Assembly (NCBI GenBank): GCA_949318235.1
Contig: OX439128.1
Location: forward strand, 44,224,262-44,288,261
DNA: 64,000 nucleotides
DNA from: Ecdyonurus torrentis
Lineage: Eukaryota; Arthropoda; Insecta; Ephemeroptera; Heptageniidae
Direction of reading: 5' to 3'
Position numbers and translations under genes: made by a program. The notes below the pieces were generated by a model. The model worked only from the letters and a program-made list of their open reading frames with translations, was not told the DNA's origin and searched no databases. This document shows positions 1 through 64,000 of this stretch, one piece after another. Within the stretch, counting starts at the first letter, position 1. Each line of letters opens with the position of its first letter.

Positions 1-289
1 TGTAGACTGTCGTCAGATAAAAAGTTTTAGACATATTATGTCAGAATAATTTCAATTATTATTTTTTGTGAGTGTAATTTATTTGAATTTTCATGAGAAT
101 TCAGCTTTATTTTTTACACGAACCTAAGAATAATTTATATATCTATATGATTTACAAAATATATATATATTGTTCCTTTGGTTTGAAAAGTTCAATGTCC
201 ATTAAAATATCTTTCATAATAATATAGTTTGTATCTCATAGTTTTATTTTCTTTATTCTGTAAAAGTCATGTTTAAAACTCTAAAGTGG

Positions 290-3794
<3,505 letters not shown>

Positions 3795-5523
3795 CTTGCT
3801 TGGGTAGTACGTTTTCCCTACCTTGGTAATCTTTGAGAGTCAAAATTAACATCTATATACTTGAGGAGCTAAATTATATCTACACGGCTTGAAATAGATT
3901 TGCAAAAGAAAAAATATATACACGCTGTCTAAATATGACAATCATAATAATATCAGATTAAAGATAACAATTTTCAAGCATTCGGAATGTGATAAAAAAA
4001 AATTTGGCAATGCAAAATATGACATTATTTGGTTAAACGTATCATATATAAATATACGGTGATTGCTTGTTACGAATAAATAATGTTCATAGACAAATAG
4101 TTTCACTAAAACATGTCAGTGTTTTAATTGATTTGGAGAAAAAAAGGTGTTGGTGACATCAAATATCCAGTAGTATAAAATGTACAGTATAGCACATGTT
4201 TATTTAAGATGAAGTTTATTTTCTCCTTATTATTTTATTTATCTTATCTTTTTTGACTGATTTACACTTGTTAGTATTAATGTATAATTTATTATCAATC
4301 AAAATATATAGTTTTACTTTAAAAAAAAAAAAGTTCAGATATGTTGTAGAAGCCAATCATGTGTAGTACTTGTCACAAGACAGGTGAGTGCCCTTAAAGA
4401 AGTAATCAAAATTGACTACGAATATTGCTTGTAACTTGTCACTCTGCCTATAGCGTGAAATACACACTTGATTCTTATTATGTTATCAGAAGCGTTGTGC
4501 TATATACATATTATTATTATGTATATAGGATATTATGTGAGATTACTGTTTGAGTGTTTCTATATTTTGGAGATACCACTATGTCAAACTTCCTCTTATT
4601 TTGAGCACTTCAAAAATGTCATTATAAAAATATAAAAAAGAAAGCTATAAATAATGATAATATTAGTAATAAAAAATACACATTGGACCTACGATAATAA
4701 GTAATGACAAAAAGCATAATATTCCAAAATAAGTGCAATTGCGGAGTATTTCCTTTATCAGCAAGAGAGAAATTTTTACATACGTGTAGAAACGTCCAGA
4801 TATATAAAGAAAAGAGAATCTTTCTCAACTGTTAAGAAAAATTTATTGGTCAGAAAAATAGTTGTAACTATTAGAGACCCGCTAAATGCTTTTATTATTG
4901 CCTGTGTAATGTAATAATATTTTTATTCCATGACATGCAAATCAATGCACACGTTTTTATATTATACTTTATCACATAACGTTGTATTTTACTATATATT
5001 TTTTCAATTATTCCATTTATTTTATAATTATTATTATTTTAAGTTAATTTGCACGCCCATAAAAACACTGATCATACTCAAGTTATTAATAAAATAACAA
5101 AATATAACACGATATTTTTATTGAAGATAAGAAGTTCAAAACACAAGTATTGCACACAAGTATTGTTGCTCTTGTCATATTTGGTATTATATCATTAGGG
5201 GATTTCGGGGAAATATAGTCCATGAAATATAATCAAACACTTAAGCTTTTTGAATAAAAGTATTTTTCGGCCTCTTTGGCTAATGTATATGAGAATTAAT
5301 AAAAGTTATATCACTTATATAATATAAGTAATAATATATAACGTTTATTAATTCTTATATATTAATAATATATTTTCAAAGAAATTATGAAACTAATTTC
5401 CATTTTGCATATTTTATAGTGGAAAATGGGTACCTCAAAAGTTCATTCCAGAAAGTAAACCAAAACCTCAACGTCAAAAAAAAAATATAATAATAATAAT
5501 GAACAATACACATACGCTCACAC

Positions 5524-5557
<34 letters not shown>

Positions 5558-6037
5558 ATGTTATATACACAGTAAACTTCTATTCTATATTAAAAGTTGA
5601 ATCTTGTTAAATTAAGCTCTGCATGATAGTATATCGTTTTCGGAATTTTAAATAAATTTAAGGAAATTTTGTAGTTAATAAAAAATAAAATAAGATAAGA
5701 ATGGATAGAGTGACTTGTGTCCACATTTAACCCCTCAACTTTTTTCTTTGCACCAAATAAGTGGAATTGCTAATAATTTTCCCAAATTTTTGTTAAAAAA
5801 AAATGTTTTACGTCAAAAAGGCAACATAATAGATTTATATTATTAATAAAAATAAATACAAAAATTACAATTTTATTTGTGTTTATTCACAGTAAAAAAT
5901 GGTTCACAAAAATTGTTTGATATCATACTGTATTTACACAATTCAGTCGTGAAATTTTTACTTTTAAAATCTTTACAGACCAAAAATACAAATAACAAAA
6001 ATATCAAATATCATAAGAGTATTGAAAAGGTCTGCGT

Positions 6038-6070
<33 letters not shown>

Positions 6071-6749
6071 ACACACACACACACAATTGCTATTCAAAAT
6101 CTAAAATTTTCACATCTGAATTTCCACACTCGTTCTCTTATTATTTCTTTGTTTTTATGTATTTGTTTTCAAATGGAGGTTATCAGTTTTATGGCTTAAA
6201 ACACGTAAAAGTATGTCTAGTAAAAATGTCATTTTAATTTCTTCGGAATCGGTGGAGTAGTTTTCTCAAAAATCGCCAAAAACGTGTTTTTCCCCATAAG
6301 CGTAATGTTAAATTAGGGGACCCTTAGCTTCCCCCGCATTTTTCCGCGCGCTGAACCAATAAGCTCCATTGGATATTTTTGGATATGTTATGTATGTATT
6401 AGTATACTATAATAGATAGCAGTAGTATTTATGGTATTTATTATACTGTATTGCATAAATTTTTAATTTAAGTTGGACAAGACCAATGCTTGTGTAATAT
6501 GTATAATTGCTATGTGTACTTTTAATAAAAATATTAAAATATTAATAAAAATATAGCATAAAACTTTCATGCATCAATATACCGGCTGGCGGCTATACGT
6601 ACACTATACAGTTCTGCGTATGTATCATATATATAATATATAATAAAAGATATAGAAAAGAAAATATTAGTAATAATTATTGACTTTTGAACTTTTACAT
6701 GCCATATTAGAAGAGATTTAAGTGATTTAACACACACACAATCATTAAC
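3795..6749. other. Intergenic DNA between fucosyltransferase copies
   Basis: AT-rich sequence without a recognisable gene. It contains a poly-T tract (5527-5555), an AC microsatellite (about 6039-6084) and a moderately GC-rich patch near 6300-6370 that I could not assign. The promoter of copy A should lie just above 3794 but no clear core element is visible. Confidence 0.6.
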
Positions 6750-8690
6750 TTATCCTTTGACAAAAGTGAAGCTGAAAGGTCTCTGTGCAGGTTCGTAATG
6801 CTCGAGCCCCTCATCATCAAGGATGTGCCAGCCTGGCATGTAGGTAGCGAACTCCATCTCCTTGGTGTTGGTGTTGTTCTGTGTGTCGTACAACAGGGTG
6901 TAGCGACCATTGGCCAACATAGCGGCACTCAGACCAAACGTGCCGTACAAGAAGATGGTGTAATTACACGCGGCCAGCACCGCGAGGTCCTCACCAGGGC
7001 TTGTTTCGTTACCGTTACCTGGGGAGTAAGTAGTGAATCATTCGACAAACCATATAATATAGAATCTTAAATTAATGACATTTTAATCAACATTGATAGA
7101 ATATATATGCTACCAAAAATAAAGTAATGAATAAAAGCTATACCATCATGTATGCAAATATTAATGTCAATGCAATAAAATTCTCGATATCATACCTACT
7201 ATGAACACGTCAGGTGCCCCAAGTTTCTCACGGCACCAGTTGAGATCATCGCTGACGACAACGAATGCTAAAGGACGCTTCAGTCGAGACTTCAGCCACT
7301 GCATGGCGTGTAAGAAAAATCTCTCGTCAGCAGCCTTTGCTCCTGGGTAGTTGTTGACCACGTGTCGCAAGTAGTCTGTCCTCCGCACGTGAACTCCAAC
7401 GTACTCTAATGTGGTGGTATGCAGAGTGCCATTCAATGTAGAATTATCTGAATTATATATCTGAAATTATAGTTGATGAACTTTATTTTAATGTGATAAT
7501 GTGATGTAAATTTTAATGTCACTCTGTAAACTCCCTAGGTCTGATAATATATAAATAAAATAATTTTTCATCATTTTTTGAAACAAACAAATGCGTTTTC
7601 ATGATTTTCAAGAGTGAAAGTATAAACCTGAATTCATTAATTGAAACTTACCTCTTGAAATTGATGACTGTTTTGTGCATCAATGAAAACAGTGTGCAGA
7701 GTTTGTTGTGCGTACTCTCGAAGTTGAGCTTTAATGCGCATCTCGCGGTGCATCTCTCGCCACCAAGGCAAAGTCTCTTCTGTGAGCACCACATACACTG
7801 GCAGACGTAAGAAGTTAAGCTTGTTAGGACGTGGCTCCTCGATATGTTGCAATAATTCCTTCTGATTTCCGATACCCTGAGGATTTTTCTGCATCTCCTC
7901 GATCTGATCGGAGAAATTACAGCGCAGTGCCAGTTCCTCGAGCGCCGGCACGCTCAAGTCCTCGAACACGGTGTTCAGCACCTGCAGCGATGCATTAGGT
8001 ACCACTGGCCACACGCCGTAATGTCGCGCTACTGCCCATGCAGATAGATATTCCCAGATCACATTGCCTAGGCGGCCGTGGAAGTACGAGGTGACCATAA
8101 TACTGTTCAGTCCATCTCCTGCCTTGGGACAGCCCAACCAGCGCTGTGGAGGATGCTCGGATGACTGTGACGTAAGGAAGGGGACAAGCTGTAAGAGAGT
8201 GGAGGGCAAGCAAATAAAAATATTAAAACTTTGGCGCTTACTTATCGATCATAAATTTATAATAGTTTTCTAAATATTCCTTTTATCATCAGTGCATATA
8301 TTTTGTCCAGAAACAATGATAAATTTAAAAATTATATGCACCGATTTTGGCAGCTGATAATACAGATCATTATGGATGGGTTCAATAAAGATAAATATTG
8401 AAACAAATAGTTTTTCGTGACAAGATTCACCAGAACACCTTTGGATTTATACTAAAAATTAATTGGTTAAATTGTTTTTATTTACTTATGATTTATGAAA
8501 TATTAGCAGATGTGCGTGGTGATATTAATTTATCAAAATCTTGTATCAAAAGGATGTTTAACTGTCTTGAGAATATAAATTTAAACGAAGAGTCAAAATC
8601 TTAAAAATGATACTGCAGGAAACTTTAATGACTGAAATCCGTACATATCTTGATCAGAGTGATCACACACACACACAATATTATATATAT

Positions 8691-8768
<78 letters not shown>

Positions 8769-9143
8769 TGTGTAATCACTCTGATCAAGATATGACTACT
8801 GGATTTCAGTCATTAAAGTTTCCTGCAGTATCATTTTTAAGATTTTGACTCTTCGTTTAATTTTATATTTTCAAGACAGTTAAACGTCCTTTTGATCCAA
8901 GATTTGATAAATTAATATCACACGCACATCTGCTAATATGTCATAAGTAAATAAAAACAAAAAATCAATTAATTTTTAGTATATATTATCCAAAGGTGTT
9001 CTGGTGAATCTTGTCACGAAAAACTATTTGTTTCAATATTTATCTTTATTGAATCCATCCATAGTGATCTGTATTATATCAGATGCCAAAATCGGTGCAT
9101 ATCATTTTTAAATTTATCAAGTTGTTTCTGGACAAAATATATG

Positions 9144-9238
<95 letters not shown>

Positions 9239-9937
9239 CATATAAATAATACTATATATTATATCGTATGAAAACAAATACAATGCATTATATTGATAGA
9301 CAGCGCGATAACAGTGAAGCTTAGATTTTGTCATTTTGATAACATTTTTGAAATAAATAAGGTATTCAAATAAGCCTCTTGCAATAAGAACGGAGAGCGG
9401 ATTTTACAACAATAATATTTAATATTGAATCTATATAGAAACATTGTATGTATATGGCCATAATGTATATAGCCAGCATAATGTATTGCGATTTGCGATA
9501 CAATTGTTTTAATGATAATATAACGCAAATTTGTATAGTATAACATCGAAGGAGATAAAAATAACAAAATAAAAAAATATTAATAAGTGTCCCATATATT
9601 TGATAACGCGTAATTTATGTTAATTCAGATAAAGGAAAAGCAATTAAATAAATTTTACATTCCTATACATTCATCCATCCATATACGTATACTATACATT
9701 TCATACATGTATGCGCATATGGAAACGAGGGGAGCTTTTGCAGAGAACTCTATTTTTTAAACTCGAACTAGCAAAATTTTAATTATAATTATATAGGTAT
9801 ATAAAACCATTGAACGGAAAAAGACAATAAAAAGTTTTATTTGGTAATATTTGGGGACCTATAGATTAAATTTTGTAATTATGCGTTGAAAATTTGACTT
9901 GTGTATTTGTGTATGTGTATGTGTGTTATATATATAT

Positions 9938-9975
<38 letters not shown>

Positions 9976-10025
9976 TATATCATCACAAATACTATACACG
10001 CACACATTCACACATAATTACAATT

Positions 10026-10068
<43 letters not shown>

Positions 10069-10255
10069 ACCTATAATTTAATTTGGAAACCTTATCACCA
10101 TTCACTTTAAATTAAATAATAGTTTAAATACTCACCAAATTAATTTTCAAATCTTTGATTTTTACAAATTGTAGCGAATAAAATATCCATAAAATTACAA
10201 CAATCGTCACGAAAATAAAAAATCTTTTTATGTAATTTGATTTAGAGCACCCCAT
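6750..10255 (-). CDS. Alpha-1,2-fucosyltransferase-like protein (GT11), copy B
   Basis: Four exons: 10136-10255, 7652-8164, 7196-7460 and 6750-7018; the frame is open throughout, 388 aa. The first exon is 120 nt, as in copy A, and encodes a basic start followed by a hydrophobic stretch (about residues 12-29): a type II signal anchor. Exon 2 has GRLGNVIWEYLSAWAVARHYG-like sequence, exon 3 has HVRRTDY (about 235-241) and SDDLNWC, exon 4 has GNGNETSPGEDL and YGTFGLSAAM; these are GT11 signature blocks. Likely a Golgi fucosyltransferase using GDP-fucose; the acceptor sugar cannot be read from sequence. All donors and acceptors are GT/AG. Intron 1 (8165-10135) holds a ~0.85 kb foldback and a TA microsatellite. 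The last exons of A and B are very similar at DNA level, so the duplication is fairly recent or gene conversion has acted. Confidence 0.9.
8293..9147. mobile_element. Long foldback element with ~390-bp arms around a (TG)n spacer
   Basis: The left arm (about 8293-8690) is the near-perfect reverse complement of the right arm (about 8768-9147); examples are TTGTCCAGAAACAA at 8302 against TTGTTTCTGGACAA at 9122, and GATCAGAGTGATCACAC against GTAATCACTCTGATC. Between them is AC/TG repeat (8666-8773). No coding capacity is seen. It lies in intron 1 of fucosyltransferase copy B, so its RNA would form a long hairpin in that pre-mRNA. Confidence 0.85.
9148..9237. repeat. (TA)n microsatellite, about 90 bp
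   Basis: A pure TA run directly abuts the right arm of the foldback at 8293-9147. A second shorter TA/TG patch (about 9905-9980) and a poly-A run (about 10031-10066) follow in the same intron. Confidence 0.95.
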
Positions 10256-13200
10256 CGTCACATATCAAAGCAACTTGTTTTATATAAAATGATATGCACG
10301 TTTAGTAATTTTTACTTCAAAGTGGAGTCAAAAAGTATACATTTGGACGCAGATAACAAAATTAAAAATAAAAAATTATATGCGGAAAGGAAATTTAATG
10401 TTGATAATTAATTTGAGCAAGCTTTTTTGTCAATAAACATTTGGGTCATTTAGTGCCTTAAAATAAAAAGGAAAAGATAGAAGTCTTTATTGCAACACAA
10501 TATACAAAAAACGGTTGAAAACAGAGTAACGTAAGTTTTATAATAATGACATAATAATATACAATAATATATATAGCTTTGAGGATAAAATTCACGTAAC
10601 ATAAATATGCATTATTTATATCCAATAAAATATAATATACTCTGTATAAGATTAATACAAATGAAAAACAATATAAAACATTAGAGAAAACAGGTTCATA
10701 ATAACAGTTTTCTATAAATTGTCGTATATTTCATTGGATGATAATACATATATTATGCTTTATATATGAACATAATTAAAAATAAACGAAATAAATAAAA
10801 TAATTTCATGTTATTGGCGTGTAAATTTAGTCCTTTTATTATCTATCATTACATTTCTTTTCTTTTTTTTAAGTGTTTTTGTTTTCCTCCAATTATTATA
10901 AAAAAAAAATACTTCTGCTTTGGAATATTTTCTATATTATGTAATATATGGTATACAAAATAATAATGGTGGCAAATTTAATGATAGTAATAAAACAACG
11001 ACCTGATGACCCTTGCCAGTGCCGTATCCTGATTATCTGAAGTTTTCTGTATTTACGGCGGGAAATCAGCTACTAACTGGCGGGATTTGGCTAAAAAGTT
11101 GTAAAGAAAAAATATCTGACTTTTTATATCAATGATAAATTAGAATAAAAGGTATCTTTAAAAACGTAAACATTTGGTGGTCACCATGCTAGATTTTAAA
11201 TTATAATTTTTTTAAAAGTTTTATCCCCATAAGAGCCCATGTTAATTACAATAATTAATTAATTATGTTCTCTCTTATCTGGCGGGCTCTAAAAAATTTA
11301 TCATAATTATGTAGCTGTTTTGCTGTTACTATGTTACTATAAACTTTTAAATGGCATCAAAATTTTGGAAGTTATAAAATAAAATAATAACAGAAACTTT
11401 ATTAGAATAATCTTTATTGCTCTATAAATTACACTGGAGACAATCATATAAAATTTATTAATATTTAGTTTTACAAGATACAAATTACATTTTTTTAAGT
11501 ATACAAAAAAACAAATAAAGGACAGTTGCAGGGTAGAGAGTATCATTATTAATTATAGCTTTATTTAGGATAGTCACTTAAACAGAGACCAAACTTCAGA
11601 AATAACATGATATATTTTAAATGTACAATAAATAAAATTCAGCATTTTTATTATTTTATATAAAGTAATTAAAACTTCAAATAATATAATACAGTAATAG
11701 GAAAAAAATGTAATACATTTATATACCATCAGGTAACCAATAACCTTTATTATTATTATTTTTTTTTTTAATTTTGTAAATATATATTTTTTTACTATTA
11801 ATGTTATTTTAGACTTTTTAAGGGATTATTATAATAATTTGGTCACCATTTTTCTTCTCCTTCTTCCTTAATTGGTAGAAATCTACATTATACAATTAGA
11901 TCTCCCCAACAATAAAATGTTACACAATATTCATACATTTATAAATTATATATTACACAGGATAAAAATATTGTCATATTGAACTTATACTGTCCTTATA
12001 ACATGAAAATATTTAATAGGAGATCACCACAAGAAAATATTTTTGCAGAACGTGGATACTTCCTGAGAATATTTCTTTCATATTTATTATTATTACAATC
12101 AAACGATCTTATTTTATGAATGCTAGCACCATGTGCTGCAATTTTTAACTATGTCAATGAATAAGATAATAGGCTAAAGAAAGTAAAACAGTAAAGCAAT
12201 GTACTTTATTGATTAAGAAATAAATATTATTTTGGTTTGATTTAATTTGCTATCAAAGGAATGAATGGAGAAACCAAAAAGATCTCAATTTAACACTGGT
12301 ATTAAAGAAAAGGGTAGTAAAAAGACCATTATTGCAATGCTATAATGCAGAAAAATGAATTCAACTCTAATGTGAATTTTAGAGGCGACAGATTAATGAA
12401 AGATAGCCAAAAATCAGCATGAAACAGGCACGTATGCCACAACAATTGCAAATTATTTTGAAGCATTTTTTGCTAAGTTCACATAGAGTAATTACAGGCC
12501 CATTTCAACTCAATTTTGTGCTTTATTTTATTACTCTATCGCCTCTACATTCACATGTGTATTTTCCCTCATTTAAGTTGTGTAATGGTGGAAATTTTAC
12601 TATCTTCGTTCTTTTAATTTACTATAAAATAACCGCATTTTTTTTTTTTTTTTTTTTTTAATATTTGTGCAATGGGTATTATTAGGATAACAAACATTGT
12701 TAGCTCACAAATAATAAACATTGGAATGTATTTCATACACTCAATTTCATAAACAGTACATAGATTTCTTGTTTTCTTTGCCCATATTTTTATCTAGTTG
12801 CAATAATTTCTGTAAAATTAAATATGTATCTATCGTTTTGTGTACTGATTGTTGGATACAGAAATGAAATAATCGATTTTGAATTTAAATTTAAGTTATT
12901 TTATAAACAATTACAAACTCATAAAACAAGAGGTTGATTGTAATATAATAATTTCTTATTGTACTTTCTGGCACCTTGTACATTAAAGGCAATGGTGTGA
13001 AAAATATTAGTGTTATTATTATTATTATTAGCTTATGTTAAATAAAAAAAATAAATAAAAACATATTAATTGAGCAATTCAAAAATTGAACAATGGCACT
13101 GGCATTTTAAGATAACACCTTTATTAAAGAAATATGAAAACTCAATGAATGAAAAATGCCCATGGTGACACTTTCTTATGCAATACATCAGTTAAAACAC

Positions 13201-14389
13201 AACGGAAACAACTTTGGATTGGAAAAAAGTTTTACCCAAAATTGTGTTTGTTTTTTTCCAGATTCAGACTGGCACTCAAGGGGTCACGTCCGTGAAAGGG
13301 GCGTAACACTCTCTAGGGGGGCCACAAAAAAGGGTCATAACACCCTGTTTACGCCCCTTTTTAAGGCCTTCGGGGCCTTCAAACAAGGGGAGCACCGTCC
13401 GCTGATGCGGACTTACTCTTATAGCCAGTCCAAGCCTGATTTGTTTATTCATATGTTTAGACTTTCTTCATTTTTTTTTTCTTTCTTAAAAACATAGCAC
13501 CTATTAAACAGTATGAAAAGTTATTTACATTAACTATTATCTTTGTTCTAAAAAAAAAAAAAAAAAAAAAAAAGTTTGCAAATTTTGGGGCAAGAAAGGT
13601 AATCTGTCACATAGAATAATTATGAGAAATCATTAGTAATTAACCCATCAAGCTTAAACCAAACACATGGAACAAATAATAAGGTATGTACTGGCCACTC
13701 ACTGAGCTCATGCAGGGTTAAAAACAAATTTCCCTTTCATAAGGTGTCTCAGTTAGTTAATGATTACCTCATTTTCCTCAAAATTTCCACGTCTTTCTTT
13801 TCCTTTTTTTTTTTTTTTTTTAATTTAATTTTATTAAGTATTACAAAGTAGATTTTTTCTTTAATTAATATTTTCTTATTAATTTATCCTTAATTAAACC
13901 AAAAACTCAATATTTATAAACTAATTTGCACTGCTCTTGGTATATAGCACCTCATTTAGCTTTTGTGATTTGCTTGTAACAATAATTTATACAGTACTAC
14001 ATACTGAGGCAAGAGAAAACATACACACAGAGAATAAATTCAAAATACAGAAATTTGACACCACAGAGTAATTCAGATCTTTCTTTTCTTATGTGTTCCA
14101 TTACAGAATTACTGCTAAACACAATGATACAGCATTTTAATAAATTCTGAATGTACACTGCAGTATCCTTTTTTAATTAGAGATTTTTATATTCAAATTT
14201 CTTGTACAAATTGCTTTAAATTTTTATAGCAATTAAAAGTCTTTCTTTTAGATCTCATTATTAATTTTAAATGCATGTTTACTTTAATCTCTTTTTCACT
14301 TTTTTTTTCTCTCTTGCCAACTTGTATTTTTTTACTAGGATAAAAAATTATACTTAATATAAAAAATTACGATATTGTCAAATTATCAC
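10256..14389. other. Intergenic DNA, no gene recognised
   Basis: AT-rich, with short frames only. It holds poly-T/A tracts (for instance 12640-12659, 13551-13573, 13806-13822) and one GC-rich, strongly self-complementary segment listed separately at 13267-13430. Confidence 0.6.
13267..13430. other. GC-rich segment predicted to fold into a multi-hairpin RNA; identity unknown
   Basis: Within AT-rich DNA, about 160 nt contain nested complementary pairs: closing stem GACTGGC (13267-13273) with GCCAGTC (13424-13430); TCACG with CGTGA (13284-13295); GGGGCGTAA (13298-13306) with TTACGCCCC (13349-13357) enclosing AGGGT with ACCCT (13331-13346); AAGGCC with GGCCTT around a TTCGG loop (13363-13379); GTCCGC with GCGGAC around TGAT (13397-13412). 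This is compatible with a structured non-coding RNA or a structured end of a mobile element. Strand and function are unknown. It is not a tRNA or rRNA that I recognise, and a 113-aa frame over it has no recognisable homology. Confidence 0.5.
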
Positions 14390-14706
14390 TTAAAGGCGTA
14401 GAGCACCTTGAACAAAAAACTTGCCCAGTATCCTAAAATACCCAAATATCAACATTATTTTGGCCGTAGTCATTGATTTCTAATTTATTTTCCATTTACA
14501 AAATGTCAGTTGTGGGTTTACTACGTCACAGCTCGCCTGTTTCCGCGCGCGTGGACCAGGCGAGCTGTGACGTAGTAAACCCGCAACTGACATTTTGTAA
14601 ATAGAAAATAAATTAGAAATCAATGACTCCGGCCAAAATAATGTTGATATTTGGGTATGTTAGGATATTAGGCAAGTTTTTTGTTCAAGGTGTTCTACGT
14701 CTTTAA
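14390..14706. mobile_element. TTAA-flanked palindromic MITE (family 1, copy a)
   Basis: Bounded by TTAA at both ends, with termini AGGCGTAGAGCACCTTGAAC and the inverted partner GTTCAAGGTGTTCTACGTCT. The whole element is an inverted repeat centred on a short GC-rich stretch near 14548 (CGCGCGCGTGG). No transposase. TTAA target duplication points to piggyBac- or Kolobok-type mobilisation. Confidence 0.85.
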
Positions 14707-17011
14707 CAATAATATAAGTAGTTACGGTACAGCACAAAGATACTTTAGCAATATTATTTACACTAGCAATAATTGCACTAAAAGTATATGTTTAAAAGAG
14801 ACATAATTCATTATTATTTTTCATTTAGCTGATATATAATTATTTATCATGAATAAAATTAATATTTTGTCATCCACAAAAGCAGAAAATCATCAATGAT
14901 CTCTCTTATTTTTATTTTAGCCTATTCCACTATCTTATAATTAATTTGTGAAATGTAAAAAAATTAAACTATAACATATTAATATTACCATAATATATTA
15001 TACTTCTTTAATATAGAAGTAAGGCAAACACTTAAGGATTAGCCTCAGTCTGAAGAAATTAACATATCTCAAAAGCAATTTCATGACAAACTAAAAAATG
15101 ATTGAAAATTAAATGCAAAAAAACATAAAAAAAAATACAGAAAAAAATTGAAAATAAAAATTTAATATTCAAGTACGTAGATTGAAAAAATGATATGTAT
15201 TTGTAATTAATTATTCCGAGGACTGAGGTTAGCCCTTAAGTGAAAAAGTAAAATTTTCTTATTTACAATATTTGTTCTCAATATTAGAGAAATGGTAATC
15301 TCACAGCAGTTAAATGCTCATAACTTTCAAAGGAATTCCTTTGTAAGTCAGGTTTTCTAAAACACATCATATTAATGGCACATATGTTGGCTTCAAATAA
15401 GACACAGTTTCAATTCAACTGATTGATTGCAGTTCTGCCATATTAAGAATACAACTTTTCATGCAATAAAAAAAAGTTCAATCAATTAAAAAATATAATT
15501 TTTTTTTTTACTGGTACTTAAATTAATAATTATGTGAAACATACTTTTATTTCATCCTTAATGTTTGTGCATTGTGGGCCAGACATTTAGTCAGGCTTAA
15601 ACCTCGCCCTTTCAAAAATTGTATTTTTTTTCTTTTATGCTTTTTTTTGAACAAAGTGAATTTATTATTTATAAATGTAGCGTTTCTCTCTCTCTCTCTC
15701 CAAAAAGAATCCTACCTAACCGCAATGGTTTATTTTCTTTAATATAATACTTAAATATAAATAAATATACACGTGCAAAAATAAAAGGTTTTTTCTTTAT
15801 ATACATAATAAAATAAATAGAAAATATAATTAAATCAAATTCACAGACAAATACAGCAATCATCTTATCGTATAGCAATAAGTGCTGCCCGGAGAAGATT
15901 ACATTAACTATAGGCCTATCATATCTTTGCACTAACATTACCAGGCGGCACTTATTGTTCTAAAAAGTATAAAATTAAGATAAATTACTGTTTTTGTGCT
16001 GTGAAAACAAAATTTAAAAGTAGCTTTCAAATGCTTTCTCTTCTGCTTTTAAAATTAATGGATTGTACACTGAAAGTTCTCCTGTAGTCAAAACAAATTA
16101 GCAAATCATGAGATGGACCATCATACTTACACATATTATGTCTCTCAACGCGTCTCTAGCCTTACTATCTGAGATTTAAAAACTGTAAAGTAGCTAACTT
16201 CTGGAATTCATGACATCAACAATCTTAGATTACGATAGAAATTATAAAGCATGTGGCCTACTTTACAATTTTATCGACCCAGTTTGTAAGGGCTACATAG
16301 GGCTTAAGGGATATAATGTGTATATAATATATGTATGATGGTACTTTCTCAAGATATATCAGCAAAGAGATTTTTTGTTTTGCATACAGTTACACCTCTC
16401 TACAAAAGTTCCCGAATGGGACAGCGGTGGCCACTGCGTTTTCTCATACAGATAGCAGAGTATTCTTGTGGGTTGCCTATACAAATTGTTAGGAAACTTT
16501 TGTCTAGAGGAATACAGTGGCTCTTTAAGAAATCTTAATCTATGTTGTGATGTAATCAACACTGTTATCCAGATACACACAAAGAAACTAACAAAATGGG
16601 ATGAAGCAGCACAAGTATAACACATAGTAATGTCACAACTACATCTTAACATAACTAATAAAGGAAAGGACAAAAAAAAATTACTGAATCAATGTTATTA
16701 AAGACAAGAGTAGGGAAAGCAACAAGTACTTTATCACGATGTTGACGAGTTGCTACACTTAATGTAAGCAACTAAAGAAGAGGGGTATTGTATTGTAATT
16801 GTATGTATTGTAACATGTATTGTAATTGATGTAGATATTTGTGTAAACTGTACCATCAAGATTTTCTTTTAGCTATGGACATCATCATGGTAAGACACTT
16901 ATTGGTTCTCTTGTTCTTTCCATTGATAACATATTTGAACCAAAGTGGTTTCTATTTTTCTTTAAATCAATTAAGTACAGTATCAATGTAAACTGCAAAT
17001 ACAGTATTTAC
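14707..17011. other. Intergenic DNA with one degenerate MITE
   Basis: No gene recognised. A degenerate copy of the TA-flanked CTCTGGCCAAAAGTTC MITE (compare 19773-19896) lies at about 16397-16513, seen from GTTCCCGAATGGGACAGCGG and the partly complementary right half. A fragment related to the GGTTTATTTTCCTTAATATA repeat occurs near 15725. Confidence 0.55.
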
Positions 17012-17402
17012 TTAAAAGGGTAGTCAATGGCTTTTTTAAAAGTGATCATCGTGTTATTAAACCTCCCGTAAACACAAACTCATAACGTACTGAGAGCAAA
17101 AGCCGTTTAGTGGCCTTGAACATACATCACAGCTGCAACTTGCTCTCACTCTAGTTTGATGCAAGCATGAGTTACTCTTTTTGTTGCTCTCGCTACTTGA
17201 CATAGTATTTACGTAGTATGTATTATGTAGTAAAATAGTTTATATAAAGATAAGAGTAACTCCAGCTCACGCCAAGCTAGAGTGAGATCAAGTTGTAGTT
17301 GTGACGTAGGTTCAGGGTCGCTAAATGGCGGTTGCTCTCAGCTTGTTAATAATTAAGATATTGAGATCGTGTTTTGTGGAGGTTTAATAACACGATGATC
17401 AC

Positions 17403-17440
<38 letters not shown>

Positions 17441-17460
17441 ATAATTGACTAACCCTTTAA
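17012..17460. mobile_element. TTAA-flanked palindromic MITE (family 3)
   Basis: TTAA ends with termini AAGGGTAGTCAAT and, inverted, ATTGACTAACCCT. Inner arms match over long stretches: GTTATTAAACCTCC against GGAGGTTTAATAAC, and CTCACTCTAG against CTAGAGTGAG. A poly-A run (17407-17438) lies in the right arm. No coding capacity. Confidence 0.8.
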
Positions 17461-17861
17461 CATAAAGCTTACCATGTTTTCTGAGACTTCTGTATATCTT
17501 TGATTCTCATATTTTAATAATGTCAATTTTATAATTACAAACTTTTTAAAATTAAAATACTGGATACCTTAAACCATAGCAAATAGATGTACTGTGTACC
17601 ATATATCACATTGCATGAAAAATGTTAAAATTAAGGTTTTGATATTGTACTCTGTTGAAGTCAAAATACAAAGCCATTATTTCACATTTCTTAGACTGTT
17701 GAAAGGGGGAGGTAGGAATCTAAAGATACATATATTTGCCTACATATTATGTAAAATAAATAAAAATAAAAGGACAGATGAACCCAGTTTTACAGGTCTT
17801 ACAAAGGCAGACAAACACATACACCTTCTTGTAGATATGTAGGTTTTCACAGTTCGATAGA

Positions 17862-17976
17862 TGGGGTGAGACATTGCTAGTATCGTAGGCTCTAACAGGA
17901 TAACCGTGGCACTGTTGTTCTACACCCGCCACAGTTACCCCGTTAGAGCATACGACACTAGCAACGTCTCACCCCA
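17862..17976. repeat. Short palindromic repeat, ~115 bp
   Basis: Arm TGGGGTGAGACATTGCTAG (17862 on) is repeated inverted as CTAGCAACGTCTCACCCCA (ending 17976), with GCTCTAAC/GTTAGAGC also paired. Short frames reading the same peptide on both strands come from this symmetry and are not genes. Confidence 0.8.
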
Positions 17977-18151
17977 CATACTCCTTCTCTTGGAGTCTTG
18001 TGCCAAACTCTACCAATGTGTATGTGCTAGTAAGATTGCCACCAAATTAAAAGACACTATAGCAACGCCCTTGCTTCTTTGTTTCCTCCATCCTTTTCTT
18101 TTATTTTATAATACTCAACTCTGTGATGGCTTAATGTCCTTAATTTATTTT

Positions 18152-18442
18152 ATGATAAATTGAAAGAAAAGGATAGGAGAAAACCAGCAAGGGCCTTACC
18201 ATAGTGAAGAGAGTCCCATAGTTCGGTGAAAATCTTGCTAGCACAGATATAAAATAACTAACACATTGGAAATATTTCGGCAATCGACTCCATATCTCTC
18301 GTGGAGTCGATTGCCGAAATATTTCCAATGTGTTACTTATTTTATATCTGTGCTAGCAAGATTTTCACCAAACTATGGGACTCTCTTCACTATGGTAAGG
18401 CCCTTGCTGGTTTTCTCCTATCCTTTTCTTTCAATTTATCAT
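18152..18442. mobile_element. Foldback MITE of the AAGGGCCTTACCATAGTG family, copy 1
   Basis: Almost perfect inverted repeat with outer ends ATGATAAATTGAAAGAAAAG and its complement. The arms contain CAGCAAGGGCCTTACCATAG and CTTGCTAGCACAGATA. Related copies are at 30574-30912 and 31650-32020; this copy lacks their longer central loop. Confidence 0.85.
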
Positions 18443-19009
18443 ACCTAACCGTGATGGTTTATTTTCCTTAATATACATATAAGTACACAATAATAAGGGT
18501 CCTGTTAATAAAAATGAATCAGTCAAACTAAGCCGAAAAAGTCTTCCAAATCTACTTATTTCTAAGCATAATGAGCTGTATGCAATACTGTCTTTTCTTC
18601 TGGATAAAAGTTATCAGTTACAAGATAACTGCGCAAACAAATTTTATATCCTTTTCTTTAACAATTACCCAAGATTTGTAGATAAAGTGTTCACAAAAAG
18701 CTAATATAATTATATGTACATAAAAAAAAGGAACATTGATAATGACGAATAGTAAAAAAGGAGTTGCAACTATAAATATTTATAACTACACTACTAACTA
18801 ATGGTAGTTTAGATATGTATTATCAAATGAACGATTAGAGAACCCAATAAGCACCCTACCAAGATGAGGTCTGTAGCTCGGTGAAGAATTTGATAGCACA
18901 GTTGACACAAATTAATATTTACTTTGATTAAGATGTTTCAAGGACTACAGAGCCCTCTTTTTCAGTGGCTTAGAAATTACACTTTAAGAAATGTCTTAAT
19001 CAATGTAAA

Positions 19010-19033
19010 TTAAAGTAATAGAGCACATTGAAC

Positions 19034-19064
<31 letters not shown>

Positions 19065-19344
19065 TCTATTATCCTAACATACCTGAATATCAACGTTAAT
19101 TTGATCAGTCATTAATTTCTAATTTATTTTGCATTTACAAAATGTCAAATGCATGTTTGTGACGTCACAGCTTACTAGTCCACGCGCGCGGAAACAGGGA
19201 AGCTGTGACGTCATAAGCATGCAGCTGACATTTTGTGAATGTAAAATAAATTAGAAATCAATGACTCCGGCCAAATCAACATTGATATTTAGGTATGTTA
19301 GTATACTAGACATGTTTTTTGTTCAAAGTGTTATATGCCTTTAA
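19010..19344. mobile_element. TTAA-flanked palindromic MITE (family 1, copy b)
   Basis: Bounded by TTAA, with arms holding AAAATGTCAAATGCATG and CATGCAGCTGACATTTT around a GC-rich centre (CCACGCGCGCGGAAAC). A 32-nt poly-A run has expanded in the left terminal region (about 19029-19060). The left terminus is degraded (GTAATAGAGCAC). Confidence 0.8.
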
Positions 19345-19772
19345 GTAGTAAACAGAAGAGTAAACAAAAGTATAGTGGTAATAAAATATTTATGGCAACA
19401 GTGCCATCAAGATCTTCATCTATCTGCAGACTTTATCATGGCAAGGCACTTGTTGGTTTTCTTATTCTTTTCTTTGATCTTATATTCAAACCAAAATGGT
19501 TTTTATTTTCTAATTAATTTTTAATTATAGTTTACACTTACATTATTTTTAACAGAGTAAAATTATGTATTTCAATTATTATGTTTTTGAAATATATAAA
19601 TATATCAGATATAAAATATTACTACTCATAGCAGAGTTTAATAATTTTAATATATTGTTTGTAATGTGATAATAAAATCAGTGATAAAATATCAATAATT
19701 TAATAAATATACATATATATTTTTTCTTTTACTGTTTCTTGAGTTTGTACCTGTGGCTGCAACCACACATGG

Positions 19773-19896
19773 TACAGCTCTGGCCAAAAGTTCTCGAACG
19801 GGGCAGCGGCGGCCGCTGCGTTTTCTCATATAGATAACATAATGTGGTTGCGGGTTGCCTATGCTAATCGTTTGGGAACTTTTGGCCAGAGCTGTA
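19773..19896. mobile_element. TA-flanked palindromic MITE, copy 1
   Basis: TA, then CAGCTCTGGCCAAAAGTTC, a central GC-rich part (GGGGCAGCGGCGGCC), and the inverted end GAACTTTTGGCCAGAGCTG followed by TA. A near-identical 124-bp copy lies at 32807-32930 on an ADHFE1 splice donor. The TA duplication suggests a Tc1/mariner-type nonautonomous element. Confidence 0.88.
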
Positions 19897-20038
19897 CATA
19901 TTTATGTTTTATTACAAAATCTGTACTGTGCATGATATATTTATAGTGCAATTTATAATGGTTTATAATTTATTTTTATAGTAGTTTTTTTTCCCATATA
20001 AACATGCATAATGAAAAGAAAAAAAAAAGTTGAATTTT

Positions 20039-23000
20039 TTAAGCATCAGAATCATACTCAATCTTAATCTTTTTTTGAGCATGAGCTTCTAGTACATGAT
20101 TTTTTCTAGCATCTTGATTTAAAAAGAATTTAATACAGAAATCACAGTTAAAGATAGGTTGCATCTGACGTCCAACAATGCGAAGATGTTGCTCCAGTGC
20201 ATCAGGATCCTCAAAATAAGAATCACAGTGAACACATTTAATGTACTTGTCTGAAGATGGTCTTCCTCGTTTCTTCTGTTTGTGAACCTCTGAGTGTTCT
20301 TTGAGTTCAGCATCAGTAAGGAACTTGAGAGGACATTTCATGCACTGAACCACAGCAGAAATATCACATATGTGAGACTTGAAAGTGATTGGTGTGAAGT
20401 TCTGAAGGCATACTCGACAGGTAAGCAGTATGTCATCAGTTGAGTCAGCTGTAAAATAATCTATGTCATCATCAAAAGATTCCTCATTCAGTTCAGTTGT
20501 GATTGGTTGGTCAGCAACTGGTTCCAGCTTAACCAATACTTTAGTATTTGGAATAGTGGAGGAGGAATCAATTTCAGACACGTTCCTTATTTTTAAACCA
20601 GGTTTAGTAGACTGATCTTGACCCTGTGAACAATACATACAAAATTATTAAAATATACATTACATAACAGTACATTGTTACTTGAAATTAACTTCTAACT
20701 CAGACAGGCTTATATAATGCCAGCACTACACTACATGTCACATTGTCACATTAAAGATATTCCCATTAATTAAGTAAAACTAAAGTATTTTGATGGATAG
20801 GTAATATAGTTATTCAATTTTCAGCTGCTTTTTATTTTATTTTATCCTGGAAGTTATATTTTGTTGTCCATTTGATCAATGTAATTTTGACCCGCAATAC
20901 ACGTCTCCAACTGACTAGTACTTTTCAGCAGGAATCTTCTTTGGATTACATAAGTTATCTAATTACATTAAGTAAAGTACAGTAATCAAAGAAAGGATAG
21001 GAGAAACCAACAAGCCCCTTATCACGATGAGGAAACTATATACAACTAGTCTCACAAAATAATATTTCTTGCAGTAAATGATTTGAAATAGAAAAATCTA
21101 TAATTTGGGGTTGATCTGGCATTTCCCCCTGAGGTCAAGTGGATAGAGGACAATATAGCAGCACAATGACAATATGTTCTGCCAGAATTTTGTGAAAAAC
21201 TTATACAACTGATTGTAGTCTGTAGTGTAGGACTGGCATAAGTCTTGTATAGCTTGGTACACATTTGACATAAACTGGGATAGTAAATTTGATTCTTTTG
21301 CTTTATAGATTTACAATTGGATTCAGATAGACTTCAAGTGCTACGTTCTAATATAGTTTGGTATTTCCATAAGTTTAAAAAAAATATCACAGTGTTTATA
21401 ACAATAAAATTAAAAATGTCTTTACTTGTTAATTATCACAAAAAAAAAAAAAAAAAGAAAGAAATGAAATGTGCTGATTTTGTTTTTATGTACTGTTGTA
21501 ATATGGTTTATGCTTACTAACAATTTTTTATATTATGTTGATTAAGCACCCACCGATAAGACTTCATTGTCTTGGTGGGACTTATGTATGTACTCTTATT
21601 TTTTATTAATAAAAAAAAAAAAAAAAAAAAGTTATTTTTACATAAAAATGAAAGGATTTTATCTACTAGATTCTAAGCTCACCCTCTCATACATTTTTTT
21701 TTTTTTAAATTTTTTATTGTTAAAGCCCTTGTCAACTTACTTTTTTTTATCATTTAGAACACTAGATTGATAATTGCCATACCTTAATATCCATGAATTA
21801 GACACCACCACGTTGATTTTGTATTTATTTTTGTTTATTTTCCTTTTTTTTTTTTTTTTTGATCTTTTTGTTTTAATTTTAAGCTTTTGTAAATAATATT
21901 CTTTCATTTTTATATTTTATTCGGCCCTTTTACTTGCCAACGTCAATAAGAGCACGTACTAAATTAATTAAACTATATGCCAAAGCGCATAATATTTATT
22001 CTATCTCTCCTACTCTATCATCTTTTTGCTTTTCCTACCCCAGTGTCAACATATAAAACGATGTAACTAGCGTGAATCACGATACTGTGCAGTCGGCGGG
22101 CGTAGTGCTCTCGCGAACTTTCTAGAGTTGGGGAACTCTGGGAAGTGAGGGAGGACACATATTGCTTACTGGCTGCCTGTCTTACACCCCTCTTAGACAC
22201 GATTTTATATTACAGTGTGAGGATGAGAGGTTTTAAATAGCAAGCCGAGTTTGCGCGCGCGATTTTAACCAATCAGCGCGTGCAGCTGCGGGGGCATCAC
22301 GTATATAAACGCGGCTGCCACTTGCTTCCTCAGCTCAGTCAGCTAGCAGATGTGGTGTGAGCCATCTCTAGCTGTACAGAGCTCTCTGCCAAGCCTTACT
22401 GATGAGTCCTAGGTAAAGGACGAAACCGGTCTAAGGCAAAGAGTAAGTCTGATGCTGTTTTATAATGTTGTGTCTTTGACGTAGTGTGAGAACGTGAGAT
22501 GCTAGGCACATCGTATGTTATTTTGACACTTTACCTCCATCCCTTTAACGTCTATTTTTTAACTAGCTAAAGCTAGAATATTTGAATCCTAGTCCCAATT
22601 TACTATATCAATTAGAGAATTTTCGCGTTTTATTAATTTTCAATTCAACGTACTCTAAGCTCTACCAACTATTTTCTAAATATTTTTTTAAACTTATTAT
22701 TTATTTTCCTTTTTGCAGTTATATCACGTATCTGACATCACAATGTACCGATGGGGCCATGATAGGGGTAAAGAACTTGACGAAGGGGCTTAAATATATC
22801 ACGTGACCAGAGTGGAGACTGTGATTGGCGGCGGTACATTGTGACGTCAGATACGTGATATAACCGCAAAAAGGAAAGTAATCGAAAATAAATACAAAAT
22901 CAATTCATGGATATTAAGGTAAAGTAATTATCAGTCTAGTATTCTAAATGATAAAAAAGTAAGTGTACAAGGGCTTTAACATTGAGAGCACCATAAAATT

Positions 23001-26000
23001 TAATGTAATTTATGGTAGTTTTGCACTCTTGTTCAGGGCTCATTTCTCAGCTCCTGGTAGGTTTATCAACTTCAAGCAAACTTGTATGAGCACTTAAGGA
23101 CATGCTGATCACAGTCACAAACTTTCAAACACACACGATCAGATGGCGTGTGTTAAGAGACCCCTGAATGTAATAATGACCCGACTGAGAGAGTTAGCAA
23201 ATACCAATATATTATGTATGAAACTCTTACAAAGATTTTTGTTGCATCAGAGGTGGGGCTGATGTGCACCAACTGCAAACCTTGGGCTTGAATCACATGT
23301 CGTCTCATCCTTTCACACTTCTCAAGTTCATTGAAGCAGACGAGGCAGATCTTGGTGCTAAGCTCATCGTGCTTACAAACCTATTACATATAAATCAAAT
23401 AAACTTATTGAAATATGTATTATCTTAGTTTTAAAATAAAATTTAATTTATTTGTTAACATACTGATCACTGATCAGTGTAAAAATATAGGTATTGATTA
23501 AGAAAAAACAAACAAACTTTAAAATACTTTTACAATAGCAATTACTAATTAAATGTAAGCAAGACATAAATTTATGATGGTGTTTATTTAATTGTGCAAC
23601 TCAATATAATTTAATATTGCTAGAACATTTGGTCCTAACTCACTACATAAATTATACAATCTATGCGTTTTATTAATTTTCAATTCAAATCTTCTAAGAT
23701 TTTCTAATCTCTCTACCTACTAATTGCTACTATTATTATTATTTATAAACTGCTATATATGTTGTTTTTTTTTCTCATTTATATATAATTTGATATTTAA
23801 TGATATTAAAAGGTATGAGTTTCTAAAGACACCAGGCATGTGAAAGAATGTGTGGAAGTGAATGCAGTGAAAGAATGTGTGGTGCGAGAAACGTTGATTG
23901 AGAAGTATAAAAGTATAATATGATACAGTACATTAGTTTCAACATGTGGAAAGGATGAGTGATAAGAAAATTGAAGGGGAGGGGGGAGTTTCATAATAGA
24001 GGAAGGAAGGAAGAAGGGGCGTGCAAGAAATATAATGGTCTGAGGCCCAAGATAGTCAATAGAGGTTTCAAATTGGAGGGGGAAAAAATATTATGTGTCT
24101 TAGGTGAAGCAGGAGATTTATGAGCAAGAATAGAAAGTTGCAGAGATCAGTCACTATACGTCAACAAGAAATTCTGATGGCGTGCCCGTAAAGACCAATT
24201 TTTTATTTATTTCACATAGGTTATACATATTTCGAGTACAATTGGTCGCTATAATTTCTTGCGATCAGCGAGCTAGGCTCATACGAAGGCAAAGTACACT
24301 TCATGATAGATATATATATATATATATATATCAGGGTTGTAGTCCTAAGGGAACGCGGTGGGACGGCGTCCTACCTGGCGAAAAAAAAAGCCAGGACCGT
24401 CCCACCTGGAAAATTTCCAGGGGAACGCGGTGGGACGGATATCTTGGCAAAATATGCCCTAATTTGTAAAATTCCTGACTAATTTTGCCGTTTATTTTGC
24501 TGAAATTTACTAAAAAAAATCGCTCGCTACGCTCGCGAGTTCCTTTTATAGCAAAGTTTATTTTCATCACTTTATTATTATTCAATTTAGGTTTATCCAG
24601 AATTTTCGCATAAGTTATTTGACTTTATTTTTCATTTTTTTTTTATTCTCAGAATAAGCCTTTAATGTCAAGTTAAATAGAAAATAGTTACAGCGTGCAA
24701 ATCGGAAAAGAGGACAGACGGTTTGTTCTCTGAGCTGTCAAAACTGTTTTCATATGGCATAAGAGGCAATAGTTTAAATTGGATTAAATCATTTTTAAAA
24801 GATAGAAAACTGTATGTTCACATCACAATTTTTGAAAATGGTAAAGAAGCTCATTATAAATCAGAAACAAAAATTATTAATCATTCTGTTATCCAAGGTT
24901 CATTACTAGGGCCAATTCTTTTTTTGTTATATATTAATGATCTTCCTTTGAATGTTGATGAATCTGCACATTCAGTTGGATATGCAGATGACTCTAATTT
25001 TAAAGTTACAGCATCTAGCAATACCATATTAAGTAATAATATAAAAAATCTTATAGCAAAAGTTAAATTTTATTTCAACCAAAATTGTCTAAAATTAAAT
25101 GTAGAAAAAACTGAAATTTTACAATTTCAAAATATTAAAAATAAAAATGATAGGTTACATAATATTGAATATGAAAATGATACTATTAATATATCTCAAA
25201 AAACAAAATTTCTAGGAATCATAATTGATAATAATTTAAGATGGTGTGATCATATAGAATACATATCTAGGAAATTATGTTCAACAATATTTGCCATAAG
25301 GGAGTTAAAACATGAAAGCCAAATCGATTGTTTAATTACAATGTACTATGCAAATTTTCATTGTCATGTAAAATATGGTATAATTTGTTGGGGTAATTCT
25401 TTGGATGCCATCAGAGTTTTTAGATTACAAAAAAAGGTTGTCAGAATCATATGTGGTGCTAGATTTAGATCTGAATGTAGAGAATTATTTAAAATTTTAA
25501 CAATCCTTACTGTCCCATGTGTTTATATACTTGAGTGTGCAATGAAAGTTAAATTTAATTTACCCTCTTTTACTAGTCATGAAACAAAACATAGTCACAA
25601 CACAAGAAATGTTAAATTGAAAATAAATAGTGTCTATAAAAGAACTGAAATGTACAATAGAGGTCCCTTCTGTGGTTGTTTGCAGATTTATAATAATCTG
25701 CCAACTTATATAAGAGAAATTGAAGACCCTATTTTGTTTAAAAAATCATTGAAAACATTACTGTTAAACAAGCAATATTATTCTATTGATGAGTTTATAA
25801 AAGATAATGTATCAGATAGCAATGCATTTATAGTCATGATTTAATTTTTCTACATATCTGTATAGATATAATTTTGTGATATTTAATGTTATAATATGTA
25901 TTATAATTATGTGTATTTTGACTATCATTTCTAATTGTATCAACTGATACAATAACCTAAGCCGATATGCTTTTGTATATTGTGATTGTAGGATGAAAGA

Positions 26001-27350
26001 AATGAATAAACATATTTTGAATTTGAGCTGAACTATGGATATGTAATCATTAAGTAAAAATTATTGATTTGATGTATAGTACTGTTCTTAGATTTTGGTG
26101 TTTTTCTTCGGCATTTATAAACAGTTCATACGAAGCAATGTTCAACGCACAATAAAAAAAAATATATTTCTGCGTGTTAAATCTTGAAAAGCTATAATAT
26201 AATATATTTCATATTTTTTATGCATTTCATTTTTTTTTTTTTTTTTTTTTTTTTCATTGGAAAAAGAAATATATTATATTATAACGTTCTTATTCTTAAC
26301 TACATTTTTCGTTATGATTTAACCTCAATCCTAAATGTATGAATATCCAGCGCCCAAAAACAGAATTCGCAAAACAATGTCATGTTTTGCGACAAAGTAT
26401 CTTAATAATAATTGGGCATCCAGCTCCGAATCGTGCGGTAGCGTACGGTTCCAGGGCCCGAGGTCGCGTCAGTCACCGCTTAGGAGAGGACCTGTGTGAG
26501 GGTCATGGGCCTCGTCCTCTGAAGCCCCTTAGCCTAGCTCTCGTTTTCGGACGCGAGGCGGCCGAGGCATGGGCTTGGGAGGCCAAGAGCCACTCCGCCC
26601 TTACGTGCCTCAGTAACTATGGGCATCCGGCTCCAATGAGCTTGCGGAAAAGTGTCCCACTGCGCCCAGGAGTGGACGTCAACCCGATGGAAACGGTCAG
26701 GGCCGAGTGCCTAAATACTAAAAAGGGGGGTTATTTTAAATAGCCATCAACTCACCTCCTAACAAAATATAGTCACGAAACTTTGGGTAGTAACACAGTG
26801 TGTGCATCTTGGCTTCAGTATGAACCCGTGAACGCAATAGCCCCCCACATCATCGTGTGCTGAGTTATAAATTCAAATAATAATAAATCTTTGAGTAGGA
26901 AAAAAAAATTTAATCGTAACTTTCGTGTCGACTTTGATGCGTTATCAATAAAGTTTTGATCAGAAAAAATTATAATTATCTAACGTAATGTTTGTATTAT
27001 TTTTCTAAAAAGTGGGCGTGGCATTAAAAAAATTCGCGCCTGCGGCGGGCATAAGGGGGGCTGCGCCCCCCTTGCCCCCGAAATGTGTTCCTGGCCTGTG
27101 TTGGTGCGTCCCACCTGGCATTTTTTTAGGACTACAACACTGATATATATATATATGAATTGTATATACTTTTATGCCGTGAACAGGTTGTAAATATACA
27201 TACCAATACTCCTGTGTAGTGCAGCAGAGCTTCAACTAGTGAACGTGAAGAATTATCCTTCAACTCTGTCAAACTTATATAAGTCTTGTATGGCTTGGCA
27301 CACATTCGACATAACTTCGTAAGGTCCACAGACTCTTTTGTTGCATTCAT
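20039..27350 (-). CDS. ZAD domain / C2H2 zinc-finger protein
   Basis: Three phase-0 exons: 27204-27350, 23231-23380 and 20039-20623, 293 aa. Exons 1-2 encode a zinc-finger-associated domain: LCRMC (about 13-17) and, after the intron, KICLVCF, giving the paired CxxC zinc ligands. The last exon has CRVC, CMKC...H-X3-H, CVHC...H and CDFC...H-X4-H finger-like units and a KKRGRP AT-hook-like stretch before the third; two units lack canonical ligands. ZAD proteins are arthropod-enriched DNA-binding transcription factors; the ZAD mediates dimerisation. No specific orthologue is recognised. The exon before the ATG seems to be a separate 5'UTR exon, since CATTTCAG lies just upstream. The introns carry a ZAD-exon relic, a ribozyme-bearing element and a nested hAT/LINE. 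Confidence 0.85.
20790..20992 (-). repeat. Dispersed repeat, copy 1 (inverted relative to 58507-58700)
   Basis: Its reverse complement matches 58507-58700 closely over about 150-190 bp; shared strings include CGTGTATTGCGGGTCAAAAT and ACTTCCAGGATAAAATAAAA. It lies in intron 2 of the zinc-finger gene. No coding sense. It may be the tail of a retroelement. Confidence 0.85.
21190..21301 (-). pseudogene. Degenerate copy of the ZAD first exon
   Basis: On the minus strand, TTATGTCAAATGTGTACCAA followed by GCTATACAAGACTTAT closely matches the true ZAD exon (27204-27350) at its LCRMCAKPYKTY part; the copy reads LCQMCTKLYKTY. Similarity fades downstream and the frame does not continue into the rest of the domain. 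It lies in the host gene's intron 2, so it is an exon-duplication relic rather than a gene. Confidence 0.6.
22269..22340 (+). promoter_or_regulatory. Pol II-type core promoter upstream of the ribozyme
   Basis: CCAAT at 22269-22273, TATATAAA at 22302-22309 and TCAGT at 22335-22339, an arthropod initiator match 33 nt after the start of the TATA box. Transcription from here would place the hammerhead about 60 nt into the RNA. Predicted from motifs only. Confidence 0.6.
22384..22443 (+). ncRNA. Hammerhead ribozyme, type I, minimal stem III
   Basis: All core parts are present in order. Stem I 5' strand CTCT (22384-22387) plus GCCTTA (22393-22398); core CTGATGA (22399-22405); stem II GTCC/GGAC (22406-22409/22418-22421) with an 8-nt loop; core GAAA (22422-22425, last A pairing); stem III ACC/GGT (22425-22430); C22431 as the cleavage-site nucleotide; stem I 3' strand TAAGGC (22432-22437) plus AGAG (22440-22443). 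Stem I thus has 6 bp, an internal loop (5 and 2 nt) and 4 more pairs. Stem III has no loop, but ACCGGT is self-complementary, so dimer cleavage is expected, as known for animal type I hammerheads of Penelope-like elements and retrozymes. Predicted cut after 22431. Confidence 0.92.
24723..25844 (+). pseudogene. Non-LTR retrotransposon reverse transcriptase, 5'-truncated copy
   Basis: One 373-aa frame covers the C-terminal half of a LINE reverse transcriptase. VIQGSLLGPILFLLYINDLP-type block near residues 58-77, the catalytic YADD near 87-90, then KTKFLGIIID and the thumb, and the C-terminal region with HNTRN (about 290) typical of CR1/Jockey-group elements. The frame is intact but the fingers region upstream, the endonuclease and any ORF1 are missing, so this is a dead-on-arrival insertion; the ATG at 24723 is not a true start. 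A 3' tail to about 26030 ends in ATGAATAAACATATTTTGAA. Clade placement is tentative. Confidence 0.85.
26390..26740. repeat. GC-rich segment of unknown origin inside the hAT-like element
   Basis: About 350 bp much richer in GC than its surroundings. It has two related boxes, GGGCATCCAGCTCCGAAT (26414) and GGGCATCCGGCTCCAATG (26622), and a hairpin AGAGGAC/GTCCTCT. A 134-aa frame runs over it but resembles no protein I know. It may be part of another repeat inserted in the element. Confidence 0.45.
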
Positions 27351-29557
27351 GGTGACAAAATAATTAACTGAAATGAAAGAAAAACATTTGCATTTTAAAT
27401 TATTGTTTCGATAACACTTTTAACTATGTAGTAAAATAAATAATTGTCTTTACTAAAGGGAGAAAACAAAAAAGGCATAGGCAGGACTAAAGGTCCTTAA
27501 ACTAAATCATGCAGAGCACCATAATGCGGGGGGGGGGGGGGGGGGGGGGTCAACTTGTTTTGATACCAACTTATGCAAATAGGAACAGTAAAATATATTT
27601 GATATTTGCACAAAAATCTATAATAAATATTATGTATATAGCTATAATATTTGTATGTATAATTGTAGTGTGGGATGGGGGTGCAGTATGTACATATATG
27701 TATGTTTATCCACAGCATTTAAAACATAACAAATAGTCACATATTTTAATGACAATATGCTCAAAAATACGCTTCTATGTCTACTTATTCAATTTATAAT
27801 TTTTCTTTTTTATTCAAAATAATGCACTGCAGTGTCAAACAAATAGCCTTTTTACACTCTGTTGTCAGTTCATTATTTATATTAATTTATTAAGAACTAA
27901 ATGAATAATACAGGACAGAAATCGATTTTTGTCAATGAACTGAAATTGTTTAACCAAATGGCTAAGGATATGGAAGAACTTCCTATCAAATCATTTAAAA
28001 GGGAAATGTTGAAAAGATTAATGAAGAATCAAGTTTAAGTTCGCAGTAACCTTCAAGAATAAAATCAAGAAATTCAAGAAAGGAAAATAAGAATTCAAAA
28101 TTCTTTAAAATCTACAAATGAAATGAATATATAAATAGCATTTAGTTGCTAATCAAATAACCACTACTATACTACTACTGCGTACTAAATATACCGGTAC
28201 ATATGTATGTTTAACCCATATTTTATATTTAGAGGTACATACATATTTATGTATATGTATGTATAAATTGAATATGATGTATGTATGTACCGGTATATGT
28301 AGTTGACACGATAAGCTTAAATACGATGATACACATAATTATTGAATGATAATAACCATATAACGTACTGGTATTTATGTATCGTGCTTATATGATATTA
28401 TACAATATACCATAGAATACCGTAGATATAATATACATACATATATTCTACATAATGCTCATCTCATACATCAACAATAATATGATTAACAAATAAATTT
28501 AAAATCACAATGACTTTACGACACTTATTTTGTGTGTGTGCTGTTTACAAAAACATTTATGCCCCATAAAAAATACACACATTACTTTTGTCAAAAAGTA
28601 CAAAAGGCAAAATTAACGACCTGTTGGCTGTTGCCCGATTGCACATATGACGGCGAGAAACTTTTGTCATGTGCCATAATTTAAAAATCATTCCCAAGAT
28701 AATTACACATACAGAAGTAAGTACGTATATGTATTCTGTTATGAAATTATGGTCAAAAACATACAAAAAGTAATAATAAAATGTTCTTTATATGTATACA
28801 AAAGTATGTATGATTTAACACATGTCATGGCTATAAACAGTATGCATCTGATGCATAATGCATTGCACAGCGACGTCAATAATTTTCCCCTCATCAAAGA
28901 ACAAAGCAATGCCAGATGTTTTCTAATAGTTAATAACATTCAATAATTTATTTGCCATTCAACTATCTAAATTACCATGTAATTATTTATGGATTTAATT
29001 AAAAAATACCTACTTTTTACAGCACAGAGAACAAAAGCATGAACAACGCACGTGACAAACGGTTTTGTTTTGGCAGCTTGGCGCCAGACTGCGAATTTCG
29101 TGCTTCATTTTGCAGAAATTGTTCGCGAAAGTTTGAGTATCGTATTTGTATATGTTCAAAAATCAACCTATAAATGCTTTAAAATTCAAACAAATACGTA
29201 TTTAACCGTGCGATTAACATAGAATATGAAAAATATATATATTATTTGATCTAAATTGCAATCTATTGGCTCAATTTTTGTTTTGATTATTTCCATATTT
29301 TAAGTGCGCACTTTTTGTTGGCCGTTTAGTAGGCGGGGCAGTCACACCAGCTGACGTTTGTTGAAAGTTGAAAGGCACTATTATACCTGGCAACTATTCG
29401 CATTTCAGAGATAACCACGGTTCTATTTATATTTAATCAATCTGATAAAGAGTCAAACACACACAATTTCAAACTCAGTGTATGATGGTAAATTTTAGTG
29501 AAACATACCTTGCATTTAAGTGTGTGCTTTGGTAAAAAAAAAAAAAAAAAAAAAAAA
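27351..29557. other. Region between the zinc-finger gene and ADHFE1 (head to head)
   Basis: No coding region recognised. It holds a poly-G run (27530-27549), loosely repetitive TATGTATGTA stretches (28180-28470), and a GC-richer patch at about 29040-29110 and 29330-29400 that probably contains the divergent start sites of the two genes. A minus-strand non-coding exon ending near 29010 is plausible from a GTAGGT/GTATTT donor but not certain. Confidence 0.5.
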
Positions 29558-29972
29558 ATGGCTCATCGACACAGAGTTGTTGACTTGATGAGAGCTATCA
29601 CTAGTGTCTCGTAAGTTAAAAAATTCAGAACTTTATATTTAATTCAATTATTTCATTATAATATTAATATTTCAGGTGCAAATGTCCTGCACACGCTCAT
29701 CCATCTTCATTTTACACCTCCACGTTAACGCAAACCTCCAAAGTCGACAGTAGCAGTGTAATAAATACATCAAATAAGGAATATGCATTCCAGGTAACGT
29801 ATAGCCTTCAATCATTATAAGAAGTAAAAAAATAATATTCTCAAAATATATTAAAACTTTAAGAGGCTTTATTTATTAAAATATAAAGTTATACTTCTAT
29901 CTAAACTAAACTTCCGATCAAACTTTTAAATTACGGAGCACTGCGTGTTTAACGTTCCATTGATGTATTTTA

Positions 29973-30010
<38 letters not shown>

Positions 30011-33000
30011 AAAGGACCAATATGGCAGCACTGGCCTCTATATGAATACATTATAAATACAATGCGTTTCTCATGGCTCAATGCTCTGTTTTATTTAGAT
30101 GGAGAGCTCAGCAATACGTTATGGACCAGGAGTAACACAAGAAGTGGGGATGGATATGGCCAACATGAAAGTCAAGAATGTGTGTGTAATGACTGATCCA
30201 AATCTTTCCAAACTTCCACCTGTGAAGACTGTTATGGACTCATTAGCTAAGAATGGTATTAAATTCTATCTGTACGACGAAGTAAGAGTGGAACCTACTG
30301 AAGAGAGGTGATGATTAAACAATAATAAAGAAATGGATAGAAATGCCATCAAGGGCCTTTACCATAATAGAACTTCTATGGTGAGGTCGAGGTCTCATGT
30401 GGCACAGAGTTGTAGTTTATAGTTGTTATAATAATGTTTATATAACTGAATAAATTATATACAAACATTATAACTCTGTGTCACATGAGACCTTGACCTT
30501 TCCATAAACTACTACTGTGGTATGGCCCTTGCTGTTATGGAAAATAAAACATCATGCTTAGGTATGATTGATATGATAAATTTGAAAGAAAATGATAGGA
30601 GAAACCAGCAAGGGCCTTACCACAATGAAGAGAGTCCCATAGTTCGGTGAAAATCTTGCTAGCACAGATATACAAAACTATCACATACCTATAGGAAATA
30701 CTTCGGCAATAAACTCTAAGAGAGATGGAGGGTGTTATGTCTTCATCAATCCTTACATTCTCGGACTATGATATGATATGAATATGAATGATCATTCATA
30801 TTTTAGTTTTTTATATCTGTGCTAGCAAGATTTTCACCGAACTATGGGACTCTGATCTTCACTATGGTAAGGCCCTTCCTCATTTCCTCTATCCTTTTCT
30901 TTCAATTCCATTACAGTAGTAATTAAAATATGTTGCTATGCTTTTAAGAATGTACTGTATTTACTTTATATACAAATTAAATATTTTTGTATTGTTACTA
31001 ATAAATATGTTTCTCTCTGGCCTGTGATAGTCTACTTCATGCTGCTAAAGTGGCAAGGAAGGAAAATTTTGATGCCTTCATTGCTGTAGGGGGAGGCTCA
31101 GTGATTGACACATGCAAAGCTGCTAACTTGTATGCATCAGATCCAGATGCAGAGTTCTTGGATTATGTCAACCCTCCTATTGGGAAAGGAAAGAGGGTCA
31201 ATGTATCGTTAAAACCATTGATTGCTGGTAAATATTTCCTCAATTTCATTTCTTTTTCATTAAAAAATATATATAGATAATTCCCCCCCCCCCCCCCCCC
31301 CAAGTCACAATAAAGGTGTTCTAAATAAATGCAATACAGTCTCAATATATACCGTAAATGTCAGAAAAATGCATAGTTATCCATATATGGACACATTGAT
31401 ATAATTGTTTCACAGTTCCAACAACATCAGGAACAGGCAGTGAGACTACAGGAGTTAGTATTTTTGACTATCGACCTTTGAAAGCCAAGACTGGAATATC
31501 TAGTCAAACTTTGCGACCAATACTTGGCATTGTGGATCCTTTGCACACACTCTCTTTACCTGAGCGGGTCTGTGTTTATAGTGGGTAATTAAGAATGTTT
31601 ATATTTTTTAACAATTAAAAAATGTGATATTATATATCATTATTTATATAATAAATTGAAAGAAAAGGATAGGAGAAAACCAGCAAGGGCCTTACCATAG
31701 TGAAGAGAGTCCCATAGTTCGGTGAAAATCTTGCTAGCACAGATATAAAATAACTAACACGTTGGAAATATTTCGGCAATCGACTCCAAGAGAGATATGG
31801 AGCGTGTTATGCCTTCATCAGTCCTTACAGACTCAGAGAGAAACTATGAATGATCAATGATCCAATGAGAAACTCTCTTGGAGTCGATTGCCGAAATATT
31901 TCCAATGTGTTAGTTATTTTATATCTGTGCTAGCAAGATTTTCACCGAACTATGGGACTCTCTTCACTATGGTAAGACCCTTGCTGGTTTTCTCCTATCC
32001 TTTTCTTTCAATTTATCATACCTAACCGCGATGGTTTATTTTCCTTAATATACATATTATTATCGCAAAGTCGATTTCTTTCCTTAAACTCTCCTACTAC
32101 TGTATCTCTACCCTCTATCATCTTTAAATATCTTTTTAAAAATTTTAATTAAAATAAGCACTTTTTAAAATAAAATTTTTAAAATATCTTTTTAAATATC
32201 TTTTTAAAACTCTACCTCCATTTCTTATTATTATTATTTATATAAAATTTTATTAATAAATCAACAAAGAAGCAAAGTCTAGTAATTATTGGAAGTCTTG
32301 ACCACAACTTTTCATTTTTCTCATAGTTATGAGTTGAAGTCTGTTTTCAGACATAATAATGATTTCAAAGAAAAAAAAAATAGTTATTTACTTATTCCAT
32401 TACAGATTTGATGTACTATGCCATGCACTAGAATCCTTCACTGCCATACCATACACAGAACGCTCACCCAGACCTGAAAACCCACAACTACGTCCTCCAT
32501 ACCAAGGACAAAATCCAATATCTGATGTCTGGGCAAGATTTGCTTTGCAAATTATGAATAAATATTTCAAGAGGTATATCTTCTATGGTTTTTATATACT
32601 GTAGTCCACTTACGTATAATTTACAGAGATCCTCTTGTGTTTTCAGGGCTGTGTTCCAACCTGATGACTTGGAGGCTAGGTCTCATATGCACCTGGCCAG
32701 TACCATGGCTGGTGTGGGATTTGGCAATGCTGGAGTGCATCTGTGTCATGGAATGTCTTATCCAATTTCAGGACACGTCAGGAATTTTAAACCTGCTGGA
32801 TATAGGTACAGCTCTGGCCAAAAGTTCCCGAACGGGGCAGCGGCGGCCGTTGCGTTTTCTCATAAAGATAACATAGCGTGGTTGCGGGTTGCCTATGCAA
32901 ATCGTTCGGGAACTTTTGACCAGAGCTGTACATACATACACTCAAACTAAACACATATCGAGGTTGCTCCGCTATAATGTTGTAAGTCTATATGCTGCAA

Positions 33001-34752
33001 ATGACCTGAAACGGCAAAATCCAAAATTTGGGCTCAATCCAACTTTTTTATTGTTAAAGGTCAAGTGGACTTAGGACATTATAGCGGAGCACCCTCGATA
33101 TATTGTTATACAAAAATATGAAATACATATCAATCTTCTCGCATCAAAATGAAGCTTTTTCACTTTACAAATGTTCAAAGAATGATCTAAACTTTACAAA
33201 GTCATGGCTACCTGGAGTTTAAAGTGTAGATTGTTCATTCTTTGGTAATTTGTGAAGTGTATAGAAGCTTCATTTTGCCCGAGAAGATCAATATGATACA
33301 ATAAGCCTTCCAAAACTTTAAATATCAAGTCAATAGTAATACCTTGAAAAAAAATTAATTAAATTTTATATTTTTATGGTTCTGGAGCCATTATTGCTCA
33401 AAATGACAATTTTCATACAATATTCGGATATAATTATGCTTCAATATATTAAAATTATTATAATTAGCATTGATAGTCCAAAGTTGTTTTTGTTATATTC
33501 ACCAGTGATGACCACCCTATCATCCCTCATGGTCTATCTGTGGTGATGAGTGCCCCTGCTGTTTTCTCCTTCACTGCCCCAGCTTGTCCTGATCGACACT
33601 TGGAGGCTGCAGCTTTGCTTGGTGCTGATGTTTCAAATGCCAAGACGTCAGATGCTGGTAGGTTTGACTTCATTTTTTTTTCTTACCCATTATTTTATTA
33701 ATAATACTAATAAATATGTATTATAAAATGAAAAATTATGCTACCCCAAAATCTTTAAAATAGAAACAAATCATATAGGAGGCAGGATTAACTATTACAT
33801 TTAAGACTGGGGTATTTTCTTATTACTATAAAAAAAAAAAAAAAAAAAAACTATTGGCTTATGGCTATACAATGCAATCAGATGGAGATTTCAGGTGACA
33901 CAAAACTCCATTGAAATACATGTTATTTCCATATGCCAACAAATTATTTTTTTTAGTAAAACTAAAAAGACTACATTTTAGCATATTCCAAAACCCTTTC
34001 ATGTTGGATTTAATTAATTATGTTTTCTCACCATAGGTCATATTCTTGCTGATACAGTACGCAGTTATATGCAAGTAATGAATGTTGAAAATGGGCTGGA
34101 TGCATTAGGATATAATAAAGATGATATTCCAAGTATGATTAAAGGAACTCTGGCTCAGGTATATTTATTTACTTTCTTTGCATTTTTCAATGAATTCAAT
34201 AAAACAAAAAAACAAAGATTACAGCGATTGAATTCAATTTAAAGAACAAAGCAAGATGGGATATAAATACAAGCAAGGGCTATGGAGTAGAAGTTCTATG
34301 GAAAGGTCATGCAGTGCCCTGTGATGTGAGACCTTGACATCTCCATAGAATATCTACTGTGGTGAGGCCCTTGCTGGTATATCAATCCGTTTCTTTAATA
34401 TTGATTACAACGATTTATCCAGAATTTCACAAAGCCGAGTTGTTTAACTCTTAAATGCTTATCCACGTATTGGTTTCAACTGTGCGTTCACATCTAAACA
34501 TTTTTTTGGACAAAATTATGCCAACATGAAAAAAATTCAGTTATAACTACTTTATAAACTGATACCTACTAAGAAACACTATTATATTTCTTAAACTTGA
34601 ACATAATATTGACAGTTTACAGTTTTATTTGTATGTTTATAAACTCAATTTCTTATGTATACTTCCAGCATCGCATTACAAAACTTGCTCCAAGAGAGCA
34701 AACTGAGGAGGATTTGGCTGCTTTGTTTGAGAACTCAATGGCCGTTTATTGA
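29558..34752 (+). CDS. ADHFE1: Hydroxyacid-oxoacid transhydrogenase, mitochondrial
   Basis: Ten GT-AG exons: 29558-29610, 29676-29793, 30099-30307, 31031-31227, 31416-31584, 32406-32573, 32647-32805, 33506-33657, 34037-34158 and 34669-34752; 476 aa, against about 467 in mammals. It is an iron-type alcohol dehydrogenase family enzyme that couples oxidation of 4-hydroxybutyrate to reduction of 2-oxoglutarate in mitochondria. The N-terminus is basic with a CKCPAH motif, as in orthologues. Seen: GGGS (about 147-150) for cofactor binding, [36 protein letters not shown] and PHGLSV. By family analogy D251, H255, H339 and H366 are the metal ligands; all are present. Ends ...LFENSMAVY, as in animal orthologues. 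The ATG directly follows a 24-nt A run. Introns 3, 5, 7 and 9 hold foldback repeats. AATAAA at 34954. Confidence 0.96.
30338..30545. repeat. Imperfect palindromic repeat in ADHFE1 intron 3
   Basis: CATCAAGGGCCTTTACCATA at the left and TATGGCCCTTGCTGTTATGG at the right bracket paired inner parts (GAGGTCGAGGTCTCATGTG against CACATGAGACCTTGACC). A relative is at 34271-34383 in intron 9. Its termini resemble those of the AAGGGCCTTACCATAGTG family. Confidence 0.75.
30574..30912. mobile_element. Foldback MITE of the AAGGGCCTTACCATAGTG family, copy 2
   Basis: Same arms as the copies at 18152 and 31650 (CAGCAAGGGCCTTACCACAA, CTTGCTAGCACAGATATA and their complements) with a central loop containing GTGTTATGTCTTCATCAATC. 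Located in ADHFE1 intron 3. Confidence 0.85.
31283..31302. repeat. Poly-C run in ADHFE1 intron 4
   Basis: Twenty consecutive C. The apparent Gly-rich frame on the other strand is an artefact. Confidence 0.95.
31650..32020. mobile_element. Foldback MITE of the AAGGGCCTTACCATAGTG family, copy 3
   Basis: About 370 bp, long near-perfect arms (GGATAGGAGAAAACCAGCAA, GAGTCCCATAGTTCGGTGAA, GAAATATTTCGGCAATCGAC and complements) around a ~90-bp loop. The most complete copy; located in ADHFE1 intron 5. Confidence 0.88.
32807..32930. mobile_element. TA-flanked palindromic MITE on the ADHFE1 exon 7 donor, copy 2
   Basis: Near-identical to 19773-19896. The exon ends at G32805 and the intron begins G32806-T32807-A32808; the T and A are the element's left TA duplication, so positions +4 to +6 of the donor (CAG) come from the element. 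The exon-7 to exon-8 frame (TAT AG | T GAT) remains correct. Confidence 0.88.
34271..34383. repeat. Short palindromic repeat in ADHFE1 intron 9
   Basis: Left CAAGCAAGGGCTATGGAGTA pairs with right-hand ...GGCCCTTGCTGG; inner AGTAGAAGTTCTATGGAAAG pairs imperfectly with CTCCATAGAATATCTACT. Related to 30338-30545. Confidence 0.7.
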
Positions 34753-34953
34753 GCATTTTAATCATGATATACCCCGAGGTTATAACTCTGCATTATGTAG
34801 TTTGACGTCACCAATTTATAATGATATTATTTACACATCTAATAAAAAAAACTGCTCATTTAACCTTAACTTGCCTAATAAAGTTTCAAACTTTTATTCT
34901 TAAATATGTAATTAATTATAATTTTTATACTAAAGGATTTTTGTTTTGTATAA

Positions 34954-35002
34954 AATAAAACAATATATTTTTAGAAAAAAGAAAACTGTCTTTAATTTTA
35001 TT
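34954..35002. terminator. Convergent polyadenylation signals of ADHFE1 and SRRT
   Basis: AATAAA on the plus strand at 34954-34959 (about 200 nt after the ADHFE1 stop) and AATAAA on the minus strand at 34997-35002 (about 370 nt after the distal SRRT stop). The two transcripts therefore end within tens of bases of each other or overlap slightly. Confidence 0.65.
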
Positions 35003-35372
35003 GCAAGTCCAACACTAACTAAATACATTTTATTATAATTAACTTTTTAGGACAAATTTTGGAAATACATTGTACTTAAAAATGTACTTATATGTTGCTG
35101 GTCACTGCATATTAAGCCTTAAGTAAACAATTAAATAAACAAGGAATGAATTGCTTATACTGATTAACTATTATCTAAGTAATTTTGAAAGAAGAATACT
35201 TAAAAAAAAAATAATAATTAGAGGTTAAAGTAAAAATCAAAATATTCATAAATTTGTTGTTTCTAAATTCCTATGAAAATAAAATACTAATAGAATATTT
35301 TACGATACAAGGACATAAAAATACATTAGATTTGGATGTTTGATGGTGCAGCACAGATGTATGTAGTCTCGT

Positions 35373-35442
35373 TTAGAATTCTTCTGGCTCACGAGGGGCA
35401 TCTAGATCTCTGTAGTGGATGACTGCTCGGTACTCACCCCCT
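35373..35442 (-). CDS. SRRT: SRRT distal alternative last exon
   Basis: After the acceptor CTTGCAG the exon joins in phase to the same donor (...GGT TCA AG) and reads [20 protein letters not shown] then EEF and stop. It carries YRDLDAP, the C-terminal motif of animal ARS2. The proximal exon (36251-36338) instead reads ...[18 protein letters not shown]. Each has its own downstream AATAAA (minus strand; proximal at 35957-35962, distal at 34997-35002). The two look like duplicated terminal exons used alternatively. Confidence 0.8.
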
Positions 35443-37773
35443 CTGCAAGCATATGCCAGCAACGTGGTACTAGTCACCCATCTCATTGCATATCCAATTT
35501 TTTTTTAAGTAGCAATTAAGAGCAAATAAAAAACCGGATAACCATACAATAGAAACTGAATAATATTTAAGAGTAACTAAAAAGAAAAAAAAATCTCAAA
35601 TTTTCTTACAGATAATACAGCTATAAAGTGTTTTGATGACCTACCTATTACTCTATTACTTTTAGTTATTATACTGAAATAACTTTGATGTTTAATCAAT
35701 GGTAATCACAACTATGGGATGTGGTCTGGTAAGTTGTAACTAATAACTAAATTACCACCAAAAATTTATCATAGCCAACCCCAGTAAGAGAATTATAGCA
35801 TAGTACCTGTATCTATCTGTATTATACTAAACAATATGAGAAAATTACTATATTCTTGAAGGATAGCTTATAAAATACAAATAGTATTATGAAACTTTAA
35901 TTGTACAGCAAAAAACTACATTTTATGTGCAAGTTCATTTAATTTAAAAGCACTAATTTATTATTATTTTTTAATGCTTATAGAGATTGAGCAAATATTC
36001 CTACAAGATTTGCTAAAGAATTATAAAAAAAAAGACCATCATTTATAAAGCCTTTTTTCGTACTGTTTTTGTGACAAATATTAACAACGAAAGTTAATTT
36101 TGACATCAGTTTCAGTTGTATTGCTATACTGACATTGATGACTAGCAATCCCTAACACATTTTATATACTTTTTACAGAAATAAAAACATTAAAAAAACA
36201 CAATAAGGTTGTACAAGCAATATAGAAAAACGTATGAAAGCTATGAGCCATCAGAAGAATTCTTTATCTTCATGGAAGTCGAGATCTTGATACTCTATGA
36301 TTGGCCTATTCTCCAAACTTTGTTCCGTGGAAGGTAACCTGCAAAAATGTGACCATCTTGTCTCGAACTAAGCTTAATTTAAATGAAAATGATAACATAC
36401 AACAAAAAGAAAATGAAGTTGTGCTAACATTACAGAAAGAAAATAGATTGAAGTTAATTTACTCACCTTGAACCTCGATTGTTGTAATGCCCTCCTCTGT
36501 TAGGACGAGAGTAGTTCTCGCGATGGTAAGGTTCTCTGTTATAACTACCTCCAGAGGAACTATAGCCTCCTGCTCCTCCTGCGCCATAGTTGTTGTAACC
36601 TCGAGTTATACCAGCACCATATCCTCCATACCTAGGAAAATATATATTTTATTACAGGTATCTAACTTAGATTTTGTGGCATGCTCTGTCAGCCAGCAAT
36701 AACATCAAATCTCTTTCTGGGTCCTTTTCAGGTGCGGAAAAAAAAAATCAATATTTCTTCTGTTTAAATGATTTAAATTTAAAGGCATAGAAAACATGAA
36801 AACATTTTCATTTACATCACAAAACACTTGATGGGACTTATATAAATAACGTTAGTTGGTCTCAAAACCCAACTGTAGCTCCGTAGCAGTGATCAGAAAA
36901 TTTAGATTTATGCAACTCGCACAATATTTTCATACTAGTTTTTGCCTGTTAATGACGTCATAAACAGGAATATTCACGCAAATTGCAAACTTTACAGTTT
37001 TTTGACGCTCTTTTGTGGGGCTACATTTACATATTGGTAAAATTTATCATCAGTTTTGTAGATCCCATTTTGTGTTTAGAATATGTTGTTTCAATGTTTT
37101 CTATGCCTTTAATAATTCTACAAGTGTTACATTGAAAATAAAACTCTCACTTTAGATGTCTATTATTCTTTGCATATCAACTACTTACGGAGGCATATAT
37201 CCTGGTGCTCCAGGTCCAAAAGCATCCCTCTCACTTGGTCCCTCTCTCTTATGAGACCTATTTCCAGGGTGCTCTGGTAGCTGAGGACGCTTGGGGTCCT
37301 TCAAGTAGTTGTTGAAGTACTCAACCTAGAGATACAGACACCATACAGGTCAGATCAAAGTTCTCAGAACTCACTCCTTGTCAGTCGTACCTCTTTCTTC
37401 ACTTCGTCCACTTTTTCACCATGCTTGTTGAAGATGTGTTTGCGAACAAAGTCAGCACCCTTGAACTTCTTACCAGACAAAGGGCACAGCCATTTGTCCT
37501 TGGACAACTCCTGAGTGTTGGCGATCACAAACTTCTCAACCTCACTGGACAAGAGTCAAGGAAACGCAATATCTTTAGACAGCAGTAACCATAAAATTTT
37601 CTCTACTAAAAGTAAAAAAGCACAAATCATCTAATTTTGATCAAATTCTGTATGGTCTATCAACCCTTCAATTGCTACTGCAAGTGGATAGAAAGCCAAG
37701 AGCAAGAGAGAGAAATTAATAGACATTTCAGTTGACTTGATAGCAAATCAATTGCAATAGCAATCAAGATATT

Positions 37774-37811
<38 letters not shown>

Positions 37812-40800
37812 CAGTAATGTAATGTAATGTAACTCAGTATATTGTTATTGAAAAAAATACAATTTAATTTTAAAATAAAATTGCAGTTGTTGTATAAAAA
37901 GGATACGCATCTGGATCTTTAGCACCCAGTTTCTGGAAGTCATCCTCAGTAACTTGTATAGCTGGCTGTAGGAATGAAGCAATCTTCTGCTCAAAAGTCT
38001 GACAGTAGTCACCAATTTCTTGCTGAGTCACCTGAAACATACACACAACATGAAGACCACATTTCCATAACTACACCATAACTTTTATTTGTTACTATTA
38101 TTTATTGTTTGACTTCTTACCTTGGATGAGGGTGGAATGCCACGAGCATGCATGATGCCACAACGATTAGGCATCTCGTCCTCATTGGGATACTCGCAGT
38201 GATTATAGTAGTCAACTGAGTGGACAATACGCAGGTAGAAGAGAAGTCTGTCAAGCACCCGCAACAAGGCATCATCTCTCTCCACCGTGCTACCAGCTCC
38301 TGAGGCCTCCACTTCGCCCGCCTCTACCTCACTTGACGATGTCTGACCAAGCAGCTCTTCTTCCTCTGCTGATGCCTCCTCAATCAAGTAGTCAGTGATG
38401 TTCTTCAGAACTGGGTTCTTTGAATCCAGTCCAAAACTCTACAAATTAAAATAATATTAATAAATACATACTGTACATAAAAGTTTGCTCTTCACATTAA
38501 CATAATTAAATAAAAGAATAAGTTTACTATCGCTGTCACAATAAAAACGCAATATTTATACCACTGTCTCTACCTTATAAGTTTTTGATTGCCAATACTT
38601 ACAGGTATATCTGACTTAGAGGCAGGTTCATTGGAATCAACCCATAGAGAATTCTTTGCATCCAAGTTCTGCACAATCCTCGCTGCTAACTTGATGTCAT
38701 GCCTAACCACTTGCTTGTGAGAGGTGATACCATTGACAGTACGAATACGTCTGCTCAGATCACGGTTCACAATCGCACCAAGCTCACAGTCTCGTAACTG
38801 AAACATTACAATAAAATCAGAAAATGCGTTCAACACAATTCTTACTAGATTTACTTACCCTGATGTTGTTCAAGTTCCAGCAGATTTCCTTGATGTTTAC
38901 GTGACGCTCAAATGTTACCCATCCTCGTCTGAACCAACGTCTCTCAGGTTGAGGATCAGCAATTGCTACACGAAGGAACCCTGGGTAACGTTTGCACATC
39001 TACAAAATGAAAATATATTTTTAGTTAGGTCTAGTTACAAATAACATTAAATCAATGAACTTACAGCTTCAACTTCTTGCTTGGTGATGGTAGGAGCAAG
39101 GTTACGTAAGAAGATAGAAGCAGTTTTATGTAGAGCTCGAGGTCTCGGAGCAACTTCCTCCTCCTCCTCTTCCTCCTCTTTCTTCTCCTTTTCCTCCTTG
39201 TCACCCTCTGCAGGAGACTCAGGTTTCTTCTCAGGATCTTCCTTACTATCCTCTTCAGGCTGGAAAAAAAAATCATTGCATTGTTATAGTACAGTAACAT
39301 GGTTGAAAGAAAAGTCCTTGGTATTTTTAAGTTGCTTTCTGTTGTTTATTTCTCTTGCTGTCTTTGAAAGTTGAATAATAATAATTAATATTTTCTATTT
39401 TGGTTGTAATCTTAATTAATTGTAACAGAAACTATTCTGTTTGGACTGGGTTAGAATATCTCCTCTCATGCAATTAAAGGCGTATAACACCTTGAACAAA
39501 AAAACATGTCTAATATCGTAGCATATCTAAATATCAATGTTGATTTGGCCAAAAGTCATTGCTTTATAATTTATTTTCCATTCACAAAATCACAGCTCAC
39601 TAGTCCACGCGCCCGGAAACAGGTGAGCTATGATGCCACAAACCCGCAGCTGCGATTGGGAATGGAGAATAAATTAGAAATAAATGAGTCCGGCTAAATC
39701 AATGTTGATATTTAGGTATGTTAGGATATTAGACATGTTTTTCATTCAAGGTGTTCTACGCCTTTAACAGCTCAATTTCTCATTCCCAAATTCTTCCAAT
39801 CTATCTATGTGTTATTCTATCAGCTTTTATCAATCGATTATTGCAAAGTCAATTGTTTTCCTTAATTATTAATTAATTGGAAATTTAAGAAAAAAAATAG
39901 AGAGGAAAGTTTCCAGAGGCTTACAAATATACAAAATAACTTTGGTACATTATATTATAAAATTAAACACACCTTTTCTGCATCGTCATCTGCCTTCTCC
40001 TCCTTGACCACTGGCTCATTTTCATCATCTGATTCCTTGGTCTCCACAGACGTATCTCCATTCTCTCCTGTTTTCTTGGGGGAGGAGTCTGGTTTGGGTT
40101 CATCCACCTCCATGCCTGGCGGAGGTGGCTCATCAGCTGGGGGTTCCTCAACTGGACAAACTGACACTGGTCACAATAAAATCATACTTTTCTATATACA
40201 CTACACCAAGTTTACAGTACTAACCTTCAGCAGGAGGCTCGTCGAGGTCATCGCCACTGTCGCTACCACTTTCAAAGTCGTACTCGCGCTTGCGCTTCTT
40301 GCCAACTACAATACCAAATGTTAATGTTAGTAACATGATTTACTAGACACTTACATTTACACGTGTTGATACAATGAAACTTAGTTAAAATAAATAATGT
40401 AGCAGAGTAGAAACATTTAAGAGACAAAATACACACCTCTGACAGTTGTCGGGTCTTCAACTTCAGCTGCTGGTTTTTCCTCTTTCTCCTCTGGTTCTTT
40501 CTCTTTCTTTGTCTCTTCATCACACTCTCCTTCATCTCCTTCTTTCTTAACAGGTGATTCTTTACCCTCAGTGGTCTTACTTTCTTTTGTAACCTTTTCA
40601 CTTTCACTGCAAACAAAAGCATACAAGTGAACAAATTTCTAACTGAAAGTGAAATCATCTAAAGTCTCACAAAAATATGACATGTAAAAATTCCTTCATG
40701 TTTCGTACCTGTTGGTTGAAGTTCTCCTAGCAGGTGACTCTTGCTTGCTGGCCTCATGCTTGGCGCGTGCCTCTCGCTCGTACTGTGCTGCTACTACCTC

Positions 40801-41044
40801 GTCAAGAATATCCATGTCGAGCTCTGAACCTCCCTCCAGGTAGATCACAACTGAGTCAAGTAACTTGACCAGGTGCTCCGACTGATCTGCATCCACGGAC
40901 ACTGAAGTGAACTTATCCTTCTCCAGGAAATCAAGAAATACTGATACTCGATTCTGGAATATATAAGATAGGATAAATACAATTGAAGTAAATTTTTTTC
41001 ATAATAAACAAAACAACTTTTTGTTTTATAGGGGTCAAAATAGC

Positions 41045-41077
<33 letters not shown>

Positions 41078-42057
41078 TAAATTTAAACAGCTCTAAAGAA
41101 GTAAAACCAAAACTCTTAATCACAGTTCTGAATTATAATACTGATACAGAAAATTCAGATTTTCATGACTTATGTGTATAAATTAATGTGTAACTTCAAA
41201 TTTAATGTTATTTGGAAAGTATGAATAAATTCTCACCTTGAGTGCAGCCATTAATTCATCTTTTCTTTTGATTGAATCTTCAGGGTGGTACTTGATTTTA
41301 AACCTGTAAATTACAGTTCAAAAATGTTAAGTAATGCAATGTTAACTAGTCCACCAGTGTCCTCCATCAATAGAATCATCAAGTGTAAGTTTTTTTTTTC
41401 CAAAGAAGAGAAAACGTTTTTTTTTTTTTTTTTTTTTTTAAACAAATTAGAAATTGGCAACAGAGAAATTAAAAAAAAAAAAAAGAAGTTAATATCTACA
41501 CCCATTACACTCTGTATAGTTTTTTTTTTTTTTTGTTTTTTTTTTGACGAAAAAGAATGGGTTGTACATATTGAAAAAGGTCTCACCTGAATATTTTTTT
41601 TTATAAAATATTTTTTATTATTTATGTATCGTAGTTGAAGCCTACAATCTAAGCTAATTAATCTACTGCATTGCGCGCAGTAGAAATAATTTTGCAAGTT
41701 TTAATATAACTTGCTCCTACCTCAATATAAATAATACACAATATATAAAAAATTTGTCTTTTGTTGTTGTTTTTACGCAGCACCACTTTCACAAGATAAA
41801 AATCAGATCATTTTTTTTTTTTCGGCACACACAAGAGAAATCAATGCACAGGCAAAAAAATTATATCACCAAGTAAAATATATTTTTTGTGACGAATTTG
41901 CCTGTAAGAAACTCTGGAGTTAACCAGAGAGGAGAAAGATTAGGTAATGTACATGGTCCAACTATAAGATCTGAGATCATAAGTAATCTCAGACCATATT
42001 GTGCTGTAAATAAAATATCATTTTAATTACAATTTCAATACAGTTGAATGCACCACC

Positions 42058-42093
<36 letters not shown>

Positions 42094-45000
42094 GAAGTGA
42101 CTCATAAAAAGATGTTAACAGAAAAACACAGATAAATTTGAAAAAAAGGGGGATAGAAGATTAAGCTGTATCTGATAGTGACGCCTTGCACACAAGAGAA
42201 AATATTCTGATACGTTCAGAAAGTTAAACACGTATTGTCGAGTTAGAGCAAAAACCGTGCATCTACAAACGCAGCAAAGTTAAAATTATTATTATATTTT
42301 GGTATGCTGTTTTGAACTTTGTTGGTTTTGAATATGCACGGTTTGTGCTCTAACCTAATGATAGTGTTACAAGAACTAGAGAGCTCAATATTTATGCTTG
42401 TAGTTGAATAGCGGGTGAAAATAGGGGGTGGTTGGCTTGCACTTGGTGCTGTGGAGTATTTGCACCACTGCACTCCAGCCACCCTCTATCCACATATGAG
42501 CATGGATAATGAGCTTGCTTGCAAGTACATTGATGCTTTTGAGGCTAAACCACTTCTATTGTTGGCAGGATTGCTTACTTTGCTGCATCCACGTTTATCG
42601 CGAGTCATTGAAACACACATCTACATTTATTGCGACACATGGTATGAAACACTGCTACATAGGAAAACAGATGTAGAAGTGTTTTATACCTGGTGTCACA
42701 GTAAATGTAGATGCGTGCTTCTAAGACTATTGGGATAAATGTAGATGCATGAAAGTTAGCAAATCCGCTAAAAGTAGAAGTGTGGTATAGTCGCAACAGC
42801 ATCGATATACTCCTTTGCAACTTGTAATGCTTGTAATGTATGCTTTCAATTTTAGGGTGAATTAGAATATTTTCTCCAATCAGTATCAAATCAATCTTCC
42901 ATTTCCCAATTTTTCAAATCTATCTGTGCGCTTTTCTATTAAATATTTTTATCAGTCAACTATCAAAAAGTAAGTTATTCCTTCTTTTTTTATATATAAA
43001 TAGTATTATTGATTGTATTTACATTTTGAATTCATATAATATAAACATTCAACTATATTGATTAAAATACATATCAGTGATACTAATCTACATTACTAAT
43101 CTACATTACATGCAATTTAACATTCAAATAAAGTGATGTGCTAAAAGTATTTCAGGGCAACACATAAATATTAATTGAGTGCTAGTGAAACAGGGACCTA
43201 TTTAAAGTTTACTGAAGTAAACCATCTTTGTAACATTATTGTCCATTTATTAAGTTTATGCTTAGACAGCATTTCATGAGGGACTACTAAATGCTTTGTA
43301 CTCTACATAGTGGATATAAAATAGTAATCACTCAATTTTAAAATGCTTCCTTCTCATATGAAATATTTTTGTCACAATGGATTTTTAAGTTGACATATTG
43401 ATGTTGTTGCGAGCAATATGTGTAACTCGTTTTTTGTCACGGAAAGCAAAATGTCTATCTCGTTATTTGTCACGCGTTGCAATATGTGTATCTCGTTTTT
43501 TTGTCAAGCTAAGCAAAATGTGTAAGTCATTTCCGAACAGTATGTAGATGGCGCTCGACTTACACAAATTGCTTACCTTGACAAAAAAACAAGATACACA
43601 TATTGCTAAACGTAACAAATAACAAGATAAACATTTTATTTTTTGTGACAAAAAAGAATAAAAAAAAAAACGCATCACACACATTGCTCATAAAATAGAG
43701 ATCAGCAATATAGCTAATATATTGATCATTGATGTATCAGCATACCCAATACTTTGGCTTCAATAGTATCAATACTTTTTTGAGCCGATTTATATATTAA
43801 TACTTAAAGCCAACCATCGGTATTTGATACTTTCTGGAAAAAAAAAATCTAATAAATTTTTTTTTCAGTAAAAATTCTTAAATTAAAAAAAAAAAAAATC
43901 AAAATCAAAATGCTATAAATGCTGCACTGGTATGGTATATTTAAGCAGTACTCAATGTATTGGATATCAATCTATCAACAAATGTGTTTTTTTATTATCA
44001 TTTAAACATTTTTTTTTAATGCTACAAAGAGGTTGTACTTGAAAATGTTGAACATAAGAAGGTAGCAAGCAATAACATGGCTGAAACTGCAGGGAAAAGA
44101 TTAAAATTTAACAATCTCAAATGATCATCTACTAAACCTTACTGTTAAAGGTGTAGAACACCTAGAACAAAAAACATGTCTAATATCCTAATATACCTAA
44201 ATATCAACGTTGATTTGGCCGGAGTCATTTATTTCCAATTTATTTTCCATTTACAAAATCACAGCTGCGGGTTTGTGACGTCACAGCTCACTAGTCCACT
44301 CGCTCGGAAACAGGCGAGCTATGACGTCTCAACCCCGCAGCTACCATTTTGGGACTGGAAAATAAATTAGAAATAAATGACTCCGAGCAAATAACCGTTG
44401 ATATTTAGGTATAATAGGATATCAGACATGTTTTTTGTTCAAAGTGTTCTACGCCTTTAAAGACAATTTATAAAACACTTTCTGATACCCCTTATAATGA
44501 ATAACTGTATATCATTATTTTTATGACATTTGTTAATTATCACCGTAAAATTTTGATTTTGTGAATGAGGATTATTGATGGAGTAGCCTATAATTTTTAA
44601 ATGAGAATACATTTATGTATTTTAAGCCAGCAAAAAATTTAAGAATATTTGAAAGCAAATAAATGGAATAATATATTAGATTTTGTCTCCCGATTTTCTA
44701 AATAATAAAATGGCTATATTCTGGGTCCCTCGTAATTTCACTAGTTTGCTGTAATATCGATTATGTATTTATTATGATGAATTTTAAGCATAAATAGAGA
44801 AATAGAAAAGTTATTAATTCATATAACATTTGCATTTAATATTTATTATTTTTTTTACTTATTTAGAATAATGAAAAGAGAAATAGGAAGATGAGAAGAA
44901 AAATAATACTAGAATAAAATACAAATAAATACAATGAAAACAAATTATTGATAACAAATTTCTTACCACTCTTCATCTTTATGTGTAACAAAGAAGTCAT

Positions 45001-48000
45001 TGAGTTGTTGTCGCTTGAACTCCAGTTTATACTCGTTGTATTTACGTATGGCTTCCTCGTCTGAAATATTATCATCTTGGGTTTGCAGGAATGCCTTGAA
45101 TGACATCATCGCTGGTTGCGTCTGTCCGACATCAGCATCCCTGAAACAGAACATCATCACATTGTACTTTTTTTATTTACAATGTCTCGCTCTAATGAGG
45201 CTGACTAAAAAAAAAAAGGTGTTAATTTTATATCATATTCTATATGAGGAAATTGTCCTGAATTGATTGATATGCAAATGTCTAATTTTTGAGTTCATTG
45301 TGTGTTTTGTAATTAATTTTGGAAATTTGAAAATGAGGTTAAGGGCGGCAACTTAGGCATGTGGAAATAGGAAAAAGTTACTTACCTAAATGTATGTTTA
45401 CTCCAAAAAACGGAAAAGGAAACCATGTGACGGTAAAAGTGGAAGAAAAGTTGGTGCCAGCAGCATGCTAGGCCTGAGCTATTGCCCACTTTTACCGTCG
45501 CGTGGTTTCCTCTTCCAGCACTTCCTTTTTCCGCATTTTGAGTAAACATAAGTGGTCCGTGACATCATTTTGTAAAAATTAATTAAAAATATTAAATGAA
45601 CTCAAAAATGAGCAATTTGCATATCTATTGAATCAAGACAATGCCCTCTTTTAGAATACCTATGCAATAAAATTAACCCCCTCAATTTTTTTTGCTCTTC
45701 CTCATAAGTGGAAACTCAACACTCCAGAAATAACATGCAAAATTTTCAAATAAAGTGAATAGTAATTTGAAAAGTGATTTCATGCATTAGAAATTAAGTA
45801 CTAATTATTAATCAAACAAATTGACTTATGATTTTTTTTTTGTAACAAATACAGCATAAGTCATTCAAAAAAAGTATATATCGACGTTGTTGCGAAAAAA
45901 ATGTGTAAGTCGTATTTTGCCAGGCGAAGCAAAATGTGTAAGTTGTTTTTTTTTCACGCTAAGCAATACGTGTATCTCGTATTTTGTCACGCGAAGTAAA
46001 ATGTGTAAGTCGTTCCCGAACGTTATGGAGATGGCGCTCGACTTACATATTGCTTCGCGTGACAAAATACAAGATACACATATTGTTTAGCGTGACAAAA
46101 AACGACTTACACATTTTGCTTTGCCTGACAAAATACGAGTTACACATTTTTTTCGCAACAACGTCAATATGTATTAACTCTGTCAAGAAGCATATTAAAC
46201 CAAAAGACTGAAATTCTTGACAATCATAAAGACTGAAACAAAATGTTCATTTTTGTCTTTGTCTCCTTTTATGATTATTTTTTCTTCTCAATTGAAATAT
46301 TTTGGATATCACTCAACTTTGTTACTAAAATATAATTTGTACCACATTGGTACAAATGGATTTGAATACAGGACACATTTTGCATTAAGAGCCAATATTT
46401 CAATCAAAAGAAAGAAAAAAAAAAAAAAAAACTTTCTAAAACACCTTGTAAAAACTTCAAACACATGTGTTGAATCACACCACACAACAATGTTGTTATA
46501 TATTTCTCCAACATTGCAATTTTCAACTAAAATTTCTTACTATATACAAATCTTGGACACCCCAATATAAAAAGTTAAATCACAACAATAACATCAAATG
46601 TCTAACCTTTTCTTGATGAGGAGAGATGTCCTGTTTGCAATGTTAATCAAATTAATATTAGCAATTAATGTTATAATAATTTATCAGACTCTTTAACTTT
46701 AATGTGAAAAGCATTATGTTAATTATATTTGAAAATGAGCTGTATTTTTGTCATGTTAAATGGCACAGTTAACTTACCTGTTGTTACCGTGACTGCCATA
46801 TTGAGACCCTGGATGTGGGTAGTGGCTTTCTGGGGGTCCCCAGGGATTGTTGGTATAACCTCCTGTATAACTTCCAGAATCAGCTACGTAACGTCTCTCA
46901 TCTCCCCTAAACATACAGATACAAAGGAATTTTCTTAATGTAATGGAGAAAAAAGTGGATAGTTGATATCTTATAAAAATAATGTTTGAAGTTCAAATTT
47001 TTATTTAAAGGCATAGAACACCTTAAACAAAAAAGTTGTGTAAAATCCTATCAACGTTGATTTGGCCAGAGTCATTGATTTCTAATTTATTTTCCATGCA
47101 CAAAATGGCGCGAACAGGCAATTACGTCACAGTTTGCTTGTTTTACGCACTTGTAGACCAGGTGAGCTGCGACGTCATTGCCCGCTCACGCCATTTTGTG
47201 AATAGAAAATAAATTAGAAATCAATATATAAGCCATATAAGCGTTGATTTTCAAGTTTGTTAGGATATTGCACAACTTTTTTGTTCAAGGTATTCTACGC
47301 CTTTAATATTGTCTGAAAAAGCTAAGAAATAATAATAAAGCTTAGGGCAGGGGTTCATTCTTATCCCACCCCTGCGATAGCATCCATAAAGTTAGCACAG
47401 TCCTAACTTTTGTCTAACTGAGGCAAAAGAGAGAGAGAGAGAGAGAGAAACTACAGAATTATTAGGGACTCTAATCCCTGTAACTCTAAGCTCGTTACTA
47501 TCTCCCATTCCCCAATTTTCCCTAATTTATTAGGTAGTGTTTTTCTAACAAATATTTTTCTTATTACTGTAATCCTCACATTGTTAATTGTGCCTTAATA
47601 ATTATCATGCAGATTATTGTGGTCATATATTCTTACCAGTCTGTTCTACTTCTTTTGATGGGCTGAGATATTTCATGTGAGCGACCAGGTGGACTAAATC
47701 GATCCCTCGATCCTGCTCCATTGCCAGCACCACTGCGTCCCGTCGCTGCACCACTTTGCCTGTACTCAGAATAGTTACTCTGCACGCGGTTCCTACCACC
47801 TCCCCAGTTGTCAGAACCCCTGTAAATACATCAAACTTTAATATTTACAAATGTTGATTGCAGTTGAAAATATTTAATTACGGTACGTATATTGTTTTTT
47901 GAGAAAAAAACATGTTAAAAAATAAATGAAATATTTAAGCTCAGTTTTACCTATTTTGATACTGAAAGGAATTAGCTCTTTCTTTCAACCTTTTAGCTTC

Positions 48001-48336
48001 ATAAGGATCATACTCTGGGTAACCTTTGTCGACTTTTCTAGCAGGCGGGGTGCTGAAAACAGAAGAATAGTTTGCAAATCAACATAACTGGGTCAAGGTA
48101 ACATTAGGTATGGCCGGATCTTAAAGATTAAAACTAAAATAAGCATAAGCATGTACTACGAAAATGAATAATTTATTGTAAACTTACTTATCAGACCATT
48201 CCTCTCTTGAAGCACCGCCACTCATGCCTCCACCACGTCGTTCTTCGCGGCGACCCTCGCCTCCACGGTACTCGGTTCGTTCACCCCGAAACTTGTCTCT
48301 TCTTTTCCGATCATATTCATCATCACTGTCTGCCAT
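35373..48336 (-). CDS. SRRT: Serrate RNA effector molecule / arsenite-resistance protein 2
   Basis: Eighteen shared coding exons: 48188-48336, 47951-48052, 47637-47819, 46778-46906, 44967-45140, 41237-41303, 40709-40953, 40437-40606, 40225-40305, 39973-40160, 39065-39259, 38859-38999, 38603-38797, 38121-38438, 37907-38031, 37391-37544, 37189-37325 and 36467-36631, then a last exon at 36251-36338 (1001 aa) or 35373-35442 (995 aa). ARS2 binds the nuclear cap-binding complex and steers capped RNAs to miRNA processing, 3'-end formation or decay. Seen: Arg/Gly-rich N-terminus ([15 protein letters not shown]); SERRATE N-domain ([18 protein letters not shown]); a long acidic Lys/Glu linker; RRM-like part ([12 protein letters not shown], about 540-600); the invariant C2H2 finger [12 protein letters not shown]...HIFNKH (about 839-862); Gly/Tyr-rich tail. 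All phases join. A non-coding first exon (48667 up to about 48730) precedes the ATG. One intron is U12-type. Confidence 0.97.
36779..37112. mobile_element. TTAA-flanked element (family 2, copy f) in an SRRT intron
   Basis: TTAA ends, termini AGGCATAGAAAACAT and ATGTTTTCTATGCCT-like. Much of it matches the reverse complement of 57326-57671 (for example CCCAACTGTAGC/GCTACTGTTGGG and GATCAGAAAATT). Partial internal inverted symmetry. Confidence 0.8.
37545..37906 (-). other. SRRT: U12-type (minor spliceosome) intron of SRRT
   Basis: The intron after ...GCTAAAGATCCAGATGC starts GTATCCTTTTT, a perfect match to the U12 donor consensus. It ends with TTCCTTGAC, a match to the U12 branch-point consensus, whose A lies about 11 nt before the acceptor CCAG. 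It separates KDPDA from EVEKF just before the zinc finger. A long poly-A run lies inside. Confidence 0.88.
39474..39767. mobile_element. TTAA-flanked palindromic MITE (family 1, copy c) in an SRRT intron
   Basis: TTAA ends with AGGCGTATAACACCTTGAAC and GTGTTCTACGCCT; GC-rich centre (CCACGCGCCCGGAAACAGG). Part of the inner arms has been lost relative to copy a. Confidence 0.82.
42242..42354. repeat. Short inverted-repeat element, 113 bp
   Basis: Ends GTTAGAGCAAAAACCGTGCA and, inverted, TGCACGGTTTGTGCTCTAAC. AT-rich middle. Size and structure fit a MITE; target duplication unclear. Confidence 0.75.
42529..42808. repeat. Imperfect palindromic repeat, ~280 bp
   Basis: Left arm items (ATTGATGCTTTTGAGG, GCATCCACGTTTATCGCGAG, CACACATCTACATTTATTG) recur inverted at right (CATCGATGCTG..., GATAAATGTAGATGCATG, AGTAAATGTAGATGCGTGC). 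It also contains several TAAATGTAGATG subunits. No coding sense. Confidence 0.7.
43395..43665. repeat. Foldback of ~31-bp subrepeats, copy 1
   Basis: Each arm is built of repeated units of the form AAATGTGTAAGTCGTTTTTT then GTCACGCTAAGC, diverged, three to four per arm, meeting at a centre containing GATGGCGCTCGACTTACA. A better preserved copy is at 45872-46175. Both lie in SRRT introns. Confidence 0.75.
44145..44460. mobile_element. TTAA-flanked palindromic MITE (family 1, copy d) in an SRRT intron
   Basis: TTAA ends with AGGTGTAGAACACC and GTGTTCTACGCCT; inner arms with CACAGCTGCGGGTTTGTGAC and inverted GTCTCAACCCCGCAGCTACC. Confidence 0.83.
45215..45695. repeat. Nested palindromic element in an SRRT intron
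   Basis: Outer arms (GTTAATTTTAT, GATATGCAAAT, TTTTTGAGTTCATT against their complements at 45590-45690) enclose a second inverted repeat (45386-45552: ATGTTTACTC...GGAAACCATGTGACGGTAAA against TTTACCGTCGCGTGGTTTCC...GAGTAAACAT). About 480 bp in all, no coding sense. Confidence 0.75.
45872..46175. repeat. Foldback of ~31-bp subrepeats, copy 2
   Basis: Units such as AAAATGTGTAAGTCGTATTT and GTCACGCGAAG repeat about four times in each arm; the arms mirror each other around GTTCCCGAAC and end in GTTGTTGCGAAAAAAATGTG and its complement. Not a CRISPR array: arms are inverted copies and there are no unique spacers. Confidence 0.8.
47005..47306. mobile_element. TTAA-flanked palindromic MITE (family 1, copy e) in an SRRT intron
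   Basis: TTAA ends with AGGCATAGAACACCTT and GGTATTCTACGCCT. The central part differs from the other copies (CAAAATGGCGCGAACAGGCA and inverted TGCCCGCTCACGCCATTTTG), so it is a subfamily. Confidence 0.82.
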
Positions 48337-48666
48337 TGCGAGCTAGGAAGTAAAGCTTTAATGAGTTAATTACTGTGTTTTATTATTAAATAACAAATAT
48401 ATTAAAAGATTATTAAATAATTGAAGTAATTTCCGTTTTTGTGATGCAATTGAATTCAGATTAATATAATGATTATGCTTCAGTGACTGTACAAAGCGGT
48501 ACATACATACAACTTAAATGATAGATATTTCAGAAAATATTTACACTATTAGCATATTTTATGGTTTATTTCATAGAAAGTTTTATGCATTTTTATATTA
48601 ACTAATTAAATAAGCATAAAATAAGTTAAATAGAGTTACAAATTCATATTTTTAATGTAAACTTAC

Positions 48667-48730
48667 TTCCCGACACCGATGCTTCAGCTACTATGATTCA
48701 GTGCTATGATTCTTTGATGGATGCTTTCAA
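48667..48730 (-). other. SRRT: Probable SRRT 5' non-coding exon
   Basis: A donor GGGAA|GTAAGT at 48666-48667 pairs well with the acceptor CTTCCTAG just before the start codon at 48336. The 5' limit is a guess; no clear core promoter motif is visible. Confidence 0.45.
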
Positions 48731-50477
48731 GGAAGTGCTGCCATCTGCTGTATTTGCTTTAAAATTAAAAAAGAGCGGAATTTTTGCATTTTAAACAACC
48801 AAGTACACATCATCGAAGGTGGGTTTCATCAAGTTCATTCATGTTAAAGTCGACGCCATAAGTGAGTACTAAATAACATGGACCAGTAATGACACATTTT
48901 GCCAGTTTAAAAATACTTTGCAATTTTTTTGAGAAAATTGATGCTATTAACACGACGTTGAATAAGGTTTTCAAGTATGCGAGAAAAATAATAATTACAA
49001 TGAAAAAATATATATATATATATTCCGAAGATAATCGCAAAATCCCACGTTTGTCCTAATGCTAAGCAATGTTATTCATTGCTCAAATATGGCATCGAAG
49101 CGCATTTATTATGGCGTCATGCGCGCACACCCTATGGAAAATAAATTATTATTAATTTGGAATTTCTATTTTGATTCTAATTTTAACGCGCGTATAGAGA
49201 AAAAGGACCCGAGCTAGGAAGACTAAAAAAAAATAAAAAAAGTGCGGATACAATTTTATTTGCACATCATCATGAGAGCATAGGTAAAATTGACACCTGT
49301 GACGTCATTTCTTGACTTTAAAAAGTTAACAAAAATAATTAACTTAAAAATTACTAACTATAGCTTAATCTTCGATTCAAGATAATGTACTTTTTTTTAT
49401 AAGAATGCAACATTTATATATTTTTAACATATATATATATATATTAACCCCTAACTTTTTTTTTATGGAAATGCTATTTTTTTTTCCTCTTTCACAGGGA
49501 AATTAATGTATTTCTGATTAATTTTAGATTTTCTGTCGTCATAAAAATTCCATACCGTCCATACCGAGCAATGCATATTTTTTTGATGCACAAAAATAAT
49601 AAAAATATGAAAAAATTCCTATGTATAATGCTAAAAAATACATTTGTCAATTATTTATATACTGATCATCAAGTAAATAACGTCAAATTGCAAGATTAAG
49701 TGAAATGTCTGATACTTTTGAAAATTGTTCTGCAAGAATATAAAATTATAAACCCTTGGCGCTTTTATAGCTTATTAGATTGCGAATATAGTATGCCCGA
49801 TATATAACATGTATAAGTGAACAAACTGTAAACTTAATCGAACAACAACAAAAAAAATCCATGATTTCATTTCTTATTTTAGACATATTTAAAGTCTTCA
49901 TGTATCTCTATATATATCCATCAGTAAATTATGTTTTCTCATTTAAAAATTAATATATATTTATCATTTGTTTTCATCTTTTTTACGTATTAAGTGTCCG
50001 AAATTACTTGATAATAGTGGGATAAACCTGCAATGAGTACTACAGTATAATGATCAAACAAAAGCAAAATAAACGATAAGTAAAACGGAATTGCCAGTGA
50101 TTTTTGTTGTGAGATAAATTATTGCGCTTTATTACTTATATATATTTTTATTGCTTGTACAATTTATTAAATTGCTTTATTTAAACTGTATAATTATTTT
50201 TAAAAATACAATTATAAGAGACGCCATACAACGCAACTCTTATACTTACGTAAATATAAATATTAGCTCACATTAAATATGGAACTTGCGTATTTCAAAG
50301 ACAATCTTATGTAATTTTTATTACCTGGCATATTTTCAATATTGAAACTACAAAACTTTAAAATATAAATGAATAATAATAATAAAGCTATCATATTATA
50401 TTAACAATCTAATAACAGTAAACGTGTTAAACTTATTGTGTTATCCAGGCACCTTCTAATAAGGTCCTGGTGTGTTA

Positions 50478-50521
<44 letters not shown>

Positions 50522-51030
50522 TTTGTCTATAATATAAAGGTAAAATGATCCATTAATTGACAATCATATATATAATTATATAAATTTTAAAATAGGATCT
50601 TGGCTGGGCACAGAGAGATTCAACAACAAATGGTTTTGATTTTAAATTATTCTTGTAAATAATATTGCTATATATTACTGTATAAAAGTTTTAAAGAAAA
50701 AATGTGATGTTTTAAGTCAAAATTTCATTTTGCAGGAAAAATATAATAGCATTTGGATAGCAAAAAATGTATAGTAAAAAATATTTATATGTAGTTCGTT
50801 CGTATTATACATACATAACGTAAATGGGGAAGGTGAATTTTTTTAACCCCCACTTTTTATGACATTTTTGATAAAGAGCGTTACAAAATTTTGAGAGGCG
50901 CTGTTTTTTCTTAGAACGATTGGAGCATGGGAAGTATATTTAATTAATTTTTGAAAATCGATCTAAAAAGCTAACTCTCTTACTAACTCACAATATGAAT
51001 TTTTCAAATTTACGTAAAAAATATTATATA

Positions 51031-51087
<57 letters not shown>

Positions 51088-51420
51088 AAATAATAAAATA
51101 ATGTCTAAAGATTAGATTTAAAAATAAAAACAAAGAGCAACGCAAATAGTTCCCTTCCAATTTCCTTCCAAAGCGAATAGCCTGTTTTATTTGCATGATT
51201 TGTTGTATCAAATTAGGAGAGACTAATAATCAATAATCCCAATGACAAGAAAATAACATATGCTTATTTCACAACTCAAAAATAAAATGTTATATATTTC
51301 ATTTTTCCTTATTCAATGCGTGTATAGTAATTTTATATATTTTCTTTCTTCTGTATAGTGATTATAGCCATATCTTGTTTTATATAAAAAAAAAATTTTT
51401 TATATATTTTATTTTAGATG
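48731..51420. other. Intergenic DNA, no gene recognised
   Basis: AT-rich. Contains a 39-nt poly-T run (50480-50518), an AC/AT compound microsatellite (51034-51087) and shorter AT repeats. No inverted-repeat element as clear as those in the introns was seen. Confidence 0.6.
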
Positions 51421-51525
51421 GAGTATAGTTGTTTCACGCGGCTTATGGGCCAATCACGGACGATTCCGTGTGTTTGGTTTCGCGCAAGCCGCGGAGCTAG
51501 CGAGGAGTCGTGGAGCACCTCCGCG

Positions 51526-51555
51526 TATATAAAAGCTGCGTGATGTTGTCAGAAT
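51526..51555 (+). promoter_or_regulatory. TATA promoter of the secreted Ser/Gly-rich gene
   Basis: TATATAAAAG at 51526-51535 and TCAGA initiator-like site at 51549-51553, a spacing of about 25 nt, within a GC-richer patch (51430-51545). It implies a 5' leader of about 50 nt before the start codon at 51600. Confidence 0.7.
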
Positions 51556-51599
51556 GATTCACAAGTGTGAGACTCGTTGTAAGGTATAAAAGTACCGCA

Positions 51600-54500
51600 A
51601 TGATGTCACCGGTTCACAGTATTTTCGTGGTGCTCCTCTTCGCTGCATTTGCACACGGTAAGTCTGTCACTGAAGTAATCATCAAAATATATAATTAATA
51701 ATAAAAATCAAAATAACTTAAAAAATAATATGATCCGAGTAACTAAAATCAAATACGTATTTTAATTTACTGATTTAAATAATTAATTAGATGCATAGAA
51801 TTTTAATTAAAAATAAATATACGCATGTTAAACAATTATGAATTATATTCAGTATTTATTGGAACTACACAAGCTCTATAATATTTTGATATTTTAATGT
51901 TTATCTTAATAAATTACAATGATACGAGTTTTAATTTATTTGTATCATCTCCACAGCCCAGTATTTCCCTCTCGTGATGGACCCATATGAGATGGCAGAA
52001 CGTATCCAGCGCATGGCACAACCTCACCCTCAATACGCCAGCGGTGGAAGTTACTCTAGTGCATCATCTTCAAGTTCTTCTGGATCTGGAGGACCTGTCT
52101 TCTTCGGGGGCTCAGGTTTTAATAATGGCTTTGGAAATGCACCTTTCTACGCTAATGGCCCTGCATATGAGCAGAACTATGGATCGTAAGTAGTCTCAGA
52201 TTGAAAAACAGAGAAGAAAAATATTATGTCATGAAATTACAAATTTATCAAATTACAAAATCTATCTGTAGATATGGAACCGCTATTTTAAGTAATTTTG
52301 GTAGAAATATTTATTTTGGAATATTTTGGATAGTCACTTGATGATAGAAAATAAAATCACATAATTTCATCTCATAGTTTTTAATACTCTCATGGCATTT
52401 GTAAAAAATGTCATAATTATTAAAATAATAAGGTGATATAAAAACACTCATTTTTGCGCAATGTAATGCAAAAGAAAAAAAGTGATTCATTTTTTTGAAA
52501 ACTATTGCTGTGTGTGGTATAAGGTATAAAAAGAAGGAAAGAAGTTTCCTTTTGTGTCATAGTAAACAATACAAGGAAATCGATGTGATTCCCCGCAACA
52601 AAAGTAAATTCAATATAATTTATTAATCATAAAAATAAATTGCACGTATTAACCATACATAAACACGAAAATTAGTACCTAAATTATAAAAACGTTTTAA
52701 TTTATGCATAAGCATGTGTTGTTAAATTGTACTTCTTTGAAATAATGATATTAAGAATAAAATTAACATGTAATTTGGATAAACGTTTCTTAAGTAAAGG
52801 AAAAAAAACTCATTAAATAGTATATGACGTAAATAAAGACTAGTTAACCTCGAAATTAAAAAAGAAAGACACAATCCACAAAAATTGATATTTTCACAAT
52901 GATTATATAATATTATTATTATTTTGACTTTCGTATAATTTGTGTTGCATTTTGTTGAAGTACAGTCAAATTTCGGGCACCATGATGAGGGTCATGGAAG
53001 TTTCTCAAGCGGTGAGAAAGAGAGGGAGGGTCAGGGTCAACGGTATATACTTGTATGACGTGTTATTGTGACGCACAAGCATTCAACGTAAACAAATATA
53101 ATATTTTTGTTTACAATTTTAACTGGCCATTAATTATATGATTTATAAACAAACAAACAAAATTTTGTCGTGTACCCTTTTTTTTTTTACGTGCTCTCTC
53201 GTTAAATAATATCTCTTTAGGATTGTGCGTATAAAAAATAGCAAAAAAAAAAAAATAATAATTCCAGTATAGTTTTGAGTTTCAATAGGGGTGCTATATT
53301 AAATAATGACCTTATCATACCACTATCTGAGCTCATCACTTTATAAAGGTTGCAGTTTAGAAAACAAATATGTAAACAAAACAATAAATTAATTTATAAC
53401 GAATAATAAAAAAAATAAAAAAGTATTTCGTCATCATAATTTCATTTTTTTTTTTTTTTTTTTTTTTTTAGAAGGAATAGGATTAGTATTTATACACATA
53501 GACATATAAATATATACATATTGCATATATCTAAATTGCTCTATTTAAAACCGTACTTTATTTGAAATTAATTATTTTTAATGAAGTTTTGCGACTAAAA
53601 GAGCTTTGTCATGCTTGCGCACCTCGGTTGCTGAGCCACTTTGAAGAGCATCATCTTAGAGCTCAAGGTTGAGAGTGGCCGGGAAGCCCGTACGTAAACA
53701 GCAAGCGTATTTTTTTTTAATGTGCTTGATGCTTCGCTTCGTGAACGCGAAGGGCATTGTGTATTATAGACGGTCAAGGCAGGCAAATTTCCAGTAAGAG
53801 GGAAACAAAAAATTACTATATACGCTCAAATCTTATATTTTGATGTGAAATAATGGAAATGTGGGAGAATAAAATATATTTTCATTGTTAAATTTACATT
53901 TTACATACATTTTATTCAAATTTTAATCATAAATCTATAAAATTTTGAAATATTGAAAATTTGTTTTAATTAATTTGTTTATGACTCAGGAAATACAAAT
54001 ATTTTAAATCATTCAAGGAATATCATTCAATCATCACGAGAAAGCAATTAATACACGCGTCCAGAATTGACAAAGAAAAGCAATTTAATTATTTCGTGTT
54101 ATCGAGAAAGTTTTTAATTAAGATTTTAAATTCAACACATAACGTACTCTTATGCAAATTTTTGTTTCTATTAAGTTTGAATTAATAAACAGCAATTGAA
54201 GAGTAGTTTATGTAATATGTATATACATACATTCTCATATTGAAATTCATTTTATAGTATATCCAAATTAAATATTTTTAAAATAAACTTTTATGGATAA
54301 TAATTATTTTTAACTGCAAAAATAAACTAAAAATTATAAACGAATTAACTGTTTTGATCGAAACATTATTGTACGTCCGTTTTATAATTAAATGAAAAAA
54401 AGTCTTTCTATTAGGAAAATATTGTTCAATACAACAATCGAATAATTTTTAACACCATATTAATAATACACAAAATATTTATTTTAAAATCATTTGTTGT

Positions 54501-54986
54501 GTCTGATGGACCACTTAATCCCCCCCCCCCCCTCCTCTGAAAAAAAAAGTGATATAGATAATATTTCATACTAAACAAATTGCCTAGGAGATTATCGACA
54601 ACTCTATTTATACCTTCGAAGAAATATTATATTTTTAACCCCAAATTTTCTAAATAAAATTGTGTACTTATTGATTATTACAAACAAACAAACAGAAAAT
54701 ACAGAAATGAACCCAATGTTATTCTAAGAAAATTTCTGAAATGGTTTCATTTTATATATCTCTCAGAGCTTATAATTAATGAAATCTCTCCTAAAAATGT
54801 TTCAGATACGAAAACGGTGGCAGTCTTGGTATTCGTTTTGGCTCAGTTCCCGGAGGTCAAGGTGTCCATGTCTCGTCCAGCAGTCACTCTAACCAGCCTG
54901 GTTCCTCTGGATCATTCGTATCTTCAAGTTCAGCCACTGACGGTGACGGCAAAATTCACTACAACGTCCAATCTGGACGCTACTGA
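51600..54986 (+). CDS. Secreted Ser/Gly-rich protein of unknown function
   Basis: Three exons: 51600-51657, 51957-52185 and 54806-54986; 155 aa. Start: two ATGs in a row, then a signal peptide with hydrophobic core IFVVLLFAAFA (about 8-18), probable cleavage before QYFPLV. The mature part begins with MDPYEMAERIQRM, then Ser- and Gly-rich stretches, a Tyr/Asn-rich part at the second splice, and a C-terminus with DGDGKIHYNVQSGRY. No cysteine-rich or enzymatic motif; no transmembrane segment after the signal. Such proteins in arthropods are often extracellular matrix, cuticle or gland products, but I do not recognise the family. Exon 2-3 intron is 2.6 kb. AATAAA at 55115. The strong TATA promoter suggests high or tissue-restricted expression. 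Confidence 0.85.
52186..54805 (+). other. Intron 2 of the secreted Ser/Gly-rich gene
   Basis: No further exon recognised. AT-rich with poly-T (53446-53470) and poly-C (54521-54531) runs and a GC-richer patch at 53580-53790 that I could not assign. Confidence 0.55.
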
Positions 54987-55451
54987 GAGTCCCTTCTCAC
55001 CCTTAACTCGTTCCTGTTTCACTGAAGTCTCAAAGATCAATTTGGAAATCATGCAGAGGGACGTGTTATTTTAACTTATTATTGATCTATACTTGATGGT
55101 ACAATTTTTTTTTTAATAAATTTAAAATAGTTTGATAAAATTATTATTTAAAAGTGATTTCAAATACTGTATAAATTATATGGTTTAAGTAACAGTGTAT
55201 TTTATTATGTGTTTTTGAAATCACAATAAAAATAAGTATTATAATATTTTGTATAGTTTTAATTATAAGGCCAAAATTATTGTGACGATAATAGTAATAA
55301 TAATAAAAAAAAATTAAAAAATCCAAATAAATGTTTCATTTCATTTCATTTCATCTAATTGTAATTGTAAGTGTTTCATCAAACGAGATAGTTTTTAAAT
55401 ATTGAGTTATTGCTCATATTGCTTATATATTGTATAACTTTAACCACACTC

Positions 55452-55705
55452 TAAAAAATGGTGCATTAATTTAAGATAATCACTTTTAAGTTATTATGAG
55501 TAGCTAAAGTAATGCATTTTAGCAAGTTATTAAAAATATGCGTAGCTAATTTAAGTTGTTTGAAGTTTATTTAAACTATTTTAAGTTAAAATGACTATTT
55601 TTAAAAAGTTGCTAAAATGCATTATTTTAGCTACTCATAATAACTTAAAAGTGATTATCTTAAATAAGTTAGTATTCGTAACTAAAGTGATGCTACATTT
55701 TTTTA
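55452..55705. repeat. AT-rich palindromic element, ~250 bp
   Basis: ATAATCACTTTTAAGTTATT and ATGAGTAGCTAAAGTAATGC at left recur inverted at right (GCATTATTTTAGCTACTCAT, AATAACTTAAAAGTGATTAT). No coding sense. Confidence 0.8.
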
Positions 55706-57325
55706 AATTAAAAACGATCTAAATATTCATCATATATTATGGTGAAAAAGAAAAAAGGAATTTTATATAAAAACATTTATCATAGATACTATAATATTTT
55801 AGGACCAGTTTTTTTTTAAATTCATACTTTCCTTCCTTACTTATGGACGTCAAAGATGACCTCAAAGTTATACTTGTTGCTGGGCCAAAGTAAAACAAGG
55901 AAAAAAAACAAAAAAAAAACATATATATATCAGCTGGAAATCCCTCTCAATTTTCTCTAAACCAGTTTTCAATCACGATTTTTGTATTCATTTCAAACTA
56001 ACAACAACAAAAACAAATAAACAATGCGCAATATTATACACATTATACTCATAGAAAAAATGACCATGCAGCAAATTAATATTTTAAAATGTTTTTATTT
56101 CCTACGAGTTAAAATTTATTTTATGGTCAAGGTTAAGAACTGGTTAGAATTAGAAAAAAAAAGAAGATAAATTATAAAAATTAAATTCATTAATCTTATT
56201 CAATATAATAAAAGCTACAAATTAGGGGGAGGATATTTTGTATACGTTAATGTATTACACATAAAAGTAGGTCCGTTTTCTAAAGCAAGAAAATAGATAA
56301 GATACATGTAGTGCGCATTTGAGAGAAGAAGAAAAAAAATTCATAAATTATAGTCATAATTACATGAAATACGCACATGAAAAAAAAAAAAACTTGAATA
56401 GTCTTATTTATTTTGAAATTGAAGAGTTAAGATTAAAAAGAGAGAGGTTGAAAGAGAGAATTAAAGTTTGTAGTATTATGTATATAGTAAAAATAAATAA
56501 ATTGCGAATTTTGGTGATGAATTACTTTTAAATGCACAATAATCCACGAGCAAAATATGTAATTCTGAAGCTTTAAAGTAACTCTCACAATTATGCTTTC
56601 CAATTGCAATACAAGGTATAAGGTAATTATACAACCAACAACATTAATGGCACCCCCATACATTTCAGCATATTGTAATATACTTTTACATACTTTTTAC
56701 TAAAAAACGAGAGATTTGTTATAAAATTTTATCTCCTTAATGCTCAGTTAAACAAAAGGCATACAAAAAGGTATACATGTAGAACAAAAATGTAAAAAAA
56801 AAAACGCAACACATAATGTAACAAAAGAAACTGAATTGTCTGAAATACGATATAATAACATTGTTATTTTTATACGAGAGAACATACGAATATCTTAAAA
56901 TGTAATATTATTTTTAATAGCATTGAGGTTTTACAGTTTTTCATTTTTTTTAATGTGTGTTTTGGTTAGCAAAGATTTTATTACTAGTTATTTTGTAAAT
57001 ATAACTCTTTTATGCAAACAAAGAAAAGGCAATAAAAAAAGCGAAATCCAATCACTCATACAGTCCGCCAACACAAACTTTCTTTTTGCATAATTAATTT
57101 GTTTTTATACTTAAAATGACGTGCAAAAGTACAGTAAATAACATTAATGCAAGGTTCAATATACTGTATGTTTCTAATAATGTATAACCTTATATGAACT
57201 GAGACAAAAAAAATATTACTGATTGAAAGTTATTATTAATTTATCAGTTTTTGATGTATTATAATGTACAGACATATATTATGCTTGCATATGTATTGTA
57301 AAGAGCGTATACGCTATCTAATTTA

Positions 57326-57671
57326 TTAAAGCCATAGACCACATATAAAACAACATGAGCTTTTTAATGAATAAACACGAAATGGGATCTTATAAACTGA
57401 TGACAATTTTTACCAGAATGTTAATGTAGCCCCACGAGAGAGCATGAAAAAACTGTTAAGCATGCAATTTGAGTAAAAATTCATGTTTATGGCGTCAGAA
57501 ACATGCACAAATTAGTATGAAAATGTTGTGCGGGTTGCATAAATTCAATTTTCTGATCTCTGCTACGGGGCTACTGTTGGGTTTTGAGACAAACTAATGT
57601 TATTTATGTAAATCCCATTAAGTGTTTTGTGATATAAAATGCTTATGTTTTTCTCTGGTCTATTCCTTTAA
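57326..57671. mobile_element. TTAA-flanked element (family 2, copy g)
   Basis: TTAA ends; inverted relative to 36779-37112 with long matches (AAACACGAAATGGGATC, GTAGCCCCACGAGAGAGC, GCGTCAGAAACATGC). Flanked on both sides by related strings GCGTATACGCTAT and GCGTATGCGCTAT. Confidence 0.78.
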
Positions 57672-58506
57672 GTGCGTATGCGCTATTTATTAAGTTAACT
57701 TTGCTGACTATAATATGTCAACTGAATATCAATATACATTTTATATTTGTGTCGCAGATATTTTTGTCGCAGATACATCGCTATATGTACAATGTACAGT
57801 ATTTATACTGCTTTATTTTTGTTATTTTTAAGTTGAAATATTTGAATAACGAAACGCAATTAACTCATCAACAACAAAACGAATAATGGAAAACGAGGAG
57901 TCAGGCTAAATCATCGTATTTCTTGAACTTATACAGTATGAAAGTTTAAGGATTAAAACATCTTGGCAAGTAAAAAGTAATAATATTTTTATTTTAAACC
58001 AGTTTAAAGTAACCAGTTTAAGTGAATTGTGCTGTATTATATAGTACAAGGAGTTAGGATATACATAGAGAGAAATTTTTTAGGGTATATATCCATAATT
58101 ATGCATTATCGTTGACGTATGCCTTATATGGAGGACGCTTTTAAGAGTGAATATAATTGACTTTATTATTACTATTACTATATTTAAGTGTGTGCGTCTT
58201 TGTGCTATATATTTTATATTTTTTCCTTGATTTTTTTTTCTTATGATTTTTTTTCTTGTACGACCACTTTTCCACTTTAACAAGTTTTTTTTTAATTAAA
58301 ATATAAAACTTGATGTACCACAATATGTAGTCAATATAATTATTTATAATATACTGAACTTCAATCTCTATTAACGTCACATAGTTGTTTGGTTTCTGTT
58401 TGTATTGCGTTCATTTCATATTGTGTATATCATACAGTATATCAAGCATAAGGAAACTCTCCCCCCTCCCCCCCAATGAGACTTCTTAATTACACCTGTT
58501 TGACTT

Positions 58507-58700
58507 TTATATGTAATGTAAGTAGATAACTTATGTAATCCAGAGAGGATTCCCGCTGAAAAGTACTGGTCAGCTGGAGACGTGTATTGCGGGTCAAAAT
58601 TACATTGATCAAATGGGCAACAAAATATAACTTCCAGGATAAAATAAAATAAAAAGCAACAGAAAATTGAATAACGATATTCTCTTTGGATTACCTATCT
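58507..58700 (+). repeat. Dispersed repeat, copy 2
   Basis: About 90% identical by eye to the reverse complement of 20790-20992, including AAAAGTACTGGTCAGCTGGA and GGTCAAAATTACATTGATCA. Ends in an AT-rich AAAATAAAATAAAAAGC stretch. Confidence 0.85.
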
Positions 58701-60185
58701 ATAGAAATACCTTATTTATATGTATGTATGTGTGTGTGTGTATATATAAATAATATATTTTACAGCCCACTTTTTTCCAAGAGGAATAGTAGAAAATATA
58801 GGAACCCTACGCAGGAATACATTCTTAAATCATTAGGAATTAGGAACATTGTTCAACAATGTTACAATGTTCGACTTTTTTTTTTTTTTTTTTTTTCATT
58901 GGAGGCTAGTTATTTTTTCTAATATTTCTTGTAGGAGCTATTAGCATAATATTTAAATTTATAATATGCACTTTCATCTATTATTATTATTTTATTATAA
59001 TGACCGGGGTATTTTTATGATTATTATGAAAGTAATCGCAGGCAACTATATTTTGGCAGATATAACAAGCAAGAGAAAAAAATATTTCGTATACGTATAG
59101 TATTAATATGATCAGCGATCTACAATTTCAAATTTGATATCAATGTATATATCGTACTGACACGTCTGACACAGAGGTTACTATAACCAAACAAAAATAT
59201 TACTTAAATTTTTAATGCAAAAAACAACGTGCTGCATTAATTTGACTTTTCAACGGAAGAATTTCAAATATGTAAAACTGTTGAAAAGTTTTGAAAATTT
59301 ACTTCAATAAAGCCTCGCATATCAATTTCAATAATTTTCCTCCCTAATTTGATGGTCACGGGTCAGTTTTTTTTTTATAATATCATATATATATATATAT
59401 GAGTATGTATGTAAGTGATACCATTGAAATATTGATCAAGTGACATAAAAGAGTAAAGTTGTGGTGTGGATATTAATTTTTGAATATCAAAGATTGGATC
59501 AAGCCTTCTAATTTATTATCTTAAACAATTTATTGAACAAACTTTAAATCAGTGATCTGTATGGTTATAAAATTTTACTCCAAAATAAAATTATTTAAAA
59601 ATAAAAATACGAACAAAAATTATTATTTGTCGATTGAGTTTCTTTTGAGATTTGTTTTCAGATGTCGCCACTTTCAAGAGAAGCTCGAGGTTCCTCTTTT
59701 AATTTTACGTTTTGAAGAGTATAATAATATACAACAAGGTATCTCTCTATACTGTGGCAGAGTGGCGAAGTTTTACTCCAAAAACCGATACCACTAAATA
59801 AGCTCTAAGAAGTACACGTATTCGAACAACAGATCTCAAAGAAAATATCTATGCAAAATTTCATGGGCCGTAACACAAATGTATGCTTAGAGGTTTGATA
59901 AAACTTTTGGAATAAAATATTTTTAAAAAAGTTTATTTTTTTATTTTTTATTATTACTGAAATTAGGAAATTAACAAATTTGATGTTTGTAATTTAGGTT
60001 TATTTCATAGATTCACAGTTCGTACAAACCTAAACATTAAACTAACAATGAGGTAATAATTTGTTCAACAAAACCCTTTAAGGAGGCAGATGTGAAGCTG
60101 ATAAGAAAACCACCGCTAAATCATATTCGTTTTGTATTTATTTATTTGGAAGAATATGCAAGGTATCTGAAAGGTATATAGATGG

Positions 60186-60306
60186 AAGGTCCGTAGAAAA
60201 AAGGACCTCGGATAAAAGGCCCTACCTGTGCGCAGCTCGCCGAAACGCTATATACCTGTGCGTAAAGGCAAGTCCTTTTATCCGAGGACCTTTTTTCCGC
60301 GGACCT
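60186..60306. mobile_element. Short inverted-repeat MITE, ~121 bp
   Basis: AAGGTCCGTAGAAAAAAGGA then CCTCGGATAAAAGG at left and the complement (CCTTTTATCCGAGGACC, TTTTTTCCGCGGACCTT) at right. The loop has CTACCTGTGCG and TACCTGTGCGT as a direct repeat. Confidence 0.8.
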
Positions 60307-61551
60307 TAGTTCAGGCATTCATCTGAAAAAGGATATTATTCTGTTAGTCTGGTCAACATAAATATGAGGGTTTTTTAACTTGTTGCATAAGGAGCAATGA
60401 CTATCGCTATTCTCAAATAGTTTTTATTAAAAAGAAACAAAAAAGACGAAAAAATAATTATAATAAAAAAGAAAAAAAGAAAAGAAAAGGTTAAATTAGA
60501 ACGTAAACTTTTGCATGGTATACTCGAATATCGATCCAAACTTTTATAAAAAAGAACGTATAAATACTGATTGATAAAAAATATGCATTGTTTTATATAC
60601 CAATATTATGTAATATATTTATTTGCGAAAATGTATAAATTTTCTAAAACTTTCTATTAAGGCCAGTGTAAGGCCAGAATTTGTCCATATAAGGTATTAA
60701 AAGTTTATCTCATAAAGTTTGTATGTATATGCATTTACAGTATTGTTTTAAATATATATAGTGTAAGATGTAACAGCAGTATCAATTTTTAAAAATAAAT
60801 TTATATTTGTTATGCTTTTTACTTTATGGTGATGTAAGAATAAGTGTTTTAAAGATTCTGAAGCGAAGAACACATGAAAATTTTTTAAAAAAAACGCAAT
60901 TCAACATTATATAAGGTCAAAATTAAAATAATTAAAATTAATAATGGCTCATTAATAGTGATCGACTTAGTGACCCTTGCCAAAATCGTGTCCTGTTTAT
61001 GTGTAGTTGCCTATATAGTATTTGTTACATTAATTTTACTGTTGTACAAATATAATACTGGAATTATTATAGATATATCGATTAGGCATGCAAAAAACAT
61101 ATTAAATGTCAAATTAATCACCAAAGGATCTCTTTAAGATTTTCTTGTATATTAGCCTATAGGCTCAAAGTAGATTACAGCTGTTTAATATTGTAATTAT
61201 GGATGAACCTGATTAAATATAGTTTTAATTTGTTACTGTATAGTTTGATATCTTGAACAGAATGAACAGTAAAGGTTTACGTATTGTTAAATGAAAGTAA
61301 AATATGTTTTATATTAAATTACACTTAATTTATTAAAATTACAAATTACAATTAACAAAATCTGGATCAGTTTTTGTTATACCCACATACTCATTAAAAT
61401 CCCCATAATAAAATTATTTAAGAATGGAAAAATTGAATTAATTTTTTCTTCCTTATAGTCCGATCTTCATTTGAGTTTTGTTTGCAGATTATGTCACCAA
61501 TAACTAAGAAAGGCTTGAGGTCCCACTTGTTTTGCAGCGCTGTCGAGAGGT

Positions 61552-62968
61552 TTATCGTCCACCGTAGCCGCCACCACCAAATGAACCACCTGTAATTAAA
61601 CAAATATAATCAATAAAAAGAACCTCGATGTTACAAGACGTTAAAAATAAAAGTTAGTAAAATGCACTCTTAATTTCAAAATACTATGAGTGATTTATTT
61701 TCAAGTGCATTGATAAGTATGAAGTTGATATATAACATTTGCAATTTTTACAACACAAAATGGTAAACTTGAATCTAAAATTTAAGCAGTTTTCCAAAAC
61801 TATTTTTTAACGTACTTGAACTGGATGCAGAAGCAGAAGATGCTGAGAATCCACCGCCAAATCCACCTGTTTATTGAAAAATACATTAGTTTAGTTTTAT
61901 TAATATGATTTTTATAACAATAAATAGCTATAAACAACAAAAATGTGTCTGCAGCTAACTTTAAATTAACAAAAGATTTTTAGTTTACCTTTATTTCTTT
62001 ATAGTATAACATAATACGTATTTGACAGTTTTAATTCCAATATTTTATTTTCAAAGTAAATCATTACAAATTGTATTTTAATAGTTTTATTTTCTAATTT
62101 TTATTATTATTATTTTCCGTTGTTAATAATATTAACATTTTTGCTTTATAGACTTCTTGGCATGATTTTGAGTGAATTAATTTAGGAACATGTTATTATA
62201 TACCTGCTCCACCACCATGTCCACCATGTCCGCCTCCTCCGTGTCCAAAGCCGCCACTTCCTCCATGTACACCAGCCGCACCATGGCCACCTCCAGCGCC
62301 TCCAGGGTAAGAGATGCCTCCTCCTGAGTGACCTCCGCCAAGTCCACCTCCATGTCCACCTCCGAAACCGCCTGATCCTCCGTGAACGCCAGCAGCACCT
62401 CCGTGCCCACCTCCTAGGCCTCCGCCGCCGTATCCACCTCCTGAGTGACCACCGCCGATTCCTCCTGATCCATGTCCTCCTGATAATCCACCAGCATGTC
62501 CACCTCCGAATCCGCCTGATCCTCCGTGAACACCAGCAGCACCTCCGTGACCACCTCCTAGACCTCCGCCGTGACCACCTCCTAGGCCTCCGCTGTGACC
62601 ACCTCCTAGGCCTCCGCCCTGACTAGATCCACCGAATCCACCTCCTGATGAGTGACCACCGCCAAATCCACCTCCGGCGCCCCCAGAGTGAGCTCCAGCC
62701 CCGCCGTGTCCACCTCCAACGCCTCCTCCGTATCCCTTACCCCCAATGCCACCTCCGTGGACGCCGCTCTTACCGCCAAACCCACCGCCATGGCCCCCTA
62801 ATCCCCCACCTGCTCCACCATGACCTCCTCCGAATCCTCCCCCTAAGGCTGCAGATGATGCACTTGCAGCAGCAGCAGCACCGCCGGCACCGCCACCTCC
62901 GCCATATGCTCCACGATTACCTCGCACTCCCCCGTGAGGACCACCATAGCCATGAGGTGAGTGGTAAC
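61552..62968 (-). CDS. Gly/His-rich cuticle- or silk-like protein, 5' exon missing
   Basis: Three downstream exons: 62204-62968, 61816-61866 and 61552-61589, all joined in phase 1; the first exon (signal peptide expected) is not found in the last 1 kb of the window, so the model is partial at its 5' end (284 codons seen). The large exon is made of GGGFGGGH, GGLGGGHGG and GGYGGG-type units; a longer unit, AAGVHGGSGGFG, occurs three times. An Ala/Ser patch (AAAAASASSAA) and a final Ser-rich exon (SASSASASSS) precede the end ...GSFGGGGYGGR. Low-complexity Gly/His proteins of this kind are structural parts of arthropod cuticle, shell matrix or secreted fibres; which one cannot be told. AATAAA (minus) at 61329-61334. 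The opposite-strand frames are shadows. Confidence 0.82.
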
Positions 62969-64000
62969 CTGAAACAAACGTACAACAAACATTATACACT
63001 AATACTGACTTGTATGACTTAATGTAATGTCAGTTTGCTGATTTCCAATTAGGTTCATGCATTGATTGTATTATATATTTTGTAGGAATTAAAATGTTCA
63101 TATATACTTTGGAATGAATTTTTGAAGTCAGTATTTTTTTAAACCTATATGGATATACATATTTCATATGATTTTTTTTTGTATAATTTACAAATACTAT
63201 ACCACGCTCAACTTTTATTTAACTTTACTTCTTAACTTTTCATATAATATGAAAAGATTCATATTTAATATAAAATAATTCAATTTAAAGTGTAAAGGTA
63301 ATCATCATTTAGTACCATAGTTATTTTAGTTTAATAAATGTAAATTTAACAATTTTCATTTTATGATTTCTGCATTATTTTTTTCTATTGTATTATTTTT
63401 ATATTCATGCAGAAAAAATAAGAGCAATAATAATTATTTATTTCTGTGTCCAATCGGTGACATTGCATAGAAGAATCATGTAAATTTAAAATTTATAAAA
63501 TTGCTTTTATAAGCTAGTAATATTGTTCGCAAAATAAAAAAAGCTTTAATTCAAAAATGTTTAAAATAAAATAAGCTTTGAACTTTATAAAAACACAAAG
63601 AACAAAAATGGCCTTCAACTAAAAATCGCAAGAAGAAAAAATAATTATAATATTATTCATATATTAGCTATACTTTAAAATCTCTATACACATCAGATGA
63701 AAAATGCATCGTTGCATTGAAATATATAGCAATTTTGCTTCGCTCTTGCATAGCCTTGAACTTTCAACAGCATCATCGTGTATTTCTAGTTTTCCGTAAA
63801 GATCGTACATTTTGTGCGAGTACACAGCGATAACAAAAGTCTTTCTCCGTAAAACAATTATTTTGTTTGGGATTTCAATGTCTATTAGGGCATTGAAGTC
63901 TCCCAAGTAAGTCTAGTAAGTGATGTAACAGTCAAGCTGTTTATTAATTAATATTCTCTTGGATTGAAACATTACTATAAAATAAAGTAGATAATAATTA
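62969..64000. other. Upstream intron or flank of the Gly-rich gene
   Basis: AT-rich; no exon with a signal peptide could be placed here on the minus strand. An 80-aa frame at 63664-63906 has no convincing homology. Confidence 0.5.

Follow-up and report, generated by a model that had tools for sequence, protein, structure and literature searches.

The type of ribozyme treated here, the retrozymes and the Penelope-like elements (PLEs) are all known already. As excerpted from Cervera and de la Pena (2020; PMC7229834), metazoan non-LTR retrozymes are AT-rich tandem repeats without an open reading frame (ORF), built of units of about 150–450 bp with one type I hammerhead each and flanked by target duplications of more than 4 bp. 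The same excerpt describes retrozyme-like repeats in crustaceans and insects, axolotl retrozymes whose weak palindromic stem III acts as a dimer, and satellite hammerheads of newt and axolotl that occur in repeats of 330–350 bp, have one pair and a palindromic tetraloop as stem III and require a dimer for good cleavage. Putative hammerheads with a palindromic stem III have also been described in Aedes (PMC3088659, excerpt). PLEs with minimal hammerheads (PMC6155905, PMC7761336; excerpts) have no proper stem III, an inverted head-to-head arrangement, an optional tail of 30–40 bp and target duplications, and all available PLE sequences are said to carry a hammerhead (PMC6155905, excerpt). The excerpt of PMC7761336 calls the role of minimal PLE ribozymes 'still a mystery' and names PLEs or Terminons as 'likely candidates' for the mobiliser of metazoan retrozymes.

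Two PLE systems bear on integration. In the Poseidon element of Anolis carolinensis (PAc), the protein cuts and extends both strands of AT-rich targets, and reverse transcription has two internal start sites, one on either side of the tail; the hammerhead lies at the junction of the pLTR and the ORF, ribozyme cleavage required the protein, and insertion in vitro did not depend on that cleavage (PMC11167929). The Penelope families of Adineta vaga have inverted pseudo-LTRs (pLTRs), a 31-bp tail at one end, palindromic inverted junctions, a TATA box plus initiator, and unrelated sequences that were caught between pLTRs and moved in trans (PMC3846280, excerpt).

Here, we analyse a hammerhead in a 64-kb stretch of DNA (the window). 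We consider it highly probable that this ribozyme lies in one truncated copy of a non-autonomous 887-bp unit and that a Penelope-like retrotransposon in this genome, which shares the unit's tail, does the copying. The new points are this partnership, the size of the unit and a coding PLE in which no hammerhead was detectable, although we do not claim that they are unpublished. A search of titles and the opening parts of abstracts, a scope that leaves the key papers on PLE hammerheads outside, gave no description of a hammerhead unit and a coding PLE with a common tail. One genome that holds both a ribozyme element and a Penelope element with a common copying-start sequence is an unusually direct case of what spreads ribozyme elements.

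The hammerhead and its predicted dimer

The initial annotation had reported a complete type I hammerhead with an intact core, and both its coordinates and its core proved correct on direct reading. The core occupies 22393–22437 of the plus strand and is the only such motif in the window. Stem I (GCCTTA, 22393–22398, with TAAGGC, 22432–22437) encloses the conserved CTGATGA (22399–22405), stem II (GTCC, 22406–22409, with GGAC, 22418–22421, plus one T-A pair), the core GAA (22422–22424), stem III (ACC, 22425–22427, with GGT, 22428–22430) and the cleavage-site C at 22431, with the predicted cut between 22431 and 22432. In the fold, an outer stem I (CTCT, 22384–22387, with AGAG, 22440–22443) and an internal loop extend the plus-strand hammerhead to 22384–22443.

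The motif aligned over its full length to Rfam Hammerhead_1 (RF00163) with 30.0 bits, corresponding to an E-value of 3.7e-5 with 1 kb searched and 0.0023 for the whole 64-kb window, and it has the features of that class: CUGANGA, GAA, an A-U pair beside the cleavage site, and three stems, open at stem I. The Infernal check suggested with the annotation was borne out as to alignment and E-value, but not as to the gathering score of 34, under which the 30.0 bits lie; for this reason, a scan of the whole window at Rfam gathering thresholds gave no match. The short stem III is probably responsible for the low score. A strict descriptor (stem I of at least 5, stem II of at least 4 and stem III of at least 3) matched the window once and failed to match any of 150 first-order Markov sequences of 64 kb, in which loosening stems I and II to 3 produced four matches.

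The annotation had also proposed a self-complementary stem III without a loop, through which two molecules could pair. As a loop-less ACC/GGT helix, this stem applies to the dimer only: since a hairpin cannot have a loop of 0 nt, a monomer can form no more of stem III than a single A-U pair enclosing CCGG. The dimer itself fared well in nearest-neighbour folding, which does not include tertiary contacts. The best fold of a lone 60-mer (−17.7 kcal/mol) has part of the hammerhead core paired away, and two cofolded copies are predicted to form a double hammerhead as their best structure (−37.9 kcal/mol vs 2 × −17.7 for monomers). In this cofold, the palindrome ACCGGT (22425–22430, plus strand) supplies an intermolecular stem III by pairing of ACCGGU with ACCGGU (self-duplex −8.3 kcal/mol), and stem I is formed between the strands. 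The calculations thus predict a dimeric ribozyme, with cleavage expected from the folding after 22431. A weak palindromic stem III is shared with the axolotl retrozymes, and the possible single pair around a palindromic tetraloop in stem III, together with the predicted need for a partner, with the newt and axolotl satellite hammerheads, for which the excerpt describes no Penelope-type ends (PMC7229834). The word AGGTAAAG in loop II/stem II (22411–22418) is exactly complementary to 22529–22536; as the insert has nine such words, this match of 8 nt is probably due to chance.

We compared the motif with prokaryote and viral sequences as well. Only the window's motif has a stem I of at least 4 bp among the 75 core-motif matches listed in 121 sequences, which comprise 119 prokaryote stretches among the matches listed, one viral contig and the window; none of these 119 prokaryote stretches contains a pattern relative with such a stem I. 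The window's stem II plus GAAAC occurs in viral contigs as at least 129 motifs in at least 120 loci. Type I closure is found in 88 of the 129 viral motifs listed, and among those 88, stem III is most commonly 5–7 bp with a 4-nt loop and is formally loop-less in two; ACCGGT is absent from all 129 viral motifs among the matches listed. With its short stem III, unlike the viral motifs listed, the window's ribozyme resembles the animal and Penelope class as excerpted (PMC7229834, PMC6155905, PMC7761336). By eye, the viral contig L001:1-100 has a type I hammerhead that matches the window's core pattern and has a true stem III hairpin (ACCGG...CCGGT).

The insertion in the window and its target

The ribozyme lies in a plus-strand copy of unit positions 1–839 at 21861–22699, which is 98.8% identical to the 887-bp unit of contig C4, where position 1 was set from the window copy and the 5' start is not independently fixed. 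This copy is a single unit of 839 bp, not a tandem, and its 3' end is tailless. On the plus strand, it is bounded by a 15-bp target site duplication, TTTATTTTCCTTTTT, with the left copy at 21834–21848 and the right copy at 22700–22714. Between the left copy and the element are 12 extra T (21849–21860, plus strand), which are absent from the unit, preceded there by GCTAAGTC, and are likely a T-run expansion.

The target was an older inverted-repeat (MITE-like) element, now split on the plus strand into a left part (21718–21848) and a right part (22715–22981), which measures 398 bp when its halves are rejoined. As present, its inverted repeats (21718–21848 and 22868–22981) align over 131 columns; with 21849–22714 removed, the repeat continues to 22832 and reaches 167 columns, 138 of them identical, and TTTATTTTCCTTTTT flanks the breakpoint on either side. 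As the repeat lengthens once the insertion is taken out, and a target duplication is present, the foldback is the target and the ribozyme arrived with the insertion.

A putative promoter, identified by pattern match, lies upstream of the ribozyme at 22302–22340 (plus strand) and consists of a TATA box and a TCAGTC initiator with A+1 at 22337, 95 nt from the cut. This spacing was found twice over the whole window against 1.57 expected, which is not above chance, and TATAAAA and TCAGTC are also present in the 887-bp unit. Such sequences recall the TATA plus initiator of the Adineta vaga families (PMC3846280, excerpt) and set the unit apart from the metazoan retrozymes as excerpted (PMC7229834). 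Directly after the ribozyme, GTAAGT (22443–22448, plus strand; also in the unit) is a possible splice donor. Inside the unit, two 30-nt inverted arms (22042–22071 and 22501–22530, 80%) flank the part with the promoter and the ribozyme; they were reached in 0/100 shuffles, but equalled in 24/69 other stretches of the window. A palindrome spanning the whole insert was rejected as marginal, with 6/300 shuffles equally good. An old fragment of a related element, 75% identical to unit positions 712–786, is found at 23619–23688 (plus strand).

The 887-bp unit in the genome

A whole-genome search for the cassette had been recommended with the annotation, and it revealed many near-identical copies in the 503-Mb genome. 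With a 121-base ribozyme probe, 40/40 scored places were 100% identical, from 1067 first-look candidates; with a second probe lacking the ribozyme, 42 matches at 99–100% were listed, from 590 first-look candidates of which 40 were scored. Copy numbers are these first-look candidate counts and are not exact. In 20 fetched stretches, 887-bp units stand in tandem and head to head with one hammerhead per unit, which the descriptor recognised in 20/20 unit loci and RF00163 at 30.0 bits in six units of locus L249. Since most copies were selected by identity to a probe that contained the ribozyme, its conservation cannot be argued from them. The unit lacks an ORF, with at most 63 consecutive codons free of stops in the doubled unit, and has a GC content of 39%. 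It is a young, abundant, protein-less mobile element, and it agrees with metazoan non-LTR retrozymes in having a type I hammerhead in each ORF-less, low-GC tandem unit and target duplications, while its 887 bp lie outside their range of about 150–450 bp (PMC7229834, excerpt). At L251:2032–2175 and L266:4390–4466, the unit has diverged relatives whose hammerheads are decayed, so older sub-families exist.

The ends of the arrays follow a simple rule. Exactly one end is tailed (unit 871–887) in 16/16 two-ended arrays, and the other, shorter end falls at unit 830–846 in 14/16, the exceptions being L264 (820) and L261 (779). A 17th two-ended array, of 17,075 bp, ends at 840 and 875, giving one tailed and one shorter outer end in 17/17 arrays, with both in the expected ranges in 15. 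The outward 3' ends form two narrow zones about 34 nt apart. This 17th array (C20:2720053–2737127) contains 18 units, 12 minus and then 6 plus, and the spacing inside its arms is 887 apart from one of 886, with the 12-unit arm spanning about 11.3 kb. Inverted junctions are a perfect palindrome in L249 and have the same unit position on both sides in L268; the remaining ones join different unit positions with an overlap of 0–7 nt.

End words of at least 9 nt are common to both flanks in 17/22 insertions, compared with 3.9% in controls. Three of the 17 are doubtful, because in L261 and L262 the word stands away from the ends and in the second L264 insertion it consists of an AT repeat; the remaining 14 are clean target duplications of 11–17 nt. 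At the other 5/22 insertions, no clear target duplication was found.

Rare variants, each present in at most 6/47 pieces, tend to be held in common within an insertion: 149T, 261C and 343C by three near-full units of L253, and 204G and 230T by both arms of L255. In the 18-unit array, three of the places read cover position 230, namely the two outermost units and the minus-arm unit at the junction, and all three have 230T. A few variants, 230T among them, are not confined to a single insertion. The mean difference was 0.8% within insertions (46 pairs, a value inflated by alignment ends) and 1.6% between insertions (972 pairs), and units within some arrays differ by up to 5.8% for short overlaps, partly from alignment ends. 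Inner breakpoints, scored in 12 of the 16 arrays, lie within 10 nt of the ribozyme cut in 1/24 cases, with no gathering at the cut.

A Penelope-like element with the same tail

One stretch contained an incomplete frame, its C-terminal part, with the unit's tail at the 3' end. In the same genome, 125 of 672 candidates for this Penelope-like element were scored, and they were 97–100% identical, all with E < 1e-199; open frames reach up to 1027 codons, with internal stops in a few copies. Among these 125 best matches, 39 head-to-head neighbours were found within 12 kb, along with 0 tandem and 0 tail-to-tail neighbours, although the tandem contrast with the unit is weak because Penelope arms are rarely long enough for two units. 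The frame of the element encodes a reverse transcriptase and has a GIY-YIG-like end. One homologue gave RVT_1 at E 0.014, and its reverse transcriptase motif is presumably of PLE type. GIY-YIG was weak by Pfam, at E 0.078 in another homologue. A search of the genome for PF01541 returned two matches from 45 candidates, without the Penelope-like element among them: one is what we take to be an SLX1-like gene, and the other is a large unrelated frame. PF26215, which we take to be a PLE domain, is precomputed for 3/5 homologues. For the protein P0001, a comparison with solved structures found no relative, with E-values up to 1 considered.

The full copy L302 matches the unit at 27/29 tail nucleotides (E 2e-7) and over 52 nt at 81%, in the tail and immediately past it; outside this region, the only similarity is one weak 50-nt AT-rich match (E 4e-4). 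In unit coordinates, all 16/16 two-ended Penelope pairs have one end at 832–846 and the other at 871–882, where nine pairs lie within one locus and seven are neighbouring loci joined as one insertion by closeness. Copies with a single visible end stop at 836, 847, 872–874, 877 or 885. Target duplications of the Penelope copies were seen by reading the flank letters. Both the coding element and the unit show the PLE arrangement, in which inverted copies stand head to head and one of the two ends is tailed, and the unit's insertions also have the short target duplications of PLEs.

A PLE-type reverse transcriptase/GIY-YIG ORF is absent from the ribozyme unit, which differs in this from PLEs with minimal hammerheads as excerpted (PMC6155905, PMC7761336) and marks it as a non-autonomous relative or parasite. 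The coding element appears to differ from them in turn, as no hammerhead was recognised by Rfam in L302, with E-values up to 1 considered, or by the descriptor in 31 sampled Penelope loci (L302 and L272–L301), of which only L302 spans a whole unit and the other 30 are 3.9-kb pieces around the C-terminal part. A similar distinction applies to PAc, where the hammerhead is part of the coding element; here, it is on a separate non-coding one (PMC11167929). Head-to-head arrays with PLE-type tails and an identified Penelope partner further distinguish the unit from metazoan retrozymes as excerpted (PMC7229834). The inverted pLTRs, one-ended tail, palindromic junctions and movement of unrelated sequences in trans of the Adineta vaga families are close parallels, but those families have low copy numbers, and the excerpt describes no multi-unit ribozyme arrays for them (PMC3846280). 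The initial annotation had named Penelope-like elements and retrozymes as relatives, which pointed in the right direction; its remark that such a ribozyme is unusual in an arthropod was overstated in view of the published precedents in Aedes, crustaceans and insects (PMC3088659, PMC7229834; excerpts).

A proposed model of mobilisation

The best reading of the ribozyme element is as a retrozyme-like parasite of the Penelope-like element. In the model that we favour, the Penelope protein would make a staggered cut in AT-rich DNA, one cDNA would be primed from each strand, one per start zone, and both cDNAs would join head to head. The ends fit the scheme of PAc, with its two adjacent start zones bounding the tail, its use of both strands and its AT-rich targets (PMC11167929); the addition is one zone per side of each insertion. 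That every two-ended insertion has a single tailed end opposite a shorter one (16/16 Penelope pairs, 17/17 unit arrays) constrains the integration mechanism of PLEs: the two strands of the cut apparently differ in the start zone that they use. As the tail and the start zones are in common, and the sampled copies of both elements are near-identical, mobilisation becomes a question that a single protein and a single RNA could address directly.

Less certain is what may precede integration. Array transcripts might be cut by their hammerheads as dimers via ACCGGU, the 887-nt product might be ligated to a circle, and tandem units could then be made by copying round the circle. Long tandem arms and rare variants held in common point to a circle as the template, and a hammerhead could be its source; cleavage of the RNA, its circularisation and its copying by rolling circle are inferences. 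The full two-part system, in which a coding PLE without a hammerhead provides the enzyme and a tail-mimicking hammerhead unit would be cut as a dimer, circularised and copied round from both strands into arrays of up to 18 units, is put forward tentatively, at close to an even chance. Against this, linear transcripts of an already homogeneous array would also give homogeneous arrays, and the ribozyme of the published PLE depended on its protein, its cleavage being dispensable for insertion in vitro (PMC11167929). Other points that count against the model are the differences among units of some arrays, the breakpoints that show no gathering at the cut, the near restriction of the similarity between the two elements to the tail region, the weak GIY-YIG match and the 5/22 insertions with no clear target duplication.

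Alternative explanations

The tandem units could instead be multimeric transcripts: Penelope would mobilise long read-through transcripts of arrays, with the hammerhead weak or silent. The breakpoints show no peak at the cut site (1/24), and the best monomer fold disrupts the ribozyme core, both in favour of a linear template. Yet a 12-unit arm of about 11.3 kb with a near-constant spacing of 887 would need an equally long source array, which must itself have arisen, and units and both arms carry the rare variants in common, as if one circle had been read repeatedly. We regard a linear template as quite possible, if rather less than an even bet. It is unlikely that the element is an ordinary metazoan retrozyme whose link to Penelope is coincidental. 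Tandem units with one type I hammerhead each, the lack of an ORF (no stop-free stretch above 63 codons), 39% GC and target duplications above 4 bp are all what such a retrozyme would have, but the unit is 887 bp against about 150–450, and a tail and start zones common with the Penelope element leave little room for coincidence.

Two further readings concern the window copy itself. The initial annotation had placed the hammerhead inside a DNA-type foldback element, of which it would be a component, and inverted repeats do flank it in the window, with the weak 30-nt inverted arms inside the unit as a further feature in that sense. The ribozyme is, however, no part of the element between its inverted repeats, and membership of a DNA foldback/MITE fails: it sits in an 839-bp retro-insertion with a 15-bp target duplication, the outer repeat gains 36 columns only without this insertion, and elsewhere in the genome the unit has different flanks and its own target duplications. 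With the insertion and its target duplication here and other flanks at other copies, the foldback reading is refuted and has next to no probability left. Nor is the element at all likely to be a minus-strand retroposon, with the T run at 21849–21860 as its poly(A) tail and the ribozyme antisense to the mobilised RNA. The T12 does adjoin the target duplication, but the run is not present in the unit, two-ended arrays have the unit's sense 3' end facing outwards on both sides, and the neighbours listed include no tail-to-tail pair; with the T run outside the unit and the array ends as sense 3' ends, this reading is refuted too.

The probable host gene and other features of the window

The placement of the ribozyme inside an intron is probably right. 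Two complementary zf-AD half-domains lie on the minus strand at 27.1–27.4 kb (E 0.037) and 23.2–23.4 kb (E 0.0027), both under the Pfam cut-off, and a zinc-finger exon lies at 20.0–20.6 kb, also on the minus strand. As the host gene is apparently on the minus strand, the ribozyme is probably antisense in its intron. A gene of this kind points to an arthropod.

Elsewhere in the window, a 387-codon open stretch at 24681–25844 contains an RVT_1 reverse transcriptase domain and is a LINE-like remnant. Large hairpins at 45881–46167, 18195–18399 and 43429–43656 score to miRNA models below their gathering scores and are probably inverted-repeat elements. In addition, two exons of an iron-containing alcohol dehydrogenase gene are found at 31005–31588 on the plus strand.
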